A stretch of 64,000 nucleotides of DNA from positions 1-64,000 of the forward strand of contig NZ_FOKW01000009.1 in the NCBI RefSeq assembly GCF_900112205.1. The letters are read 5' to 3'. Below the pieces are notes generated by a model. The model made no database searches. It worked only from the letters and a program-made list of their open reading frames with translations, and was not told the DNA's origin. This document shows positions 1-64,000 of the stretch, piece by piece (position 1 is the first letter of the stretch; each line of letters opens with the position of its first letter). Source of the DNA: Natronobacterium haloterrestre. Lineage in GTDB: Archaea > Halobacteriota > Halobacteria > Halobacteriales > Natrialbaceae. Made by a program: the position numbers and the translations under genes.

Positions 1-82
1 CGGTGTACACAGCTGTCGCCTCCTCATTCCTTCCGAAAAGTACCACCGATAAGCCGCCGCAGTCATGCGATTCTTGGCTTAG

Positions 83-175
83 CTAAAGACGGATGCTGAT
101 GAGGGTCAGCCCGAGCGCCAGGGCGAACACCGTCATCTGCATCATCATCAGGAGCGCTTCGGCGACTACCTCCAT
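83..175 (-). CDS. tiny hydrophobic protein, possibly a truncated DUF7521-like membrane protein
   Basis: A 30-codon ORF starts with ATG just downstream of, and on the same strand as, the winged-helix regulator at 234-584. It encodes one hydrophobic helix (key stretch TVFALALGLTLISI) and stops at TAG. In other haloarchaea a similar regulator is often followed by a short multi-helix membrane protein (DUF7521). The helix would suit its start, but that family is about three times longer. This copy is therefore either a genuine one-helix protein or a frameshifted remnant. The next 80 bases in another frame read like a Tyr/Arg-rich loop, which hints at a frameshift, but the window ends before this can be settled. 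Confidence 0.3.
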   Translation of the reverse strand: MEVVAEALLMMMQMTVFALALGLTLISIRL

Positions 176-233
176 CGGCGCTCACCGGCCCGGCGGACCC
201 GTCGGGAGAACGCGGAATCGTTTCCCGCCATCG

Positions 234-584
234 TTATTGCACGCCCAGGTCGTCCCAGAGTCGGCTGAACCGATCCGGCAGGTTCTCCTCGCGGAAGATG
301 CGGACGTCGTACTCGTCGTCTTCGAGGGAGATGACCGTGCTGTTGAAGTTACAGGTGTACTCCTTGTAGTGGTTCCCGTCGTCGGCCACGAGAGTTCGAT
401 CCTTGATCAGGTCGTTCTCCTCGAGCAGGTCGAGACGACGGTAGATCGTCGGCTGGGAGAGATCGAGCCGCTCCGCGAGTTCTTTTGCCGAGCCGGGTTC
501 TCGGCTAATCGACGCGAGAACGGTGCGTGCGTGTTCGTCCCCGATCGTATCGAGTATTTCTTCGATGGAGGACTCATCATCCAT
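234..584 (-). CDS. winged helix-turn-helix transcriptional regulator
   Basis: 116 aa, ArsR-like winged HTH. The N-terminal half reads as helix, helix, recognition helix (SAKELAERLDLSQPTIYRRL, about residues 32-51), followed by a wing-like segment (LLEENDLIKDRT). The C-terminal third is acidic and probably mediates dimerisation. It has no cysteine metal site, so metal sensing is not suggested. The start is the ATG at 584, with AT-rich promoter-like sequence just upstream. It is followed on the same strand by a tiny hydrophobic ORF, a pairing common in haloarchaea. The target is unknown. Confidence 0.85.
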   Translation of the reverse strand: MDDESSIEEILDTIGDEHARTVLASISREPGSAKELAERLDLSQPTIYRRLDLLEENDLIKDRTLVADDGNHYKEYTCNFNSTVISLEDDEYDVRIFREENLPDRFSRLWDDLGVQ

Positions 585-764
585 GTCTCGTTATTAGAAA
601 CATTCACAGCAAAAACTTTCCGAGTCGTCCAGGGCGTTTACATGTCAGTCAGTCCGTAATAGTATTTATACTATGACACTATCGGAGAAGAATCAAGTCG
701 GGTGTTTTCAGCTCGTGAGAAAGCCTATATATACCGCTTTTCCTGTCCCGAAGCTGCTGACCAC

Positions 765-772
765 GATATATC
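765..772 (+). promoter_or_regulatory. TATA box for the zinc beta-ribbon gene
   Basis: GATATATC is centred about 27 nt before the ATG at 796, as expected for a leaderless haloarchaeal transcript. A second AT-rich box (CTATATATAC, about 724-733) lies 40 nt further upstream. Confidence 0.5.
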
Positions 773-795
773 ATGCAAGGGTGTGATATCGAGAT

Positions 796-996
796 ATGGC
801 AACGACTGATGGCGTATCAAATGGGATGACCGAACCGTGTGAAGTGTGTGGCACAGACACGTTGCACGAGGTCTCGGTCCAGCTCGTAACCGAAGGTGGC
901 AGCGGCGACAACGCACAGTACTCTCGCGAACCATACCGCGTCCGGGAGTGCCAGCGGTGTGGCAACAGGGAGAGTCAGCGAATGAACAACGCCTGA
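796..996 (+). CDS. small putative zinc beta-ribbon protein (DUF7835-like)
   Basis: 66 aa with two CxxC knuckles, CEVCG near residue 15 and CQRCG near residue 52, which would bind one zinc ion. Between them lies a short acidic beta region and a conserved-looking SREPYR segment. This arrangement matches the haloarchaeal DUF7835 family from memory. No enzymatic residues are visible, so a nucleic-acid or protein contact role is possible but unproven. It stands alone, and its TATA position implies a leaderless mRNA. Confidence 0.75.
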   Translation: MATTDGVSNGMTEPCEVCGTDTLHEVSVQLVTEGGSGDNAQYSREPYRVRECQRCGNRESQRMNNA

Positions 997-1242
997 TCGG
1001 TATACCCCCATCCACTCGGACGGTTTACTGTCCGTCAGTTCCGGCGCAACCGCGACCAGGGCGGGGGTTGCGCCGGTCCATCGGGACAGGGATCCGTATC
1101 AGAGGGTCGCGGCGAGGCGACGACCGGGCGGGAAGTGGCGGGACGACGGGAGCGATACCGAGACCGTCCGTGCGTGTTTTCGATCCGAGTTCTCGAAGCG
1201 TCTCCGGTAGCTACTTGAGTCGACCGCGCAACCGACACGACT

Positions 1243-1953
1243 ATGGGCGGACGCGGGCCGAAACGAGAACTCGCGGAGAAGATCGCCGGGGAGATCACGC
1301 TGAGCGACGACCCCGGCGCGACTTTGCGAAAGTGGCGAACCGACTTCGACGTTTCCCAGACGGACCTGGCCGGGGAACTGGACGTCTCCTCGTCGGTCAT
1401 CTCCGACTACGAGAGCGGCCGGCGCGAGAGCCCGGGGATCGGCGTCGTCGGTCGCCTCGTCGAGGGACTACTCGCCATCGACGAGCGCCGCGGCGGGGAC
1501 CGCATCCGACAGTACGGGCGGGTCCTTTCCGCGGGGTTCGACAGCGACGTCGTTCACGACCTGCGGGAGTACGCGACGTCGATCCCCCTCGAGTCGCTGT
1601 ACGAGGACATCGGGGCGACGGAGGTCACGGCCGGTAACACGGATCGTGTCAGCGGTCACACCGTCATCGACAGCATCGAGGCGATCACGCGACTTTCCAG
1701 CGAGGAGTTCTTCCGCCTCTACGGACAGAGTACGAACCGTGTGCTCGTCTTCACGGGCGTGACCCGCGGGGAGTCGCCGCTGGTCGCCCTGCGAGTCGTC
1801 AATCCGACCCCGAACGCGGTGGTGTTACACGGGATCGACGAGGACGACCTGTGGGACCACGCGGTCGACCTGGCGCGCATCGACGGCTACGCGCTTGCCG
1901 TGACCGACGCGCCGCTCGAGGACGTGCTGGATCGACTGGTCACGCTCGAGTAG
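1243..1953 (+). CDS. HTH (XRE/Cro-type) transcriptional regulator, COG1709-like
   Basis: 236 aa. Residues about 27-60 form a Cro/CI-type HTH (VSQTDLAGELDVSSSVISDY, then ESGRR). It is preceded by a conserved archaeal N-terminus (KRELAEKIAGEI, SDDPGATLRKWR) recognised from the COG1709 predicted regulators. The rest (about 90-236) is an alpha/beta domain ending in a helix-rich acidic tail and may sense a ligand. It is monocistronic, with 246 nt of non-coding sequence upstream. The regulated genes are unknown. Confidence 0.8.
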   Translation: MGGRGPKRELAEKIAGEITLSDDPGATLRKWRTDFDVSQTDLAGELDVSSSVISDYESGRRESPGIGVVGRLVEGLLAIDERRGGDRIRQYGRVLSAGFDSDVVHDLREYATSIPLESLYEDIGATEVTAGNTDRVSGHTVIDSIEAITRLSSEEFFRLYGQSTNRVLVFTGVTRGESPLVALRVVNPTPNAVVLHGIDEDDLWDHAVDLARIDGYALAVTDAPLEDVLDRLVTLE

Positions 1954-2044
1954 CGGCAGTCCCGGACAAACACTGGCATGGGACGGACACGGGATCGCCA
2001 ACGATGAGAGCGGCGATGGTGTCAACGATGGCGGGTGATCGGCG

Positions 2045-2386
2045 ATGAGCCCCCCGAAACTGCGGACGAGCGAGCGGCGCACGCTTCTTTTGACCACTGC
2101 GTACATGGGCTCGCTGGCGGTAGTCTATGCGATCGACGACTCGAAGCTCTGGTTGCTCTGGGCGGCCGTCGCCGTGGCCTTCGCGGGAGGGGTACTGGTC
2201 CATTCCAACCGATCGTCCACGGCGGACGAATCCGGGGCGGATTCCGCTCGAGGGGAGTCGGGAACGAGCGACGATGGTGTCGGAGACGGGGGGCCCGGAT
2301 CGGGAGCGGAATCGGAAGCGGAATCGGAAGCGGAAGCCGAGACAGAATCGAGGTCGCGGTCGACCTCCGAACCCGACCGCCGATAA
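2045..2386 (+). CDS. small two-helix membrane protein with Ser/Glu-rich tail
   Basis: 113 aa. Residues about 12-30 and 34-52 are two hydrophobic helices (TLLLTTAYMGSLAVVYAI and LWLLWAAVAVAFAGGVLV). They are followed by a 60-residue disordered tail rich in Ser, Glu, Asp and Gly that includes ESEAESEAEAE, encoded by a short DNA repeat. No family was recognised. The stop lies 6 nt from the convergent GIDE-like gene. Confidence 0.65.
   Translation: MSPPKLRTSERRTLLLTTAYMGSLAVVYAIDDSKLWLLWAAVAVAFAGGVLVHSNRSSTADESGADSARGESGTSDDGVGDGGPGSGAESEAESEAEAETESRSRSTSEPDRR
2315..2343 (+). repeat. 12-bp tandem repeat inside a coding region
   Basis: GAATCGGAAGCG is repeated in tandem, with a degenerate final copy, and encodes the Glu-Ser-Glu-Ala part of the acidic tail of the small membrane protein. 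The array would be prone to replication slippage that changes tail length in frame. Confidence 0.6.
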
Positions 2387-2392
2387 CCCGTC

Positions 2393-3508
2393 TCAGAACA
2401 GCCACCACCCGTGCCCAGCCAGCCCGAACAGGAGCCACAGTCCAATCACACCCGTCACCGTAGCTCCGAAGGCACAGCCGGCGATCGTCCGCCGGAAGTG
2501 ACGGTCGACGGCGCGGTCACGCCCCGGTGCGACGACGAACTCCGGCATCGACGGGGCGTCCGTTATCGTGGCCCCGTCGCGTGCAACGCCGACCACCGTC
2601 ACCTCGTCACCTGGCTCGAGTACCGACTCGTGGTAGATGGCCGCGTCGTCGGCCTCGGGGTCGGCATCGGTCCCGAGAAGCCGGGTCGCGAGCGGCTCCG
2701 GCGGGGTCGCGTCGGCTGGGACGGGGACGGACGCCGACCGCTCGAGGCGGACCGTCGCTCCTTCGGGATCGACCGCGATGCGCCCGGTCTCGTCGCGCAC
2801 GGCGAAGGGGACCCGGCGTTCGTCGACGCGCTCGGTGTGGTCGACGAGCAGCGATCCGAGGTCCGCGAAGCCGGTCTTCGTTCCCTGGTCGGCGTCCCCC
2901 GTCGGCGATTCCATCGGCAGCCGCTCGTCCTCGACGACTCGAGTCGCGTCCAGTCGGTACTGGACCGCCTCGGTCCCGCTCACCGGGGCCTCGAGAGTCC
3001 CCTCGATCGGGGTGACCTCCCCCTCGACGCGGACCGGGCCCGACTCGGCCTCGACGCCGTCTGCCTCGACAGGCCGGCTCCGTCGGACGGCGAGATACGA
3101 CCGGACGTTGGTCCCCGCACCCGCGAGGAGGTAACAGCCGGTCCCGACGAGGAGCCCGCCGGCGACGATGACGCCCAGCGCGGTTCGACTCCGTCCGAAC
3201 GGGTTCCCGGGGCCGACGGGGTATCGCCCGAGAGCGAAGGGGAGCCACGTCAGCAGGGTCGCGACCCCCATCGCGACCGCGTAGAGGCGGGGGTCGAGGT
3301 CGACCCGCCGGTCGAGCCAGTCGAGGCCCGTCTGGGCGTCGTCGTTCCAGACGGCCAGTCCGACGACGAGCAGCCAGACGTGTGCCAAAAGCGCCAGCAC
3401 GGCGAGATCGAGGCCGGTGATCGCGTCGGTGGCGGCCGCCGTTGCTGTTGCGGGCCTGAGCGACGACGTCGTCGACGCAACTGCAACGACCATCGAAACG
3501 GATCGCAA
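2393..3508 (-). CDS. GIDE/MUL1-like membrane protein
   Basis: 371 aa. Three to four hydrophobic helices lie in the N-terminal 130 residues (LAVLALLAHVWLLVVGLAVW, LYAVAMGVATLLTWLPFAL, ALGVIVAGGLLVGTGCYLLA) and one lies at the C-terminus. The central soluble region resembles the GIDE domain (VEGEVTPIEGTLEAPVSG, then VQYRL). In eukaryotes that domain sits between the helices of a mitochondrial ubiquitin ligase; archaeal homologues lack the RING finger, as here. The function in archaea is not established. The true start could be internal because the first 25 residues look non-native. Confidence 0.6.
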   Translation of the reverse strand: MRSVSMVVAVASTTSSLRPATATAAATDAITGLDLAVLALLAHVWLLVVGLAVWNDDAQTGLDWLDRRVDLDPRLYAVAMGVATLLTWLPFALGRYPVGPGNPFGRSRTALGVIVAGGLLVGTGCYLLAGAGTNVRSYLAVRRSRPVEADGVEAESGPVRVEGEVTPIEGTLEAPVSGTEAVQYRLDATRVVEDERLPMESPTGDADQGTKTGFADLGSLLVDHTERVDERRVPFAVRDETGRIAVDPEGATVRLERSASVPVPADATPPEPLATRLLGTDADPEADDAAIYHESVLEPGDEVTVVGVARDGATITDAPSMPEFVVAPGRDRAVDRHFRRTIAGCAFGATVTGVIGLWLLFGLAGHGWWLF

Positions 3509-3534
3509 GCGGAAACGGGAGCCGGACGGCCCGA

Positions 3535-3918
3535 TCAGGCGATCTGGTCCTCGTACTCGTCGGCGGACAACAGGGCCTCGAGTTCGTCCGCGTCGTCGGC
3601 TTCGATCTCGAGCATCCAGCCGTCGCCGAACGGGTCCTCGTTGACGAGTTCGGGGGCGTCGAACAGGTCCTCGTTGATCGAGACGACCTCACCGCTGACC
3701 GGCGCGTAGAGGTCCGATACCGCCTTGATCGATTCGATGACGCCGAACTCCTCCTCCTGGGCGAGGTCGTCGCCCTCGTCGGGGAGTTCGACGAAGACCA
3801 CGTCGCCGAGTTCGTCCTGTGCGAAGTCGGAGATGCCGACACGGACGACGCCGTCGGTTTCTTCGGCCCACTCGTGCGATTCCAGGTACCGCCTGTCGTC
3901 GGGTACGTCGAAGCTCAT
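3535..3918 (-). CDS. gcvH: glycine cleavage system H protein
   Basis: 127 aa, the usual length. GcvH is the lipoyl-carrying shuttle of glycine decarboxylation. It accepts the aminomethyl group from the P protein and presents it to GcvT. The lipoylation site is the lysine in [15 protein letters not shown] (about residue 62). The fold signatures SHEWA near the start and [13 protein letters not shown] before the lysine are intact. It lies 5 nt downstream of gcvT in the same operon. The P-protein genes are not in this window. Confidence 0.96.
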
Positions 3919-3923
3919 TGTGC

Positions 3924-5036
3924 TTATGCAGTATCGATGAAGGGTGTGGTTTCAACTCTTGCCTTTTTCGACCGGCCGCGGACGACGACCTGCAGGGTCG
4001 TTCCGGGATCCGAGTACTCGACTGGAACGTACGCGAAGCCGATCGCCTGCTCCAGCGTCGGGCTCATCGTGCCGCTCGTGACCGTGCCGATCACGCGGCT
4101 GTCGGTGTTCGTCACGTCGTAGCCGTGCCGGGGGACGCCACGGTCGATCAACTGGAAGCCGACGAGTTTCTCCTCGACGCCCTCTTCTTTGACCTCCGCG
4201 AGGGCGTCGCGGCCGACGAACTCTGTCTCGAGGTCGACGGTGAAGCCGATGCCGGCCTCGTAGGGGTTGCGCGGGTCGTCCTCGTGATCGAAGTCCTGTC
4301 CGGCAAGCAGGAGGCCCGCCTCGATCCGGAGCGTATCCCGGGCGCCGAGCCCGCAGGGCTGGCAGTCGAACAGCGACCAGATGTGTTCGGCCTCGGTCCA
4401 GGGGACGATCAGTTCGAACCCGTCCTCGCCGGTGTAGCCGGTGCGAGCCGTCCAGCAGTCGATGCCGTCGATCGTCGCGTACTGGGCTTCGAACCGGGAG
4501 AGATCGGTGACCGACTCGTCGGTCTCCGCCTCGACCAGATCGGGGGCCGACGGCCCCTGGACCGCGAACATCGCGTACTCGTCGGTCCGGTTGTCGACGG
4601 TCGCCTCGAGGTCGAGGTCGTTCCGGTAGCTGATCCAGCGTTCGTGGGTCTCCTCGTCGGTGCCCGCGTTGGGAACGAAGAGGTAGGTCGGCTCCCCGTC
4701 CTCGTCCGGGAGTCGATAGACGACGGTGTCGTCGATGATGATCCCGTCCTCGTCGGTGATGGCTGCGTACTGGGAGTCGCCGACGTCGAGTCGACTCACG
4801 TCGTTGGTCGTGAGCCGCTGCATCAGGGTCGTCGCGTCAGGGCCGCTGACGTGAATCTGACCCATGTGAGAGACGTCGAAGATGCCGGCGTCACCGCGGA
4901 CGGCCTCGTGTTCCGTCTGGATCGAATCGAACTCGACCGGCATGTCCCAGCCGCCAAACTCCGTGAACTTCGCTCCGCGCTCGTCGTGGATCCCACGTAA
5001 CGGCGGCGTCTGAAGCGGCATACTTGAGGCTGACAT
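3924..5036 (-). CDS. gcvT: aminomethyltransferase (glycine cleavage T protein)
   Basis: 370 aa. GcvT releases ammonia from the aminomethyl-lipoyl-H protein and transfers the one-carbon unit to tetrahydrofolate. Diagnostic blocks are present: [10 protein letters not shown] and [13 protein letters not shown] at the N-terminus, [11 protein letters not shown] in the middle, and [13 protein letters not shown] toward the C-terminal third. The start at 5036 gives [13 protein letters not shown]; the second Met, five residues in, is an alternative start. It is the first gene of the gcvT-gcvH pair. Confidence 0.96.
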
Positions 5037-5177
5037 TCCGGGGATAGTAATGTCTTTCCGTCGGCCGAATCGCTCCGACAGTCGTGCTGCGGGACGGAAT
5101 TGCCCGCCTCCGGTGGGTGAGGTCTCCCGCGGTCGAAGAAAGAAGGGTGCTCGAGCGCAGTCGATGTCGTGGGGCGT

Positions 5178-6764
5178 TTAGCTACTGTACTCCGTGAACG
5201 TCAGGGTGTACTCCCCGCTGCCGCTGTAGGAGTCGACCAGAACGTGGAGGTCCGTCGACGTATCGGGGTCCTCGATGACGATCTCCTCGTCGCTTCCCCA
5301 GGTGTAGGAGATGTGGTCGTAGTCGGAGGTCGTCGGGCACTGGTCGCGCTCGTTGGCGTAGAGGTCGAACGTCGCGTCGCTCGGCCCCTGCAGGTCGATG
5401 ACGATCTGGCGCGGATCGTCGAACTCCCAGCTATAGGACCAGCAGTCGCTGTCCCAGTAGCCGGCGAGCGAGTCCGTGATGGTGCTCGTAGCGGTGTCGT
5501 CGCCGCCATCACCGTCGTCGCCATCGTCGCCGTCGCCCGGATCGGTGTTGACCGCGTTGTTCGCGTCCACGCGACCGTACCCCTGTTCGTCCGACGAGAG
5601 GCCGACGTCGACGGCGGTGTTCTGCAGGTGGTCGCGCAGTTGCTCGTTCGTGAGGTTCGTGTGGGCCGACAGGGTCAGCCCCGCGACGCCCGCCGCGACC
5701 GGTGACGCCATCGATGTCCCGGAGAACTCGTCGTAGTCGTCCCAGTTGACCGTCGAGAGGACGTTGCTACCCGGGGCGGCGAGTTCGATCTCCGGTCCGA
5801 CGTTCGAGAAGTTCGAGAGGTTCTCGTTCTCGTCGAGCGAGGAGACCGCGACGACGGTGTCGTACGCCGCGGGGTACGAGACGCTGCCCCCGTAGTCGTT
5901 GCCGGCCGCCGCCACCAGCAGCGCCCCCTCGTCGTAGGCGTACTGGCAGGCGTTGTCCATCGTGCTCGAGTAGCCGCCACCGCCCAGGGACATGTTGATG
6001 ACCTCGGCCCCCTGGTCGGCCGACCACTGGATCGCGTCCGCGATGTCCGACAGCGACCCGCCGCCGCTCTCGTCGAGCGCGCGCGCACTCAGCAACGAAC
6101 AGTTCGAGATACCTGCGTGGCCGGTTCCGTTGTCCGTGCCGCCCCCGGCGATCCCGCCGACGTGCGTCCCGTGGTTCTCGTCCTGGGTCACCGGGTACGG
6201 GTCGCCGTCGTTGTCGGCGAAGTCGTACCCGTAGTTCGAGACGCTGCCATCCATGCTCCCCTCGAGGTTGGGGTGGTCGTACTGGATCCCCTGGTCGACG
6301 ATCGAAATCGTCACGTCGGAGTCACCCAGTGTGGTGTCCCACGCGCCTTCACAGTTGACCTGCTGGGGGGCGTACTGGTCGCCGTAGAGGGGATCGTTCG
6401 GCGTGTAGAACGCCTTGACCGTCGCGTTGTCTTCGGCGTACTCGACGTCGCGGTCCTCGAGGACGTTCTCCTTGAATTTCTTTTTCGCCCGGTCGGCGGC
6501 CTTTTCGGGGAACTCGACCGCGACGTAGCCGAGCGTTTCGTTCTCGTGGACGATCTTGGCGTTGCTGGGGATTTTCGTCTCGACCGTCCCCCGGAGATCG
6601 GAGACCGAATCGTCGAGGCCGACGAGGATTTCGTTTTTCTTCGGGCCCGGTTTACGACCCGGCGTCGCGCCGGTAACGCCGCTGAACCCGAGGAACGCGC
6701 CCAGCGCGCCGGTCGCTTTCAGTACTGATCGTCGATCGAACGTTGGATTGTCATCACCTGTCAT
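5178..6764 (-). CDS. Tat-exported subtilisin-like serine protease (halolysin type)
   Basis: 528 aa, peptidase family S8. A twin-arginine signal begins at residues 11-12 ([19 protein letters not shown]). An inhibitor-I9-like propeptide spans about 45-118. The catalytic domain runs from about 130 to 400, with the triad Asp157 ([12 protein letters not shown]), His198 (ENHGTHVGG) and Ser351 (SGTSMASP), plus the oxyanion Asn289 (AAAGND). An Asp/Gly linker (about 408-420) leads to a C-terminal pre-peptidase (PPC-like) beta domain ending in [10 protein letters not shown]. It is a close paralogue of the next gene upstream. It probably degrades proteins outside the cell. Confidence 0.93.
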
Positions 6765-7033
6765 GGTGTGATGTCACGAACGATGAATGTATATTAAAAC
6801 GTTGTGAAACGGCAAGAAATTTAATACGATATTGATAGGATCATATCAGTAACACCGGAAAGTAGTTTTCAGCCATTTTCACTGGAGATTGTGGAAAGTT
6901 GTTACCACTAGTAACTGAATTGAACTCGACCACCGTTGTTTCGGACCCTCAGCCGAAGGGGCGGCCGAAACGGTGGCGATCGGAAAACCGCGGACCGGAG
7001 TCGGGGTGGACCGCTACTCCACGGGGAAGTCGG

Positions 7034-8992
7034 TTATCGGCCTCGCTCCTCGACGGTTAGCTCGTACTCGCCGGACCCACTGTTGGCGTGAACCTGCAAC
7101 CGCAGTTCCTCGTCGCCCTCGAGGTCGACGGTAATCGACTCGTCGCTCTCGGAGCTATCGCTCGACTCGTCGTAGTCCCATCGCGAGGGCGAACGCCCAT
7201 CGAGCGTGACGTAGAGGTCGAAGTCGGCCCCGTCGGGGCCGTCGAGCGCGACCGTCGCCGAGCACGGATCGGCGGTTCGCAGCGAGTAGGTGTAGCTGTC
7301 GGTGCCGCCCCACCAGCGACCGGAGAGGGATCCTTCCGCGCTTGCGGTGACGGTTTCGTCGCCACACTGGGGCTCGCCGTCGTCGTCCTCCCAGTCGCCG
7401 ACCCCCTCGAGATCGCGCAGGTCGAACGCGTGGCCGTTGACGACCGCCGTCAGGTTCACGTTCGTCTCGACGTCGGTCACGGCCCCGGTGATGTGGAAGT
7501 CGTCGACATAGCCGCCGAGGTACCCCTCGACTACGAACTCCTCGCCGTCGGTCGTCACGATGTCGCGGTACGGGTCGTCGGAGTCGGTGTTGGCGTTCTC
7601 GCCGGGCTCGGCGGTTCCGCGGCCTGCGATCCGGTACTCGGCGACCCGGTCGAGCGACCCGCCCTCGAGTTCGACGTGGTTCGACTCGTCGTCGTTCCAG
7701 ACATCGTCGATCCCGGGGTTCTCGGTGTCGTCTTCTTCGTCATCGTCGCCACCGTCATCGGGGTTCTCGGGCTCGTAGCCGTCCGGCACCGTGTTCACTG
7801 CGGCGTCGGCGTCGACGCGACCGTACCCCTGTGCGGCGGCGGAAAGGCCGACGTCGGTCGCCGTCTGCCGGAGGTGATCCCGGAGCGTCTCGACGTCCAG
7901 GTCCGGATATTCGGACAGTACGAGGCCGGCCACGCCGGCCACGATCGGCGAGGCGATCGACGTCCCCGACGCGCGCGTGTAGCCGTCGTTGAGAGTCGTC
8001 GTGACGATGCTCGTTCCGGGTGCGGCGAGTTCGATCTCGGACCCGCGGTTGGAGAACGACGCCAGCCGATCGTAGGAATCGAGCGCGGAGACGGCGATCA
8101 CGGAGTCGTACACCGCCGGATACGCGACGCTCCCGCCGGAGTTACCCGCAGCCGCGACGAGCAGACAACCCTGGTCGTAGGCGTACTGGCAGGCGTTCCG
8201 GAGCGTGTACCAGTCGCTCGAGCTCCCCAGCGAGAGGTTGATGACGTCGACGCCCTGGTCGGCCGACCACTGGACGGCGTCGGCGATGTCCGCAAGCGAG
8301 CCGGTGCCGCTGGCATCGAGCGCGCGGGCGCTCAGCATCGAACAGTTCGAGATCCCTGCGTGACCGGTCCCGTTGTCCGTCGCGCCGACTGCGGCCCCCG
8401 AGACCATCGTCCCGTGGGTCTCGCTCCCGCTTCTGGGATAGGGGTCGCTGCCGCCGCCGACGAATACCTCGCCGATCCGGTCGTCGACGTTTTCGGCCAG
8501 GTTCTCGTGGTCGTAAGCCGTTCCCGTGTCGACGATCGAGATCGTCACGTCCGAATCGCCGAGTGTCTCGGCCCAGGCACCCTCGCAGTTGACCTGCTGG
8601 GGCGCGTGCTGGGACCCGTAGTAGGGGTCGTTCGGCGCGGCGAACGACTCGATGGTCGCGTTCTCCTCGACGTACTCGATCTCGTCGACGGACGCGAGGG
8701 CGTCCTCGATCGCCGCTTTCGCCTCCTCGGGCGTGTTCTCCGGGAGTTCGATCGTCGCGTAGTGGATCGCCTCGTTGGTGTGAACCACCCGCCCGTCGAC
8801 GAGCGAGGAGTCGACCGCGCTCTCGACGTCGGAGACGTCCGGCGAGACGCCGACGAGCAGTTCGGTCGCTCCCGCGTCGGCTTCGTCGCCGTCGGCGGCC
8901 GCGACGCCGCTCGAGCCGAGAAACGCCCCTAGCGCGCCGGCAGCTTTGAGTACGGATCGTCGGTCGGAAGTGGGGGAATCGTCCGGTGGCAT
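7034..8992 (-). CDS. Tat-exported subtilisin-like serine protease with C-terminal extension
   Basis: 652 aa from the ATG at 8992, family S8. That start is chosen because it places the Tat motif RRSVLKAAGALGAF at residues 11-24. An upstream in-frame Met (9058) would add 22 residues from AT-rich promoter DNA. The triad is Asp155 (SIVDTGTAYDHE), His193 (ETHGTMVSG) and Ser345 (SGTSIASP), with oxyanion Asn284. After the catalytic domain come an acidic linker (about 405-425), an insert of roughly 110 residues absent from the neighbouring paralogue, and a PPC-like domain. It probably arose by tandem duplication with the 5178-6764 gene. Confidence 0.92.
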   Translation of the reverse strand: MPPDDSPTSDRRSVLKAAGALGAFLGSSGVAAADGDEADAGATELLVGVSPDVSDVESAVDSSLVDGRVVHTNEAIHYATIELPENTPEEAKAAIEDALASVDEIEYVEENATIESFAAPNDPYYGSQHAPQQVNCEGAWAETLGDSDVTISIVDTGTAYDHENLAENVDDRIGEVFVGGGSDPYPRSGSETHGTMVSGAAVGATDNGTGHAGISNCSMLSARALDASGTGSLADIADAVQWSADQGVDVINLSLGSSSDWYTLRNACQYAYDQGCLLVAAAGNSGGSVAYPAVYDSVIAVSALDSYDRLASFSNRGSEIELAAPGTSIVTTTLNDGYTRASGTSIASPIVAGVAGLVLSEYPDLDVETLRDHLRQTATDVGLSAAAQGYGRVDADAAVNTVPDGYEPENPDDGGDDDEEDDTENPGIDDVWNDDESNHVELEGGSLDRVAEYRIAGRGTAEPGENANTDSDDPYRDIVTTDGEEFVVEGYLGGYVDDFHITGAVTDVETNVNLTAVVNGHAFDLRDLEGVGDWEDDDGEPQCGDETVTASAEGSLSGRWWGGTDSYTYSLRTADPCSATVALDGPDGADFDLYVTLDGRSPSRWDYDESSDSSESDESITVDLEGDEELRLQVHANSGSGEYELTVEERGR

Positions 8993-9017
8993 CTGACGAC
9001 AGTCAGGTATCCCTGAA

Positions 9018-9028
9018 ATTATTAAAAA
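9018..9028 (-). promoter_or_regulatory. AT-rich promoter region of the second halolysin
   Basis: On the minus strand a TTTTTAATAAT-like box lies about 30 nt before the ATG at 8992, within a locally AT-rich stretch. The paralogue at 6764 has a similar TTTTAATATA box about 30 nt upstream (near 6791-6800). Confidence 0.4.
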
Positions 9029-9244
9029 CTTCGTCAACTCTGGGGAATTTATCCACACATATTTTCGTATTTAACTTGTTATTCATAACACTATTATCTT
9101 ATAAAGCAGGAACGAGTGAAGGTCTCGGTTTAGTACCCGTATACGGTCCGGGGAACTTCGAGCGCGTTTTCGACCGAGGGCGTCGGGGTCGACGGCTCGA
9201 GGCGTTTCGCTACACCTATCCCGCGGTCCCGACTACGGTCGGGC

Positions 9245-9718
9245 ATGTTCGAACGCGTTCGGGCCCGTCTGGCGCCCGATCACTCCCGCTCCCGCGAGCC
9301 GACGGTCGGGTTGTTCGTCGACGGCCCGAACGTCTTCCGTGACGAGTTCGACGTCGACCTGGACGACCTCCGCGAAGCAGTCGGCGACCTCGGCCGGGTC
9401 GGGGTGATCCGACTCTACCTCGACGAACACGCGACACCGGGACTGATCCAGGCCGCGGAGGCCCGCGGCTTCGAGGTGATCGTCACCAGCGGCGACGTCG
9501 ACGTCAAACTCGCCGTCGACGCGACCGCGCTTTCCGGCGACGGCACGATCGACCGCCTCGCGATCGCCTCCCGCGATACGGATTTCAAGCCCGTCCTCGA
9601 GCACGCCGGTGCGGTCGGCGTCGAGACGATCGCGATCGCACCCGGCGAGTACGGTCGCTCCGACGCGCTCCGGAACGCGGCCGACCAGGCCGTGACGATG
9701 GGGACCGACGGAGACTGA
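9245..9718 (+). CDS. NYN-domain (LabA/PIN-like) protein
   Basis: 157 aa, a PIN-like nuclease fold of the NYN family. Acidic metal-binding candidates appear in order: VGLFVDGPNVF (about residue 25), the Asp residues in GDVDVKLAVDATAL (about 80-90), and ASRDTDFKPVL (about 105). The family is thought to act on RNA in a metal-dependent way, but substrates in archaea are unknown. It is monocistronic. Confidence 0.85.
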   Translation: MFERVRARLAPDHSRSREPTVGLFVDGPNVFRDEFDVDLDDLREAVGDLGRVGVIRLYLDEHATPGLIQAAEARGFEVIVTSGDVDVKLAVDATALSGDGTIDRLAIASRDTDFKPVLEHAGAVGVETIAIAPGEYGRSDALRNAADQAVTMGTDGD

Positions 9719-9807
9719 CTGCACGGGTCGGATCGCTCGAGTCCGACCGAACTACACCGACTGCGACGCGGTCGAGTCTTTATACCTGCTCCTGTCGTTG
9801 AACGCGT

Positions 9808-10590
9808 ATGGAGACGGTCACGCACCACGGCCGGGAGACGGCCTACGAACGGCTGGGGGAGGGGAACGGCGACCGCGATCGCTCGGCGATCTGTTGTGTC
9901 CACGGTAGCGGCGGCGACCGACGGCTCTGGGAGAAACAACGGCCGCTCGCCGACGCGACAGATCGACCGGTGGTCGCGCTCGATCTCAGCGGTCACGGCG
10001 ACTCGAGCGACGTCGACGCCAGCCCCGGCTACACGACGCTGTCGGCACACGTCGACGACGTTCTCGCGGTCGCGGAAGCGACCGACGCCGACGTGCTGAT
10101 TGGAAACTCGATGGGCGGCGCGGTCGTCATGCAACTGGTCCTCGAGCGGGGCTTTACCCCCGAAGCGATCGTCCTGAACGGGACCGGCGCGCGGCTTGGC
10201 GTCCTCGAGGACCTGCTGGAGTGGCTCGAGACCGACTTCGAGCGTGCCGTCGAGTTTCTCCACGGTCGAAACCGGCTCTTTCACGACCCCGAGTCGGCGG
10301 CCGCGGAACGCTCCCGGAAAGTAATGTACGACTCCGGTCAGGCGGTAACGAACCGCGATTTCCGGACCTGTCACCGGTTCGACGTCCGTCACCAGCTATC
10401 GGGGATCGACGTTCCGACGCTCGTCGTCTACGGCGAGTACGACCAGTTGACGCCCCCGTGGTTCCACGAGTTCCTCGCCGACGAGATCCCCGACGCCGAA
10501 CTGGTCGGCATCGGCGACGCCGCCCAGTCGACGATGCTCGAGCGACCCGAGCCGTTCAACGAGGCTGTCGCGGCGTTTCTCGACGGCTAG
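9808..10590 (+). CDS. alpha/beta hydrolase
   Basis: 260 aa. The oxyanion region is HGSGGDRRLW (about residue 32). The nucleophile elbow is GNSMGG (Ser near residue 98). The acid lies in VYGEYDQLTPP and the late region carries GDAAQS, where a His is normally expected; no clear catalytic His is visible there. A CTTTATACC box at about 9778-9786 is placed for a leaderless mRNA. Its stop overlaps the end of convergent panB by 4 nt. The substrate is not predictable. Confidence 0.85.
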   Translation: METVTHHGRETAYERLGEGNGDRDRSAICCVHGSGGDRRLWEKQRPLADATDRPVVALDLSGHGDSSDVDASPGYTTLSAHVDDVLAVAEATDADVLIGNSMGGAVVMQLVLERGFTPEAIVLNGTGARLGVLEDLLEWLETDFERAVEFLHGRNRLFHDPESAAAERSRKVMYDSGQAVTNRDFRTCHRFDVRHQLSGIDVPTLVVYGEYDQLTPPWFHEFLADEIPDAELVGIGDAAQSTMLERPEPFNEAVAAFLDG

Positions 10591-11399
10591 TAGAGGTCCT
10601 CGAGATCGCTCTCCTCGTGGCTGTGTTCCTCGGCCGGGAACTCGCCCGACTCGACGGCGGCGACGTACTTCTCGACGGCCGACTCCATCTCCTCGCGGAC
10701 CGCGCCGAACCGCTCGGCGAACGAGGGCGACCACTCGCTCAGGCCGACGGCGTCGTCGACGACGAGCACCTGCCCGTCGCAGTCCGGCCCGGCCCCGATC
10801 CCGATGGTCGGGATGTCGATCGCGTCGGTCACCTCGGCCGCGAGGTTCGCCGGGACGTGCTCGAGGACGAGCGAGAACGCGCCCGCGTCCTCGTGTGCTT
10901 TGGCGAGTTCGAGGATACGTTCGGCCGCCTCCGCGTCGGTCCCCTGGCGCGGGTAACCGCCGTACTGGTTGACGTGCTGGGGCGTCAGGCCGAGGTGGGC
11001 CATCACCGGGATGCCCAGTTGAACCATCTTCTCGGTGAGATCGACGGTGTGGGGGCCGCTCTCGAGTTTGACCGCCTCCGCGCCCTCCTCTTTGAGCATC
11101 CGGCCCGCGTTCTCGATGCTGTCTTTCTCGTCGACGCCGAACGAGAGGAAGGGCATGTCCGCGACGACCAGGGCGTCCTCGGTCGCACGCGTGACGGCTC
11201 CGACGTGGCGCGCGACGTCGTCGACGGTGACCGGAACGGTCGTCTCGTAGCCAAGCGACGCGTTGCCGACGCTGTCACCGACGAGGATCACGTCGACGTC
11301 GGCGTCGTCGACGATCCCGGCCGTCGGCGCGTCGTAGGCCGTCAACATCGTGATCGGTTCCTTTCCGGCCTTCCTCTTGATGTCCCGGACGGTAGCCAT
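10587..11399 (-). CDS. panB: 3-methyl-2-oxobutanoate hydroxymethyltransferase
   Basis: 270 aa. PanB adds a hydroxymethyl group from methylenetetrahydrofolate to 2-oxoisovalerate, giving ketopantoate, the first committed step to coenzyme A. The signatures MLTAYDAPTAGIVDDADVD, ILVGDSVGN, MPFLSFGV, HLGLTPQ and IGIGAGPDCDGQVLV are all present and in family order. The length is typical. A TATA-like box on the minus strand is placed for a leaderless transcript. Confidence 0.96.
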   Translation of the reverse strand: MATVRDIKRKAGKEPITMLTAYDAPTAGIVDDADVDVILVGDSVGNASLGYETTVPVTVDDVARHVGAVTRATEDALVVADMPFLSFGVDEKDSIENAGRMLKEEGAEAVKLESGPHTVDLTEKMVQLGIPVMAHLGLTPQHVNQYGGYPRQGTDAEAAERILELAKAHEDAGAFSLVLEHVPANLAAEVTDAIDIPTIGIGAGPDCDGQVLVVDDAVGLSEWSPSFAERFGAVREEMESAVEKYVAAVESGEFPAEEHSHEESDLEDLY

Positions 11400-11420
11400 A
11401 CCCTGCCATTCGAACCCGAC

Positions 11421-11428
11421 GATTAAAT
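11421..11428 (-). promoter_or_regulatory. TATA box for panB
   Basis: ATTTAATC on the minus strand is centred about 26 nt before the panB ATG at 11399, so transcription should begin at or next to the start codon. Confidence 0.5.
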
Positions 11429-11511
11429 GTCATCGTTCTATCCCCGCCGACCTCCGGCAGCCGAACGCATAACCCGCGATGCTTATGAGGAATCGGTCGA
11501 GAGTGTCGAAC

Positions 11512-11745
11512 GTGCCGGAACCCGTCGAAACGACCGACCCGGACGGCGTCGACTACGGCTGGGTGATGCAGGTCACCTTCGTACTCACTATCCTCGTCGG
11601 AGCGCCGACGGTCGCCGTGCTGTCGATCCCCGCCGACCTCCCGTCCTGGGAGACGCGGGCCGAGTTCGCGATCCGCGTCGGCGCCGTCGTCTGGCTCGTC
11701 GTCTCGATCGCGGTCTTCACCTACGCGAAGCGACGCCGGGACTGA
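11512..11745 (+). CDS. small two-helix membrane protein (DUF5822-like)
   Basis: 77 aa from a GTG start at 11512. That start is chosen because a CTTATGAG TATA-like box lies about 26 nt upstream (11481-11488), implying a leaderless mRNA, and because the residues before it (RNRSRVSN) look non-coding. Two hydrophobic helices (VMQVTFVLTILVGAPTVAVL and IRVGAVVWLVVSIAVFTYA) flank a short loop, with a basic C-terminus. It matches the haloarchaeal DUF5822 family from memory. An alternative start is the ATG at 11479 or 11485. Confidence 0.75.
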   Translation: MPEPVETTDPDGVDYGWVMQVTFVLTILVGAPTVAVLSIPADLPSWETRAEFAIRVGAVVWLVVSIAVFTYAKRRRD

Positions 11746-11754
11746 CCGTCGGCC

Positions 11755-12288
11755 TCACTGCCGGTCGACGTACTCGAAGGCCGTCCCCGCACGCCGGGCC
11801 GTTACCTCGTCGCGTTCCGAATCCCCGACGAACACCGTCCCGTCCGGCGACGCGCCGATCCCCCGAACCGTCTCGAGCAGCGGCTCCGGGTGGGGTTTCC
11901 GGGTCGCGACGCTGTCGCGGCCGACGACCGCATCGACCGACTCGAGCAGCCCGTGTTCCTCGAGCGCGATCCGACACGCCCGCTCGCAGTTGAGCGAGCA
12001 GACGCCGACGGGGACCGACTCCTCGAGGTTGCGGAGTTCGTCCGCCCGGGGAAGTCGCGGTGCCGACCGCGCTCCCTCGCGCTCGTGGGCCGCGATGGTC
12101 GATTCGACGGCGGAGCGGAGGCCCGCATCGTCCGCGGCACCGAGAAGTTCCCAGAGGTCGCCGCCGGGCCGCTCGAGGCCGGCGTCCTCGTAGACCGCCC
12201 TGACGTCCGCGGTGACGCGGCCCCAGTCGACCGCGAGGTCCACGAGAGTGCCGTCCAGATCGTACACGATAGCCTCGTATTCTGTCAC
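11755..12288 (-). CDS. HAD-superfamily hydrolase (phosphoglycolate phosphatase-like)
   Basis: 177 aa from a GTG at 12288 (MTEYEAIVYDLDGTLVDLAV). The longer reading frame upstream is translated from a tandem DNA repeat and is rejected as coding. HAD motifs are in order: DLDGTL (nucleophile Asp near 10), VCSLN (motif II), KPHPEPLL (motif III Lys) and FVGDSERDEVTA (motif IV acids). The alpha-helical cap lies between motifs I and II. It is a likely small-molecule phosphatase of unknown substrate. Confidence 0.88.
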   Translation of the reverse strand: MTEYEAIVYDLDGTLVDLAVDWGRVTADVRAVYEDAGLERPGGDLWELLGAADDAGLRSAVESTIAAHEREGARSAPRLPRADELRNLEESVPVGVCSLNCERACRIALEEHGLLESVDAVVGRDSVATRKPHPEPLLETVRGIGASPDGTVFVGDSERDEVTARRAGTAFEYVDRQ

Positions 12289-12362
12289 GGTCGACGGTAC
12301 GGTCGGCGGGAGAATAGTGACTTCGGTCGCGGGGTCGGGGTGGGAGATGGAAACTCGGGGCT

Positions 12363-12404
12363 CGAGGCACGAGGCACGAGGCACGAGGCTCGAAGCTCGA
12401 GGAC
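12363..12404 (+). repeat. 7-bp tandem repeat, six degenerate copies
   Basis: Three exact copies of CGAGGCA are followed by CGAGGCT, CGAAGCT and CGAGGAC, all in register. The array lies in the 222-nt gap between the HAD gene and the HTH gene, which share a strand. No gene is seen in this gap. Confidence 0.8.
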
Positions 12405-12510
12405 CGGGGGCTCGATGCACGAGGCCCGTAGATGGCCACCCCCGAAAGGAACGCGACGCCGACACGACGTGTCCATCGACGGTCCGGAACCTGCCACGCT
12501 ACGCCGCCCG

Positions 12511-13194
12511 TCAGCGCGAGTCGGTCATCATCTCGTTTGTCGGATCCTCGAGTTGCTCGCTGGCGAGTACCCGGTTGGCCCGGCGCAGACGCTCCGACAG
12601 CGCCTGGTGGGAGATGTCGAGTTCGTTCGCCAGTTCCTCGAGCGAAATCTCCCGGGGAACGTCGTAGTAGCCCTGGCGGTAGGCCTCGGCGATGGCCTCT
12701 TGCTGGGGCTCGGTGAGCGCGGCCGTCGTCTCGAGGTCTTCGTCGGCCCCCGCTTCGACCATCCGCCTGACGTCGACCCGCGTCCCCTGTTCCTCGATGT
12801 CGGAGACGGCGTCCGATAGCTCCTCGCGCAGCGGGAACAGCAGCCGAAGCGTCCACTGGTCGTCGGCGACGCTGGCACCGAGTACCGTCCCGCCGTGGCC
12901 GTAGACGGCCTGGCAGATCGAGGCGACGTCTCCGCTGTACCGGAGCCGGTAGAACCACTCCTCGTCGGCCGTATCGTCGAGCAGCCGCCGGAACTGATCG
13001 ACCGACGGATCCCGCTCGAGGGCAGGCTCGAGGGCATCGGGCTCTACGTTGGAGAACCAGACCAGGGGGGTCGTCCGGCAGGGCCCCTCGGCGACGACGC
13101 TCTCGACGTGAACCTCGAGATCCGGCAGTTCGCGGAACGTCTCCGCGAGCGCGAACCCGTCGGTCGGGAGTGTGAGTTCGGCGATCGTAGTCAC
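12511..13194 (-). CDS. bacterio-opsin activator-like HTH-10 transcriptional regulator
   Basis: 227 aa. The C-terminal 55 residues form the HTH-10 domain typical of Bat-like haloarchaeal regulators (LTEPQQEAIAEAYRQGYYDV, then EISLEELANELDISHQALSE and RLRRA). The N-terminal 150 residues form a mixed alpha/beta domain resembling the region that precedes HTH-10 in this family. The start is a GTG at 13194 that overlaps the stop of a 48-codon ORF (GTGA), implying translational coupling. Targets are unknown. Confidence 0.85.
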   Translation of the reverse strand: MTTIAELTLPTDGFALAETFRELPDLEVHVESVVAEGPCRTTPLVWFSNVEPDALEPALERDPSVDQFRRLLDDTADEEWFYRLRYSGDVASICQAVYGHGGTVLGASVADDQWTLRLLFPLREELSDAVSDIEEQGTRVDVRRMVEAGADEDLETTAALTEPQQEAIAEAYRQGYYDVPREISLEELANELDISHQALSERLRRANRVLASEQLEDPTNEMMTDSR

Positions 13195-13337
13195 CGCGGG
13201 ATCACCTCCGGATCGCGGTCACCGCGGTCGGCGTCGCGACTTCGATAGCGGTACCGACGCTCGCCGCGGGACGCGGCGCTCTCCGGTTCGCGAACGATAC
13301 CGTCGTAGTGGGTCCGGGGGTCGAACCGTCTCATCAT
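13191..13337 (-). CDS. small Arg/Asp-rich protein coupled to the HTH-10 regulator
   Basis: A 48-codon ORF with tandem ATGs (13337 and 13334). It encodes a charged peptide containing RRFDPRTHYDGIV and RGERRYRYRSRDADRGDRD and has no hydrophobic segment. Its TGA overlaps the GTG of the downstream regulator by 4 nt, the geometry of a co-translated pair. No family was recognised. It could be a real small protein or an upstream regulatory ORF. Confidence 0.45.
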   Translation of the reverse strand: MMRRFDPRTHYDGIVREPESAASRGERRYRYRSRDADRGDRDPEVIPR

Positions 13338-13543
13338 AGTACCGATCCGGAGCTATCCGAATCACGAGCGCGACCGCGAAAGTGGCCCTATTACGGAGAT
13401 ACCGGTTCGGATCCACCGACGCGTGCAGTACGGTATCACGACCGGGTCGCGTCGATAGAAGGGACAGCGCGGATACCGTTGGTGAGCAGGCTTTGATGTT
13501 CCAGCGGTTTAAGTCGGGACGGCGACGTTCGAGCCCGATCGAC

Positions 13544-14809
13544 TCACTCCAGGCGCGCGAGCCTGTTGAGCGCGTAGACGGTCCGCAACACGTCGACGCT
13601 TTTCCCCCGGTCGAAGACGAGTTCGTCCGTCTCGAGGACGTGTTCGAGGGTATCCCTCGAGGCGTGTTCCGGCGCGGCCGCGATCCCGGTGTCGTTCTCC
13701 GCGACCCACTTCATCACCCGCAGATCGCTCTTGGAGTCGCCCATCACGAGCGCGAACGGATCGTCGACGCCTAACACCTCGAGCGCGCGCTCGACGCCGA
13801 CGACTTTGTTCAGCTCCAGGCTGCCGATCTCGGCCGCATCGGCCTCGTAGTAGGCGACGTCGATCCGCTCGAGGACCGAGACGAGTTCCGAAGGTGGGTC
13901 CTCCGTGAGGTCCGGGTACGCGCCCTGACCCTCGAGGACGGCACGGATCTCGGGGTCCTGTTCGGCGTAGAAGGAGCGGGTCCAGTCGCGGATAGACGTC
14001 GTCTCCCCGTCGGCATCGTCGTCCTCGAGCGCATCGATCGCGGAGCCGACGGCGTCGGCGAGCAGATCGATCAGATAGACCAGCGCCTCGTCGATGACCT
14101 CCCGGGCCTGCGAGGAACCGGTCTCGTAGTTGGGCTTCATCGTGACGTTGAACTCGTTGCCCTGGAGGTGACATCCTCGTCGAAGGCTCTCGGGCGCTTC
14201 GGGGAGCACGCGGGAACGAACGTCGCCGAAGACGGTCCGGATCTCCTCGTCCAGGTCCTCGTAGAGCAGTTGCTTCGTCTCCGCGCCGTGGCCCGGGGTG
14301 AACACCCCCGTTCCCGCCTCGTAGACGATCGACAGCTCCCCGGAGTGAACGATCTCGCTGCCCAGCCCCTGGATCGCGAACCCCTTGACGTTCTCCAGGG
14401 TCTGGCCGGTACAGATGACGATCGGGACACCGGCCTCGTGGAACTCCGTCAGCACGTGCAGCGTCTCGCGGGGAATCTCGTTGTCCGTCCCGCCGGCCGA
14501 ACGCAGCGTCTCGTCGACGTCCAGTACGAGCACGTTCACCGCGCGGCCGTACTTCGCCTCGAGGTCGAGCGCGGTAAACGCCTGGTCGCGGTCGGCCCAC
14601 GAGGCCACCTCCGCGAACGTCTCGCCCGCGGCGAAATCGCTTCTGATCTCGTCCTTTCGCTCCTCGAGTTCCTCCGTCGCGCTCTGCCAGTGCTCGAGGG
14701 CGACCCGCGAGTCGACCGCGGGGAAGACGTCGACGAACTCCTGGTACTCCCGCAGCGTCTCGGTATCGTACTCGTCGTAGAGGCGATAGACGAGATCGTA
14801 TCGTTCCAT
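13544..14809 (-). CDS. HAD-superfamily hydrolase, haloarchaeal type
   Basis: 421 aa from the ATG at 14809 (MERYDLVYRLYDEYDTETLR). The frame stays open to 15226 but the upstream part is antisense to gfcR. An N-terminal helical region (1-90) precedes motif I, LVLDVDETLRSAGG. Further motifs are VPIVICTGQ (motif II), a cap region with two insertions, and FALVMGDSKSDLRVMKWV (motif IV). This resembles the Cof/sucrose-phosphatase branch of HAD enzymes. The substrate is unknown. It is divergently transcribed from gfcR. Confidence 0.82.
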   Translation of the reverse strand: MERYDLVYRLYDEYDTETLREYQEFVDVFPAVDSRVALEHWQSATEELEERKDEIRSDFAAGETFAEVASWADRDQAFTALDLEAKYGRAVNVLVLDVDETLRSAGGTDNEIPRETLHVLTEFHEAGVPIVICTGQTLENVKGFAIQGLGSEIVHSGELSIVYEAGTGVFTPGHGAETKQLLYEDLDEEIRTVFGDVRSRVLPEAPESLRRGCHLQGNEFNVTMKPNYETGSSQAREVIDEALVYLIDLLADAVGSAIDALEDDDADGETTSIRDWTRSFYAEQDPEIRAVLEGQGAYPDLTEDPPSELVSVLERIDVAYYEADAAEIGSLELNKVVGVERALEVLGVDDPFALVMGDSKSDLRVMKWVAENDTGIAAAPEHASRDTLEHVLETDELVFDRGKSVDVLRTVYALNRLARLE

Positions 14810-14890
14810 GTTATCTACAGTCGAGCGCGGGTGAATAATCGTTTCCGTGGCGGCGGGATTCCGTGTTTCCCGTCGGGGTGACCGTCCGTT

Positions 14891-14905
14891 GTGCGATTTG
14901 CGCAC
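14891..14905. promoter_or_regulatory. inverted repeat upstream of gfcR, possible operator
   Basis: GTGCG-ATTTG-CGCAC is a perfect 5-bp inverted repeat 12 nt upstream of the gfcR TATA box and within the divergent promoter region. Its position suits activator or autoregulatory binding. Its identity as a GfcR site is inferred from position only. Confidence 0.35.
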
Positions 14906-14916
14906 GACGACACGAC

Positions 14917-14924
14917 TATATAAA
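14917..14924 (+). promoter_or_regulatory. TATA box for gfcR
   Basis: TATATAAA is centred 26 nt before the ATG at 14946, predicting a leaderless transcript and supporting that start over in-frame upstream codons. Confidence 0.65.
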
Positions 14925-14945
14925 CGGCGGCCGAACCGTTCGAAC

Positions 14946-15602
14946 ATGAAAAACGTCGACGACCTCATCGAGAGTGCCGCCGAGCTCGCCGATCGCGGCC
15001 TCTCGAAGGGTGAAATCGCTGACGAACTGAACGTCTCGCGCGAGACCGCGAGCTGGCTGGTCGAACGCAGCGGCGCGACGACGCGGTCGAACGGCCGCCA
15101 GCAACAGCAGTCGGCCGACCCCGAAAGCGGCGGGCCACAGGACATCCACGTCGACTGGTCGGCCATCGGCCGGGACAGCAAACGGATGCAGTACGTCGCC
15201 TCGGCGATGGCCGACCTGCTCGCCAAACACGGGGAGGACGTCGACCTGACGATCGGTATCGAGAAGGCCGGCGGCCCGATCGCGACCCTCGTTGCCCGCG
15301 ACCTCGAGACCGATCTGGCGACCTACACTCCCGCGAAACACCAGTGGGAAGAAGGTGACATCGAAGACCTCGGCGGCACGTTCAGCCGGAACTTCGCCGG
15401 CATCCGTGACCGCGAGTGTTACGTCGTCGACGACACCATCACCAGCGGTACGACGATGCGCGAGACCATCGAGGCGATCCGTGCGGAAGGCGGCGAGCCG
15501 CTCGCCTGCGTCGTCCTCGCGGACAAACAGGGACTCGAGGAGATCGACGGCGTGCCGGTCTACTCGTTGCTCCAGGTCATCAGCGTCGGCAAGGACGACT
15601 GA
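14946..15602 (+). CDS. gfcR: transcriptional regulator GfcR (PRTase-like)
   Basis: 218 aa. Residues 1-45 form an HTH (ADRGLSKGEIADELNVSRET). Residues about 75-215 form a type I phosphoribosyltransferase domain with the PRPP loop YVVDDTITSGTTMRETIEA. In Haloferax volcanii GfcR was reported to regulate glucose and fructose catabolism, activating the semi-phosphorylative Entner-Doudoroff genes. It was formerly annotated as an orotate phosphoribosyltransferase-like protein, but the fused HTH argues for a regulator. The start is fixed by the TATA spacing. Confidence 0.92.
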   Translation: MKNVDDLIESAAELADRGLSKGEIADELNVSRETASWLVERSGATTRSNGRQQQQSADPESGGPQDIHVDWSAIGRDSKRMQYVASAMADLLAKHGEDVDLTIGIEKAGGPIATLVARDLETDLATYTPAKHQWEEGDIEDLGGTFSRNFAGIRDRECYVVDDTITSGTTMRETIEAIRAEGGEPLACVVLADKQGLEEIDGVPVYSLLQVISVGKDD

Positions 15603-15682
15603 CGATAGACGCCTGACCCCTGCCGCCAGACGACTGACGACCCGTGTCGCGTTTCGTTCCGTTCTCGCGTCGTGGGGTCAAT

Positions 15683-15766
15683 TATAGTAACAACTGCAAC
15701 TATTCACACACTGATCGCCGATCCGTCTGGCGATCAGATGTGCACTGACTTGCAGTGGCTACTATA
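15683..15766. mobile_element. 84-bp MITE-like palindromic element
   Basis: The outer ends are imperfect inverted repeats beginning TATAGTA and ending TACTATA. They stay similar for about 25 nt (left TATAGTAACAACTGCAAC, right-end complement TATAGTAGCCACTGCAAG). The centre is a perfect 9-bp stem (CTGATCGCC/GGCGATCAG) around a 9-nt loop. The element is noncoding. It lies between gfcR and the lipoprotein gene and resembles the non-autonomous insertion elements scattered through haloarchaeal genomes. The parent transposase family is not identified. Confidence 0.65.
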
Positions 15767-15845
15767 GGGGCCAAGCGCCGCGTCACCGCGCGGCGATGGC
15801 AGGGTTCGGCCTTTTCGGTTCGAGGAGGCCAGTGGCTTCACCGAC

Positions 15846-16412
15846 ATGACTCGAACTACTACCCGACGACGATACCTGGCTGTCAGCGGATCGCTCGGTC
15901 TGACTGCAGTCGCCGGCTGTGCCGACAGCGGCCCCGGCAGCGGCGGAATGGAGGACGAAGACGAATCGAACCCCGACGATGCGAACTCCGATCCCGAAAC
16001 CGTCGACGAAATCGACCACGAGAACCCGGAGGGATCGGTCGAGTTCGTCCGGCCCGAGGACGGGGCCGAGGTGACCAACCCCGTCGCGTTCGAAGCCGAG
16101 GTCGAGGGACTGAAACTCGAGCCCGCGGAGGAGGAAGACCCCGAGGACGGGAACGGGCACCTGCACGTGATCGTCGATGAAGGGTGTATGAACCCGGGGT
16201 ACGTCATCCCACAGGACGAAGGGTACCACCACCTCGGGGACGGCGAGAGCGAGACCGAACTCGACCTCGAACCGGGCGAACACGACCTCTGTCTACAGGC
16301 CAGCGATGGGATTCACAACGCGTACGATCTGACCGACGAGATCACGATCGAGGTCCTTGAGGAGGACGAGTCCAGCGAGAACGAGACGGAGGACGGGAAC
16401 GAGACCGAGTAA
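15846..16412 (+). CDS. DUF4399-type lipoprotein
   Basis: 188 aa. The N-terminus is a Tat-like lipoprotein signal (TTRRRYLAVSGSLGLTAVAG, with the lipobox Cys near residue 24). An acidic Asp/Glu linker (to about residue 62) leads to a beta-sandwich domain. Its motifs NGHLHVIVDEGCMNPGYVIP, DEGYHHLGDGE and LEPGEHDLCLQASDG fit DUF4399. The tail is Glu/Asn rich. The protein is predicted to be anchored to the outer face of the membrane. Its function is unknown. Confidence 0.82.
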   Translation: MTRTTTRRRYLAVSGSLGLTAVAGCADSGPGSGGMEDEDESNPDDANSDPETVDEIDHENPEGSVEFVRPEDGAEVTNPVAFEAEVEGLKLEPAEEEDPEDGNGHLHVIVDEGCMNPGYVIPQDEGYHHLGDGESETELDLEPGEHDLCLQASDGIHNAYDLTDEITIEVLEEDESSENETEDGNETE

Positions 16413-16515
16413 CGCCGACGGACGACGGTCCACTGTTCGGATCCGTCGGGAGCGATACCCGCCGGTCCCGACGACCGGCGGCTATGGGTCAAAAAATAGG
16501 CGGTGAGCGGCGGCG

Positions 16516-17478
16516 CTAGCCGTGGATCCCCATCGCTTCGATCTGTTCCTGGTACCGGTTCCGGATCGTCACTTCGGTTACCTGCGCGACGTCTGCGACT
16601 TCGCGCTGGGTCTTCTTCTCGTTACACAGCAGCGAGGCGGCGTAGATCGCGGCGGCGGCGTATCCGGTCGGCGACTTGCCCGACAGCAGGCCCTCCTCGG
16701 CCGTCTTCTCGATGATCTCGTTGGCCTTGGTCTGGACCTCTTCGGACAGTTCGAGTTCGGAACAGAAGCGTGGGACGTACTTTTTCGGGTCGACGGGACG
16801 CATCTCGAGGCCGAGTTCCTGCGAGATGTAGCGATACGTGCGACCGATCTCCTTTCGTTCGACGCGTGAGACTTCCGAGATTTCTTCGAGGCTTCGCGGG
16901 ATGCCTTCCTTGCGGCAGGCGGCGTACAGCGCCGAGGTCGCGACCCCCTCGATCGAGCGACCACGGATGAGGTCCTCCTTGAGTGCACGCCGGTAGATGA
17001 CCGAGGCTACCTCGCGCACCGATCGCGGGACACCGAGTGCGGAGGCCATCCGGTCGATCTCGCTCAAGGCGAACTGGAGATTCCGTTCGCCGGCGTCTTT
17101 GGTCCGGATGCGTTCCTGCCACTTGCGCAGCCGGTGCATCTGACTGCGCTTTTTCGAGGAAATAGAGCGGCCGTAGGCGTCTTTGTCCTTCCAGTCGATC
17201 GTCGTCGTCAGCCCCTTGTCGTGCATCGTCTGCGTCGTGGGCGCGCCGACGCGGGACTTCTCCTGACGTTCCTGGTGGTTGAACGCTCGCCACTCCGGGC
17301 CGGGATCGATCTTCTCCTCCTCGACGACGAGCCCACAGTCTTCACAGATGAGCTCCCCCCGATCGGAGTCTTTCACGAGATTGTCCGAGTTGCACTCCGG
17401 ACAGGCCCGTACCTCCTCTTGATCCTCGGTCTCGTCCGTCTCACGCGTTCGCTCCCGCTGGCGGGTGGACCGTGTCAT
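16516..17478 (-). CDS. tfb: transcription initiation factor IIB (TFB)
   Basis: 320 aa. TFB bridges TBP bound to the TATA box and RNA polymerase. The N-terminal zinc ribbon uses Cys26, Cys29, Cys45 and Cys48 ([17 protein letters not shown]). The B-reader/linker [12 protein letters not shown] follows, then two cyclin-like repeats, the second ending in the HTH that reads the BRE ([20 protein letters not shown]). Haloarchaea carry several tfb paralogues and the sequence alone does not say which this is. It is divergent from rnhA. Confidence 0.97.
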
Positions 17479-17504
17479 CGCACTTTTATAGTAGTAGCAC
17501 CAGG

Positions 17505-17513
17505 ATATATAAA
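17505..17513 (-). promoter_or_regulatory. TATA box for tfb
   Basis: TTTATATAT on the minus strand lies about 27-30 nt before the tfb ATG at 17478, so the mRNA should be leaderless or nearly so. Confidence 0.6.
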
Positions 17514-17609
17514 TCCTTGGTGAGCGTTTTCGCCTATTGACGGGTAATCGCCGAAAACTGCCGTTAGGAGTGCTCAGGCGCGAAGTTTACGATTCGAAAC
17601 CGGAAAGAC

Positions 17610-17616
17610 TTTATCC
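17610..17616 (+). promoter_or_regulatory. TATA-like box for rnhA
   Basis: TTTATCC is centred about 27 nt before the rnhA ATG at 17641, predicting a leaderless transcript. Confidence 0.5.
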
Positions 17617-17640
17617 GGAACCGCCGGATCTCGGCCACGA

Positions 17641-18231
17641 ATGCCGGTCATCGAGTGCGACGTCGACGAGGCACGGGACCGTCTCGAGGAGGCGGGCGTG
17701 ACCGTCGAACCGGGCAACACGGATCACGAACGCTGGCGTGCGAGCCGTGGCTCGGCGACGGCGATCGCGTACGACGACAAGGTCGTCGTCCAGGGGAGCG
17801 ATCCACGGGAGATCGAGGCGCTGCTCCGGGAGGGCGGCGGTCGGGCACACGTCTACTTCGACGGTGCGAGCCGGGGCAACCCCGGCCCCGCGGCGATCGG
17901 GTGGGTGATCGTCACCGGCGACGGCATCGTCGCGGAGGGGAGCGAGGAGATCGGCCGGGCGACGAACAACCAGGCCGAATACGAGGCACTGATCGCGGCC
18001 CTCGAGGCCGCGCGGGACTACGGCTACGACGACGTGCGGATCCGCGGCGACTCGGAACTGATCGTCAAGCAGATCCGCGGCGAGTACGATACGAACAACC
18101 CCGAACTGCGCGAGAAGCGCGTCACGGTCCACGAATTGCTCTCGGCGTTCGGCGAGTGGTCGATCGAACACGTCCCCCGGGAGGTCAACGACCGTGCGGA
18201 CGAACTCGCCAACGAGGCGCTGGACGGCTGA
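17641..18231 (+). CDS. rnhA: ribonuclease HI
   Basis: 196 aa. It cleaves RNA in RNA:DNA hybrids. An N-terminal extension (1-67) precedes the RNase H fold. The acidic catalytic set is in place: Asp in YFDGASRGNPGPAAIGW (about residue 73), Glu in NNQAEYEALIAAL, Asp in IRGDSELIVKQI and the late Asp in NDRADELANEA. It heads a two-gene unit with the DUF7108-like gene 58 nt downstream. Confidence 0.94.
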   Translation: MPVIECDVDEARDRLEEAGVTVEPGNTDHERWRASRGSATAIAYDDKVVVQGSDPREIEALLREGGGRAHVYFDGASRGNPGPAAIGWVIVTGDGIVAEGSEEIGRATNNQAEYEALIAALEAARDYGYDDVRIRGDSELIVKQIRGEYDTNNPELREKRVTVHELLSAFGEWSIEHVPREVNDRADELANEALDG

Positions 18232-18289
18232 CGGTCACGACCGCGGATCAGCAACCCCAAAACCTTCGCGCACGAACGAACGCGTACCG

Positions 18290-18937
18290 ATGACCGATCC
18301 CGAGTCCAACGGATCGACCGACGAGTCGCCGGACACAGGCGGGCACTCGGGCGCGACCGGCGCGCCCGGGAACGGCGGCGAGGACGACACCGGCGAACTC
18401 CCCGCCGAGGTCGTCGACGAGGCCGAACGACTCACGCGCCTCGAGCGAACGGCTACCGACGAGAACGAGGCCCGGGCCCACGCCGACCGGCGCGACGAGC
18501 TGCTCGCCGAACACGACTTTACGGCTCGCGTCCGCGAGGACGACGGCGACGACGTCCTGGTCCTCCACCCCGCGGAGTGGCTCGAGGACGGCGTCATCAG
18601 GACCGATCGGGTCGAGGATACCTCGCGGGCGGTCGAACTCCCGCTCGAGGGGGCGGGCGATCCCGACGACTGGGACGAAGTCGACGCCCACAACCGCGAA
18701 CTGGTCGCCGAGGTCAGGGCGCAACACGGCGACGTCCACGGCGACAACGCCGCGGCCCTCGCCGATTTCGTCGGCAACCACTACGCGAAGCCGATCGAGT
18801 CGCTGACGGCGGCGGAACTCGAGGAGTTCCGGTCGGAGTACTTCGTCCGTAACGCGTGGCCGTCCGAAAAACAGCGGGATGTGATCGCGGAGTCGATCGA
18901 ACTGCTCTACGAAACGGCCGGTGAACCCGTTCCGTAG
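18290..18937 (+). CDS. rnhA-operon protein (DUF7108-like)
   Basis: 215 aa from the ATG at 18290. The frame is open further upstream but overlaps rnhA. The first 45 residues are disordered (Ser/Gly/Asp). The rest is an acidic, mostly helical protein with repeats of Glu and Asp and a WPSEKQRDVI motif near the C-terminus. It matches the haloarchaeal family usually called rnhA operon protein. It has no catalytic motif and its function is unknown. Confidence 0.8.
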   Translation: MTDPESNGSTDESPDTGGHSGATGAPGNGGEDDTGELPAEVVDEAERLTRLERTATDENEARAHADRRDELLAEHDFTARVREDDGDDVLVLHPAEWLEDGVIRTDRVEDTSRAVELPLEGAGDPDDWDEVDAHNRELVAEVRAQHGDVHGDNAAALADFVGNHYAKPIESLTAAELEEFRSEYFVRNAWPSEKQRDVIAESIELLYETAGEPVP

Positions 18938-18949
18938 CGGAGAGTCCCG

Positions 18950-19309
18950 TTAGTAACTTTCGTCGACGATCTCTCGGATCTCGTCCGCGCGGTCCTCGTC
19001 GGTCACGACCTTCGAGAGGGTCCAGCGGACGCCGTCGAGGACGGCCTCGTAGCCGTCGTCGGTCAGCGAGTACTGGTTGGTTCGCTTGTCGAGTTCGCTT
19101 TTCTCGACCAGGCCGAGTTCGACGAGCTCGTCGAGGTTGGGGTAGAGGCGGCCGTGGTTGACCTCGGTCCCGTAGTAGTCCTCGAGTTCCCGTTTGATCG
19201 CCAGGCCGTACATCGGCTCCTTGGCGAGGATGACGAGAATGTTGTTCTGAAACGCTGTAAGCTCGCGTGCGATGCTCTGTTCGCCGGTGATTGATTGTGC
19301 CTCTGACAT
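18950..19309 (-). CDS. PadR-family transcriptional regulator
   Basis: 119 aa. A PadR winged helix spans about residues 18-90 (ILVILAKEPMYGLAIKRELE, then YYGTEVNHGRLYPNLDEL and LGLVEKSE with NQYSLTDDGYEAVLDG). A short C-terminal helix serves for dimerisation. It is the last gene of its strand segment and is transcribed away from ppa. PadR proteins commonly repress their own or adjacent genes. Confidence 0.92.
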   Translation of the reverse strand: MSEAQSITGEQSIARELTAFQNNILVILAKEPMYGLAIKRELEDYYGTEVNHGRLYPNLDELVELGLVEKSELDKRTNQYSLTDDGYEAVLDGVRWTLSKVVTDEDRADEIREIVDESY

Positions 19310-19330
19310 ACTTATGCAAATGTCACCAGA

Positions 19331-19339
19331 CTATTTAAG
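19331..19339 (-). promoter_or_regulatory. TATA box for the padR-like gene
   Basis: CTTAAATAG on the minus strand is centred 26 nt before the start at 19309, giving a leaderless mRNA. Confidence 0.55.
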
Positions 19340-19473
19340 ACTTGCCAACTATTTTGTATCTCTGCCGGTGGACGGGATGTAGCCGGCGGTAACGGCCCGA
19401 GCAGTCTCTGCGCGGGGGCGTCCGCGGCTGTCTGGTTGCCGTCAAATGACGTTGACACTCGATTACGAAAGTA

Positions 19474-19481
19474 CTTTTTGA
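19474..19481 (+). promoter_or_regulatory. TATA-like box for ppa
   Basis: CTTTTTGA is centred 27 nt before the ppa ATG at 19504. Confidence 0.45.
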
Positions 19482-19503
19482 TCGACTGTGGAGTTTCAGG
19501 TAC

Positions 19504-20037
19504 ATGGTCAATCTCTGGGAAGACCTCGAGACTGGACCGAACCCGCCTGAAGAGATCTACGCCGTCGTCGAGTGTCTCAAAGGCGAGCGCAACAAGTACG
19601 AGTACGACAAGGACGTCCCCGGCGTCGTGCTCGACCGCGTGCTCCACAGCAACGTCCACTACCCCAGCGATTACGGGTTCATCCCGCAGTCGTACTACGA
19701 CGACGAGGACCCCTTCGACGTGCTCGTGCTCGTCGAGGACCAGACGTTCCCCGGCTGTGTCATCGAAGCCCGCCCCGTCGCACTGATGAAGATGGACGAC
19801 GACGGCGAGCAGGACGACAAGGTCATCGCCGTCCCCACCGAGGACCCCCGCTACGACCACATCGAGGACCTCGAGGACATCCCCCAGCAGACGCTCGACG
19901 AGATCGACGAGTTCTTCGCGACCTACAAGAACTTAGAGGAAGGTAAGGAAGTCGAGACGCTGGGCTGGGAGGACCGCGAGGCCGCCTACGACGCGATCGA
20001 GCACGCCCAGGACCTCTACGAAGAGCACTTCGAGTAA
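19504..20037 (+). CDS. ppa: inorganic pyrophosphatase
   Basis: 177 aa, family I soluble pyrophosphatase. It hydrolyses PPi to two phosphates and so pulls biosynthetic reactions forward. The signature YPSDYGFIPQSYYDDEDPFDV includes the catalytic Asp/Glu-rich loop. Early residues ECLKGERNKYEYDK and late KNLEEGKEVETLGW are also conserved. The length is normal and the gene stands alone. Confidence 0.97.
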   Translation: MVNLWEDLETGPNPPEEIYAVVECLKGERNKYEYDKDVPGVVLDRVLHSNVHYPSDYGFIPQSYYDDEDPFDVLVLVEDQTFPGCVIEARPVALMKMDDDGEQDDKVIAVPTEDPRYDHIEDLEDIPQQTLDEIDEFFATYKNLEEGKEVETLGWEDREAAYDAIEHAQDLYEEHFE

Positions 20038-20179
20038 CTGCGCCCCCTCGCTTTTTCGCCGCGGCCCGAAAACGCCGTCCCCCGTCGACCCGATACGCCG
20101 TAGTTATCCGTGCCGTCGGGTCGCATGCGTTATGAGCATGGGTAATTTTATTGGGCGTACCGCCGTACTAGTTACTGTC

Positions 20180-20317
20180 ATGGCTGCCAGTAACCCGTCC
20201 CCGACCGACCACGCGCCCGGCGACGATCCGGCCGACACTGCCGCCGGTATGGCACACCCGACGGTCGTCCCGACCAACTTCGATCCCGAGGAACACGACC
20301 TCGAGAGCGACGAGTAG
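20180..20317 (+). CDS. small acidic protein of unknown function
   Basis: 45 aa from the ATG at 20180. That start is chosen because a TTTTATT box at 20146-20152 lies about 30 nt upstream. A longer frame from 20132 would be read through the promoter. The sequence is disordered and Pro/Asp rich, with a distinctive HPTVVPTNFDPEEHD segment at the C-terminus. No family was assigned. Confidence 0.5.
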   Translation: MAASNPSPTDHAPGDDPADTAAGMAHPTVVPTNFDPEEHDLESDE

Positions 20318-20436
20318 GTCCCGTGGCGGCCGCCGGTCGGCTCGACCATTTCCAGCGCCGGTTGCTTCGACTTCCCACTTCTCAAAACGATATCCCGAGA
20401 CGAACCTTCTTGTGTACGGTCGAACTACGGGCGTCC

Positions 20437-21780
20437 ATGGGTCTGTTCGATCGGTTGCGGGGCGACGGTGCCCCCCGCGTCGCGTTTATCGGAGTCGATG
20501 GTGTGCCGTACAGTCTCCTCGTCGAGAACGAGGAGCTGTTTCCCAACTTCGCCGCGCTCGCCGACGACGGGACGGCGGGCGAGATCTCGAGTATCGTGCC
20601 GCCGGAGTCAAGCGCCTGTTGGCCGTCCCTGACGACCGGGATGAACCCCGGCGAAACCGGCGTCTACGGGTTCCAGGATCGAGAAGTCGGAACCTACGAC
20701 ACGTACGTCCCGATGGGGCGTGAGGTCCAGGCCACGCGCGTCTGGGACCGCGTCCAGGAGGCCGGCCGACAGGCGACGGTCATGAACGTCCCCGTCACCT
20801 TCCCGCCCCAGCGGAACGTCCAGCGGATGGTCTCGGGTTTCCTCTCGCCCGATCTCGAGAAGGCGGCCCACCCCGAGGAGCTCCGGGAGCACCTCGAGGG
20901 GCTCGATTACCGGATCGACGTCGATCCGAAACTCGGCCACGAGGAGGACAAGGCCGACTTCATCGAGGACGCCCACGCGACGGTCGACGCGCGCTTCGAG
21001 GCGTTCGAACACTACATCGAGCAGGACGACTGGGACCTGTTCTTCGGCGTCTTCATGACGACCGACCGCGTGAACCACTTCCTGTTCAAAGATTACGAAC
21101 GCGACGGCGAGTACAAAGACGAGTTCATCGAATTCTATCGGAAGGTCGACGACTACATCGGACGCCTGCGGGACGCGCTGCCCGACGACGTCACGATGAT
21201 CGTCGCCTCCGACCACGGCTTCACCAGCCTCGACTACGAGGTCCACTTCAACGAGTGGCTCCGGGAGGAGGGCTGGCTCTCCTTCGAGAGCGACGACCCC
21301 GAGGAACTGGGCGACATCGCCGACGACACGAAGGCGTACTCGTTCATCCCGGGACGGTTCTACATCAACCTCGAGGGCCGCGAGCCACGCGGCTCGGTCC
21401 CGGAGGAGGAGTACGACAACGTCCGGGACGAACTCAAGGAGGCGATCCTCGACCTCGAGGGGCCGGACGGGAACCAGGTCGTCGAGCGCGTCGTCGAGAA
21501 GGAGGCGGCGTTCCGCGGCGATCACGACGACATCGCGCCGGACCTGGTGGCCATCCCGAACCCAGGGTTCGACCTCAAGTCGGGCTTCAAGGCCGATTCG
21601 GACGTCTTCACCGACGGCCCCCGGAACGGCATGCACAGCTTCGACGATACGGCCCTGTTCATCGACGATCCCGACGCGAGCATCGGGGACGTCGACCTGC
21701 TCGACATCGCGCCGACGATCCTCGACCTGATGGACGTCGAGTACAGCCGCGGTGACTTCGACGGCGCGAGCCTGGTCTGA
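20437..21780 (+). CDS. alkaline phosphatase-superfamily hydrolase (phosphodiesterase/nucleotide pyrophosphatase type)
   Basis: 447 aa from the ATG at 20437 (MGLFDRLRGDGAPRVAFIGV). The first metal-binding Asp is in FIGVDGVPYSLL (about residue 20). The nucleophile region is WPSLTTGMNPGETGVYGF (Thr/Ser near 65). Later metal ligands are in MIVASDHGF and near HSFDDTALF. Such enzymes hydrolyse phosphodiesters or transfer phosphate-linked groups. In archaea several sit in surface-glycan loci, but no glycan genes are adjacent here. Confidence 0.88.
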   Translation: MGLFDRLRGDGAPRVAFIGVDGVPYSLLVENEELFPNFAALADDGTAGEISSIVPPESSACWPSLTTGMNPGETGVYGFQDREVGTYDTYVPMGREVQATRVWDRVQEAGRQATVMNVPVTFPPQRNVQRMVSGFLSPDLEKAAHPEELREHLEGLDYRIDVDPKLGHEEDKADFIEDAHATVDARFEAFEHYIEQDDWDLFFGVFMTTDRVNHFLFKDYERDGEYKDEFIEFYRKVDDYIGRLRDALPDDVTMIVASDHGFTSLDYEVHFNEWLREEGWLSFESDDPEELGDIADDTKAYSFIPGRFYINLEGREPRGSVPEEEYDNVRDELKEAILDLEGPDGNQVVERVVEKEAAFRGDHDDIAPDLVAIPNPGFDLKSGFKADSDVFTDGPRNGMHSFDDTALFIDDPDASIGDVDLLDIAPTILDLMDVEYSRGDFDGASLV

Positions 21781-21881
21781 CCTCGACCTCCAGGTCGGGG
21801 TCGAGTTCGATTCACACTCGCACTCGCATTCGATCCGAGTTCGAGGCCGTTTTCCGCCCGGCGACGAAGCGCCTCACGAGC

Positions 21882-22295
21882 ATGAAAGAGATCGTCCACG
21901 CTCGCGGCCACGAGAACGTCCGGGCCGAACACGCGAGCACCTTCGAAGTGACGACCGACGACTACCTGACGCCGGCCGGCGACTGTATCCTCGCCATCGA
22001 GGCGGACCGCGCCCCGGCGGACTTCGATCCCGAGTTCGTCGACGCCTGTCGGGACGCCGATGCGACGATCACCGTCGAGATCGAGGCCGACGGCCACGTC
22101 GACTCCGTCACCGGCAGGGGCGACCCCGACCTCGAGTTTACGAACGAGCGCAGCGCGGTGGGGCGCACGAGCGAATACGTCGACGACCGGACGATCATGC
22201 TCGAGGCCGAGTTCGCCGCCGAGGGGTTCGATCGCGACCTCGTCGCGGCGCTTGCCGACGGCGCGGAGGCGACGGTCACGTTCACCGTCGAGTAG
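21882..22295 (+). CDS. DUF371 domain protein
   Basis: 137 aa beginning MKEIVHARGHENVRAEHAST, the recognisable start of DUF371. It also has LTPAGDCILAIEADRAP and a C-terminal beta strand VTFTVE. DUF371 is an archaeal beta-rich family of unknown function. The gene is monocistronic. Confidence 0.85.
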   Translation: MKEIVHARGHENVRAEHASTFEVTTDDYLTPAGDCILAIEADRAPADFDPEFVDACRDADATITVEIEADGHVDSVTGRGDPDLEFTNERSAVGRTSEYVDDRTIMLEAEFAAEGFDRDLVAALADGAEATVTFTVE

Positions 22296-22386
22296 CGGTC
22301 CGGGGCGCGGTCTCGAGGAGCCACACCCATCAGAACTCTAACCAATAGCCGTAACAGTAATTGAATGATAGGAGACAGACTGGGGT

Positions 22387-22572
22387 GTGTCACAGAGAGT
22401 GATCTGTCCACACTGTTCCGAGAAGGTCTCCGTCGAGATCGATCGGAAGGTGCTCAGGACGCGGGAGAAGATCGGGTCGATAAACGACGGGTTCGACAGG
22501 TCCGCGGTCTGCTCCGAGTGCGAGGAGAAGTTCGCCTGCAAGATCGAGGACCCGACGCGTCGTCGCCGGTAG
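22387..22572 (+). CDS. small zinc-ribbon protein
   Basis: 61 aa from a GTG start. It has two CxxC pairs, CPHC near residue 8 and CSEC near residue 42, separated by a basic/acidic segment, and a poly-Arg tail. It probably binds one zinc ion. No family name was recognised. Confidence 0.6.
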   Translation: MSQRVICPHCSEKVSVEIDRKVLRTREKIGSINDGFDRSAVCSECEEKFACKIEDPTRRRR

Positions 22573-22602
22573 TTCGCACGCGTTTTCAGACGAAGTCGGC
22601 GA

Positions 22603-22638
22603 CGGGTGCGAGCCTCGCGAACGGTGTGAGCCTCGCGA
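22603..22638 (+). repeat. 18-bp direct repeat, two copies
   Basis: Two adjacent 18-bp units both contain GGTGYGAGCCTCGCGA. They lie in the gap just upstream of the endonuclease III gene. Confidence 0.7.
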
Positions 22639-22660
22639 CGGGAACGGAAGAGGAAAACCA

Positions 22661-23494
22661 ATGGGTCGCGAGTCCAACCCACCGGATATGAGCGAGGACC
22701 AGGAACCGTCGGTCAACATCAGCGGCGGGGAGACCGGCGGCGGGAGCGTCGCCGAGTTCGACCCGGCGACCGCCGACACCCGCGCCGAGCGGGTCGTCGA
22801 CCGCCTCGGCGAGTTGTACTGGCAGAAGACCTACGGCGGGCGGGACGCGTTTACCTGCCTCGTCCGGACGATCCTGAGCCAGAACACGAGCGACAAGGCG
22901 AGCCAGCCGGCCCACGACGCGTTGATCGAGCGGTACGACTCGCCGGAGGTCGATCTCGCGGAATCGCTCGCAGCGGCCGAACGGTCCGTCCTCGCGGAGA
23001 CGATCAGTTCCGCGGGGCTGTACAACCAGAAATCCGAGATCATCATCGAGACCGCCGAGTGGGTGCTCGAGGAGTTCGGCTCCGCCGCGGCGTTCGACGC
23101 GTTCGTCAAGGACGAGGACCCCGGGACGGTCCGGGAGACGCTGCTCGAGGTCCGCGGCGTCGGCCCCAAGACGGCCGACTGCGTGTTGCTGTTCGCCGGC
23201 GGCCGTACCGGCGTCTTCCCCGTCGACACGCACGTCCACCGGATCTACCGACGCCTGGGGATCGCGCCGGCCGACGCCGACCACGAGGAGGTGCGGGCGG
23301 TCCTCGAGGAGGAAGTTCCCGCCGCGAAGTGTGGCTTCGGCCACACGGCGACGATCCAGTTCGGCCGGGAGTACTGTACGGCGCGCAAACCGGCCTGTCT
23401 CGAGGACCCCGACGCGTGCCCGATGGGCGACCTCTGCGACCAGGTCGGGGTCTACCCGGGGACCGGCGAGGTCGTGGATCCGGCAGACGACTGA
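22661..23494 (+). CDS. nth: endonuclease III (DNA glycosylase/AP lyase)
   Basis: 277 aa, or 268 aa from the alternative ATG at 22688. It removes oxidised pyrimidines in base excision repair. The helix-hairpin-helix LLEVRGVGPKTADCVLLFAG carries the catalytic Lys, and VFPVDTHVHRIYRRLG carries the catalytic Asp. A C-terminal iron-sulfur motif is present with spacing C-x6-C-x6-C-x5-C (CTARKPAC, CPMGDLC). The second spacer is 4 residues longer than the classical x2. The N-terminal 35 residues are disordered. Confidence 0.93.
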   Translation: MGRESNPPDMSEDQEPSVNISGGETGGGSVAEFDPATADTRAERVVDRLGELYWQKTYGGRDAFTCLVRTILSQNTSDKASQPAHDALIERYDSPEVDLAESLAAAERSVLAETISSAGLYNQKSEIIIETAEWVLEEFGSAAAFDAFVKDEDPGTVRETLLEVRGVGPKTADCVLLFAGGRTGVFPVDTHVHRIYRRLGIAPADADHEEVRAVLEEEVPAAKCGFGHTATIQFGREYCTARKPACLEDPDACPMGDLCDQVGVYPGTGEVVDPADD

Positions 23495-23540
23495 TCCCGG
23501 CGCGGACCACGTCCTCGCGCTGCCGAAAGTCTCGGGGCTG

Positions 23541-23897
23541 ATGATCCCGCTCGACCCGTTCGACGGGGAGGTGAGGTCCCTCCACGGGCGGATCCGGCTC
23601 ACCCGGACCAGCGCCGCGGCCCTCGAGGACGACGTCCCCGGCAACGAGACGATCAGGGACGAGACCGCCGCCGTGATCGTCGGCGTCCGATACAACGGCG
23701 ACGGGGTGACCGACGTCGACGCCGACGAGGCGAGCGTCGCCGGGACAGACCGGAGTATCTCACGGTTCGAGAGGGAGTACGCACGGGAGGCGCTGGCGTG
23801 GCCGTCGTCCGCGAAGCCGACCGCGCGGACCCGTCACACGATACTGTCACCCATGCGGCCGCGAGCCACGTTTCCCGGACTCCCGAACCCGCCGTAG
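23541..23897 (+). CDS. hypothetical protein
   Basis: 118-codon ORF starting at an ATG 46 nt after nth, on the same strand. Third positions are almost all G or C for the first 75 codons, and the product has the acidic composition of local proteins (LEDDVPGNETIRDETAAVIV, then NGDGVTDVDADEASVAG). Both points favour real coding. The last 30 residues are Pro/Arg rich and less convincing. No family was recognised. It could be a recently extended or decaying gene. Confidence 0.4.
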   Translation: MIPLDPFDGEVRSLHGRIRLTRTSAAALEDDVPGNETIRDETAAVIVGVRYNGDGVTDVDADEASVAGTDRSISRFEREYAREALAWPSSAKPTARTRHTILSPMRPRATFPGLPNPP

Positions 23898-23946
23898 AGG
23901 TGGTTGAACGGTCGCTAATCGGACGCGCGTCTGTACTTCACAACGG

Positions 23947-23953
23947 TTTTATG
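23947..23953 (+). promoter_or_regulatory. TATA-like box of the ABC transporter operon
   Basis: TTTTATG is centred about 31 nt before the substrate-binding protein ATG at 23981. Confidence 0.45.
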
Positions 23954-23980
23954 TCGGTATCGGGGTAGGACCGGAGCACG

Positions 23981-25183
23981 ATGGCTGCAGGCCCACCACG
24001 GGATGCAGAGACCGCTGCGACGGAGTCGAAGCGAGCGCAGTTCACCGACCCTGCCCCTGATACTGACGGTAACGCCGATGCCGATGCCGACACCGATACC
24101 GATTCGGACGCCGGCACATCCGGCCCCTCCAGGCGGCGACTGCTGTCCGCGGCAGCCGCCGGATCGGTGGCGGCGCTTGCGGGGTGTACCGGTGCGATCG
24201 GCGGCGAAGCGCCGCTTCGCGTGAGCATCTGGAGCGGCAACTACGCCGACCGATTCGAGGAAAGCGTCGTCCCGCGGTACGAGGCGGAACACGACGTCGA
24301 CGTCGAGATCCACCGCGGCTGGAACGAGATCCTGACGGACATCCGATCGGCGCCCGCCGACGACCCGCCGTACGACGTGACGGTCGCCGAGGGCAACTTC
24401 TACTACTACGGCCGACAGGCCGACCTCTTCGAACCGATCCGGACCGAGAACCTCGAGAACGTCGGCGAGATCATCGACTTCTACCGGGAGATGCGGGACA
24501 CGGAGTACGGGCTACCGGTCGACGGCGCGCCGTGTACGATCATCCACCGCGAGGACATGGACCTCGAGTTCGATAGCTGGAGCGCGCTCGCGGCCGACGC
24601 CGTCCAGAACAGCGCCGGTATCGGCGTCGACACGGGCTTCTGGTGGTACCCGCTGTACGCCACCGCGATCGCGATGGACGACGAGCGCGGCGCCGAAGAG
24701 ATGCACGACCCCGCGATGCACGACGACGTCCTCGAGACCTTCGAGGGCTTTAACGTCTCGAGCTGGGCCAGCTCCGGTGAGGACATCTGGCAGGCGTTCG
24801 ACAACGAGGTCATCGACGTCGCCCAGTGGTACTACGACCAGACCGCCTACGACATCGACGACTACGACGGGCTGACCCACACGATGCCCGAGCAGACGAC
24901 GGGCTGGCTCAACAACTGGAGCGTCGTCCGCGGCACCGACAAGCGCGACGAGGCCGAAGGGTTCATCGACTTCCTGCTGGACGCCGACGTCCAGTCTGCG
25001 TGGGCCGAGCACGCCCCGCTCGTCTTCAGCAACCGGAACGTCGACTACCCCTCGGAACTCGAGGCGGACATGCCGACGACTACCGAGGAAGCCGAGACCA
25101 TCGCCTTCCCCGACTGGGAGACGATCGGGAGCCACGACGACGACCTTTCCGAGGCGTTCACCGCCATCCAGCAGGGGTCCTGA
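23981..25183 (+). CDS. ABC transporter substrate-binding lipoprotein (spermidine/putrescine type)
   Basis: 400 aa. A 50-residue acidic N-terminal extension precedes a Tat-type lipoprotein signal (SRRRLLSAAAAGSVAALAG, then the lipobox Cys). The mature part is a PotD/PotF-like binding protein with ISIWSGNYADRF-like start (here VSIWSGNYADRF), YDVTVAEGNFYYYG and WAEHAPLVFSNRNVDYP. It is the first gene of a four-gene ABC operon. The ligand (polyamine or other small cation) cannot be told from the sequence. Confidence 0.9.
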   Translation: MAAGPPRDAETAATESKRAQFTDPAPDTDGNADADADTDTDSDAGTSGPSRRRLLSAAAAGSVAALAGCTGAIGGEAPLRVSIWSGNYADRFEESVVPRYEAEHDVDVEIHRGWNEILTDIRSAPADDPPYDVTVAEGNFYYYGRQADLFEPIRTENLENVGEIIDFYREMRDTEYGLPVDGAPCTIIHREDMDLEFDSWSALAADAVQNSAGIGVDTGFWWYPLYATAIAMDDERGAEEMHDPAMHDDVLETFEGFNVSSWASSGEDIWQAFDNEVIDVAQWYYDQTAYDIDDYDGLTHTMPEQTTGWLNNWSVVRGTDKRDEAEGFIDFLLDADVQSAWAEHAPLVFSNRNVDYPSELEADMPTTTEEAETIAFPDWETIGSHDDDLSEAFTAIQQGS

Positions 25184-25188
25184 TAGTA

Positions 25189-26340
25189 ATGTCCGAAATA
25201 ACACTTGACGGCCTCGAGAAGCGGTACGGAGAGACGACCGCCGTCGAAGACGTCTCCGTCGAGATCGAAGACGGCGAACTGCTCTGCCTGCTCGGGCCCA
25301 GCGGCAGCGGGAAGTCGACGACGCTGCGGATGATCGCCGGCCTCGAGACGCCGACGAACGGCTCGATCGCGATCGGCGACGAGGACGTCACCGACCTGCC
25401 GGCCTACGAACGCACCACCTCGACCGTCTTCCAGGACTGGGCGCTGTTCCCCCACATGACGGTCCTCGAGAACGTCGCGTTCGGGCTGAAGATGGGGGGC
25501 GTCTCGAAAGACGAGCGCCGCGACCGCGCCCGCGAGATGCTCGAGCGGGTCCAGATGGCCGCCCACGCCGACGAGGACCCGACCACCCTGAGCGGCGGGC
25601 AGAAGCAACGCGTTGCGCTCGCCCGCTCGCTGGCGGTCAACCCCGACGTCTTGCTGCTCGACGAACCGCTGTCGAACCTCGACAAGCGGCTCCGGGAGGA
25701 CATGCAGATCGAACTCCGGGAGATCCACGAGGACCTCGAGAAGACGTTCGTCCACGTCACCCACGACCAGGACGAGGCGTTCACGCTAGCCGACCGGATC
25801 GGCATCATGAACGACGGGGAGTTGATCCAGGTCGGCGACCCCGACGAGGTGTACGAGCGGCCCGAGAACCGCTTCATCGAGGGCTTCCTCGGAGACACGA
25901 ACTTCGTCGACGCCAGCGTGACGGCGGCGACGGCCGACGGCGTCCGCGTCGACACCGAACTGGACGCGGAACTGGTCGTGACCGCCGCCGACGGCACAAC
26001 TCCCGACCTCGAGACCGGAACCGATCTGACGCTCTCGCTGCGCCCGGAGATCCTCTCGATCCACGGGGTCGACGAGGAACGTGCCGACGATGCCGGGGTC
26101 CGGGACGCCAGGGTCGCCGCCGACGGCGGGACGCGAAACGCCGTCACCGGCACCGTCGAGAACGTCGTCTACCGCGGCTCGACGGTCCGCTACTCGGTCT
26201 CGGTCGGCAACTCCTCGATGTTCGCCGAACGGACCGACGCGAGCACGGGCGCACTGTCGGCCGGCGACGACGTACGACTCGAGTGGGACGGCGACGACGT
26301 CCTCGCGTTCCGCGACGACGGCGACCGGGTGATGCCGTAG
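25189..26340 (+). CDS. ABC transporter ATP-binding protein (PotA type)
   Basis: 383 aa from the ATG at 25189 (MSEITLDGLEKRYGETTAVE). It has Walker A GPSGSGKST (36-44), signature LSGGQKQRVALARSLA, Walker B LLLDEPLSNLD and the switch His in HVTHDQDEA. The C-terminal TOBE-like domain (about 240-383) is typical of PotA/MalK ATPases. It starts 5 nt after the substrate-binding protein gene and is followed by two permeases. Confidence 0.95.
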   Translation: MSEITLDGLEKRYGETTAVEDVSVEIEDGELLCLLGPSGSGKSTTLRMIAGLETPTNGSIAIGDEDVTDLPAYERTTSTVFQDWALFPHMTVLENVAFGLKMGGVSKDERRDRAREMLERVQMAAHADEDPTTLSGGQKQRVALARSLAVNPDVLLLDEPLSNLDKRLREDMQIELREIHEDLEKTFVHVTHDQDEAFTLADRIGIMNDGELIQVGDPDEVYERPENRFIEGFLGDTNFVDASVTAATADGVRVDTELDAELVVTAADGTTPDLETGTDLTLSLRPEILSIHGVDEERADDAGVRDARVAADGGTRNAVTGTVENVVYRGSTVRYSVSVGNSSMFAERTDASTGALSAGDDVRLEWDGDDVLAFRDDGDRVMP

Positions 26341-26344
26341 AACG

Positions 26345-27277
26345 ATGACCGGAGCGAACTCACAGACCCTTCCCACAGCCCTGGCGTCGCTCCAGGAGCG
26401 ACTGGTCGGGGAGTCGGCTTCGCGGCGCGCGCTGCTTTTGATGGCGCCGCTGATCGCGTTCGAACTGCTGGTCTTCGTGATCCCCTTCGCGACCCTGTTG
26501 CGGATCAGCGTCGCCGCGCCCTCCAGCGAGGCGGTCTACGCAGAGGGGACGTGGTCGCTCGAGGCCTACTCGGAGGTGTTCGGCGACCTTCTCGCCGGCG
26601 ACCTCCTCCTGGGGATCGTCGGTTACTCGTTCCTGATCGGGACCGTCGTGACGGTCCTGACGGTCGTGATCGCGCTGTTTTACGCCTACGCGATCCGGCG
26701 CTCGAGCGGCCTCGTCAAGTCGCTGTTGCTGTTCTCGGTCGTCCTGCCGCTGCTGACGACGCTCGTGATCCGGACCTACGCGTTCACGCCGCTGCTGTCG
26801 CCGACCGGGACGATCAACGAACTGCTGCTCTCGGCGGGTCTGCTGTCGGAGCCGATCCAGTTCGTCCCCAACACCGTCGGCGCGGTCGTCGGGCAGGTCT
26901 ACATCGTCCTGCCGTACGCCGTGCTGGCGATCTACAGCGTCCTGGCGACGATGGACTGGGACGTCGTCGAGGCCGCCCGCGACCTCGGGGCGAGCCGTCC
27001 CCGTGCTGTCGTCGAGGTCGTGCTCCCGCAGGCGATGCCGGGGATCATCGTCGCCTCGGTGATCTCCTTCGCCTGGAGCGTCGGGGCCTACGCCGCGCCG
27101 GGGCTGCTCTCGGACGACCTCACGTTCGCGATCTACGTCGAGCAACTGATCCTGGGCGATCTGCGGTACCCCACGGCGGCCGCGCTCTCGGTCGTCACGA
27201 TGGGGCTGATGCTCGCCGGCATCGGGATCATCTTCGCCGTCCTCGACCGCTTCGGAGGTGAGTTCGACCTTGCATAG
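26345..27277 (+). CDS. ABC transporter permease (PotB type)
   Basis: 310 aa with six hydrophobic helices and the EAA cytoplasmic loop (EAARDLGASRPRAVVEVVLP) that contacts the ATPase. It starts 4 nt after the ATPase gene and overlaps the next permease by 20 nt. The first 35 residues are cytoplasmic. Confidence 0.93.
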   Translation: MTGANSQTLPTALASLQERLVGESASRRALLLMAPLIAFELLVFVIPFATLLRISVAAPSSEAVYAEGTWSLEAYSEVFGDLLAGDLLLGIVGYSFLIGTVVTVLTVVIALFYAYAIRRSSGLVKSLLLFSVVLPLLTTLVIRTYAFTPLLSPTGTINELLLSAGLLSEPIQFVPNTVGAVVGQVYIVLPYAVLAIYSVLATMDWDVVEAARDLGASRPRAVVEVVLPQAMPGIIVASVISFAWSVGAYAAPGLLSDDLTFAIYVEQLILGDLRYPTAAALSVVTMGLMLAGIGIIFAVLDRFGGEFDLA

Positions 27278-28088
27278 GGAGCGCCTCGAGGACGTCGCGT
27301 TCCGCGCCGGGTACGCCGCGGTGCTCGCGTTCCTGCTGTTGCCGCTGGTGGTGGTCGTCGTCACCTCGTTCTCGAAGGCGGGACGGATCGCCTTCCCGCC
27401 CGAGAGCTACTCGCTCGTCTGGTACGGCGAGTTTCTCCAGAGCGCCCGCTGGATCGGCGCGTTCGTCAACAGCCTCGTCGTCGGCGTCGGCACGGCGCTT
27501 CTGGCGACGCTTCTGGGCGTCCTCGGTGCGTTCGGCCAGGAACTCGAGGCCGACGCCGGCGGCGATGGGATCGTGGGCGCGGTCCTGGTGCCGATCGTCC
27601 TGCTCCCGCTTTTGGTCCCGCCGGTCATCCTCGGGATCACGCTGTTGCTGTACTTCAACGAGGTCGGCCTGCGGGGCTCGTACACGAGCATCGTCCTTGC
27701 GCATACGCTGTGGGCGACGCCGCTCGTCTACTTCGTGATGCGGTCGGTGTTCAGCCGGTTCGACTGGCAGCAACTCGACGCGGCCCACGACCTCGGGGCG
27801 GGTCCGGTTCGGTCGTTCGTCCACGTCGTCCTGCCGAACGTGAAACACGGCATCTTCGTGGGCGGCCTGCTCGCCTTTATCATCAGCCTCCAGGAGTTCG
27901 TGATGGCGCTGTTCCTGTCGACGCCGTCGACGGAGACGATCCCGGTGCTTGCCTGGACCGAGATCCGGCAGGCGCTCGATCCGATGGTCAGCGTCGTTTC
28001 GACGTTCCTGATCGTTATCTCCGTCGCAGCGATCGCACTCGCCGCGCTCGTGACGAACCTCGAGTGGGTCTCGCGACAGCTGTCCTGA
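27258..28088 (+). CDS. ABC transporter permease (PotC type)
   Basis: 276 aa from a GTG start that overlaps the preceding permease, with GGAGGTGA just upstream acting as a strong ribosome-binding site inside that gene. It has six helices and the EAA loop DAAHDLGAGPVRSFVHVVLP. It is the last gene of the transporter operon. Confidence 0.93.
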   Translation: MSSTLHRERLEDVAFRAGYAAVLAFLLLPLVVVVVTSFSKAGRIAFPPESYSLVWYGEFLQSARWIGAFVNSLVVGVGTALLATLLGVLGAFGQELEADAGGDGIVGAVLVPIVLLPLLVPPVILGITLLLYFNEVGLRGSYTSIVLAHTLWATPLVYFVMRSVFSRFDWQQLDAAHDLGAGPVRSFVHVVLPNVKHGIFVGGLLAFIISLQEFVMALFLSTPSTETIPVLAWTEIRQALDPMVSVVSTFLIVISVAAIALAALVTNLEWVSRQLS

Positions 28089-28255
28089 TCCGGTCGGATC
28101 GCCGCTTCCGATTTTCCTCGAACTGTACGACGTCGGACAGGGACGGCCACGAACGGCGAGTCTCGAACGACCGAACAGCGGTCGGAGCGCTCGCCGTCCG
28201 ACGTGGCCGACGAGAGCCTGTGCCGCGACCGAGCGACGCAGCCTCGAGTCACGGG

Positions 28256-28486
28256 GGAGGGAATTACGTTTCGACGTTTCAGGCTGATATCAACGCTTCC
28301 GCGAATATCGCACGACTGGTTGACCCGTGGGGAGAGAGCGTCCCGCTTGACAGGGCGGAGCGCAATGACTCGCCTCGGGATGGGAGCGGTTGTGACACCG
28401 CCACGACTCACCGTGAGACGAGCTCACCACAGCAGATGACTCCCACGGCCTTCCAAGAGTCGAAACCCTCTGCCAGTGACGACTGA
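28256..28486 (+). pseudogene. tnpB: 3' remnant of an IS200/IS605-type tnpB gene
   Basis: Only the C-terminal 75 or so codons of a TnpB (RNA-guided nuclease of IS200/IS605/IS1341 elements) survive. They include FQADINASANIARLVDPWGE, which holds the last RuvC aspartate (ADINA), and the family-typical tail TAFQESKPSASDD before the TGA at 28486. The zinc finger and earlier RuvC motifs are absent. The sequence from 28089 to about 28255 does not continue the gene, so most of the element has been deleted. The remnant abuts the ABC transporter operon. Confidence 0.75.
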
Positions 28487-28489
28487 CTG

Positions 28490-28545
28490 GTATTCCCCAT
28501 GCGTGGGAAGCCTCGCCGTTTACGGCGAGGAGGATGTCACCACCT
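28490..28545 (+). mobile_element. right end/omega-RNA hairpin of the IS200/IS605 remnant
   Basis: Directly after the tnpB stump is CCTCGCCG-TTTA-CGGCGAGG (28511-28530), a perfect 8-bp stem with a 4-nt loop. It is flanked by GGGAAG and AGGATGTCA. Such hairpins form the right end of IS200/IS605 elements and the scaffold part of the guide RNA transcribed over the 3' end of tnpB. The exact element boundary is not visible. Confidence 0.65.
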
Positions 28546-28578
28546 CCTGGCGGAAACGAAAAGGCCGAGCGAGGGCTT

Positions 28579-30513
28579 TCAGAGGAAGCGGAACGTCTCG
28601 AGGTTCTTCGGCGCGAACGTCCGCATGTTGTAGTCGTGGTACAGCGCCGAGGAGAGGTCCTGGGTCGACCGTTCGTCCCCGTGGACACAGAGCACCTTCT
28701 CCGGGCGCGGGTTCATCGTCTTGACGAAGTTCTCGAGGCCGGCGCGGTCGGCGTGGCCGGAGAAGCCGTCGACGGTCTCGACGTCGACGTTTAGCTGGAG
28801 GGTGCCGCGGCCGCCGCCGTTGCCCATCGCGCCGACCTCGCTGGTCGGGATCTCGTCCCAGCCGTTCTGGATGCGTCGGCCGAGGGTCCCCTGGGCCTGG
28901 TAGCCGACGAAGGTCAGCGTCGAGTCCGGGTCGGGGCCGATGTGGGAGAGCCAGGACATGATCGGACCGCCGGTGACCATACCCGAGGTCGAGAGGATGA
29001 TACAGGGCTCGCCGTCGGCGACGTCCTGGCGCTCCTCCTCGCCGCCGTCGATGTGGTTGAACTCGTCGGCGAGGAACGGGTTCTCGTCCTCGTGGAAGAT
29101 GCGGTCGCGCAGTTCGTCACGGAGGTACTCGGGGTAGGTGGTGTGGATCGCCGTCGCCTCCCAGATCATGCCGTCGAGGTGGACCGGCATCGAGGGGATG
29201 TCACCGTTTCGCATCGCCTCCTCCAAGACGAGCATGATCTCCTGGGAGCGACCGACCGCGAACGCCGGAATGAGGACCTTTCCGTCCCGCTCGTAGGTCT
29301 CGTTGATGACTCGTTTGAGTTTCTCCTCGGAGTCCTCCTGGTCGGTCTGGTAGTCGTTGCGGCCGCCGTAGGTCGACTCGAGCACGAGCGTCTCGACGCG
29401 CGGGAAGTCGTTGACCGCGCCGTTGAACAGCCGGGTGTCCTCGTAGTGGATGTCGCCGGAGAAGGCGACGTTGTAGAGGCCGTCCCCGATGTGGAAGTGC
29501 GAGACGGCGGAGCCCAGAATGTGGCCGGCGTTGTGCAGCGTCAGCTTGACGTCCGGCGCGATGTCGGTGACGTCGCCGTACTCGAGCGGGATCGTGTGTT
29601 TGATCGCCTCGCGAACCTGCTCGGAGTCGTACGGCGGCGTCCGCCCTTCCTTGGCGGCGACGTCGAGATAGTCGAGCGTCAGCAGTCCCATCAGGTCCCG
29701 CGTGGGTTCGGTACAGTAAATCGGACCGTCGTAGCCGTACTTGAACAGGAGCGGAATAAACGCGGAGTGGTCGAGGTGGGCGTGAGTCAGGACGACCGCG
29801 TCGATCGTCTCGGGGCCGGCCCCGAACGCCTCGGGGGCGTGGAGGTAGGGCACCTCGCCCTCGGCGCCGGGCTTGTCGCCGCAGTCGACGAGGATGCGCG
29901 TCTCGGGTGTCGAGAGGATGAAAGAGGCCCGACCGACCTCGCGACAGCAGCCCAGCGTCGTGATGCGGACGTACTCGTCGTCGGACATCTCCTCGCGGTG
30001 GATCTGGCGGCCCACCTTCTCTAGGATGTCCCGGCGGTCGTCGCGTTCCTGCTTGAGGAAGCTCCGGACGTTCGAGACCGTCGAGGACTCGATCGGCGGC
30101 GTGCGGACGACTTCGGGCGTCCAGCCGACGTTCTTCGTGATGTCACGGAGCGTCGACCCGTGGCGACCGATCACCATGCCGGGCTTTTCGGCCTCGATGA
30201 CGACCTCGCCGGTGTCGGCGTGGAAGTCCAGGTCGGTGACACCCGCCTCGTCGGGGATGACCTCCATGATCTCCTCGCGCGCTTCGTCGGGACGGGAGAG
30301 AACGCTCGGGTCGGGTCGAACCGTGATCCGCTTGCGGAGCTTGCTCGCGAGCTTCCGGATCAGGTCGCCTTTCTGGGCGAACTTCTTGGGATCTCGCGTG
30401 TAGACGACCAGTTCTGGCCCTTCGTATTTCACCGAGGAGACCGAGATATCGCTCGGTAACTCGCTCGTGATCTCTGCTTCCAAATCGTCGAGTTGCTGCT
30501 CTACGGTACTCAT
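28579..30513 (-). CDS. fttA: archaeal CPSF1 / FttA: KH and beta-CASP ribonuclease, transcription termination factor
   Basis: 644 aa. Two N-terminal KH-like RNA-binding domains (1-150; IGRHGSTLRDITKN in the second) precede a metallo-beta-lactamase core. That core has HAHLDHS, followed by a beta-CASP domain and C-terminal motifs including VCVHGD. The family (aCPSF1/FttA) cleaves RNA 3' ends and terminates transcription in archaea. The length and domain order are standard, and the gene is a single unit. Confidence 0.95.
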   Translation of the reverse strand: MSTVEQQLDDLEAEITSELPSDISVSSVKYEGPELVVYTRDPKKFAQKGDLIRKLASKLRKRITVRPDPSVLSRPDEAREEIMEVIPDEAGVTDLDFHADTGEVVIEAEKPGMVIGRHGSTLRDITKNVGWTPEVVRTPPIESSTVSNVRSFLKQERDDRRDILEKVGRQIHREEMSDDEYVRITTLGCCREVGRASFILSTPETRILVDCGDKPGAEGEVPYLHAPEAFGAGPETIDAVVLTHAHLDHSAFIPLLFKYGYDGPIYCTEPTRDLMGLLTLDYLDVAAKEGRTPPYDSEQVREAIKHTIPLEYGDVTDIAPDVKLTLHNAGHILGSAVSHFHIGDGLYNVAFSGDIHYEDTRLFNGAVNDFPRVETLVLESTYGGRNDYQTDQEDSEEKLKRVINETYERDGKVLIPAFAVGRSQEIMLVLEEAMRNGDIPSMPVHLDGMIWEATAIHTTYPEYLRDELRDRIFHEDENPFLADEFNHIDGGEEERQDVADGEPCIILSTSGMVTGGPIMSWLSHIGPDPDSTLTFVGYQAQGTLGRRIQNGWDEIPTSEVGAMGNGGGRGTLQLNVDVETVDGFSGHADRAGLENFVKTMNPRPEKVLCVHGDERSTQDLSSALYHDYNMRTFAPKNLETFRFL

Positions 30514-30857
30514 AATCGCCGGATGTGGCTTGCGTGAACTCGCCGACGGGGAGCGGCCGTCCGGCCGAACCGTGCGAGAAAGGACGTCAGTCTCGCCCGA
30601 TCGTGCGCCCGAGATCGAAACCGCGAGAGGGCGCGTCGGCGGCCTCGAGAACCTCGAATGCCGCCGACGGGCGACGTAATACGTCTTGTTTCCCGAATCA
30701 TTGCTTTAATGCCGTGACGAAGACGCTCCCAGGTCGGTTATCCTGGTTCCTGGTCCGTGCGGGAAGATTCCAGGGAGAACCCGCTTACTCGAGCCTATTC
30801 TTTGCGTGCTATAAAAGCCTTCGCAAAAGACAGGGATCGCGAGCCCGTACGCAGGGT
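30514..30857. other. 344-nt intergenic region
   Basis: This is the divergent promoter region between fttA and the hypothetical gene at 30858. The part next to fttA is GC rich with short imperfect inverted repeats. The part next to 30858 is more AT rich and holds the TATA box. No ORF with haloarchaeal codon use, tRNA or insertion element was seen. Confidence 0.6.
30810..30817 (+). promoter_or_regulatory. TATA box for the hypothetical gene at 30858
   Basis: TATAAAAG lies about 45 nt before the ATG, which predicts a short leader of roughly 20 nt rather than a leaderless mRNA. Confidence 0.55.
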
Positions 30858-31340
30858 ATGAAGCTTACAGCCGACCGTGTCGCGGCCGAACGCGACTGGA
30901 TCGCCGCTCGAGCCGACCGCGTCGTGCCGGTTATCAACGTCGTTCGCGACGACCTGGGCGAGATCTTCGACACCGACGTCGACCCCGTCACGGAGGCCCA
31001 GTACCACGAGGAGGTCGACGCCGTCTTCGCCGACGGCGACCTCGCGGTCAACGTCGCCGCGATGACGGCGATCCTCCGGGACCTCGACGTCGAGGGGGAC
31101 TACCCGGGGTTCGTCGTCGACGAGGTGCTGGGGCGGGAACTGGCGGGGACGATCGCCGGCACGCAGCCGCTGCGGACGCTCGGCGAGGCGACGTTTCACT
31201 ACGCCGACCTGCAGGTCCACGGCGACCCCGAAGAGAACGCGGGCGTCGACGACCTCGAGGCGGCGCTTGCGGCCGGGTTCCAGGAACGGATTCCCGGCTG
31301 GAACTGGACCGAGCGGGAGAGTCCGTTCGCGCTCGAGTAG
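30858..31340 (+). CDS. conserved-looking hypothetical protein
   Basis: 160 aa from the ATG at 30858. It is an acidic soluble protein, helical in the first half (ERDWIAARADRVVPVINVVR) with beta/alpha character later (GEATFHYADLQVHGDPEENA). The C-terminus IPGWNWTERESPFALE is Trp rich. No family was recognised. Codon use is normal for the genome and the promoter is clear, so it is very likely expressed. Its end lies 15 nt from a convergent lipoprotein gene. Confidence 0.7.
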   Translation: MKLTADRVAAERDWIAARADRVVPVINVVRDDLGEIFDTDVDPVTEAQYHEEVDAVFADGDLAVNVAAMTAILRDLDVEGDYPGFVVDEVLGRELAGTIAGTQPLRTLGEATFHYADLQVHGDPEENAGVDDLEAALAAGFQERIPGWNWTERESPFALE

Positions 31341-31355
31341 GTCGGCGGGCGGCGA

Positions 31356-31958
31356 TCAGGGGTCGTCTTCGCCGTCGTCTTCGCTTTCGGCGTCATCGGT
31401 GTCCTCGACATCTTCGGCGTCCGACCCATCTCCCGGAGCGGGGGCTTCCGCCTGCTGTTCGAGCATGAGCGCGTACTCCTCGCCGGGGATCAGGCCGTCC
31501 ACTTCGCCGTTCCGGAGCGTATCGACCAGCCGCTCGTCGGAGCCGTCGAGCAGGAACGCGCCCGCCTCGGCGATCCCCGCCTCGATCGAGAGGTCGTCGT
31601 CGTCACCGAACTCGGACTCGAACTCGGCCGCGCTGGCGGCGGTCAGTTCGGCCTGGCGGCGCTGGAACTCCACCTGGGCCTCCATCTGTTCGAGGTCGCC
31701 CGACTCGATCTCCTCCCTGATCTCGGCCTCGAGGGCCTCGAACTCCTCCTGATCGGGTTGGACGATCGCGGTGATCCCGTCTTCGGGGTCCATGTCGGGT
31801 TCCCGGTCGACCTCGAGTTCCGCCGCCGATTCGGTGTCGGTCTCGGTTCCGGAGTCGTCGGACTGGCCGAGATCGAACTGCGTACAGCCGGCGAGCGACG
31901 CGGTCGCGCCGGCACCACCCAGTTGGAGGAGGCGACGGCGGGTCGGATGCGTATCCAT
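31356..31958 (-). CDS. lipoprotein with acidic coiled-coil region
   Basis: 200 aa from the ATG at 31958, which places the Tat-like lipoprotein signal (HPTRRRLLQLGGAGATASLAG, Cys near 25) at the very start. The mature part has a Glu-rich helical segment (about 70-125, EEFEALEAEIREEIESGD and on) and an acidic Asp/Glu tail. It resembles no named family. Confidence 0.65.
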   Translation of the reverse strand: MDTHPTRRRLLQLGGAGATASLAGCTQFDLGQSDDSGTETDTESAAELEVDREPDMDPEDGITAIVQPDQEEFEALEAEIREEIESGDLEQMEAQVEFQRRQAELTAASAAEFESEFGDDDDLSIEAGIAEAGAFLLDGSDERLVDTLRNGEVDGLIPGEEYALMLEQQAEAPAPGDGSDAEDVEDTDDAESEDDGEDDP

Positions 31959-32051
31959 TACGCTCTCGGCTCGGGGTCGGGGAGGAATAAAAGCTCGCAC
32001 CCGTCCCGGTCGGTGGGGTCGACGCTGTCTCCCGTTCGGCGGACGCGACGC

Positions 32052-32058
32052 TTTTATG
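32052..32058 (+). promoter_or_regulatory. TATA-like box for nucS
   Basis: TTTTATG is centred 26 nt before the GTG at 32081. It indicates a leaderless mRNA and supports the GTG as the start of nucS. Confidence 0.55.
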
Positions 32059-32080
32059 CTCGCGCTGGCTACGTCCGCCA

Positions 32081-32899
32081 GTGACGTCCCCTTCGTCCTC
32101 GTCCTCGTCTTCAGGTGCGACCCCCGCTCGAGTCGACACTCTCGAGCACCCCGCCCTCGCGGACGCCCGCGACGCGATCGCCGATGGCATCGATCGTGAG
32201 GCGCTCGTGACCGTCTTCGGGCGGTGTACCGTCGACTACGACGGGCGGGCCTCGAGCCACCTCGAGAGCGGCGACAGACACGTCATGCTCAAGCCGGACG
32301 GTGCGTCGCTGGTCCACACCGACGAGGGTCAGCAGCCGGTCAACTGGCAGCCGCCGGGCTGTGAGCACTCGGTCCGGTACGTCGAGTCGGGAGCGGAGGC
32401 GGGGGACGACGATGGGCCGACCGACGACCCGTCGACCCCGCGGCTCGTCCTCGAGAGCGACCGGTCGACGCCCGACGAACGCCTTCGGGTCTCGTTTAGC
32501 CGCATCTTTCAGGTCTCGGCGTTCGCCGGCTCCGACGAGACCGAACTCGCGCTCTCGGGGACCGAGGAAGACCTCCGGCAGCGCATCCTCGAGGAACCGT
32601 CGCTGCTCGAGTCCGGGTTCACGCCGCTCGCAACCGAACGCTCCACCCCCGCGGGCGCGGTCGACGTCTACGGCGAGGACTCGGCCGGCCGAGCCGTCGT
32701 CGTGGAACTCAAGCGTCGCCGCGTCGGCCCCGACGCAGTGAGCCAGCTCCGGCGGTACGTCGACGCCCTCGAGCGGGACCTCCACGCCGACGCCGACGTT
32801 CGGGGAGTCCTCGTCGCGCCGTCGGTGACCGACCGGGCCGACCGTCTCCTGGTCGAGCACGGCCTCGAGTTCGTCTCGCTCGAGCCGACGGCGGACTGA
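32081..32899 (+). CDS. nucS: endonuclease NucS (EndoMS-type mismatch endonuclease)
   Basis: 272 aa from a leaderless GTG. NucS/EndoMS cuts mismatched or branched DNA and is the non-canonical mismatch repair enzyme of many archaea and actinobacteria. An N-terminal beta domain with WQPPG is followed by an RecB-like nuclease domain. Its catalytic Asp-Glu-Lys set lies in AVDVYGEDSAGRAVVVELKR. The first 12 residues are Ser rich. It lies close to mutS on the opposite strand, so both mismatch systems occur in this region. Confidence 0.92.
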   Translation: MTSPSSSSSSSGATPARVDTLEHPALADARDAIADGIDREALVTVFGRCTVDYDGRASSHLESGDRHVMLKPDGASLVHTDEGQQPVNWQPPGCEHSVRYVESGAEAGDDDGPTDDPSTPRLVLESDRSTPDERLRVSFSRIFQVSAFAGSDETELALSGTEEDLRQRILEEPSLLESGFTPLATERSTPAGAVDVYGEDSAGRAVVVELKRRRVGPDAVSQLRRYVDALERDLHADADVRGVLVAPSVTDRADRLLVEHGLEFVSLEPTAD

Positions 32900-32996
32900 G
32901 CGGTCGAGGCGGTTTTGCGGGGCCGGGGCACCTGCGTCGTATCGGGTCGATTCGGCGACCTACATCGTTTTACTCGCCCGGCTCCTATACGGCCCG

Positions 32997-33242
32997 ATGT
33001 ACCAGTCCAGACCCACCGGAAAACGGCAGTCGGACGGACAGCCACGACCGAACCGGTCGCTCCGACGGCGCGTCGAGGCGGTGGAACACAACCAGCGGCT
33101 CCTGCGCAACACCCTCTCCGGCCTGGCTCGAGAGCGCGGCGTTTCGGTGGGCTGTGAGTGTAGCCGGTGCAACCGCGCCTACCTGCTCGTGGCGAAACAC
33201 GTCATGTACTGCCCCAGCTGTGGGTACGACCGCGGGCTGTAG
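32997..33242 (+). CDS. small coiled-coil zinc-ribbon protein
   Basis: 81 aa. A basic helical N-terminal half (RSLRRRVEAVEHNQRLLRNT) precedes a zinc ribbon with CECSRC (about 53-58) and CPSC (about 72-75). The TTTTACT box at 32968-32974 is spaced for a leaderless mRNA starting at this ATG. Its role is unknown; nucleic-acid binding is plausible from the basic N-terminus. Confidence 0.65.
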   Translation: MYQSRPTGKRQSDGQPRPNRSLRRRVEAVEHNQRLLRNTLSGLARERGVSVGCECSRCNRAYLLVAKHVMYCPSCGYDRGL

Positions 33243-33305
33243 CGGGTTCGCAGGGCGGATCCGCCCCGATGCCCGATGCGTTTCCGCGCCGGTCTAGAAC
33301 GGTCG

Positions 33306-36155
33306 TTACTCCTCGAGCAGCCGTTTCAGCCGATCCAGTTCCGTCAGCGCCTCGACGGGCGTCATGTGGCCGAGGTCGAGCGCGCGGAGTTCGGCGGCCA
33401 CGTCGGTCGGATCGTCGCCACCGTCCGCGGTCGCAGTCGTGGTCGTGGTCGCGGTCGTGGTCGTGGTCGTGGTCGCGGCTCCGGTTGCCCGCGTCGTCTC
33501 GGTTCCGGGGGCGTGTTCCGATTCCGGTTTCGCTTCCGGTTCCTCGACCTCCTCCGGATCGAGCTCTCGAGTCTCTTCTTTTTCCCCTTCCCCTTCCCCT
33601 CCGTCCTTCGCGGGGTCTACGGGCTCGGTCTCGGCCTCGGCGACCAGTTCCCGCGACCGCTCTACGACCGACTCCGGGACGCCCGCCGCCGTCGCGACCT
33701 CGACGCCGTACGAACCCGTCGCCCCGCCCGGTGCGACCTCGTGGCGGAAGACGACCTCGCCGTCTTCCTGATCGACCTCGAAGTGCAGCGTAAAGGCGTC
33801 CTCGAGGTCGTCGGCCACCTCCGTCAGGGGGTGGTGGTGGGTCGCGAACAGCGTCGTCGCGCCGACCGCGTCGTGGAGGTGTTCGGTGATCGCCTGCGCG
33901 ATGGCCATCCCGTCGGCCGTCGACGTGCCGCGGCCGACCTCGTCCAGCAGGACCAGCGAGCGTTCGTCGGCCTCCCGCAGAATGGTGGCGAGTTCGTCCA
34001 TCTCGACCATGAACGTCGAGCGCCCGCCCGCGATGTCGTCGCTGGCCCCGACGCGGGTAAAGATCCGATCGACGGGCGTCAGCCGTGCCGACTTCGCGGG
34101 GACGAAGCTCCCGACCTGGGCCAGCAGCACGATCTGGGCGACCTGGCGCATGTAGGTCGACTTCCCCGACATGTTGGGGCCGGTGATGACCGCCAGCCGG
34201 CGGTCCCCGGTCAGGTGCGCGTCGTTCGGCACGAACGACTCCTGGGTCCGCTCGACGACCGGGTGTCGGCCGCCCTCGATGTCGATCTCGAGACCTCGAT
34301 CGTCTCGCTCGAGGGTCTCCGGCCGGCAGTAGTCGTACTGCGCGGCGACCGTCGCGAGCGAGACGAGCGCGTCGAGGGTCGCGAGCGCGTCGGCCAGGTC
34401 CTGCACCCGCTCGACCTCGTCGGCGACCGTCTTCCGGACCTCGCGGAACAGTTCGTACTCGAGTTCGTCGGCCCGTTCCTCGGCCCCGACGATCTCGTCT
34501 TCCCGTTCCTTGAGTTCCGGCGTGACGAACCGCTCGGAGTTCTTCAGCGTCTGTCGACGCTGATAGTCCTCGGGCACCGAATCGAGGTTCGGATTCGTCA
34601 CCTCGATGTAGTAGCCGTGCACCGAGTTGTAGCCGACTTTCAGCGAGTCGATGCCGGTGCGCTCACGTTCCTGCTCCTCCAGGTCGTCGATCCACTGTTT
34701 GCCGTCCCGGGCGGTTCGCCGCAGGTCGTCTAAGTCCCCGTCGTACCCCTCGGCGATGATCCCGCCCTCGGTGATCTCGATCGGCGGGTCCGCGACGATC
34801 GCGTCCTCGATCAGTTCGCGGACGTCCGCCAGCGGATCGAGCGCCGCGTGAAGCCGCCGGAGTCGGTCGCAGTCCGCGTCCTCGAGTTCGGCCCGGACGT
34901 CCGGTACGACAGCGAGCGTGTCCCGCAGCGAGCGCAGATCCCGGGCGTTTGCCCGCTCGCGGGAGATCCGGCCGATCAGCCGCTCGAGGTCGTAGACGTC
35001 CCGCAGGAGTTCCTGCAGTTCCTCCCGGGTCCGGACCCCGTTTTTTAGCTCCTCGACGGCGTCGAGCCGGGCCTCGATCCGGTCGGGCTCGAGCAGGGGC
35101 CGCCGGAGCCAGTCGCGGAGCTTGCGGCCGCCGAGCGCGCTCGCGGTTTCGTCGAGAACTCCCACGAGCGTCGCCTCGTCCCGGCCTCGAACCGCGCGGG
35201 GTTCGAACAGCTCGAGGCTCCGGAGGGCGACGGCGTCCAGCAGCAGATACTCCCGCGGATCGTACCGTGTGAGGTGGGTGAGGTACTCGAGGCGGTCGTC
35301 CTCGTCCTCGTCCTCGTTCTGGTCGTTGGCTTCGGCCTCCGCCTCGCTTTCGCTGCCGCGGGCGTACTCGGCGTACTCGAGCAGCGCGCCGCAGGCCCGG
35401 ATCTCGGGATCGCTCGCGAGCAGCGAGTCGGGGTTGCCGAAGTAGTCGGCGACGGTCTCGGCGGCCCGGTCGCGGTCGAAGACCGCCTCGTCGAAGGGGG
35501 TCACCATGCAGTCCTCGGGGAACAGGTCCGTGTCGGGGTCCCCGCGATCGGCTCGCACGTCCGGCCCGACGACCGCCTCGGCCGGATCGAACCGGCTGAT
35601 CTCGTCGGCGATCGCCTCGTTCGAGGCCGAACTCGTCGCGAGGAAGTCGCCCGTCGAGACGTCGAGCAGGGCGAGGGCGAGGTCGGCGTCGCGGTCCGTG
35701 GGGCCGTCGCCGCCCGCCCCGCGGGCGACCGCCGCAACGAAGTTGTTGTCGTCGCTCGAGAGCAGTTCGTCCTCGGTGAGCGTGCCCGGCGTGATGACCC
35801 GGGTGACGGCCCGCTCGACGACGCCCGAGGACTCGCCCGGCTCCTCGACCTGGTCGGCGACCGCGACCCGGTAGCCCGCCTCGAGCAGGTCCTCGATGTA
35901 GGACTCGGCGTTGTCGATCGGGATGCCGGTCATCGGGTACTCGCCGGTGCTGTCCTCGCGGCTGGTCAGGGTCACTTCGAGCAGGCGCGCGGTGCGTTCG
36001 GCCGCGCCGCAGAACGTCTCGTAGAAGTCCCCCACCTGGAACAGTACCAGCGCGTCGTCGTAGCGCGCACAGAGGTCGTGGTACTGACGCATCATCGGCG
36101 TCAGCTCGTCGCGTTTCTCGGCCATCTCCTCGGGAGGGCCAAGCGCCGGATCCAT
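33306..36155 (-). CDS. mutS: DNA mismatch repair protein MutS
   Basis: 949 aa, somewhat longer than bacterial MutS. The mismatch-contacting Phe-x-Glu is at 44-46 (VGDFYETF). Connector, lever and clamp domains follow. The ATPase carries Walker A ([15 protein letters not shown]), [18 protein letters not shown] and the His switch FATHHHPL. A disordered C-terminal linker rich in Glu and then Thr/Ala (about 850-915) precedes a final helical end ([19 protein letters not shown]). MutL is not in this window. Confidence 0.95.
33415..33492 (-). repeat. Thr/Ala low-complexity tract in mutS
   Basis: The GTC/GTG/GCG-rich repeat on the plus strand encodes an almost pure Thr-Ala run on the minus strand within the linker before the C-terminal MutS helix. 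The repeat is imperfect, with 3- and 6-bp periodicity. Confidence 0.6.
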
Positions 36156-36249
36156 ACACGAACCCCGCCCTCGGACGCGGAAATAGCTTGCTGGATCGAC
36201 CCGAATCGGTCAGTTCGGCGATCCGTTTACCCCCTGTACTCTCGGGGTC

Positions 36250-37557
36250 TCAACTGACAGTACTGTCGGCGTCGACGTGCTCGTACTCGCGCTCGACCAG
36301 GATCTCCCGCAGGCCCTCCGCGAACTCCCAGACGTCCTCGAAGCCGGTGTACAGCGGTGCTGGACAGACCCGGATGACGTTCGGCGGGCGGAAGTCGACG
36401 ACGAGACCGCGGTCCCGCAGGGCTTCGCTGACTCGCTCCGCCTCGGGGTGGGTGATCGCCACGTGGCCGCCGCGCCGCTCGGGTTCTCGAGGCGTAGCGA
36501 CCGAACACCCCAGGTCCGCGAGGTTCCCGTCGACAAGCGAGATCAGGTACGACGTCAGCGCGAGCGATTTCTCCCGGATCGCGTCGATCCCGGCCTCGTG
36601 GACGACCTCGAGCGCCCCGGCAAGCGGCGCGGCGCTGAGGACCGGTACGGTCCCGATCTGCCACGCGCCGGCCGAGTCCGCGGGGGTGAACGTCTCGCGG
36701 AGTTCGAACTGGGTCTCCTTCTCGTGGCCCCACCAGCCCGCAAGCGCCGGGGTCGTCCCGTGGTGGCGCTCGTCGACGTAGAGGCCGGCGATCGCGCCGG
36801 GGCCGGCGTTGAGGTACTTGTAGCTACACCAGACCGCGAAGTCGACGCCGTGACTCGAGAGGTCGTGGGGGACGACGCCGACCGAGTGGGCGAGGTCGAA
36901 CCCCGCGAGTGCGCCGTGATCGTGGGCCGCCTCGGTGACCCGCTCGAGGTCGAGCAACTGACCGCTCCGGTAGAGCACCGAGGGCATGAACACGATGCCG
37001 ATGTCGTGTGCCTCGAGCGCGTCGACGACGTCGGCCTCGTCGATCGTTCGCCCGTCCCGGCTCTCGACGAGGTGGAGGTGCTCGTCGGGGTCGTAGCCGC
37101 GCTGGCGCAACTGCGCCCGGATCGCGTAGTGGTCCGTCGGGAAGTCGAGGTCGTTGACCAGGATCCCCGGCGGGCGATCCTCCAGCGCGTCCAAAAAGGT
37201 TCCCACCAGCGTGTGAATGTTGACCGTCGTCGAGTTCGCGACGACCACCTCGTCGGGATCGGCGCCGACCAGCGGCGCGAGATCCTCGCCCAGTGACTCG
37301 CCGTACCAGAACCAGGAACGGTCGGCCTCGGTCCACCCCTCGATGCCGAGTTCCCGCCACTCCTCGACCGCTCGATCGAGCGACGCCTCGGCGGCGTCCG
37401 AGATCGGCCCGAGCGAGTTGCCGTCCAGGTAGACCTCGCCGGGGACGTCGAACCGATCCCGGAACGCCGCGAGGGGGTCGGCGGCGTCTCGCTCCCGGGC
37501 GTAGTCGACGCCGTCGCCGTGCGTTCGGTCTCCGTCGAAACCGGAGTCGGGGTCCAT
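36250..37557 (-). CDS. kynU: kynureninase
   Basis: 435 aa from the ATG at 37557; upstream open frame is discarded. This PLP enzyme splits kynurenine to anthranilate and alanine. The N-terminal YLDGNSLGP, the middle VANSTTVNIHTLVG, GALAGFDLAHSVG and the PLP-lysine motif AVWCSYKYLNAGPG are all present. No tryptophan dioxygenase or other kynurenine-pathway genes lie nearby. Confidence 0.93.
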   Translation of the reverse strand: MDPDSGFDGDRTHGDGVDYARERDAADPLAAFRDRFDVPGEVYLDGNSLGPISDAAEASLDRAVEEWRELGIEGWTEADRSWFWYGESLGEDLAPLVGADPDEVVVANSTTVNIHTLVGTFLDALEDRPPGILVNDLDFPTDHYAIRAQLRQRGYDPDEHLHLVESRDGRTIDEADVVDALEAHDIGIVFMPSVLYRSGQLLDLERVTEAAHDHGALAGFDLAHSVGVVPHDLSSHGVDFAVWCSYKYLNAGPGAIAGLYVDERHHGTTPALAGWWGHEKETQFELRETFTPADSAGAWQIGTVPVLSAAPLAGALEVVHEAGIDAIREKSLALTSYLISLVDGNLADLGCSVATPREPERRGGHVAITHPEAERVSEALRDRGLVVDFRPPNVIRVCPAPLYTGFEDVWEFAEGLREILVEREYEHVDADSTVS

Positions 37558-37693
37558 GGGACACGGTTTGCCGGCGGCCACTGAAACGTTTCGGCGGCCC
37601 GCCCTCGAGTCCCCGTCGTCGGTCCGCCGCTCGAGCGGGGTCCGTCGCCGCCCAGCCGGTACCCCTAACTGACGGTCGCCACTGACGGAGGGT

Positions 37694-38659
37694 ATGGACG
37701 ACGCCGACGAGGCGACCGACGAGTTGGACCCGCAACTCGCCGACACCCTCCGGAACGGCCGGGTAGCCGACCTCCCCGCGTGGCACAGCATGTCCGTCGG
37801 CGAGGCGCGGCGACTCGAGGACGAGGTCTTCTCCGCGGGCGACGGGCCGGCCGTCGCGGCGGTCGAGGAGCGACGAATCGACGGTCCCGGCGGTGACCTC
37901 CCGGTGCGGATCTATTGGCCAGACGAGTCGACCGAAGGGGCGGACGACCGACTGCCGGCGCTGGTCTTCGCCCACGGCGGCGGCTGGGTGCTCGGCACGC
38001 TCGACTCCGCCGACGACCTCTGTCGCGAGTTCGCGACGCGGGTCGGTGCCGCGGCCATCTCGGTCGACTACCGCCTGGCACCCGAGCATCCGTTCCCCGC
38101 GGCAGCCGAGGACGTCCGGGCCGCCCTCGAGTGGGCCGACGAGGAGGCCGCCTCCCTCGGGATCGATCCCGACCGCCTGGGGGTCGCGGGGTCCAGCGCC
38201 GGGGCCGGACTCGCGGCTGCGGTCGCGCTCGAGACCCGGGACCGCGAGGTCTCGCCGGCCGTACAACTGCTCTGTTACCCGATCCTTGACCGCGATTTCG
38301 AGCGGCCGTCGTACCGCGAGCACGCCGACGCCGAGTTGCTCTCCCGGGCCGACATGGAGTGGTTCTGGGAGCGGTATCTCGCGGACCCGTCCGACGCCGC
38401 GGATCCGCGTGCGGCACCGTTGCGGGCCGATCCGGAGGCGCTCGAGGGTGCGCCGCCGGCCGTGATCGCGACCGCGGGCCACGACGTGCTTCGGTCCGAG
38501 GGCGTGGCCTACGCCGACCGGCTGCGAACGGCCGGCGTCGAGACGCGCCACTGTCACTACCCGTCGCTGGCCCACGGGTTCCTGAGCCTCACCGACGCCG
38601 TCGACCGCGCTGCGGTCGCGATGGACGAGGTGACCGACGCGGCCGCCGAACTGCTGTAA
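37694..38659 (+). CDS. alpha/beta hydrolase (hormone-sensitive lipase family esterase)
   Basis: 321 aa. Oxyanion motif HGGGWVLGTLDS (about 95), nucleophile GSSAGAGLAAAV (Ser near 168), acid in ATAGHDVLRSEG and His in SLAHGFLSL. This is the complete HSL/bacterial-esterase set. It is likely a carboxylesterase acting on short acyl esters. It is monocistronic and divergent from kynU. Confidence 0.9.
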   Translation: MDDADEATDELDPQLADTLRNGRVADLPAWHSMSVGEARRLEDEVFSAGDGPAVAAVEERRIDGPGGDLPVRIYWPDESTEGADDRLPALVFAHGGGWVLGTLDSADDLCREFATRVGAAAISVDYRLAPEHPFPAAAEDVRAALEWADEEAASLGIDPDRLGVAGSSAGAGLAAAVALETRDREVSPAVQLLCYPILDRDFERPSYREHADAELLSRADMEWFWERYLADPSDAADPRAAPLRADPEALEGAPPAVIATAGHDVLRSEGVAYADRLRTAGVETRHCHYPSLAHGFLSLTDAVDRAAVAMDEVTDAAAELL

Positions 38660-38916
38660 CATCGGGGGCAAATCCCTTCGTTCAGTGTGGGACACGAAAC
38701 TCGCGGTCAGTGGAGGGCAGGCAGTTACCGAAGCGGCTACCGGTATATTCGAAATATGTCAAAATCCGCCCGCTGAATGTCGGGGCTGTAGTCAGCACAC
38801 GTGGTGTTCTCTTCCGAATGGAACGATCGAGGCAACCGGTGAGTAACAATGCAGGTCAGTCAAATGGTTCTTTTAGTCTACGATAGGCTCTTGTTTATAT
38901 GAAGACGGTATTGCGT

Positions 38917-40245
38917 ATGAATCGCAGAGAACTGCTGGCTACCGTTTCTGTATCGCTGGCCGGGGTCGCTGGCTGTCTAAACGGAGAAGACGCTGGTCCG
39001 TTCGGCGAATCACCCGATAACGGAACGGCTGCCGAAGACGACGGCGAGGCGCCTGCCGGTAATGCTGTCCAGTGGACATACCAGACGGGCGGTTCGATAC
39101 GCAACCAGCCAACGCTTCAAGACGGTATCGTCTACCTCAGTGGCGGGACCAACGACAGAGCGAGAAGCACCAAGGAACACGTTCGGCCGGAGAGGAGCGA
39201 GAACGTCTATGCACTCACGGCGGATGCCGGTACCGAGCAGTGGCAGTATGAAGCACCAGCGGGGGTCGCGTCGTCTCCGATCGTCCGAGACGGAGTCTTC
39301 GTCGTCACCGGGTGGAGCGCTGGAACACACGGTATCGACCAGCAACTCGTCCGCCTCGATGACGGGTCGGAAACGTGGACGACGGAGGAACACGACCGAT
39401 ACCTCCATCTACTGGATAGTAGCGACGGGGCTGTTTACCTCGGCACCTCGGACGATGAATACGGAATCCAGGGAGAGGAACTATTCGCTATCCGGGCGAG
39501 CGACGGTGATCAGTACTGGTCTATCGAAACCGGAGACACGACGGATGCTACCATCTACGGTGACACTCTCTACTCCGTGGCAGGCGGTCGCCGAACGACA
39601 GCATTCGCCGTCGGTGACGGGGAAGAGCGCTGGCACCGGGACATGCGCCCGGGGACGGACGACGTTCGAGTATTCGACGACGCCTTGTATCTGATATCCG
39701 AACAGGAGAACGAGAACGGGAATTATCCGGTCGTTGCGGTGAGTGCAGGGGACGGAAGTGAGCGGTGGCGGTTTTCGGTCCCCGTTGACGAACCGTTCGT
39801 CCCGACTGGCGCAGTCGCCTCGGGTGATACGGTGTACATCACCGAGTACGGTGGCTGGCTGTTCGGGGTCGACCGTGCCGACGGAAGCGAAAGTTGGCGG
39901 TACTCTGTCGGCAGCGATACGAGAGATCCGCCGGTTGTCGTGGACGATATGGTCTACTTGGCCAGTAAGAATGGGGGAGTCCACGCAGTCGATGCAACGA
40001 CTGGGGATCGGGAGTGGAGGCGAACGGTACCCGGACAAGTCAGGATCGTGGCTGGCAATCAACAGGGAGTCATCGTCCGGGGTGGGAAAGAAGAGGGAAT
40101 GCAGCATCTCCGTGCGTATGCACCGGACGGCACCGAGCGGTGGTCGTTCTCGCATCCGGACTATTTGACGCGACCTGCCGTGGACGGGACGCGGGCGATC
40201 GTCGGGACGCGGTCGGGATACGTGGCCGCGCTGGCAGAGCAGTAA
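38917..40245 (+). CDS. PQQ-like beta-propeller lipoprotein
   Basis: 442 aa from the ATG at 38917, which gives the compact lipoprotein signal MNRRELLATVSVSLAGVAGC. The ATG at 38899 is an alternative. The mature protein contains repeated outer strands of PQQ/WD-like blades (VYALTADAGTEQWQYEAP, LFGVDRADGSESWRYSV, VHAVDATTGDREWRRTVP). They form a beta-propeller of probably 7-8 blades on the cell surface. The motifs for binding PQQ are not obvious, so a scaffold role (BamB-like) is as likely as an enzyme. The GC content looks lower than that of its neighbours. Confidence 0.8.
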   Translation: MNRRELLATVSVSLAGVAGCLNGEDAGPFGESPDNGTAAEDDGEAPAGNAVQWTYQTGGSIRNQPTLQDGIVYLSGGTNDRARSTKEHVRPERSENVYALTADAGTEQWQYEAPAGVASSPIVRDGVFVVTGWSAGTHGIDQQLVRLDDGSETWTTEEHDRYLHLLDSSDGAVYLGTSDDEYGIQGEELFAIRASDGDQYWSIETGDTTDATIYGDTLYSVAGGRRTTAFAVGDGEERWHRDMRPGTDDVRVFDDALYLISEQENENGNYPVVAVSAGDGSERWRFSVPVDEPFVPTGAVASGDTVYITEYGGWLFGVDRADGSESWRYSVGSDTRDPPVVVDDMVYLASKNGGVHAVDATTGDREWRRTVPGQVRIVAGNQQGVIVRGGKEEGMQHLRAYAPDGTERWSFSHPDYLTRPAVDGTRAIVGTRSGYVAALAEQ

Positions 40246-40485
40246 CCGCTGGTCCGATGGTAGCTGTTTCTCCGGATTGAGAACGTCGAACTACCTCTGG
40301 GGTGTGCTGGTGACGCCGTTCAGTTGGACCTGCAAGATACGCGCGCTACGTTCAGCACGACACGAACTTCGATTTCACCTGGTAGAACGCTCGCTGGTCG
40401 ACGAGCACACGTGGTCACCGAATCGTCCGTTTCAGTTCCGGGTGTGGGGCTGAACGAAGAAATCGTACTCCCCACTGGTAACGAG

Positions 40486-40818
40486 TCAGTCGTCGGTCTC
40501 GAAGTACAGGTCGGCGTGGGCCTCGCAACCGGGATTGAACGCCGCGTCACACGACGGACAGCGGTAGTCTCCCTCGAGGTACTCCGGGACGCCGAACTCG
40601 CTCCGGCAGACGCCACAGAGCACCGAGGATTCGTCGAACCGCGCTCGAGGCCACGGCACCGCCTCGTGGTCGGCGACCTCCTCGTGACAGCGAAAGCAGG
40701 GGTAGTACGTCTCGCAGCAGGCGAACTTGAACGCGACGACGTCGCGGTCGGTGTGGTAGTGGGCACACCGGGTGTCGGGATCGACGTCGACGCCGCGGAC
40801 GGGAGTGCGTTCGGACAC
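40486..40818 (-). CDS. CHY zinc-finger protein
   Basis: 110 aa from a GTG at 40818. The CHY motif begins CAHYHTDRDVVAFKFACC, with further Cys/His pairs CFRCHEEVADHE, CGVC and CPSC. Together they would bind several zinc ions. The upstream open frame is Arg/Ser rich and discarded. The family also occurs in eukaryotic RING proteins; the archaeal role is unknown. Confidence 0.8.
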   Translation of the reverse strand: MSERTPVRGVDVDPDTRCAHYHTDRDVVAFKFACCETYYPCFRCHEEVADHEAVPWPRARFDESSVLCGVCRSEFGVPEYLEGDYRCPSCDAAFNPGCEAHADLYFETDD

Positions 40819-40888
40819 GGTCGTCGGTCGAAGCGACGAGCGGCCGGTTCTTCGAAGTTGGGGTTCGGTCGAGTCAGTGTCCGCCCGA

Positions 40889-41485
40889 TCAGCGGAGCCC
40901 GATTCCCGCCGAACCGCCAAGGACGCCGACGACGATCGTGCCGTCCCGGTGTACGGAAATCCCGTATCCGAGCAGGTTCAGTTCGAGAACCACGTCGTCG
41001 GGGACCCCGCCGTCGCTTTTCATCGCGTCGTCGACCGAAAAGGTGAGTGCTTCGACCGATGGCTCCGTCACCGAGACGACCTCGAGCGTTTCTTCGGGCA
41101 CGTCCACGACCGAGCCGTCGACGGTGAAGGCGAGTATCGCCGGTCTCGGGTCCGTCGCCTCCGTCGGATCCGCTATCGACGACTGGCAGTCGTCGAGGCC
41201 TCGAGAGAGGTCCTCTACGCCCGGCGGTTCGATGCCCACGTCGGTCGACGAGAGTCGAAGCGACGCCTTCCCCGTGAGATCGATTTCGACCGTCGTCGTC
41301 TCGTCGACTGATAGCCGAATCCGGGACGGCTCGAGGCTCTGGCCCTCGAACCGACCGAGTAGCTGTTCGGTCATCGACACCATTCCCTCGATCGTAAACC
41401 CGATACGATCCGGCGGGACCGGTTCGATGTGGTCTTCGACGATCCGGACACCCTGATTTTCGTCGATCGCTACAGTGACGCTCAT
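40889..41485 (-). CDS. hypothetical protein next to the gas vesicle cluster
   Basis: 198 aa from the ATG at 41485. It is acidic, mostly beta, with repeated short strands (RIRLSVDETTTVEIDLTGKA, AILAFTVDGSVVDVPEETLE) and a Gly-rich C-terminus TIVVGVLGGSAGIGLR. No family was recognised. It is on the same strand as gvpA-N-O, 145 nt beyond gvpO, so read-through from the gvp arm is possible. Confidence 0.65.
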   Translation of the reverse strand: MSVTVAIDENQGVRIVEDHIEPVPPDRIGFTIEGMVSMTEQLLGRFEGQSLEPSRIRLSVDETTTVEIDLTGKASLRLSSTDVGIEPPGVEDLSRGLDDCQSSIADPTEATDPRPAILAFTVDGSVVDVPEETLEVVSVTEPSVEALTFSVDDAMKSDGGVPDDVVLELNLLGYGISVHRDGTIVVGVLGGSAGIGLR

Positions 41486-41630
41486 GACTGCTTCCACCGA
41501 CGGGACGCAGGAGCGAAATAGCTAGGCAGGAAGCAGAAGGCCCCGACCTGACCCGTCCGGATCGATCGCTGGAACGGAGTTTACACGAGGGACTACACGG
41601 ACGAGAGCGACCGCGAGCGGCTCTCGCCTG

Positions 41631-42197
41631 TCACTCGAACGCTGCCGTGTCGCCGCGCCGGTAGCGATCGAGCCGTCGATACCCGTGTACGACGGCGTTC
41701 TCGTCGAGTTCGATCTCGTAGCGGCCGATGATGTCCTGCGTGTCGGGGACCGACCGCCGCTCGACGACCTCGACGACCGCGCGCCAGCCGTCGTCGGTCG
41801 GCGCGATCTCGCTGACCGCGTCGAACTCCCGCCCGATGAGTTCCCCGGCGGTCGACTGGACGGTGCGCCGAACGGCGAGGACGCCCTCGATCTCGTCGTG
41901 ATCGGTGTCGACGTCGGCCTCTACCGATTCGGGGTCGGTCTTCTCCTCGGCCGTCATGTCGGGGCCGAGTTCGCGACTCCGGGATTCGGATTCGCCGCCA
42001 TCGGCTCCTCCGTCTCCCTCTCGCTCCTGTTGTGCCTGTTCCTCCTCCTCGATCGCTTGACTGTCGCTCACGGTTGGATCACTCTCGTCGTGTTGGAAGC
42101 AGAAGCCGTCCTCGGTGGCCGGCCGCGAGCACCGCTCGCCGTCCTCGGTGAGTGCCTTGCATCGGTCGGTCGGCTCCTGTTGATCGGCTTCGGCCAT
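41631..42197 (-). CDS. gvpO: gas vesicle protein GvpO with N-terminal zinc-finger motif
   Basis: 188 aa. The C-terminal half (about 95-188, GVLAVRRTVQSTAGELIGRE with DGWRAVVEVVERRSVPDTQD and IIGRYEIELDENAVVHGYRR) is the GvpO domain, essential for gas vesicle formation in Halobacterium. The N-terminus carries Cys13, Cys23, Cys33 and His36 (KALTEDGERCSRPATEDGFC), a small zinc-knuckle pattern also found outside gas vesicle proteins. An acidic linker joins the two. It is the last gene of the gvpA-N-O arm. Confidence 0.88.
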   Translation of the reverse strand: MAEADQQEPTDRCKALTEDGERCSRPATEDGFCFQHDESDPTVSDSQAIEEEEQAQQEREGDGGADGGESESRSRELGPDMTAEEKTDPESVEADVDTDHDEIEGVLAVRRTVQSTAGELIGREFDAVSEIAPTDDGWRAVVEVVERRSVPDTQDIIGRYEIELDENAVVHGYRRLDRYRRGDTAAFE

Positions 42198-42298
42198 GGG
42201 TGCGGTGTCCGCTCGTTTCCTGTGGGTTCGTGCTCGAGTTTCGCAGTGTGTGTTCGCTGCGGTTCGGTGGGGTTCGTCCCGGTTTCGCCTCGGTTTCG

Positions 42299-43372
42299 TT
42301 ACGAGATCGCGTCGGCGATGCTCGTTCGCAGATCCTCGACGTCCCTGGCTCTCGCGTCGTCCTCGTCGCCGTCGCCGTCGCGCTCGCCGGCCACCTTCGG
42401 CGCGAGGACGTCGGTGAACACCGTCGTCAGCAAGTCGTCGTCGAGGGTCGTCCCGTCTTCCGTCTCCCTGTCGTCGAAGACCGAAAGCCCCCTCGCCGCC
42501 GTAATCGCGGCCCGCGTACCGACGACGACCTCGAGGTCGTCCCGGAGCGTGCGGGTCGTCTCGACGACGGTCTCGACGACCTCGTCGGGGAGGTCGACGT
42601 GGGCCCGGACGATCTCGCGTTCGGTTTCGGCGTCGTAGTAGTCGACGCGGACGCCGACGAACCGGTCGAGCAGGGCGTCCTGTTGCCGGTGGACGCCCGC
42701 GTATTCGACGTCGTTCGAGGTGACGATCGCCCGGAACTCGGGGTGGACGTCGATCGTACGATCCTCGCCGCGCTTGCCCGGCCGCTCGAGGACGCCCTCC
42801 TCGAAGACCGACAGCAGGACGTTGTGGGCTGCGGGGTCGCTGCGCGAGAACTCGTTGTAGACGAGCGTCGCGCCTTCCCGTACCGCCACGGAGAGGGGGT
42901 TATCGACCCATCGCTCGCGGACGATCTCGGTCTGCTTGCTGACGCCGCCCACGAACCGGTCGTCCTCCTTGTAGCGCTCGCCGCCCGCGTGGTCGCCGAC
43001 GAGCGCGGCCGTGTCGACGGATTCGTCGCCGTTGAGCCAGACGACCGGCCGGCCGCGCTCGGCGGCGGCCGACAGCGCAAGCGCGGTCTTCCCGCAGCCG
43101 GTGGGGCCGATCAGATGAACCGGCTGATCGGCCTCGAGCCAGCCCGTGATGCGACCGCGAAGCGACTCGACGGCGTCGGTCTCGACGAACGGCTGGGGGA
43201 CGACCTCCCGCGGATCTTCCAGGGGTGAGTCGCCCGAGTCGCCGTTTCGCTTCCCGGTCGACGACGCCTTCCGCGCGAGTTCTTTCTTCGCTTTCCGACT
43301 CGCCTTCCCGGAGCGGTCGCTCCTGATCTTGCGGCCCCGGACCTTGCGCTTGCGCGAGGAGTCCTCCGCCAT
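42299..43372 (-). CDS. gvpN: gas vesicle ATPase GvpN
   Basis: 357 aa, MoxR-type AAA+ ATPase. A basic N-terminal extension (1-45) precedes Walker A IGPTGCGKTA (about 88-97). Walker B and sensor regions follow (LVYNEFSRSDPAAHNVLLSV, FRAIVTSNDVEYAGVHRQQD), with an arginine-finger segment LLDRFVGVRVDYY. GvpN helps gas vesicles enlarge. It starts 5 nt after gvpA and gvpC is missing between them. Confidence 0.93.
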   Translation of the reverse strand: MAEDSSRKRKVRGRKIRSDRSGKASRKAKKELARKASSTGKRNGDSGDSPLEDPREVVPQPFVETDAVESLRGRITGWLEADQPVHLIGPTGCGKTALALSAAAERGRPVVWLNGDESVDTAALVGDHAGGERYKEDDRFVGGVSKQTEIVRERWVDNPLSVAVREGATLVYNEFSRSDPAAHNVLLSVFEEGVLERPGKRGEDRTIDVHPEFRAIVTSNDVEYAGVHRQQDALLDRFVGVRVDYYDAETEREIVRAHVDLPDEVVETVVETTRTLRDDLEVVVGTRAAITAARGLSVFDDRETEDGTTLDDDLLTTVFTDVLAPKVAGERDGDGDEDDARARDVEDLRTSIADAIS

Positions 43373-43377
43373 GTGGA

Positions 43378-43665
43378 TTACTCGGTGGCCGACTGAGGCG
43401 ACGATTCCGGCCGCGGCTCGACCTCGAGCTCCTCGAGTTCCTCGAGGTCGCCCTCCGCGGTGGCTTGCTCAATTTTTGCGATCTCCTCCGCGTAGTGCAG
43501 GAAGGTGTCGACGGAGGCCACGACTACGCGCGCCTCGATGGTCAGCAGTTCGATCCCGACGACGGATACCCGCGCCCAGACGTCGATGACGACGCCCTTG
43601 TCGAGTATGCGGTCGAGGACTTCGGCGAGACTCGAGGAGTCGGGTCGTCGTTGTGGTTGTGCCAT
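43378..43665 (-). CDS. gvpA: major gas vesicle structural protein GvpA
   Basis: 95 aa from the ATG at 43665. The amphipathic core [20 protein letters not shown], then [20 protein letters not shown] and [12 protein letters not shown] matches the rib-forming GvpA fold. The C-terminal 30 residues are Glu rich, longer than in many GvpA proteins. It is the first gene of the minus-strand arm and should be the most highly expressed gene of the cluster. Confidence 0.95.
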
Positions 43666-44040
43666 AGACAACAAGCCGTTCACGACGCCCTCGTAACACG
43701 GCTGTCGCTGCGACTGCAAGCCGGGTGAGGGCCCCGTGATTCCGGCGGACTGGCCCTTCGTAGGCGCTCGATGGGGCTATCACGGCCCCGCCAGGGCTGC
43801 TACTGCAAGCACCACGGTAACGCGTCGAGGTCCCGAACGTCGCGTGACGAGACTCTCGAGTTCGAGTATCGACGGGTGTCCGGCGGCGGACTCCGCCGTC
43901 GGTCGCCGCCAGCGTCGTTGCATCCGCTCGCTCGAGGTGATCCGACCTCCCATGATACGTTCACGTCCACGGACGCGATGCGGTTGCCGAACGGTCACGC
44001 TACCCCGTAATCGATGCCGGCGACGGAGCGTGATTCGCCG
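43666..44040. other. divergent control region between gvpA and gvpF
   Basis: 375 nt without a convincing gene. In other haloarchaea this is where the gvpA and gvpD promoters face each other and GvpE binds; gvpD and gvpE are absent here. Only weak TATA-like sequences are seen (for gvpA, TGTTACGA at about 43691-43698 on the minus strand). Two related segments containing CCGTGAT face each other near 43733 and 43779. No CRISPR, tRNA or IS was seen. Confidence 0.55.
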
Positions 44041-44676
44041 ATGACGAGCAACCGCTACGTCTACGGGATCGTCGACGGCGACCCGGTCGAGTTCGAGACC
44101 GACGCCGTCGCCGGTGCCGACCAGGTCTATACGATCTCCCATCGCCGACTCGGGGCCGTCGTCTCCGACATCGACACGACCGACCCCGAGGAGACCGACG
44201 AGGACGCCCAGCGCCACGACGACGTCCTCCGGGAGATCATGGACGAGCGCGAGCGGGCGATCGTGCCGATGCAGTTCGGCATGTCCTTCGAGAGCGATCG
44301 GACGCTGAAGAACGTCCTTCGCGGGGCGCGGCCCGCGTTCCGGCGCGCGATGAACGACATCGAGGGCCGGATCGAACTCGGCCTCAAGATCGTTCGGGAG
44401 GAGGACGCCGACGTGGACGACGAGGCGATCGAAGCGGCCGTCGACGACGAACTCGAGCCGATAGCGGCCCAGTCCGTACCGAACGACCTGTTCAGCGATC
44501 GACTCGTGCTCAACCGGTCGTACCTCGTGGACCGCGAGGACCGCGAGGCCTTCGACGAGGCGGTCGCGCGACTCGAGGGCGACGAGGCTCACGATCACGA
44601 GGACCTGACGTTTCGCTACACCGGCCCGTTCGCACCGTACAGCTTCGTGGACGTCGAGATCGGAGCCCAGAGGTAA
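44041..44676 (+). CDS. gvpF: gas vesicle protein GvpF
   Basis: 211 aa from the ATG at 44041 (MTSNRYVYGIVDGDPVEFET). GvpF/L-family fold: N-terminal YVYGIV strand, HDDVLREIMDERERAIVPMQ and FGMSFESDRTLKNVL in the middle, and the C-terminal FRYTGPFAPYSFVDVE signature. It is a minor, essential assembly protein thought to recruit GvpA. First gene of the plus-strand arm. Confidence 0.93.
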   Translation: MTSNRYVYGIVDGDPVEFETDAVAGADQVYTISHRRLGAVVSDIDTTDPEETDEDAQRHDDVLREIMDERERAIVPMQFGMSFESDRTLKNVLRGARPAFRRAMNDIEGRIELGLKIVREEDADVDDEAIEAAVDDELEPIAAQSVPNDLFSDRLVLNRSYLVDREDREAFDEAVARLEGDEAHDHEDLTFRYTGPFAPYSFVDVEIGAQR

Positions 44677-44684
44677 CGCTACCC

Positions 44685-44939
44685 ATGTTCGTCCTCGACG
44701 ACCTCCTGTTCCGGCCGATCGTCGGCATCGTGGACACGCTACACACCATGGCGCTGAACGAACTGTACGACCTCGAGGCGCTGGAAGACGAACTCAAGGA
44801 GAACCAGTTGCTGTACGAGATCGGCGAGCGCTCCGAGGAGGAGTACCGCCGGCGCAAGGAGGAACTCGAGGCCGAGATCGAGATCGCACAGGAAGTCCAC
44901 GAACGACTCTCGAGCGGGCGTGTCGAGGTGAAGTCCTGA
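44685..44939 (+). CDS. gvpG: gas vesicle protein GvpG
   Basis: 84 aa. The short N-terminal segment FVLDDLLFRPIVGIVDTLHT is followed by a long charged helix with EEYRRRKEELEAEIEIAQEV. This is typical of GvpG. It starts 8 nt after gvpF. Essential in Halobacterium. Confidence 0.93.
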   Translation: MFVLDDLLFRPIVGIVDTLHTMALNELYDLEALEDELKENQLLYEIGERSEEEYRRRKEELEAEIEIAQEVHERLSSGRVEVKS

Positions 44940-44953
44940 GTCCTGAGTCCTGA
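44933..44953 (+). repeat. 7-bp tandem repeat over the gvpG stop codon
   Basis: GTCCTGA occurs three times in exact tandem. The first copy includes the gvpG TGA. Confidence 0.75.
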
Positions 44954-45000
44954 CGCGCTCGCGTGACCGCCCGTGGTGCGGACGCGACGATTTCAACGAT

Positions 45001-45028
45001 CACCGACCAACGACCACCGACCAACGAG
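45001..45028 (+). repeat. 14-bp direct repeat between gvpG and gvpH
   Basis: CACCGACCAACGAS is present twice in tandem in the 131-nt spacer, about 45 nt before gvpH. Confidence 0.7.
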
Positions 45029-45070
45029 CAACCTCGACGACTCCCCGCTCCCGACCACCCTCACCCAACA

Positions 45071-45817
45071 ATGACCAAGGACGATCCCATCGACGACGGA
45101 AACGAGCCAACCGACGACTCCGAACCGCGCGACGAGAGCGCGGACTGGGACCGAACACGGGACGAAAGCGGCTGGCTCTCGAGCCTGCTGTCCGCGCTCG
45201 AGCGCCTCGAGGGGTCGGAATCTGGGTCGATATCCGGGCGCAAACGGACGGATCGAACGGTTCTCGATTACGACGTCTCGATCCGTTCCGGGAAGGACCT
45301 GCTCGACGAGTCGGGGTTCGACCGTAGCGCGTTCGAGGACCTGGACGGCGGGTCACGCGGCCGGCGTCCGGGGCCGGGATCCGGGACGGGACCGAACGGC
45401 GGTGATCGCCGTCGAACGCGGCGGTACCGGTCGTCGTCCTCGTCCTCGTCCTCGCCCTCGTCCTCGCCCTTGCCCTCGGCGTCGTCTTCGACCGACACCG
45501 AGGACGACCACCGCGTCACCACCCGGCGCGGCGAGGGCGAACTGCTCGTGACAGCGGACGTCGTCGGTGTCGATCCCGACGACGTCACCGTCGGTTTCGA
45601 CGGTTCGATGCTCGTCGTCGCCGTGTCGGGACGGGAGATCGAGCGTCTCGAGGTCCCCTGGCCGGACCGACGGGCGGAAGCGACGATCAACAACGGCGTG
45701 TTGACGGTGTTGATCGAGTCCGAGTCCGGGTCCGCCGTAGAGTCCGACTCCGCCGTAGAGTCCGACGAAACGAACGACGGCCCGGAAACGGGGGAGGAGG
45801 AGAAGGAAAATGAGTAA
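45071..45817 (+). CDS. gvpH: gas vesicle protein GvpH (HSP20-like)
   Basis: 248 aa from the ATG at 45071; the frame is open further upstream but that part crosses direct repeats. Residues 1-110 are acidic/disordered with a short helix WLSSLLSALERLEG. A poly-Ser stretch (about 120-145) leads to an HSP20/alpha-crystallin-like beta domain (GELLVTADVVGVDPDDVTVG and VSGREIERLEVPWPDRRAEA with TINNGVLTVLIE). The tail contains tandem ESDSAVESD. In Halobacterium GvpH is dispensable. Its end overlaps the next gene by 8 nt. Confidence 0.85.
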   Translation: MTKDDPIDDGNEPTDDSEPRDESADWDRTRDESGWLSSLLSALERLEGSESGSISGRKRTDRTVLDYDVSIRSGKDLLDESGFDRSAFEDLDGGSRGRRPGPGSGTGPNGGDRRRTRRYRSSSSSSSSPSSSPLPSASSSTDTEDDHRVTTRRGEGELLVTADVVGVDPDDVTVGFDGSMLVVAVSGREIERLEVPWPDRRAEATINNGVLTVLIESESGSAVESDSAVESDETNDGPETGEEEKENE

Positions 45818-46853
45818 CGACGACGGCACCGACGACGAGTTCACCGCCTTGCTCGAGGAGGCCGAAGGGGCCCTCGAGAACCTCGACGAGTACCTCGGGA
45901 GCGCCGAGCGTCTCGACGAACTCGAGGAACTGGAGGAAGCCACCCCCGAGGCGGTCCTCAGCGACGTGGAGACGCTCGCGTCAGTCGCGGTCGAGATTCA
46001 GGAACTGGTCGAGACGATCGACCTGAGCGAGTTGCCGGAGGCCGTCGACGGCGACGAACTGCTGGCGGCGATCGAGACCGGCGAAATCCCGAACGCGATC
46101 GCGGAGGACGAAACGGGAGTGGGCGACGTGGTCGACGTCGCCAAACTATTCAAGGCGATCGATCTCCTCGAGGCCTGGGACGCCACGGACCTGACCGACC
46201 TCTGGCGGGAGAAACGCGAACTCGAGGAGGCGGTCGACGACCTGGCCGACGCGGACGACGAGGGCGGGGACGTCGGTATGATCGAAAGCGCCGCGTCTAC
46301 GGCCGCCGACAAGGCCACGGACATGGCCGACGACGAGGACGGCTTCGTCGACGGGGACTGGGCCGACGACGCGGACCCTCGCGACGTCCTCGGGGACGTC
46401 AACGTGATGGAGGATCCCGAGGCCTACCAGGTCGCCATCCAGCAGGCCGCGATGCAGGGGATCGACGCCTTTCGCGCGGCGCTGCTCGAGACCCACGAGA
46501 AGTTCGAACGTCTGGTCGAGTACAACCGAGAGCGGATGCGCAGGCGCGATACGAGTGCACGTTCGCGGAACCCGACGGCGGCGTCGACGATGCCGACCGA
46601 GCGCGCGGCCGTCGGCAGCGGCGTCAAACACGGGACCGTCCCGCAGGACGTGCACCTCTCGACGGCCCCCAGCCGGAAGCGCATCTACGGCGACCGATTC
46701 GAGCGCGAACGGAAGCGGAAACGGGAACGCGAGGCGGAGGATCGGAATCGGAACCGGGACCGGAACCGGAACGGAAACCGGAAACGGGAACGCGAGGCGG
46801 AAGACCGGAATCGAAACGGGAACCGGAAACGGAGGCGAGACGACGATGACTGA
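45810..46853 (+). CDS. large protein in the gvpI position (GvpI-like, uncertain)
   Basis: 347 aa between gvpH and gvpJ, where gvpI normally lies, but GvpI is usually a short basic protein of about 140 aa. Residues 1-210 are acidic and helical, containing LENLDEYLGSAERLDELEEL and VAKLFKAIDLLEAWDATDLT. Residues about 215-245 form a helix with IQQAAMQGIDAFRAALLETH. Residues about 290-347 are a basic repeat (RKRKREREAEDRNRN twice) ending RRRDDDD. Only the basic tail recalls GvpI. It may be a GvpI fused to a new domain or an unrelated replacement. Confidence 0.7.
   Translation: MSNDDGTDDEFTALLEEAEGALENLDEYLGSAERLDELEELEEATPEAVLSDVETLASVAVEIQELVETIDLSELPEAVDGDELLAAIETGEIPNAIAEDETGVGDVVDVAKLFKAIDLLEAWDATDLTDLWREKRELEEAVDDLADADDEGGDVGMIESAASTAADKATDMADDEDGFVDGDWADDADPRDVLGDVNVMEDPEAYQVAIQQAAMQGIDAFRAALLETHEKFERLVEYNRERMRRRDTSARSRNPTAASTMPTERAAVGSGVKHGTVPQDVHLSTAPSRKRIYGDRFERERKRKREREAEDRNRNRDRNRNGNRKREREAEDRNRNGNRKRRRDDDD
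46705..46850 (+). repeat. GGAA/CGG-rich repeat encoding the basic tail of the gvpI-position gene
   Basis: Two long copies, about 66 bp apart and each roughly 35 bp, share GGGAACGCGAGGCGGA and encode KREREAEDRNRN twice. Short GGAACCGG and GGAAACGG units lie between them. Confidence 0.7.
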
Positions 46854-46935
46854 CCCACCACACACGCGGAACGGACGACCGCTCGAGGGGATCGACGCGA
46901 CGGAGACCGGAGAGAGGGGTGAGACCGATGGTTGA
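46846..46935 (+). CDS. 29-codon linker ORF before gvpJ
   Basis: Its ATG overlaps the previous stop (ATGACTGA) and its TGA overlaps the gvpJ start by 8 nt. It could act only to keep ribosomes moving into gvpJ. The peptide (MTDPPHTRNGRPLEGIDATE...) has no recognised domain. Confidence 0.25.
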   Translation: MTDPPHTRNGRPLEGIDATETGERGETDG

Positions 46936-47551
46936 CGACTTCCAGCCGAGTCGCCAGAAGACCGACCTCGCCGAGGTCGTGGAGATGCTGCTGGACAAGG
47001 GGATCGTGATCAACGCCGACATCGCCGTCTCGATCGGCGACACCCAGTTGCTGGGCGTCCAGCTCCGGGCCGCGATCGCCTCGTTCGAGACCGCAGCGGA
47101 GTACGGCCTCGAGTTCCCCGAGGGAACGGATATGCGGCGGGTCGCGGCCGCGGTCGACGATCCCTCGCTCGCCGAGATGGAGCGACCGAACCCGGCGATC
47201 GATCCGACCCGCGGGGTCAACGTGACCGCCGACGAGCGGTACGCCGACGAGGAACGGCAGGCCGACGCGGACGAGGCCGGCGAGGCGAAAGACGCGAGCG
47301 GCGACCGGGACGACAGCCCCTTCTCACCCCCGGATCGGGGAACCGACAGGCTCGGTGCCCGTCCCGACCCCGAGCGACCGACCAGCGGCGGGTTCGACCT
47401 GATCAGCGACGGGGACGACGAATCGGAAAGCGGATCCGGAAACGGGGGCGACCGCCCGAACGACGGTGAGACTGGCGACTCGGACGCCGCGGAGACGGAA
47501 CAGGAAGCGGAAACCGAACCCGAAACCGAACCCGAAACGGAGGAGAGCTAA
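46928..47551 (+). CDS. gvpJ: gas vesicle protein GvpJ with long acidic tail
   Basis: 207 aa; family members are usually near 110-130 aa. Residues 8-65 form a GvpA-like core ([20 protein letters not shown] and [20 protein letters not shown]). The remaining 140 residues are disordered and acidic, ending in [13 protein letters not shown]. GvpJ is a minor structural homologue of GvpA that is essential for assembly. Confidence 0.9.
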
Positions 47552-47552
47552 C

Positions 47553-47918
47553 GTGCCAACGATAGACGTCGGCGACGGTGAGGACGCACGCCAGGGGCTG
47601 GTCACGCTCGTCGTCACCGTCGTCGAACTCCTGATCGAGGCCCTCGAGCGCGAGGCCGTCCGGCGCATGGAGTCTGGCGACCTCTCGGACGAAGAGATCG
47701 AACGGCTCGGGAGCCAGCTCGCGCGAATCGAAGCCGAAATCGAACAGCTCAAACGGGACGAGGGGATCGAGGGCGGCGTCGAGGACCTCCGTGCGGACCT
47801 CGACGGGTTGGTCGACGACGCGATCCAGCAACTTCGCGGACCCGGCTCGTCCGCCACGCACTCCGACGCCCGCCCCCACGGCCCCGGCTATTCGGTGTTC
47901 GGAGGTGACGAGGAGTGA
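47553..47918 (+). CDS. gvpK: gas vesicle protein GvpK
   Basis: 121 aa from a GTG at 47553, 1 nt after the gvpJ stop. The GvpK core [20 protein letters not shown], then [20 protein letters not shown] is followed by a helical segment. The C-terminus is Pro/Gly rich. Essential in Halobacterium. It overlaps gvpL by 4 nt. Confidence 0.92.
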
Positions 47919-48901
47919 CCGGGAACGAACCGGACGCGACCGAAGAACTCGAGACCGCCCTCGAGGAGCAAGCCGAGGCGGTCGCCGACGAGGTACCGGA
48001 GATCGACGAGGGACGATATCTCTACTGCATCGTTCGGACCGAAGCCGAGACCGGCGAGTCGACGCTCGAGACGACCGGCGTCGACGGCGAACCCGTCTCC
48101 GTCGTCGTCGCGGACGGTATCGGCGCGGTCGTCCATCCCTGTGAGGGGATCTACGATACCGCGGACCTCGCACAGGTCAGGCGATGGCTCGTTCGCCACC
48201 AGACCGTCGTCGACGAGGCCGGAGAGGCGTTTGGCACGCCGATCCCGTTCCAGTTCGATACGATCCTCAGAGGCGACGACGAGCGGGTCCGCGAGTGGCT
48301 CCGCGAAGAGTCAGAGACCCTCGAGCGCGCGCTGTCTGAGCTGGCCGGTCACTGGGAGTACCGGGTCGAGGTCGTCGAGACCGAACCCGTCCCGGACGAG
48401 GCGCTTATCGAGGACGACGACCGGCTGCGGGAACTCGACGCCCGGATCGACGACTCGGAGGAAGGGACGGCCTTTCTCCTGGAGAAGAAACTCGACCAGC
48501 GGCTCGCGGAACTGCGGGCGGCACGACGGGAATCGTTGACCGCGGACCTGCAGGATCGGCTGGCCGAGCGAGCACGGGAAGTCCACGCCCTCGAGCGCTC
48601 GCCGACGGCGTCGCTCGACGACGCGGTGGTGGACGAGGGCGATGCGAGGGCGGGGGCAGGCGGAAGCGGGGACGGAGGTGCCGGAAGCGGCGACGGGAAC
48701 ACCCTCTGTCGGCTCACCCTGCTCGCCCACGAGGAGGCCGAGGGCGAGATCGGCTCCGTCCTCGACGACGTGGCTGCGACCGACGGCCTCGAGGTCCGGT
48801 TCACGGGACCGTGGCCGCCGTACACGTTCGCGCCGGAATTGGGCGGTGGCGAGGATCGGAACGGCGGCAACCGATCGACGAACCCCGATCCCAGCCCATG
48901 A
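47915..48901 (+). CDS. gvpL: gas vesicle protein GvpL
   Basis: 328 aa from a GTG that overlaps the gvpK stop. GvpF/L fold: [13 protein letters not shown] near residue 30, [20 protein letters not shown] with [12 protein letters not shown], and the C-terminal [17 protein letters not shown] Gly/Asp-rich insert lies near 240-260. GvpL is thought to nucleate the Gvp protein complex. Essential in Halobacterium. Confidence 0.93.
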
Positions 48902-49242
48902 GACCACGCAAGGACGACGAGGCGCTGGTCGACGTGATCGACGTTCTGCTCAGGGATGGGGCCGTCCTTCGGGCCGACGTGATCGTCTCCGTCGCGGAGA
49001 TCCCACTCGTCGGCATCAAACTTACCGCGGCGATCGCGGGCATGGAGACGATGACCGAGTACGGGTTCTTCGAGGAGTGGGACGTCGAGCACCGGCGGCG
49101 TCACTCGGACGTGGCCGTCGGATCGAACGGCCGAACGCCACCGAGCGCGGTCGAGTCCGCAGACGGTGGGGTCGGGCAGGACGACGCGACCGCTCGAATC
49201 GATCGAAACGACCGCGAGAACGACGAACGGGACGGCGAGTAA
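48898..49242 (+). CDS. gvpM: gas vesicle protein GvpM
   Basis: 114 aa from the ATG at 48898, overlapping the gvpL stop (ATGA). The GvpA-like core DEALVDVIDVLLRDGAVLRA, then DVIVSVAEIPLVGIKLTAAI is followed by a disordered charged tail. Minor structural protein essential for assembly. Last gene of the plus-strand arm. Confidence 0.92.
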   Translation: MRPRKDDEALVDVIDVLLRDGAVLRADVIVSVAEIPLVGIKLTAAIAGMETMTEYGFFEEWDVEHRRRHSDVAVGSNGRTPPSAVESADGGVGQDDATARIDRNDRENDERDGE

Positions 49243-49404
49243 CGGGAGACGAGAGCGAGAGGAGAACGAGAGGAGAGCGAGTGACGGTCTCGAGTCCCGA
49301 TCGAGACCAGCGACGAGCCGTAATCGACGGGTGTCTCAGTCCGGGTACGGCCCCGATACTGACTCTGCCGGAGGTTCCTTTCGCCCCTTCGCAGGGGCCA
49401 GCGG

Positions 49405-49620
49405 TCAGGCGTACTTCGGCCGCTCCGTGGTCAACTCGACGTCGCCGCTGACGCGTTCCTCGTCGTGGTCCTCGTCGTAGACGTACTGCCCGGTCGACCC
49501 ACACAGCGTGCACTCGTAGGACTCCGAAATTTCGTTGATCATTTCGCCGTCCTCGAAGTAGACCCGGCTCTGGGTTATCTGCAGGAACTGCGGCGTCTCG
49601 CAGTTAGAGCAGGTGATCAT
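49405..49620 (-). CDS. small zinc-ribbon protein
   Basis: 71 aa from the ATG at 49620, with CSNC (residues 4-7) and CTLC (about 37-40) making a zinc ribbon. The region between them is acidic. The C-terminus VSGDVELTTERPKYA is charged. The upstream open frame is basic and Ser/Arg rich and is not considered coding. No family name was recognised. Confidence 0.65.
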   Translation of the reverse strand: MITCSNCETPQFLQITQSRVYFEDGEMINEISESYECTLCGSTGQYVYDEDHDEERVSGDVELTTERPKYA

Positions 49621-50373
49621 ATCCGGTCGGTCGGTTCGCCCCACTGTAGTTATCCGGCTTGTAACGGAAGGCCGACTACGTACAACGGCCGTCTTACTGC
49701 GATACTCGCGGGCGTAAAATGTGTGGTATAGGGTGGCATGAATCCGGACACGGCGGGATCGACTCGGGCATCGGTAAACGGCGTATACCGCCCGACGTAA
49801 CCGGGACCGCCGTCGCTCGAGCGACGTGGTAAGTGACGGCCAAACCGATTTCAATCTCGGGAATCCACTCGGTATCGACCGCTTTCGAGCCGGGTCTCCG
49901 GCCCACCGAGACACACCTCGAGTCCGGAGCGACTGGAACGGCTGCGGTCGTCCGATCGAGCACCGAGGTCACGGTAGTCCGGGGACCGCCACGGGGTTGC
50001 CGACGAGCGGACCCGGTCGGGGGGTCGCCGGTCGAGTTCCGATCGAGGATGTTCGTCGTCGCCGGACCGTGCCGCCGGGTCGTGCAGCCCGGATACCAGC
50101 CATAGCGTCAGGCTATAGCCCGGTTATTCGGATCCTGTCGACGGTGTGGGGAGACTACGACCGTCCAACCCGATCCATAACAAAGGGTGATCCCCCCATG
50201 GTGACACGTGCGGGGATGGAATGCCCCGCCGGGTACGCGCTCGGCCCGGATACGACGCGCTGACCAGCCGATTGCGTGCGTTCGTGCCCGGATCGCTCGG
50301 AAGTGGACTCGCCCCCGCTTCGAGTACGCTCATGTCTCTCATGCCGGGCGGGCTCCCGCCCCCGTCCGGGTTC
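49621..50373. other. 753-nt region without a convincing gene
   Basis: Short open frames occur on both strands, but none has the acidic composition or GC-rich third positions of local genes. It contains a small inverted repeat ATAGC-GTCAG-GCTAT near 50103 and a perfect hairpin at 50346-50361. Because codon bias is lost throughout, it may be a decayed gene or relic element. Confidence 0.5.
50346..50361 (-). terminator. GC-rich hairpin downstream of the alcohol dehydrogenase gene
   Basis: GGGCGGG-CT-CCCGCCC is a perfect 7-bp stem with a 2-nt loop, 13 nt beyond the stop of the minus-strand adh gene. No T-run follows, so a role in 3'-end stability is as likely as termination. Confidence 0.35.
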
Positions 50374-51435
50374 CTAGAAGTCCGTCACGACCGGAATGCC
50401 GACGGTCCCGTAGTCGTCCATCACCGCGAGCGTCTCCGGGACGTCCTCGAGCGAGAGCCGGTCGCCGACGATCGCGTCGGGCTCGAGGGTCCCCTGCTCG
50501 ATCAGGTCGAACAGTTCCCCGTAGCGGGAAAGCGGCATCCCGAAGGAACCGCGAAAGTCGATCTCCTGCATGGTCATGACGTCGACGGGGAGTTCGATCT
50601 CGCCTTCCTCCTCCCCGGTCGTGAGCCCGATCTGGACGTGGCGACCGCACGTCCCGAGACTGGCGATCGAGTTCCGGCAGGTCTCGGCGATCCCCAGGGC
50701 GTCGATAGCGACGTCCGCGCCGCCGTCGGCGATCGCCTTGACCTCGTTGGCAGGGTTCTCGACGGCCGACGCGTCGACCGTCTCGACGGCGCCGAGGGCA
50801 CGGGCCCGCTCGAGTTTCTCCTCGCGGACGTCGACGGCGATCGGGTGAGCGCCCAGGGCGTCGGCCACGTGGATCGCCGAAAGCCCGACGCCGCCACAGC
50901 CGTGAACCGCGACCCAGTCGCCCGGCCGGAGGTCGGCCCGGTCGGCGAGCCCGTGATAGGCAGTCATGAACCGACAACCCAGCCCTGCCATCTCCGCGAA
51001 CCCGACGTCGTCGGGGAGTTTCACGCAATTGAACTCGGCTTTCCGGACCGGGAACGCCTCGGCGAACGCGCCGGGCGCGCTCCCGGTAAGGCCGAGCGGG
51101 ACGACCGCGTCGCAGTTGTTCGCCCGACCCTCGCGGCAGTGGGGACAGGTCCCGTCGCCGAGGTGGAACGGAACCGTGACCCGGTCGCCCGCCCGCAGCG
51201 TCTCGACGTTCTCGCCGACCTCGGCGACGACGCCGGCGGGTTCGTGACCGAGGATCTGTCCTTCCCGGACCGCTGCACCGATCCAGCTCCAGTCGCCCTG
51301 CCAGGCGTGCCAGTCGCTGCGACAGACCCCACAGGCTTCGGTTTCGACGACGACCTGGTCCGGTCCGGGCTCGGGGTAGTCGACCTCGCGGATCGCGAGC
51401 GGTTCGCCGTGGTCCTCGAGTACGGCAGCGCGCAT
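50374..51435 (-). CDS. zinc-dependent alcohol dehydrogenase family protein
   Basis: 353 aa from the ATG at 51435; the longer frame upstream is discarded. Medium-chain dehydrogenase/reductase fold with catalytic zinc ligands Cys in ACGVCRSDWHAW and His-Glu in LGHEPAGVV. The NAD-binding motif is GCGGVGLSAIHVADAL. The structural-zinc loop reads DGTCPHCREGRANNC, where the first of the four usual cysteines is Asp. The substrate is unknown. Confidence 0.9.
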   Translation of the reverse strand: MRAAVLEDHGEPLAIREVDYPEPGPDQVVVETEACGVCRSDWHAWQGDWSWIGAAVREGQILGHEPAGVVAEVGENVETLRAGDRVTVPFHLGDGTCPHCREGRANNCDAVVPLGLTGSAPGAFAEAFPVRKAEFNCVKLPDDVGFAEMAGLGCRFMTAYHGLADRADLRPGDWVAVHGCGGVGLSAIHVADALGAHPIAVDVREEKLERARALGAVETVDASAVENPANEVKAIADGGADVAIDALGIAETCRNSIASLGTCGRHVQIGLTTGEEEGEIELPVDVMTMQEIDFRGSFGMPLSRYGELFDLIEQGTLEPDAIVGDRLSLEDVPETLAVMDDYGTVGIPVVTDF

Positions 51436-51550
51436 GTGAGCCGTGTTCTCTATGCACGTACAAAACTCTAGCACCGCCAACCATTCGACCCGGTGAGAGT
51501 CGATCGGCGGCCGCCCGTACCTTTGTGGGGTCCCCCGTAGAAGTGCCCGT

Positions 51551-51952
51551 ATGGACACGGGGGAGGACCGATTCAAACCGTACGGACTGTACATCTCGCG
51601 GCCGGTCCGGGACGCGCTCGAGGACCACCTCTACGAGGCGGCCGGCGTCGTCGACCTCGAGGGCTACTTCGAACCGTCCGCGTCGGCGATTCCGGCGGGC
51701 GATCCTGGTGCCGAGGCGACCCACGACCTCGTCGCCTCGGTCGTTACCGACTTCACGACGCTGTACGACGAAGCCGACTTCGCAGCGGCCGAGTCGCTCG
51801 CCCACGACGCCTTCGAGTTGACGTATCTCGCGGCCGAACCAGAGACGGTCGCGGCCGCCCGGGAGCGGTTCGAAGCTGCGACGATCATTCGGGAGACGGA
51901 CCTCCGGACCGTCCACACCGCCGTGCTCGAGGCCCGGCTCTCGGCCGAGTAA
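51551..51952 (+). CDS. hypothetical protein
   Basis: 133 aa, acidic and mostly helical (ETVAAARERFEAATIIRETD). An N-terminal FKPYGLYISRPVRDALEDHL segment looks structured. Codon use is normal. No family was recognised. Confidence 0.6.
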   Translation: MDTGEDRFKPYGLYISRPVRDALEDHLYEAAGVVDLEGYFEPSASAIPAGDPGAEATHDLVASVVTDFTTLYDEADFAAAESLAHDAFELTYLAAEPETVAAARERFEAATIIRETDLRTVHTAVLEARLSAE

Positions 51953-52079
51953 CGGCGGCGGCTGCTGTACCCGGGACGCCGATGCGACACGCGGCGCGGC
52001 ACCCGTGTGCAGCCACGACTGTCGATACGTGTGACAATTCGCGACACACGTTTGTCCGCCGACCGCGATAGGCCTCGAC

Positions 52080-53051
52080 ATGAGCACCGGGAAGCCTGCG
52101 ACCACGCCCAACTACCGCGACCTCGAGGACGACGAGTTCCGGGAGCGGATCGAGGACCTCCGGGGCCGGTACGCGGACTGCGACCTCTGTGCGTACGACT
52201 GTCGGGTCGATCGAACGGCGGGCGAGCACGGTACCTGCCAGGTCGACGACACCGCGTACGTCTCGACGTATTTCCCCCACTTCGGCGAGGAGGAACCCCT
52301 GAAGGGCCACAACGGGAGCGGGACGATCTTCCTCGCGAACTGTAACATGAAGTGCGTCTTCTGCCAGAACTTCGAGACCAGTCACGAGGCCGAAGGGGAC
52401 CCGGCGACGGCCGAGGAGATCGCCGAAATGGCACTGGAACTCGAGGCGCGGGGCTGTCACAACGTCAACTTCGTCTCGCCGACCCACCACTCGCCACACC
52501 TCGTCGAGGCGGTCAAGATCGCCCGGGATCGCGGCCTCGGGGTGCCGATCGTCTGGAACTGCGGCGGCTACGAGCGCGTCGAGATCCTCGAACGCCTGGA
52601 GGGGGTCGTCGACATCTACATGCCCGACGTGAAGTGGGGCGACGACGCTGCCGCGGCCAAATACTCGAAAGCCCCCGGCTACTGGTCGAACGTCACCGAT
52701 TCGCTGCGGGAGATGCACCGCCAGGTCGGCGACCTCGCGGTCGACGACACCGGGCTCGCGACCGAGGGACTACTCGTCCGTCACCTGGTCATGCCGAACC
52801 ACGTCGAGAGCGCCAAACGGGTGCTCGAGTTCCTCGCCGAGGAAATCTCGAGGGAGACGTTCGTCGACGTGATGGCCCAGTACCGGCCCTACTACAAGGC
52901 CGCGGAGGAGGAGTTCTACGCGGAGATCGACCGCCCGATCACCGAGACCGAGTATCGAGAGGTCGTCGACCACGCGCGCGAGGTCGGCCTCGAGAACCTC
53001 TATCTCGACCGGTCGATGTTAAAGCGTGGCGGCTCGTTCGGCCTGTTTTGA
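52080..53051 (+). CDS. radical SAM protein (PflX/COG1313-like)
   Basis: 323 aa. The radical SAM cluster motif is CNMKCVFC (C-x3-C-x2-C, about residues 96-103), in FLANCNMKCVFCQNFETSH. An N-terminal Cys motif CDLCAYDCRVDRTAGEHGTC resembles that of PflX-like Fe-S proteins. The rest follows a TIM-barrel pattern (VPIVWNCGGYE, DIYMPDVKWG). These proteins are related to pyruvate-formate-lyase activating enzymes, but their own substrate is unknown. It is monocistronic. Confidence 0.85.
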   Translation: MSTGKPATTPNYRDLEDDEFRERIEDLRGRYADCDLCAYDCRVDRTAGEHGTCQVDDTAYVSTYFPHFGEEEPLKGHNGSGTIFLANCNMKCVFCQNFETSHEAEGDPATAEEIAEMALELEARGCHNVNFVSPTHHSPHLVEAVKIARDRGLGVPIVWNCGGYERVEILERLEGVVDIYMPDVKWGDDAAAAKYSKAPGYWSNVTDSLREMHRQVGDLAVDDTGLATEGLLVRHLVMPNHVESAKRVLEFLAEEISRETFVDVMAQYRPYYKAAEEEFYAEIDRPITETEYREVVDHAREVGLENLYLDRSMLKRGGSFGLF

Positions 53052-53072
53052 GACGGAGAGAACGCGGGCCGC

Positions 53073-54098
53073 TCAGGGAGGCTCGACGCCGAGGATCGCA
53101 TCGACGACGGCCTGGACGCGCGTCGCCGCCGCGAAGGAGACGAGGTCGCCGTCCCCGCCCTCGAGGTCGGTCACGAACTCGTCGACCAGCGACAGCGTCG
53201 TCTCCCCCGGTTCCTCGGTGATCACGCGTTCGTCCTCCTCGCCGGGGTCGGCGACGAGTCGACGCCACGCCCGTAGCGACAGCGAGCCCTCGGTCCCTTC
53301 GACCGTGATGCTGTTCTCCTCGCTGCCGGCACAGTCACAGAGGAGGTCGATCGTCCCGTGGACGCTCTCCTCGAGGTCGACGGCGCCGCTGCCCTCGGCG
53401 GCCGTTCGCCCCGCCCCGTTCGCGTCGGCACGCTCGAGATCGCCGCCGGCGAGGAAGGTTCCGACGATGGACTCCTCGTACGTCTCCGGGGCCGTGTACC
53501 GAACGTCCGCGGTGACGTCGGCGACGTCGCCGAACAGTTCCTGAGTCCCGAACACGAAGTGGCTCCCGACCTCCCGGAGTGGGCCGCCCTGTTCGCGGCC
53601 GGTGAGCCAGTCGACGTCCTGCCACTCGCGGGGCCACTGCGGGAAGCGAAACCGGAGAGTAACCCGTTTCGGCGTGCCGATTTCGCCGGCCGCGATCCGC
53701 TCGCGCATCTCGACGAACCCCGGGGTGTAGCGAAACGGGAAGTTGATAGCGGTCGTACAGTCGCTCTCGCGAGCACGGTCGGTCAACTCGCGACCGACGG
53801 CCGCGTTCTCCGCGATGGGCTTCTCGCAGATGACGTGCGTTTCCGCCTCGAGTGCGGCCCGGACGACGGTCGCGTGGTGTTTCGGGGGGACGCCCACGTA
53901 GACGATGTCGACCGCGTCGATCCCGACGAGGTCCTCGACCTCGGTGACTGACTGGCAGTCGTACGTGGCTGCCATCGACTCCGCCTTCTCGGGGACTCGA
54001 TCGCAGACGGCCCGGATCGCCGTCCGTTCGTGCTGGTCGAACGCCTCCGCGAGCCGCGAGCCGATAACGCCACAGCCGACGATTCCGACCTGGTGCAT
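53073..54098 (-). CDS. Gfo/Idh/MocA-family oxidoreductase
   Basis: 341 aa from the ATG at 54098. Rossmann motif VGIVGCGVIGSRLAEAF at the N-terminus and the family signature CEKPIAENAA (about 92-101; Lys catalytic), then a C-terminal beta-sheet domain. It is probably an NAD(P)-dependent sugar or inositol dehydrogenase; the substrate is unknown. Confidence 0.9.
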   Translation of the reverse strand: MHQVGIVGCGVIGSRLAEAFDQHERTAIRAVCDRVPEKAESMAATYDCQSVTEVEDLVGIDAVDIVYVGVPPKHHATVVRAALEAETHVICEKPIAENAAVGRELTDRARESDCTTAINFPFRYTPGFVEMRERIAAGEIGTPKRVTLRFRFPQWPREWQDVDWLTGREQGGPLREVGSHFVFGTQELFGDVADVTADVRYTAPETYEESIVGTFLAGGDLERADANGAGRTAAEGSGAVDLEESVHGTIDLLCDCAGSEENSITVEGTEGSLSLRAWRRLVADPGEEDERVITEEPGETTLSLVDEFVTDLEGGDGDLVSFAAATRVQAVVDAILGVEPP

Positions 54099-54188
54099 GC
54101 ACGGACGGTGAACCGCTCGTCTCAAGAAGGTGCGCATTCCGTTCGGGATGTCGCTGCAACCGGGTTTCGGCGCTCGGGTCGGTCGTCC

Positions 54189-55691
54189 TCAATCGTCGTC
54201 AGTCGAAACGACGTTCGATCCGACCCCCTCGAGTGACGGGTCGTCCGCGGTCAGGGTGCCATCACGCCAGGTGCCGCGTTCGAACCAGAGATACGCGACG
54301 ATTCCCCCGACGACGTTCGAGATCGGGAAGGCGATCCAGAGTCCAATCACGTCGAACGTGCTCGAGGCGATCCAGGCGACTGGAAGGCGAACGAACCCGA
54401 GCGTCACGAGGGAGATGGCGGCCGCGATCGTCGTGTGACCGGATCCCCGGAAGCCCCCGGTGTAGGCGCGCATGACGCCGATGAACCCGAACGTGAGTCC
54501 GGTCACGCGGAGGAAGGTCGTGGCGTGATCGACCACTGCCGGATCGGGGGAAAAGATGCCGGCGATCGGTCTCGCAGCGAGCACGATGAGTCCACCACCC
54601 ACCGTGAGGACCACGAGCATAGTGCGTGCGCCGAAGTGATTCGTCTCGGCGGCACGGCCGACTTTCCCGGCCCCGATGTTCTGGCCGGTCATCGTCTCGA
54701 TCCCCTGGGAGACGGCGAGCGCCGGCAGGAAGATCACCGAAAAGACTCGAGTTCCGATGCCGTACGCCCCGCTGACCGCGTTCGGGAAGGTCGCTACGAC
54801 GACCAGAAGCAGGGTGATAGAGAGCGATCGAGCGGCTCCTTCGACGGAGGCCGGTAGTCCGATGTTGAGGATCGTCCGCCCGAACAGGGGGTCCGGAACC
54901 ATCTCGGAGAGGCGGATCCGGACGCCGCGATTCCCGCGGAACATGATCGCCAGCCCGACGGCGAGGGCAAGTGCCCGAGTCCCCACGGTCGCGATCGCAG
55001 CGCCGCCGATTCCCCAGCCGGTGAATCCGGTTGCCTCGAGTGCCGCGGTTTCCAGTCCACCGAGTCCGAGAACGCCGAACAGCGGATTCGCGTCGAACCC
55101 GAAGATGAGGATCGGATCGAGGACGATATTGAGAATCACCGAGCCAGCCATGACGTACATCGGCGTCACGGTGTCGCCGTAGCCGCGCATGAGCGCCAAA
55201 AAGACCGCAAAGCCGAAGACGGCGAACAGGCCGACGGCGTAGACGCGCATATACTCGACGACCAGCGGTGCCACGGTCTCGTTCACTCCGAGGAGTGCGG
55301 TGATATCGTCGACGAAGACATACCCCAGGACACCCAGTACGATGGAGATGACCGCCGCGTAGGCCACGGTCTGCGAAGCGGCGTACGCGGCACGCTCATC
55401 GTTGCCCGCCCCGGTGTGCTGAGCGACGAGGACGCTCCCTGCGACCGAGATGCCCAGGGCGAGCGAGATCATCAGGAAGACGATCGGGAACGCGAACGTA
55501 ATCGCGGACAGCGCCTCGGTGCTGTGGCGCCCGAGCCAGAAGGTGTCGGCCAGGTTGTACAGCACCTGAAAGAGGTTCTGGACGATGATCGGCAACGAGA
55601 GGGAAAACAGCGGCCAGCCGATGTCACCCGAGGTGAGATCCAACGCTTCTGGTCCTCTGAACAGGGAGTCGATGGAGTCTCTGATTCCCAT
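54189..55691 (-). CDS. MATE-family efflux transporter
   Basis: 500 aa with twelve hydrophobic helices in two MatE halves (WPLFSLSLPIIVQNLFQVLY at the start, and SISLVTLGFVRLPVAWIAS-like late helices). MATE proteins export drugs or metabolites with Na+ or H+. Its ATG overlaps the stop of the TetR-family gene by 1 nt, so the two are co-translated and the exporter is probably under TetR control. Confidence 0.92.
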   Translation of the reverse strand: MGIRDSIDSLFRGPEALDLTSGDIGWPLFSLSLPIIVQNLFQVLYNLADTFWLGRHSTEALSAITFAFPIVFLMISLALGISVAGSVLVAQHTGAGNDERAAYAASQTVAYAAVISIVLGVLGYVFVDDITALLGVNETVAPLVVEYMRVYAVGLFAVFGFAVFLALMRGYGDTVTPMYVMAGSVILNIVLDPILIFGFDANPLFGVLGLGGLETAALEATGFTGWGIGGAAIATVGTRALALAVGLAIMFRGNRGVRIRLSEMVPDPLFGRTILNIGLPASVEGAARSLSITLLLVVVATFPNAVSGAYGIGTRVFSVIFLPALAVSQGIETMTGQNIGAGKVGRAAETNHFGARTMLVVLTVGGGLIVLAARPIAGIFSPDPAVVDHATTFLRVTGLTFGFIGVMRAYTGGFRGSGHTTIAAAISLVTLGFVRLPVAWIASSTFDVIGLWIAFPISNVVGGIVAYLWFERGTWRDGTLTADDPSLEGVGSNVVSTDDD

Positions 55692-56287
55692 CAGGCGATC
55701 ACCGCCGACGGGTTCTCACCGACGAGAGAGGGATCGGTGCAGGCACGTGTAGTCTCGGAGCGACGGGCCGGGTGCCAAACGGCGACCTGTCGCGTGTGTG
55801 TTCCTTCGATCACCGTTCTCAGGGAGTCACCAGCCGGATCAGGATCGACGTGATCCTCGAACGCGCCCGTCTCGTGACCAGCAGCGATCGTCTCGTGGAG
55901 TCCGGATCCGGACAGTACCGTCCCGTCGAACGCCCTCAGTGTCTCCCGGAGAACGTCGTCCGACGGTGCCTGCGGGCGTCGCTCGAGCAGTGCGGTCCGA
56001 AAGTCGATTCCCGGGTTAGCTTCCTCCTCGGCGAACTGCAGGGTGAGCAACGCGTCGAGTCGACCGGGTTGGGTTTCGCCCGATACCCCGTCCGGCCGTT
56101 CCGGGTATCGCTCGTAGCGGTAATCGAGAAACGACGCGAGGAGGTGTTCCTCGCTGGCGTAGTAGTGAATGGCCGCTTTGCTCAGTTCCGATTCGTCCAC
56201 GATCCGCAGCATCGCCAGGTCCGCGTAACCGCGTTCGCAGAGCGTACGATAGGTCGCCTCGAGGACCGCTCGTTCCGTATCGTCCAT
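55691..56287 (-). CDS. TetR/AcrR-family transcriptional regulator
   Basis: 198 aa from the ATG at 56287 (a TTG one codon earlier is possible). HTH at about residues 23-50 (LAMLRIVDESELSKAAIHYY). The remaining helices form the ligand-binding domain. A palindrome overlapping its promoter and the MATE exporter immediately downstream indicate a drug-inducible, self-repressed pair. Confidence 0.9.
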   Translation of the reverse strand: MDDTERAVLEATYRTLCERGYADLAMLRIVDESELSKAAIHYYASEEHLLASFLDYRYERYPERPDGVSGETQPGRLDALLTLQFAEEEANPGIDFRTALLERRPQAPSDDVLRETLRAFDGTVLSGSGLHETIAAGHETGAFEDHVDPDPAGDSLRTVIEGTHTRQVAVWHPARRSETTRACTDPSLVGENPSAVIA

Positions 56288-56744
56288 CAAGTACAGTCCT
56301 TACTGACTGGTCAGTCAAAAATCTTGGGGAGCCGGCCACCCCTTACGAGACCGCTCTTCCGTGCCCGAGTCGGTGGGTCTCGAGCGACGGTCGAAGCCGG
56401 CACACAGGCTGGGAACCCACGGTCCGGGGACCCGTCCCCAACTGGCAGCCATCCGTACGAACGGGTGAATCGAAGGTCCGGGAGAGGGCACTTATGGATC
56501 CACTGCAGCGATGGAGACCCTGGGCGCACTAGCCGCGGTTCGCATTCAGGTCGTTCGTTTCGAACCGCGCGACCGCGTGCGATCGGGTGTGCAGTGGCAG
56601 CGACTCGCAGGGGCAACTATCGGTACGGTGAGTACTGGCACGACTCGGCGTTGTCGACTCGGACATGTGAAGTGGTGTTCCCATTCGACTGGATTTCTCT
56701 CCTAAACATAACTAACATTGATTGAATCTTCGAATGAGTAACAG
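56288..56744. other. 457-nt intergenic region between TetR and the hydrogenase operon
   Basis: Divergent region holding the TetR operator at its left edge and the hydrogenase promoter at its right. Open frames in the middle (for example plus strand 56511-56705) are basic with random codon use and are rejected. A weak TATA candidate, CATAACTAAC (56707-56716), lies about 33 nt before hydA. Confidence 0.55.
56304..56317. promoter_or_regulatory. TetR operator palindrome
   Basis: TGACTG-GT-CAGTCA is a perfect 6-bp inverted repeat 17 nt before the TetR-family ATG. It overlaps the expected TATA/transcription start region (TTTTTGAC beside it), the usual place for self-repression. Confidence 0.7.
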
Positions 56745-57998
56745 ATGAGCGAAACTGACTCGTCGGTCCGTAGCTCCGCGACGTCTCGACGCAACTTCCT
56801 GAAGTTAGTTGGGTCGATGTCTGCGGGATCCGTTATCACACAATACGGGTCCGAGGTCGCGAGAGCCCTCGAGCAGGCGACTGACGGCAATAAAGAAGCC
56901 GTCTGGATCCAGGGACAAACCTGTTCGGCATGTACGATGTCGACCCTTCAGGGGGCCGCACCCAGCCTCGAGGAAGCGATCTCGCAGTTCAAACTCGAGG
57001 TCACGTTCCATCCGGAACTCATGGCCGAAACCGGTGAAGCGGCGATCGATGCGATGAGTTCTTCGCCCGATATTCTGCTGGTCGAGGGGGCGATTCCGAC
57101 GAAGATACCCTCTGCTGCGACGTTCGGGCGGGACGAAAACGGTCATCACAAGCCGGTACTGGACTGGGTGCTCGAGTTGTCGGAGGACGCCGAGTACGTG
57201 ATGGGGATCGGCACCTGTGCCTGCTACGGCGGGTGGCAGTCGGCCGAGAACGGGGCGCCTGACGTCTACGACTTCCAGGAAGAAGGGCCGTGGATGGATC
57301 CGAACGTCACCGGTGCGAAGGGGTTGCAGTATACCCACCGGGAAGGTGATGCCGGCGTGCTCGGCCCCGAGTTCACCGCGGGATCGGGTCTGCCGGTTAT
57401 CAATGTCCCGGGCTGTATGACCCACCCCGACTACGTCCTGCTGACGGTGGCGACGCTATTGAACGGCCACGACCCCGATTTAGACGAGTTCAATCGGCCA
57501 AAAGCGTTCTACGGACCGCTCGTTCACGACGAGTGCTCACGGCGGGGCTACTTCGACCGCGGCGAGTTCGTGGACCACGTCGGCGACGGTTCCGGGAAGT
57601 GTCTCTACAACGTCGGCTGCAAGGGACCGTACTGTCACTGTGACGACTCGGTCCGGCTGTGGAACGACGGGACCAGCGTCTGCAGGAACGTCGGTGCCCC
57701 CTGTATCGGCTGTATGGAACCCGGCTTCTGGGACCGGATGACGCCGTTCTACGAGCCCGCGGAGAAACAGGGGCTCGCACTCACCGACGTCGAGACCGCC
57801 GGCAAGGTCGCCGTCGGTGCGACGGTGGCCGGTCTCGGGGCCCACGCCGCCCGGAAGGCGATGGGGTACGGCGACGACGAGGCCGCCGATGGACAGGACG
57901 GTGACGAAGAACGCCTCGAGGCCGACGGCTGTGGCTGCGGAGGCGACTGTGGCTGTCGAACTGACACCGAACCGACCGACTCACTGGAGGACCGATAA
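56745..57998 (+). CDS. [NiFe]-hydrogenase small subunit, Tat-exported
   Basis: 417 aa. Carries the iron-sulfur relay between the active site and the cytochrome. A twin-arginine signal (SRRNFLK, Arg15-Arg16) sends the folded complex outward. Proximal-cluster cysteines are Cys60, Cys63, Cys158 and Cys224; the distal ligands His261, Cys264, Cys286 and Cys292; medial ligands include Cys297 or Cys299, Cys320 and Cys323. Extra cysteines are Cys160, Cys313 and one of 297/299. After residue 352 a weakly hydrophobic helix may anchor it, and the tail ends CGCGGDCGC (396-404). Its stop overlaps the large-subunit start by 1 nt. Confidence 0.94.
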   Translation: MSETDSSVRSSATSRRNFLKLVGSMSAGSVITQYGSEVARALEQATDGNKEAVWIQGQTCSACTMSTLQGAAPSLEEAISQFKLEVTFHPELMAETGEAAIDAMSSSPDILLVEGAIPTKIPSAATFGRDENGHHKPVLDWVLELSEDAEYVMGIGTCACYGGWQSAENGAPDVYDFQEEGPWMDPNVTGAKGLQYTHREGDAGVLGPEFTAGSGLPVINVPGCMTHPDYVLLTVATLLNGHDPDLDEFNRPKAFYGPLVHDECSRRGYFDRGEFVDHVGDGSGKCLYNVGCKGPYCHCDDSVRLWNDGTSVCRNVGAPCIGCMEPGFWDRMTPFYEPAEKQGLALTDVETAGKVAVGATVAGLGAHAARKAMGYGDDEAADGQDGDEERLEADGCGCGGDCGCRTDTEPTDSLEDR

Positions 57999-59560
57999 TG
58001 CCGGAGATCGAGATCGACCCGACGACGCGTATCGAGGGCCACCATAGCACGACGCTACAGGTCGAGGACGGCGTCGTCACGGAGGCAAAGAGCCACATGG
58101 ACATGTTCCGCGGCATGGAGACCGTCGTTCTCGATCGGCCCCCGTCCGATGCCCCGGTGTTCACCCAGCGGGTCTGTGGGGTCTGCTTTACGGTCCACCG
58201 GATGAGTTCGCTCCTGGCCATCGAAAACGCCGCCAGGGAAGCCGGCGTCTTCGACGGCGTCCCCGACACCGCCCGGAAGATGCGCAACCTCCTGGAGAAG
58301 ATCGCGACCCTGTGGAACCACGCGGTCCACATGTTCGCCCTGGTCGGGCCGGACTACAGCGACGCCGTCGCCGACACGGGGCTCGAGCGGCTCGATCCGA
58401 TGGAGGGCGAGGGATACAAGAAGGCCCTGGACGCCCAGCGTCAGCTCCTGCAGGGCTTTGCCGAGTTCGGCGGTAAAGCTCCCCATCCGCTCACCTACGC
58501 CCCGGGCGGGATGTCGGCGACGCCGACGGAGGGCAAACTCCAGACCATACGGCGGCAGGTCGAGTACGTAAGCGACTGGCTGGGCCCGACCGACGCGATC
58601 CCCGAGGTGATCGGGAACGTCCGTAACGGCGAGTTCGACCCGTCGCTCGGCGAGGGGTTGCACGACATCGTCTCGATCCTGTTCGCCGCAAAGGAAGCCG
58701 GTGCGGACGACTTCGGCGTCGGCCCCGGCCGGTACTACTGCAACGGCGTCTACCCCGACGGCGAGGGCGATCGAGAGGTTCCGGCAGGCATCTACGTCGA
58801 CGGCGAACTCTCTCACCCGAGCAAGGAGGAGATCACGTCGGCGATCACCGAGGACACCACCCGGGCCTGGTACACCGACGATTCCGGCGGCCATCCGATG
58901 GAGGAGTCCCCACCCAAGCCCGACCCCGAGAAGGACGGTGCCTACTCGTGGGGGAAGGCACCGCGGTACGACGGAATGAACATGGAAACCGGATCGCTCG
59001 CCCGTCTGATCGTCACCGACCGGGATCCGTTCGACCTGCGGGCGGACCTGGGCGGCGATCCGACCAAGAGCACCACGTTGAACCGGTTGATCGCGCGGGC
59101 CCAGGAGGCTGTCCTGCTCCGGGACGGGATCCTCGAGTTGCTCGAGGAGATCGAACCGAACGCAACGGTCAACCGGGGCTGGACCGACGACTTCAGCGGC
59201 GAGGGTGTCGGGCTCTGGGAGGCCTCCCGCGGCGCGCTCTCTCACTGGGTGAAGATCGAGGACGGCACGATCACCAACTACCAGATCATCACGCCGACAC
59301 TGTGGAACCTCGGCCCCCGTGACGGGAACGGAACGCCGAGCATCTTCGAGGGGGCCGTCGAGGGAATGGAGGTCACGGACTACGAGAATCCGATCAACGT
59401 CATGCGGACGGTCCGGTCGTTCGACCCCTGTCTGGCCTGTTCGGTCCACGTCGAGAGCCCCGCAGGTACCTACACCGAAGAGGTCACCCCCGCATCGCCG
59501 GGGACCGCGGCTGCAGGGAGTGAACGGCCGTTCGCCGGCCAGGAGGTGGACGAACCGTGA
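57998..59560 (+). CDS. [NiFe]-hydrogenase large subunit
   Basis: 520 aa. Holds the Ni-Fe(CN)2CO centre that splits H2. N-terminal ligands are Cys60 and Cys63 (RVCGVCFTVH). C-terminal ligands are Cys478 and Cys481 in DPCLACSVH. After His484 there are 36 residues that the maturation protease should remove. The N-terminus IDPTTRIEGHH and the GKAPHPLTYAPGGM block fit group 1 uptake enzymes. The middle region (about 255-320) contains an acidic insertion. It shares tight overlaps with both neighbours. Confidence 0.95.
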   Translation: MPEIEIDPTTRIEGHHSTTLQVEDGVVTEAKSHMDMFRGMETVVLDRPPSDAPVFTQRVCGVCFTVHRMSSLLAIENAAREAGVFDGVPDTARKMRNLLEKIATLWNHAVHMFALVGPDYSDAVADTGLERLDPMEGEGYKKALDAQRQLLQGFAEFGGKAPHPLTYAPGGMSATPTEGKLQTIRRQVEYVSDWLGPTDAIPEVIGNVRNGEFDPSLGEGLHDIVSILFAAKEAGADDFGVGPGRYYCNGVYPDGEGDREVPAGIYVDGELSHPSKEEITSAITEDTTRAWYTDDSGGHPMEESPPKPDPEKDGAYSWGKAPRYDGMNMETGSLARLIVTDRDPFDLRADLGGDPTKSTTLNRLIARAQEAVLLRDGILELLEEIEPNATVNRGWTDDFSGEGVGLWEASRGALSHWVKIEDGTITNYQIITPTLWNLGPRDGNGTPSIFEGAVEGMEVTDYENPINVMRTVRSFDPCLACSVHVESPAGTYTEEVTPASPGTAAAGSERPFAGQEVDEP

Positions 59561-60405
59561 GCAGTAGTGCCGACGCGAGTTCCAGCTCGAGTGCGGGCAC
59601 AGGAACTGGATCGAGGGGGATCCGCGAACGCCTCGGCTCGGTCGTCTCGGATGTACTGACGCCACCTGAAGAGGCCGACGACCGGTACGACCGGATCCGG
59701 GCACTGAAGGGCCGAGTCACGGTCGAGCGCCATAGCCTCGGCGCGCGGCTCTCCCACTGGACCCAGGCACTCCTCATGTTCGTCCTGCTGGGGACGGGAT
59801 ATGCCATCAGGACCGGTACCTACGGGCCGATGAACGTCCCGCCCTGGGACGGCTACTACATCGCGTTCGGGCTGCACATGTGGGCCGGCATCCTGCTGAT
59901 GGCGTTTCTGTTCGTGCTCTTCCCGCTATACCACGTCTACGTCGATGGACACCGACAGCTGGCAGAGATGGACGACGTTCGGGTTACCGTTCGGGTTGCA
60001 CAGGCGTTCGTCGGCCTGAAGTCCTACATTCCGGGGTATCACCATGCCCGCGAGACCTACGACGAGGAGGACGGCGACTGGGTCGCATACCACCCGATGC
60101 AGAAGACGTTCTTCTGGTGGGTGTCGATCTTCTTCGGTCTGCTCACGCTGACTGGCTTCGGTATGTACGCCGAGATGCGGACGGATCCAGTCCGGTGGAT
60201 CGAACTCCTCGGGTTTCTCTCACCGTGGCTCCCGTTCGAGTTCTTGCTGCAGATCCACTTGCTGTTGGCTTTCCTCGTGTTCGCGATGATACTCGGCCAC
60301 GTCTACTTCGCGATCCTGCCGAGTAATCACGGCGCGCTAAAGTCGATGGTGTTCGGGAAGATGGACGCATACGTCCTCGAGGAGACCGATGACAGCGAAG
60401 AGTAA
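59557..60405 (+). CDS. hydrogenase cytochrome b subunit
   Basis: 282 aa from a GTG overlapping the large-subunit stop (GTGA). A Ser-rich N-terminus is followed by four hydrophobic helices typical of Ni/Fe-hydrogenase cytochrome b. Likely haem ligands are His67 (RLSHW), His107 (GLHMW), His234 (QIHLL) and His248 (LGHVY). It would anchor the hydrogenase and pass electrons to menaquinone. Confidence 0.92.
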   Translation: MSSSADASSSSSAGTGTGSRGIRERLGSVVSDVLTPPEEADDRYDRIRALKGRVTVERHSLGARLSHWTQALLMFVLLGTGYAIRTGTYGPMNVPPWDGYYIAFGLHMWAGILLMAFLFVLFPLYHVYVDGHRQLAEMDDVRVTVRVAQAFVGLKSYIPGYHHARETYDEEDGDWVAYHPMQKTFFWWVSIFFGLLTLTGFGMYAEMRTDPVRWIELLGFLSPWLPFEFLLQIHLLLAFLVFAMILGHVYFAILPSNHGALKSMVFGKMDAYVLEETDDSEE

Positions 60406-60901
60406 CGACGCCAGGCCGTCGGCGACCGAAGAGAGTCGCCGCCGGGCGGTCGTCGGCGTCGGCAGCATGGTACTGGGGGACGACGGGGTCGGCTACCACG
60501 CGATCGAGGCCCTGCAGGAGCACGACGGCGATCTTCCGGCGGGGACGACCCTCACGCACGCAGGGACGACAGCGTTCCTGGCGCTCGAGGCGATGAGCGG
60601 GGCTGACCTGGCGATCGTCGTCGACGCCCTCGCGATCGACGAATCGCCGGGAACGATCCGGGAGTATCGACTCGACCGGCCGGACACGAGCGCGCCCGAG
60701 GTGACGATGCACGACTACAGTTTCACTGATGCCCTCGCGGTGGGCGACGCAGCATACGACGTTCCCGAGGAAGTGTACCTGATCGGTGTCGTGCCGGAGC
60801 GGCTCGAGCCCGCAGTCGAACTCTCGGAACCGGTCGAAACAGCACTTCCGGAACTGGTGTCGCGGATCGAACGACGGCTTGTTACCGAGACGGATCACTG
60901 A
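60389..60901 (+). CDS. hydrogenase maturation endopeptidase (HycI/HybD type)
   Basis: 170 aa. Cleaves the C-terminal peptide of the large subunit after nickel insertion. The motif GVGSMVLGDDGVG (about 22-34) supplies the first acid; the usual Asn of GxGN is Ser here. The second acid is in IVVDALAI and the His in TMHDYSF, matching the metal-ligand set of HybD. It overlaps the cytochrome gene by 17 nt. Confidence 0.9.
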   Translation: MTAKSNDARPSATEESRRRAVVGVGSMVLGDDGVGYHAIEALQEHDGDLPAGTTLTHAGTTAFLALEAMSGADLAIVVDALAIDESPGTIREYRLDRPDTSAPEVTMHDYSFTDALAVGDAAYDVPEEVYLIGVVPERLEPAVELSEPVETALPELVSRIERRLVTETDH

Positions 60902-60905
60902 ACCA

Positions 60906-61082
60906 ATGAAAGGCTACTGGCACTGTACTGACTGCGGTGAACGGATAGCGAAAGACGCGATCGACGAGCACGAGAGCAACGGCCACCACGTGAGGGGCCA
61001 TTTCCGCCCCGATCGGCTGCTTGCCGGCGACCCGGAGATGATCGGCTCGCAGGTAAACGACGGCGACGGGGGTGGCGTCTGA
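60906..61082 (+). CDS. 58-aa C2H2 zinc-finger protein within the hydrogenase operon
   Basis: Starts MKGYWHCTDCGERI with Cys7 and Cys10, then EHESNGHHVRGHF with His residues at 22, 27 and 28: a short C-x2-C-x11-H-x4/5-H zinc finger. The C-terminal part is Gly/Asp rich. It lies 4 nt after the protease gene and its stop overlaps the hypC start, so it is co-transcribed. It is shorter than HupJ-type rubredoxins and lacks their second Cys pair. No named family was recognised. Confidence 0.75.
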   Translation: MKGYWHCTDCGERIAKDAIDEHESNGHHVRGHFRPDRLLAGDPEMIGSQVNDGDGGGV

Positions 61083-61375
61083 TGTGTCTGGGTGTCCCCG
61101 GCGAGATCCGGGAGATCGACGGCCAGGAGGCAGTCGCCGACTTCTGGGGCGTCGAACGCCGGGTCAGGCTCGACGTCGTCGGCGACGCGGTCGAGGTCGG
61201 CGACTACGTTCTCAACCACGCCGGGTTCGCGATCCGGAAGATTCCGGACCACGAAGTCGAAGAGACGATGGCCATCTACGAGTCGCTGTTCGCGGATGAT
61301 CCCGACGAGGCCCTCGAGGAAATCGGTTCACAGGGGAGTGAGACGGCTGAGCTCGAGCTCGGTGGGGACGAATGA
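61082..61375 (+). CDS. hypC: hydrogenase maturation chaperone HypC
   Basis: 97 aa starting MCLGVPGEIREI, where Cys2 is the conserved Fe(CN)2CO-carrying residue. The beta-barrel core VGDYVLNHAGFAIRKI is followed by a long acidic C-terminal extension. With HypD it carries the iron moiety to the large subunit. The gene overlaps hypD by 4 nt. Confidence 0.95.
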   Translation: MCLGVPGEIREIDGQEAVADFWGVERRVRLDVVGDAVEVGDYVLNHAGFAIRKIPDHEVEETMAIYESLFADDPDEALEEIGSQGSETAELELGGDE

Positions 61376-62469
61376 GCGAGGACCTGAAGTTCCGTGATCC
61401 GGACGCAGCCGAGGAGTTAGCGGCCGACCTCGAGGAGTTGATGGATCGGATCGACGATCCCGTCGAGATCATGCACGTCTGTGGCTCCCACGAACAGGTC
61501 ATCGCGAAGTTCGGGTTGCGGAGCATGCTCCCCGAGGGATTGTCGATCACGATGGGGCCGGGGTGTCCGGTCTGTGTGACCGACATGCCGGAAGTCGACG
61601 AGGCCGTCGCGCTGGCCGAGGACGGGAAAGTCGTTGCCACGTACGGCGACATGTTCCGCGTTCCCGGTACGAGAAAGAGTCTCGCCGACGCAAAGGCAGC
61701 GGGGGCGAGCGTGGAGGTCGTCTACAGCGCGAGCGAGGCGGTCGATCTCGCGGCGGAACGCGACGAGGAAGTCGTCTTCTTCGCGACGGGGTTCGAGACG
61801 ACCGCGGCACCGACCGCGGCGATCCTGCAGACTGGCCCACCCGAGAACTTCTCGGTGCTGTCGGCACACAAGTACGTCCCGCCGGCGATGGAAGTCGTCG
61901 CCGAAATGCCGGACACCGACGTCGACGGGTTCCTCGCTGCCGGACACGCGGCGACGATCACCGGATACGGTCTCTTCGAGGAATTCGTCGACGGCTACGA
62001 CCTGCCGGTCGTCGTCGGCGGCTTCGAGCCGATCGACGTCCTGTACGGCCTCCGGAAACTGCTCGAGTTCCTCGCCGAAGGCGAAGACGGACTCGCGAAC
62101 GCGTACCCACGCTGTGTCACCAGGGAGGGTAACGAAGCAGCGATGGACGCCATCCGTGAGGTCTTCGACCTGACGGCCGGCGAGTGGCGGGGTATCGCCG
62201 ACATCCCGGACGCCAATTTCGTTTTGAGCGACGCGTACGCCGAGTACGACGCCCGCGAACGGTTCGATATCGAGCCCGTCGAGGGAGACGTGGACCCGCT
62301 AACCGAGCAGTGTCTCTGCGGGGACATTATGGCCGGGACGACCTCGCCGGAGGAGTGTGACCTCTTCGGCGACGAGTGTACGCCGTCCAATCCCGTCGGG
62401 GCCTGTATGGTGTCCGACGAGGGGACGTGCAAGATTCACCTCGAGTACGGAGGGCGACCCGATCTATGA
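61372..62469 (+). CDS. hypD: hydrogenase maturation protein HypD
   Basis: 365 aa. Assembles Fe(CN)2CO with HypC. Conserved CGSHEQ with Cys37, GPGCPVC with Cys65 and Cys68, FFATGFETTAAPTAA, and a C-terminal Fe-S cluster region (CLCGDIMAGTTSPEECDLFG, CTPSNPVGACMVSDEG). The length is typical. The gene overlaps hypE by 4 nt. Confidence 0.96.
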   Translation: MSEDLKFRDPDAAEELAADLEELMDRIDDPVEIMHVCGSHEQVIAKFGLRSMLPEGLSITMGPGCPVCVTDMPEVDEAVALAEDGKVVATYGDMFRVPGTRKSLADAKAAGASVEVVYSASEAVDLAAERDEEVVFFATGFETTAAPTAAILQTGPPENFSVLSAHKYVPPAMEVVAEMPDTDVDGFLAAGHAATITGYGLFEEFVDGYDLPVVVGGFEPIDVLYGLRKLLEFLAEGEDGLANAYPRCVTREGNEAAMDAIREVFDLTAGEWRGIADIPDANFVLSDAYAEYDARERFDIEPVEGDVDPLTEQCLCGDIMAGTTSPEECDLFGDECTPSNPVGACMVSDEGTCKIHLEYGGRPDL

Positions 62470-63500
62470 CTGATGACGTAGACGACGAGACGATCACTCT
62501 CGCGCATGGTGCAGGGACGGGACGGACGACCGAACTGATCGAAGAGACGGTCCTGCCGCACCTGGCCAGCAACGGGCAGGAGTCGGTCGGACTCGAGGCC
62601 CTGGACGACGGAGCGGTTCACGACGTCGGCGACCGCGCGATCGTGACCACGACCGACAGTCACGTCGTCTCGCCGCGATCGTTTCCCGGCGGCGACCTCG
62701 GTCGGCTCGCGGTCGCGGGGACGGTCAACGACCTCGCGGTCATGGGCGCGACCGACCCCCTCTCGCTGACCTGTTCACTGGTCGTCGAGGAAGGTACCCC
62801 GCTGTCGGAAGTCGAGTCGGTTCTCGAATCGATGGCAGCGACCTGCGAGGAGGCCGAGTGTGCGATCACGACCGGCGACACGAAGGTGATGGGGAGCGGC
62901 GAGATCGACGGCATCGTGGTCAACACGACCGGGGTCGCCATCATTCCGGACGGGGAACACGTCCCTGACGCCGGCCTCTCGACGGGGGACAAGCTCATTC
63001 TCTCGGGTCCCGTCGGCGACCACGGCATCGCTCTACTGGCCGAACGGGAGGGGTTCGATCTCGAGGGCGACCTCGAGAGCGACGTCGCCCCGATCAACGG
63101 CCTCGTCGCGGCGGCGCTCGAGGCCGGAACCGTGACGGCGATGAAAGATCCTACGCGGGGAGGGTTCGCCACCGCGGTCAACGAGATGGTCCGCAAGGCG
63201 GACGTCGGAGCGACGGTCGACGAAACTGCGATACCGGTCGGGGACACCGTCGCCTCGTCCGGCGAACTGCTGGGGATCGACCCGCTGGATGTGGCAAACG
63301 AGGGGAAAGTCCTCCTCGGCGTCGATCCCGAGGACGCCGAGGCGGTACTCGAAGCGATCCGCAGCCATCCGCTGGGCGAGGACGCCGCGGTCGTCGGTGA
63401 GGTTACCGACGACCATGCGGGCCGGGTCGTCCTCGATACCGGCTTCGGCCGGCGCTACCTCTCGGAACCGGAGGGCGTTCAACTTCCACGGATCTGCTAG
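62466..63500 (+). CDS. hypE: hydrogenase maturation protein HypE
   Basis: 344 aa from the ATG at 62466. It dehydrates a thiocarbamate on its C-terminal Cys to the cyanide donor. The C-terminus is LPRIC, with the reactive Cys last. AIR-synthase-like ATP-binding motifs DDGAVHDVGDRAIVTTTDSH and MKDPTRGGFATAVNE are intact. The carbamoyltransferase HypF that loads it is not in this window. Confidence 0.96.
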   Translation: MTDDVDDETITLAHGAGTGRTTELIEETVLPHLASNGQESVGLEALDDGAVHDVGDRAIVTTTDSHVVSPRSFPGGDLGRLAVAGTVNDLAVMGATDPLSLTCSLVVEEGTPLSEVESVLESMAATCEEAECAITTGDTKVMGSGEIDGIVVNTTGVAIIPDGEHVPDAGLSTGDKLILSGPVGDHGIALLAEREGFDLEGDLESDVAPINGLVAAALEAGTVTAMKDPTRGGFATAVNEMVRKADVGATVDETAIPVGDTVASSGELLGIDPLDVANEGKVLLGVDPEDAEAVLEAIRSHPLGEDAAVVGEVTDDHAGRVVLDTGFGRRYLSEPEGVQLPRIC

Positions 63501-63501
63501 T

Positions 63502-63921
63502 ATGCACGAGTTTAGCGTCGCCGATGCCGTGCTCGAACGAGCGCTCGAGACCGCAGCCGACCACGGGACTGCGATAATCGAGGAACTGACGATCGAACTC
63601 GGGACGGCGACCCATGTCAACCCCGACCAGCTCACGTTCTGCCTGGAAACGATCGCCGACGGAACGCCAGCAGCCGACGCCACGGTGACGATCGACCCTG
63701 TCGAACCACACGCCCGCTGTGACTGTGGTTGGGACGGCGAGCCGCCGACGCTCGACGTGTCGGGAGCTGTCGCGCCGAACTTGCGCTGTCCCGACTGTGG
63801 CGAACGGCTCGAACTGGTCCGGGGCAAGGAGTGTCGACTTTCGAGTATCACCGTTCCCGACGCGGACTCGTCCGCGGGGAACGGTGACGACCCGATGCGA
63901 ATCGACGAAACCGGTGACTAA
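63502..63921 (+). CDS. hypA: hydrogenase nickel chaperone HypA
   Basis: 139 aa. Starts MHEFSVADAVLERALE, with the N-terminal Met-His-Glu nickel site. The zinc domain uses two CxC/CxxC pairs (RCDCG, CPDCG). It starts 1 nt after hypE. A disordered tail of about 30 residues is unusual for the family. Confidence 0.95.
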   Translation: MHEFSVADAVLERALETAADHGTAIIEELTIELGTATHVNPDQLTFCLETIADGTPAADATVTIDPVEPHARCDCGWDGEPPTLDVSGAVAPNLRCPDCGERLELVRGKECRLSSITVPDADSSAGNGDDPMRIDETGD

Positions 63922-63925
63922 TACT

Positions 63926-64000
63926 ATGTATCCAACCCGAACACGGATCGATATCGACCGATCCACGGCGTACAGCTCACGACTCAACACGGTGCTCGCC
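63926..64000 (+). CDS. start of a probable HypB nickel GTPase (cut by the window end)
   Basis: 25 codons from the ATG at 63926 (RTRIDIDRSTAYSSRLNTVL) run off the window, 4 nt after hypA. The GTPase motifs are not reached, so the HypB name rests on gene order (hypA is commonly next to hypB). It is partial at its 3' end. Confidence 0.5.
   Translation, partial: MYPTRTRIDIDRSTAYSSRLNTVLA

What the first reader, a model, noticed from the sequence alone, without database searches (positions are those of the whole stretch)
28256..28545. Orphan tnpB 3' end with intact right-end/guide-RNA hairpin
Seen: the last 75 codons of TnpB, including the ADINA RuvC aspartate, plus the CCTCGCCG-TTTA-CGGCGAGG hairpin. 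Known: the 3' end of tnpB overlaps an abundant omega-RNA in haloarchaea. Inferred: the stump could still make a guide-type RNA usable by a TnpB from elsewhere, or simply be decay.
Basis: partly seen in the sequence, partly recalled or inferred. Interest (0 to 1): 0.5.

Follow-up and report, generated by a model that had tools for sequence, protein, structure and literature searches.

The report
Broken transposon tail with RNA hairpin
This is the leftover last piece of a common transposon of salt-loving archaea; its guide-RNA end still looks intact, but its cutting enzyme is gone and no matching one was found in this genome, so it is most likely an ordinary, fairly recent fossil.

Summary
Window 28266-28540 is the last 275 bp of an IS200/IS605 element of the ISHla19/ISHhu2 group (about 89-93% identical to long copies). 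It keeps some 73 TnpB codons with the third RuvC aspartate, the omega-RNA scaffold and a perfect right-end hairpin (28511-28530). Left end, tnpA and about 83% of tnpB are gone, and so is the left-flank motif CTATC seen beside 17 of 20 family left ends. A sister species lacks the insert. The stump keeps 36 of 37 scaffold columns invariant in 27 relatives, so its RNA would probably still fold. Against a live guide RNA: no same-family TnpB was found in this draft genome (nearest 46%), the guide has no second exact match there, and the presumed target has no exact match in viral contigs. The hairpin is shared with elements whose TnpB is about 25% identical, so it may be kept as a transposase site. 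At least 11 other genomes of 392 carry 3' stumps of this family with other breakpoints. I read it as decay; transcription is untested. A weak, unplanned excess of 3' over 5' remnants (11 to 2), and short tnpB-less elements with the same hairpin in this genus, are leads for orphan guide RNAs, not proof.

The parts
28266..28540 (+). 5'-truncated IS200/IS605 element remnant (ISHla19/ISHhu2 group), element nt 1575-1849 of 1849
   Evidence: blastn to other copies
28265..28486 (+). 3' end of tnpB: about 73 codons plus stop, including ADINA (third RuvC Asp region)
   Evidence: tblastn with ISHla19 TnpB, residues 347-419, 83.6%; translation
28432..28540 (+). omega-RNA scaffold region (GCAGATGAC ... 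GATGTCAC)
   Evidence: 36 of 37 columns invariant in 27 relatives kept, the exception being C at 28443; fold z -2.59; sub-threshold Rfam HgcC hit 28435-28547
28511..28530 (+). right-end hairpin, 8-bp stem, TTTA loop
   Evidence: sequence; compensatory changes in relatives
28541..28556 (+). guide-position sequence (flanking DNA after the right end), inferred
   Evidence: starts directly after TGTCAC, where the copies diverge; no second exact match in the genome
28242..28265 (.). 24 nt of unknown origin left of the break, without counterpart in the sister species
   Evidence: comparison with L038; no left-end resemblance seen by eye

Best explanation
An IS200/IS605 element of the ISHla19/ISHhu2 group inserted between an ABC-transporter operon and a convergent gene that reads as archaeal CPSF1 (gene name recalled, not tested). 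This happened after the split from the nearest held sister species. A deletion running in from the left then removed the target motif, left end, tnpA and about 83% of tnpB. What remains is an immobile remnant with no current function, its right-end hairpin intact because the event is fairly recent. Shown: homology, boundaries, absence in the sister, loss of the left end and of the CTATC motif, scaffold integrity. Inferred: the order insertion-then-deletion, recency, lack of function. Any RNA would most likely come from read-through of the upstream operon.
For: Sharp homology limits 28266-28540. Left ends start after CTATC in 17 of 20 read; no + strand CTATC lies between 21139 and 39488 of the window. 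G002 has 41 bp where the window has 321 bp. 17 differences from the family consensus; 15 changed codons, 10 nonsynonymous. One substitution hits a column invariant in 27 of 27 relatives. 11 other genomes carry verified 3' remnants with other breakpoints. No same-family copy beyond the stump in the own genome.
Against: Scaffold and hairpin are almost perfectly kept; none of nine rare substitutions falls in the last 63 nt, though the chance of that is about 0.1 (my arithmetic). 3' remnants outnumber 5' remnants 11 to 2, which plain decay does not require. Orphan relatives are transcribed in Thermococcus and Pyrococcus (passages of PMC4247193, PMC3124441). The genome is a draft of 31 contigs broken at repeats, so a same-family copy could be hidden.
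Confidence: 0.83

Rival explanations
1. Orphan guide RNA: the stump is transcribed (own promoter or read-through), processed to an omega-RNA whose guide starts at 28541, and loaded in trans by another TnpB of the cell, which would then cut CTATC plus guide-matching DNA, that is, the empty allele.
For: 36 of 37 invariant scaffold columns kept. 24 PF07282 matches in the genome, among them a 46%-identical TnpB without internal stops, with D, E and D motifs read by eye and a broadly similar scaffold (L019). Orphan HgcC and sRkB/sRkC RNAs are transcribed in other archaea (passages).
Against: No same-family TnpB found in the genome. The guide has one other match, with 1 mismatch; the reversed control pattern has four with up to 2. 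CTATC plus guide has no exact match in viral contigs. The L019 scaffold differs in its stems. The stump was not found at this place in the 4 other congeners. In P. abyssi four of six similar loci lack promoter and expression (passage).
Confidence: 0.1
2. The hairpin is kept as a transposase (TnpA) recognition end rather than as RNA, and a TnpA acting in trans could still act on it.
For: The last 36 nt are identical to those of L016, whose TnpB is about 25% identical. Left-end sequence is likewise shared with places beside the L015 and L017 tnpB genes (86% over 72 nt, 81% over 83 nt).
Against: The left end is absent and both ends are needed for excision (established for IS608 and ISDra2, recalled). 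This explains conservation of the hairpin in the family rather than a present function of the stump.
Confidence: 0.04
3. The hairpin serves as a terminator or 3'-end element between the convergent ABC operon and the aCPSF1-like gene.
For: It lies in the 490-bp gap between convergent reading frames ending at 28088 and 28579.
Against: The sister species does without it. No T-run follows the hairpin.
Confidence: 0.03

Closest known systems
ISHla19 (Halorubrum lacusprofundi pR1SE2) and ISHhu2 (Halobacterium hubeiense pSTJ001), IS200/IS605 elements
   Same: Last 275 nt 92-93% identical, same right end TGTCAC, same tnpB frame and stop
   Different: The window copy lacks the left end, tnpA and about the first 346 TnpB residues
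Haloarchaeal sotRNA/omega-RNA (Rfam RF02656)
   Same: Position over the tnpB 3' end; its last two hairpins match weakly at 28494-28531 (16 bits, E 0.053)
   Different: Far below the gathering score of 88; in the same genome L010 and L017 pass it
HgcC ncRNA (Rfam RF00062)
   Same: Full-length match to 28435-28547, 27.3 bits, E 1.8e-4 in the 401-bp search
   Different: Below the gathering score of 50
PATEs, palindrome-associated transposable elements of Haloquadratum (PMC3119063, passages)
   Same: Transposase-free leftovers of IS605 elements; the paper reports core deletions and C-terminal remnants
   Different: PATEs have palindromes near both termini; the stump has only the right end

Membership tests
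IS200/IS605 element, ISHla19/ISHhu2 group | tnpB C-terminal homology and right end | tested here: met
IS200/IS605 element, ISHla19/ISHhu2 group | left end and adjacent CTATC motif | tested here: not met
IS200/IS605 element, ISHla19/ISHhu2 group | tnpA gene and full TnpB (D-E-D) | tested here: not met
   only the third Asp region remains; homology to the full element covers nt 1575-1849 only
omega-RNA (functional guide RNA) | conserved scaffold and terminal hairpin | tested here: met
   36 of 37 invariant columns; hairpin
omega-RNA (functional guide RNA) | transcription and processing | not testable with these tools
   no RNA data for this strain
omega-RNA (functional guide RNA) | cognate TnpB in the same cell | tested here: not met
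   no same-family copy in the draft genome; nearest 46%; cross-use not testable
sotRNA RF02656 | Rfam gathering score 88 | tested here: not met
   16 bits
HgcC RF00062 | Rfam gathering score 50 | tested here: not met
   27.3 bits
PATE | palindromes near both termini | tested here: not met
   right end only

The most novel reading that the evidence does not exclude
Haloarchaeal tnpB 3' stumps like this one, together with short tnpB-less elements that carry the same right end, form a retained pool of orphan guide RNAs that other TnpBs of the cell use in trans to guard insertion sites against the empty allele. The excess of 3' over 5' remnants and the intact scaffolds would be its signature.
Probability: 0.08. 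Interest if true: 0.65.

Novelty: new member of a known kind. Interest (0 to 1): 0.18.

Why it matters
As a remnant it is ordinary. It is useful as a clean test case, because the likely target motif (CTATC), right end (TGTCAC), scaffold and guide position of this TnpB group can be read off the alignments. If orphan stumps were shown to load TnpB in trans, many annotated transposon fossils would have to be re-read as guide RNAs.

Tried and rejected
Selection on the stump: 17 differences from consensus, none of the nine rare ones in the last 63 nt, but with a chance near 0.1 (my arithmetic), so no claim. In five other truncated or degenerate copies (L076, L080, L083, L084, L088) the last 63 nt hold 15 of 75 differences, about their share of the length.

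Codon test: the window and L076, L080, L083, L084, L088, L089 give 62 nonsynonymous to 30 synonymous changed codons (summed by hand). Intact copies in that table also show more nonsynonymous than synonymous changes, so I drew nothing from it.

Scaffold alignment A1: of 33 relatives listed I gave 27. Left out: L147 and L159 (near-copies of rows kept) and the truncated or degenerate L080, L084, L088, L089, of which some have a damaged hairpin. Whether every kept relative has an intact tnpB was not checked.

Retention bias, first version: a query on the start of tnpB gave no certain 5'-only locus (G032 ambiguous at a contig edge) against eight near-full-length 3'-only loci, window and the both-ended G144 included. 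I rejected it because it is not the mirror image of the 3' query. Mirror queries with two classes of left end gave two true 5'-only remnants (G061, G056) against 11 3'-only, p 0.022, all at 85% or more over 110 nt or more. Caveats: unplanned; about 2 candidates scored per genome; other left-end classes would be missed; the listing is cut near E 5e-27. Left out: contig-edge cases (G127, G141, G032, G262, G328), the short 86% matches G152 and G314, whose upstream may be another tnpB, G144, and the window. Plasmids do not help: at that threshold one 3'-only locus, the same as G227, and no 5'-only.

Guide target: one other place in the own genome, 1 mismatch; viral contigs none (exact match only).

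Published role of orphan tnpB ends as guides: one search found no paper with four of its five terms. The 20 listed papers (of 71) and (of 1,073) showed, by title and abstract start, only PMC3119063 as being about such elements. One search found no paper holding both HgcC and TnpB. The library lacks most subscription journals. No structure prediction was run, the stump being 73 residues of a known fold.

Full report
What is there. The + strand at 28266-28540 is the last 275 bp of an IS200/IS605 element. A blastn search of plasmids gave 59 records with a match, the best being ISHla19 of Halorubrum lacusprofundi (92.8%) and ISHhu2 of Halobacterium hubeiense (92.4%). The homology begins at 28266 and ends at 28540 or 28541. 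The remaining frame matches TnpB residues 347-419 at 83.6% and includes QADINAS, the third RuvC aspartate region (motif name recalled). The hairpin CCTCGCCG-TTTA-CGGCGAGG sits at 28511-28530.

Element boundaries. Of 35 family members, truncated ones included, 34 end in TGTCAC and 1 in TGTTAC. The DNA beyond differs, except that L033 and L075 are one locus. Left ends could be read in 17 of 20 fetched loci and in 3 plasmid loci; 17 of these 20 are preceded by CTATC, the others by CTCTC, CCATC and CTGTC. By analogy with known IS605 elements (recalled) this is the target and TAM motif. In the window no + strand CTATC occurs between 21139 and 39488, and homology to the full element covers nt 1575-1849 only. 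The stump has lost its left end and motif, so it should not move by the usual route. At the TAM position it carries GTCAC, so by that rule its RNA would not direct cutting of the stump itself (inference).

History. Five genomes of the genus were searched, own included. In G002 the flanks align at 92 and 99%, and 41 bp stand where the window has 321 bp. In G001, G003 and G004 only sequence in or near the flanking genes aligns and no stump match lies there; what fills the gap in G001 (about 3 kb) and G003 (about 1.7 kb) was not examined. G004 has two long copies of the family elsewhere (415 TnpB residues aligned at 90 and 94%). The stump differs from the family consensus at 17 of 275 sites; 15 codons are changed, 10 nonsynonymously. 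This fits a fairly recent insertion followed by a deletion, or arrival as a stump; the order is inferred.

Could it still be a guide RNA? The scaffold keeps 36 of the 37 columns that are invariant in 27 relatives; the exception is C at 28443. 4 of the 8 hairpin pairs show compensatory changes in the alignment, and the 109-nt RNA folds at z -2.59. No Rfam family reaches its gathering score in the window. Below threshold, the stump hits HgcC (27.3 bits, E 1.8e-4) and the sotRNA RF02656 (16 bits, E 0.053). [quoted passage not shown] If so here, the stump has lost its usual promoter. [quoted passage not shown] the P. furiosus one is antisense to its transposase gene (PMC4247193, passages). In Pyrococcus abyssi two expressed RNAs belong to six similar loci, one of which is the 3' end of an OrfB gene; the other four lack promoter and expression (PMC3124441, passages). 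So an orphan can be transcribed, but need not be.

Against a working guide: the genome has 24 PF07282 matches but no same-family TnpB beyond the stump. The nearest is 46% identical over residues 3-379 (C16:326244-327386), with D, E and D motifs (by eye) and a broadly similar but not identical scaffold. The assembly has 31 contigs, so a collapsed copy cannot be excluded. The stump DNA otherwise matches only 34-41 nt of right end at six places. The 16-nt guide has one other match, with 1 mismatch, against four in the reversed control. CTATC plus guide has no exact match in viral contigs. The last 36 nt are identical to those of L016, whose TnpB is about 25% identical, so the hairpin may be kept for TnpA.

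Is it unusual? Of 392 genomes of the order 298 have a match to the query, many only to the right end. I verified 11 other 3'-only remnants (85% or more over at least 110 nt): G186, G216, G205, G310, G247, G251, G306, G157, G227, G347 and G181. Homology starts at element nt 1486, 1397, 1014, 1544, 1402, 1587, 1507, 1612, 1661, 1701 and 1725; the window's starts at 1575. None of these 11 genomes shows a tnpB-start match of 85% or more. All starts lie upstream of the scaffold start, about 1741, but a 110-nt minimum makes later ones invisible. G247 has a diverged tnpB-like stretch further upstream, and the G181 remnant abuts another element. Of the 11 loci with a whole hairpin in the fetched stretch, window included, 10 have 8 of 8 stem positions paired, wobbles counted, and one has 7 of 8; G306 was cut by my own fetch. 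Mirror searches with two classes of left end gave 2 true 5'-only remnants, G061 and G056. 11 to 2 gives p 0.022, unplanned and with the caveats in Tried and rejected. It is a lead.

Verdict. An ordinary 5'-truncated IS remnant with an intact right end. Competence of its RNA is plausible; its use is unshown and no matching partner was found here. New member of a known kind, low interest.

Noticed in passing
own genome C16:312781-313155 (L029, - strand) and C8:85928-86303 (L030 1164-1539); ends of contigs C16, C29, C18, C28: Short (about 376 bp) tnpB-less, PATE-like elements with nearly the same right-end hairpin and different flanks: two full copies (87% alike), plus two left-end and two right-end pieces of about 95 bp, 99% identical, at contig ends, which suggests further copies.
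   Followed up: partly
L049 (G002:C1:1362690): Looks like a core-deleted version of the L016-type element: pieces matching its left part and its right end are joined without about 1.1 kb between them.
   Followed up: no
L048, L052, L055 (G001): An insert of about 1005 bp, 99% alike in three loci and in both orientations, sits directly left of the last 72 bp of the short element; in L055 an 8-bp repeat suggests a target duplication.
   Followed up: no
own genome C15:249035-249115 (L092) and C9:283254-283353 (L094): Two very similar HgcC-like loci (sub-threshold) with no match to the own TnpBs within the fetched 3.1 kb: perhaps a second kind of orphan right end.
   Followed up: partly
own genome, 17 places: The Rfam HgcC model (function called unresolved in PMC5732400, passage) gives 17 sub-threshold hits; 9 lie within 300 nt downstream of PF07282 matches. 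HgcC may thus be a TnpB omega-RNA. Against: none passes the cut-off, and at the same limit the control rang in 5 of 14 genomes, two of them bacteria. No held paper names both HgcC and TnpB, though PMC4247193 ties HgcC to transposase genes.
   Followed up: partly
L164 1789-1915 (G181): A 3' remnant of this family abuts an oppositely oriented element whose TnpB is 51% identical.
   Followed up: no

Follow-up and report, generated by a model that had tools for sequence, protein, structure and literature searches.

Can Natronobacterium haloterrestre oxidize H2, and if so, which acceptor would receive the electrons? The question is raised by the end of the 64,000 nt stretch of DNA analyzed here (the window), where a sequence-only reading had described a tight run of [NiFe]-hydrogenase structural and maturation genes. 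Every gene that it listed was found in the same order and on the same strand, with junctions consisting of 1–17 nt overlaps or 1–4 nt gaps (Table 1). The gene for the small subunit shares 1 nt with that for the large subunit, and hydC and hydD come next. When the contig was extended, the gene cut off by the window edge proved to be hypB, followed by hypF, which completes the HypA–F set. The eleven genes form one compact operon that starts with the small subunit gene, continues through hypB within the contig and ends with hypF, and all eleven reading frames are intact. Pfam and NCBIfam matches far beyond chance were obtained for 10 of the 11 proteins, PF14720 being NiFe_hyd_SSU_C.

Table 1. Genes of the hydrogenase operon; positions are those of the window, or of contig C10 where indicated.
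Product	Length (aa)	Position	Strand	Family match or remark
HydA, small (Fe-S) subunit	417	56745..57998	+	PF14720 E 2.4e-29; PF01058 E 3.3e-22; TIGR00391 above cut-off
HydB, large (Ni-Fe) subunit	520	57998..59560	+	PF00374 (NiFeSe_Hases) E 4e-86
HydC, b-type cytochrome membrane subunit	282	59557..60405	+	PF01292 E 4.8e-17
HydD, maturation endopeptidase	170	60389..60901	+	PF01750 E 2.2e-16; TIGR00072 above cut-off
Small zinc-finger protein	58	60906..61082	+	conserved in related operons
HypC, maturation chaperone		61082..61375	+	PF01455 E 9.7e-24; TIGR00074 above cut-off
HypD		61372..62469	+	PF01924 E 2.4e-126
HypE		62466..63500	+	TIGR02124 E 4.9e-108, above cut-off
HypA, nickel metallochaperone		63502..63921	+	PF01155 E 1.4e-21
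HypB, start in window		63926..64000, ends C10:64744	+	TIGR00073 E 4.5e-68
HypF, outside window		C10:64747-67068	+	directly after hypB; HypF_C E 8.1e-29

Alignment to solved enzymes located the L1 (RVCGVCFTVH) and L2 (DPCLACSVH) motifs in the large subunit. All four Ni-binding cysteines (C60, C63, C478 and C481) are retained together with R58, H67, R411 and H484, and a 36-residue C-terminal tail follows the L2 His; the endopeptidase HydD is encoded alongside. The small subunit carries the Tat motif SRRNFLK, the ligands of three Fe-S clusters (Cys60/63/158/224; His261, Cys264/286/292; Cys299/313/320/323) and a cysteine-rich C-terminal tail, and HydC contains three strong hydrophobic segments. 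The earlier claim of a group-1-type membrane hydrogenase is borne out by the Ni ligands, the cytochrome b anchor, the complete maturation set and the position of the large subunit among respiratory enzymes. The intact Ni ligands and this position also argue against membership of a non-catalytic Ni-binding clade. Judging from its family and architecture, the enzyme is very probably a catalytic-type group 1 respiratory H2-uptake [NiFe]-hydrogenase of the haloarchaeal (1a-like) kind, and we infer that the organism may use H2.

In the large-subunit tree, the haloarchaeal cluster (support 100/100) comprises subclade A (100/99), within which the window copy is nested, and a separate subclade B, which is carried by the strains with experimentally shown H2 use. 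The next relatives after the haloarchaea are an uncultured archaeal MAG and an Archaeoglobi-like copy. Large subunits of the haloarchaeal cluster (at least 57% identity) occur in 27 of the 392 sampled genomes of the class, and those within 84% of the window copy in six, the window's own genome included. Subclade A hosts are scattered over five families and belong mostly to aerobic-looking genera. Subclade A is a separate, uncharacterized branch of an already described haloarchaeal hydrogenase kind.

The same gene order in haloarchaea, growth on H2 plus sulfur and a suggested lateral transfer were reported by Sorokin et al., 2017 and 2018. Natrarchaeobaculum sulfurireducens AArc1, which grows with H2 and sulfur (PMC6176080), has the identical 11-gene order on plasmid pAArc1-02, including the zinc-finger gene between hydD and hypC. 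Its HydABC, HydD and HypA–F operon likewise encodes a group 1 enzyme with a Tat-type small subunit and cytochrome b, and relatives of the AArc1 type are found in Halodesulfurarchaeum and Natronobacterium gregoryi. In contrast, the AArc1 large subunit belongs to subclade B, for whose members subgroup 1a has been reported (PMC6176080), and is only 60% identical to the window copy. The residue preceding the first CxxC is the usual Arg in the window copy but M, K or T in subclade B. Furthermore, the AArc1 operon lies beside an ABC transporter on the plasmid, whereas the window operon is located among chromosomal-type genes. Among solved structures, the large subunit comes closest to the Desulfovibrio periplasmic [NiFeSe]/[NiFe] hydrogenases (group 1a/1b; PDB 5jsu and 1e3d, E 3.5e-66 and 9e-65), with which it shares the Ni-site and cluster framework at low overall similarity; the window copy lacks selenocysteine, and its operon also encodes a membrane cytochrome b and has the hyp genes next to it. 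The crenarchaeal homologues suggested for comparison in the sequence-only reading fit less well than the haloarchaeal ones, which are indeed the nearest relatives. The Isp-type group 1g enzyme of Acidianus is an archaeal membrane-bound uptake hydrogenase tied to sulfur respiration (PMC11018855), whereas in the window isp1/isp2 genes (group 1g/1e) were absent between and directly after the structural genes, and the cytochrome b encoded there belongs to PF01292. In the tree, which contained no 1h reference sequence, the window copy lies far from the 657–719 aa haloarchaeal type (L066–L069), a type that may be 1h-like to judge from PMC11018855.

Several residues of the small subunit were considered as distinguishing features. 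The two extra cysteines of the group 1d [4Fe-3S] cluster (Hyd-1 positions 19 and 120) are replaced by Ala62 and Gly163, and O2 tolerance via this cluster was therefore ruled out; both positions are cysteines in the aligned Parabacteroides enzyme. The Pro-to-Cys exchange at the medial cluster was dismissed as a special feature, being shared by nearly every archaeal group 1 small subunit in the comparison. An additional Cys160 (GTCACYGG) does not mark subclade A, since it is also present in the Desulfovibrio enzyme 1e3d and missing in the subclade A member Salinibaculum.

The uncharacterized 58 aa protein encoded between hydD and hypC contains invariant C7, C10, H22 and H27, is conserved in related operons, and matched no curated family above cut-off in profile searches. 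Its predicted structure is strand-strand-helix-strand (pTM 0.44).

As for the acceptor, the window genome encodes NrfD-anchored reductases of the DMSO/Psr-like and tetrathionate (Ttr-like) types, a large Nar-like protein, a membrane formate dehydrogenase and several heme-copper oxidases. Nitrate, DMSO or sulfur compounds are thus possible acceptors in this host. The enzyme might even serve anaerobic respiration only, with sulfur, DMSO, tetrathionate or nitrate, like the characterized subclade B strains, which use H2 with sulfur but not with O2 (PMC6176080). We consider this a serious possibility, given the reductases and formate dehydrogenase of the window genome and a small subunit devoid of the [4Fe-3S] signature. 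However, two subclade A hosts, Halovenus aranensis (G302) and Halonotius aquaticus (G066), have no PF00384 molybdopterin reductase in their draft genomes, which may miss genes, and G066 has no NrfD as well, although other acceptors such as Fe(III) or fumarate might be used. The lack of such reductases in these hosts suggests that subclade A in general cannot depend on them, and the large-subunit tree sets subclade A apart from subclade B. Both hosts encode heme-copper oxidases. Oxidases in the absence of a molybdopterin reductase predict H2-to-O2 respiration, and we consider O2 the most likely acceptor in at least some subclade A hosts. Our tentative proposal is that subclade A represents an O2-linked H2-uptake hydrogenase that has spread by transfer among aerobic haloarchaea and works without a [4Fe-3S] cluster, and that the zinc-finger protein is an unrecognized assembly factor. 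Three observations run counter to the general explanation of a respiratory uptake hydrogenase with O2 as a likely acceptor in subclade A: the missing [4Fe-3S] cysteines, the lack of a Ni importer above cut-off, and the finding that the subclade B strains tested did not use H2 aerobically (PMC6176080).

The operon site was compared with that of the closest congener (G085), where ~380 bp correspond to 10.75 kb in the window genome and the flanks are 91–95% identical. Because the site is empty between these similar flanks, the operon was most likely gained by horizontal transfer, the direction of transfer being presumptive. The GC3 of the operon is lower than that of 53 flanking genes (p 0.014). 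The empty site could instead reflect a precise loss in G085, but gain is likelier in view of the scattered distribution. Insertion by a transposon was rejected, as no repeat of at least 10 nt is common to both junctions and nothing notable lies near the left one; insertion at a tRNA was rejected likewise, the sole tRNA found (Val) being ~2 kb away.

An insertion that is recent relative to G085 raises the prospect of a silent or decaying cassette. Upstream of the operons, no regulatory motif conserved in subclade A was seen, the upstream regions aligning only among close relatives. The sequence-only reading had named hypF and nickel transport as functions whose loss would speak against H2 use: hypF is present, whereas searches of the window genome for the dedicated Ni importers CbiM and NicO gave nothing above cut-off. 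The missing NicO carries little weight because NicO is also absent from a congener that is a probable H2 user (G052). With hypB and hypF in place, the genomic objections raised beforehand do not apply, as far as gene content can tell. Although the lack of an upstream motif and of a dedicated importer would fit a silent cassette, the eleven intact frames and fully conserved catalytic residues make it improbable.

Although [NiFe] hydrogenases can in principle run in both directions, it is very improbable that this enzyme acts mainly to dispose of surplus electrons as H2 when the cell ferments or is out of redox balance: uptake enzymes typically combine Tat-exported subunits with a cytochrome b linked to quinone, menaquinone is too oxidizing for efficient H2 formation, and in AArc1 an operon of this type sustains H2 consumption.

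For an uptake enzyme, family knowledge suggests that the large subunit would receive its Ni-Fe(CN)2CO centre from HypA–F and lose its C-terminal tail through cleavage by HydD after DPCLACSVH. Guided by the small subunit's Tat signal, the folded dimer would leave the cell and, in the topology assumed here, dock on cytochrome b. H2 would then be split outside the cell, with electrons moving along the three Fe-S clusters, through heme b and into menaquinone; any oxidase or reductase that is being expressed would take them from there.

The hydrogenase kind itself has been described before; the placement in subclade A, the empty site in the congener and the subclade A hosts without a molybdopterin reductase are what the present analysis adds. 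In the literature found, every demonstration of haloarchaeal H2 use involves sulfur compounds or DMSO as the acceptor and a strain, anaerobic or facultative, with a subclade B enzyme, whereas some subclade A genomes, by their gene content, can hardly respire anything except oxygen. O2-linked H2 use in haloarchaea is directly testable, as deposited strains exist. If the O2-linked reading is true, H2 would be a supplementary energy source for oxygen-respiring heterotrophs. If the operon is functional, H2 oxidation would be a trait on a self-contained cassette that aerobic haloarchaea gain and lose, in a way comparable to CO oxidation, and it may bear on how cells survive in starved brines or salt crusts.

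The sequence-only reading listed a small subunit (HydA), a large subunit (HydB), a cytochrome b (HydC), a maturation endopeptidase (HydD), a small zinc-finger protein, hypC, hypD, hypE, hypA and the start of a further gene, and family searches confirmed every item. Junctions within the run range from a 17-nt overlap to a 4-nt gap. The extension of the contig that it proposed identified the gene cut by the window end as hypB, followed directly by hypF; operon and extension together hold the whole maturation set, with no piece absent.

Positions and family-search matches of the hydrogenase operon (+ strand; C10, same contig beyond the window)
Feature	Position	Match
Same-strand run	56745-63921	
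HydA		PF14720, TIGR00391
HydA end, cysteine-rich tail	57900-57998	
HydB		PF00374 (E 4e-86)
HydC		PF01292
HydD		PF01750, TIGR00072
HypC, HypD, HypE, HypA		each recognised
HypB	ends C10:64744	TIGR00073 (E 4.5e-68)
HypF	C10:64747-67068	HypF_C (E 8.1e-29)

Among solved structures, HydB is closest to periplasmic hydrogenases of the [NiFeSe] and [NiFe] kinds (E 3.5e-66). Alignment of the large subunits shows that HydB retains residues that nearly all of them have: the four cysteines that bind Ni, Arg and Gly in the first motif, and His in L2. Its 36-residue tail beyond DPCLACSVH is the expected substrate of HydD. HydA has a Tat motif together with the ligands of three clusters. Its proximal site is of the ordinary type and, in the small-subunit alignment, lacks the additional cysteine pair found in O2-tolerant group 1d enzymes. 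A cysteine replaces proline beside the medial cluster, as in nearly all archaeal relatives compared, so that a [4Fe-4S] medial cluster is predicted. Judged by its residues, the enzyme is of the catalytic type, and these residues and the whole maturation set support the proposal that the organism can use H2 as an electron donor.

The maximum-likelihood tree of 67 large subunits, a phylogeny likewise suggested by the sequence-only reading, gathered the haloarchaeal members of this type into one cluster (support 100/100) with three subclades. Subclade A (100/99), which spans five families, includes the window copy, Halovenus salina, H. aranensis, Natronomonas sp. LN261, Halorussus halobius, Halonotius aquaticus, Haloplanus ruber, Halohasta salina and two Salinibaculum. 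Subclade B (100/99) contains Natrarchaeobaculum sulfurireducens AArc1, Halodesulfurarchaeum and the congener G052, all of them strains with demonstrated H2 use or close kin of such strains. Subclade C (100/96) contains Halorientalis, Halovenus carboxidivorans, second copies in Halapricum and others. The Arg before the first CxxC is lost in subclades B and C and kept in A and all other large subunits compared. The cysteine-rich HydA tail (CGCGGDCGC) is found again in several subclade A members, though it is missing in locus L036 and short in L037. In two subclade B relatives (L042 and L044, genomes G319 and G089), the small-subunit frame breaks off before the C-terminal cluster ligands, and neither locus gave a cytochrome b gene; decay, a frameshift or a sequencing error may be the cause.

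Group 1 hydrogenases have been described in Halodesulfurarchaeum (Sorokin et al., PMC5437934) and in soda-lake natronoarchaea and Natronobacterium gregoryi (Sorokin et al., PMC6176080), with growth on H2 and sulfur, hydD and hypA-F adjoining hydABC, assignment to HydDB class 1a and a comment that such an operon lends itself to lateral transfer; the soda-lake strains were reported not to use H2 aerobically (PMC6176080). The 11 genes of the plasmid operon in AArc1, among them the small zinc-finger gene, are ordered as they are in the window. A 2024 survey mentioned that Halobacteriota, along with other phyla, contain group 1 clades not yet described (PMC11018855). The operon type is therefore not new. 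It is uncommon, as had been stated: only 27 of the 392 sampled genomes of the class encode a large subunit of the cluster. The observation is confirmed, its interpretation supported and its kind already known, while the specific member is new and belongs to an uncharacterised subclade.

Both flanks of the operon are present in G085, the closest congener, where DNA identity to the window contig is 91-95%, falling to 82.6% in the final 345 bp ahead of the left junction. Its site spans ~380 bp versus 10.75 kb in the window genome, and the operon makes up nearly all of the difference. The congeners G167 and G363 gave no match at all, and the subclade B enzyme of the fourth, G052, lies elsewhere in its genome. 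Operon GC3 (0.75-0.88) is lower than that of 53 flanking genes (median 0.87, p 0.014), which serves as supporting evidence only, the genes having been chosen by a simple composition rule. Horizontal gain is the simplest reading of this pattern; a precise loss from G085, instead of gain in the window lineage, is possible.

In the joined HypD and HypE tree, the window groups with most of subclade A (100/100), apart from a Halovenus/Natronomonas trio (L074, L075, L076) that is its closest relative by large subunit. Constraining subclade A to stay together was rejected (AU p 0.004). Since the trio nonetheless carries a zinc-finger gene like those of subclade A (about 80% identical), its hyp module was apparently swapped downstream of this gene; the window operon keeps the common pairing of structural and hyp genes. 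At another locus, L061 (G129), a large subunit only 36-38% identical to that of the window adjoins hypD/hypE that are 61-71% identical and group with the subclade A genes, which points to maturation modules shared between distant hydrogenases.

The 58-aa zinc-finger gene sits between hydD and hypC in operons of all three subclades, and adjoins the structural genes where the hyp genes lie elsewhere (Halapricum). The protein has invariant C7, C10, H22 and H27 and a near-invariant RP[DE]RLLxxDP stretch, matched no family above cut-off in family searches, and did not turn up at the loci examined from archaea other than haloarchaea. It is predicted to fold as a strand-strand-helix-strand zinc finger; the likeliest guess is that it helps to assemble the structural subunits specifically.

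Other haloarchaeal hydrogenases differ in form. In 10 of the 11 subclade C operons (L043, L053, L060, L063, L064, L084, L085, L092, L093, L096), the small subunit has no twin-arginine motif or hydrophobic signal and no cytochrome b gene was found; nine have gained a strong transmembrane helix at the small-subunit C-terminus, the exception being L085, which stops early. L041, the basal member, retains the ancestral form, and the pattern points to one switch to a self-anchored hydrogenase that faces the cytoplasm. A second type (L066, L067, L068, L069; large subunit 657-719 aa, ~30% identical to that of the window) has the order hydD-small-large and no Tat motif, and probably represents the 1h-like enzymes mentioned for Halopiger (PMC11018855). 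Loci L070-L073, in other genera, encode group 3-like [NiFe] large subunits (f3; 25-33% identical to that of the window).

Six strong matches in the window genome are of the heme-copper oxidase type, one or more of which may be an NO reductase. The genome also encodes two FdhA/Nas-type enzymes, a membrane formate dehydrogenase, one DMSO/Psr-like and one Ttr-like reductase and a large Nar-like protein, and its gene content therefore points to no one acceptor. Subclade B and C hosts overlap A hosts in oxidase and reductase content, with no clean partition. Two subclade A hosts, Halovenus aranensis and Halonotius aquaticus, whose genomes were matched to named contigs by sequence, have no PF00384 proteins at all, the latter has no NrfD, and both carry heme-copper oxidases. 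As no known sulfur, nitrate or DMSO reductase of the PF00384 family is present, oxygen would be the obvious acceptor for H2 electrons in these two, an argument from absence in draft genomes that are 98-99% complete. The subclade A hosts turn O2-linked oxidation of H2 by haloarchaea into a concrete prediction that can be tested.
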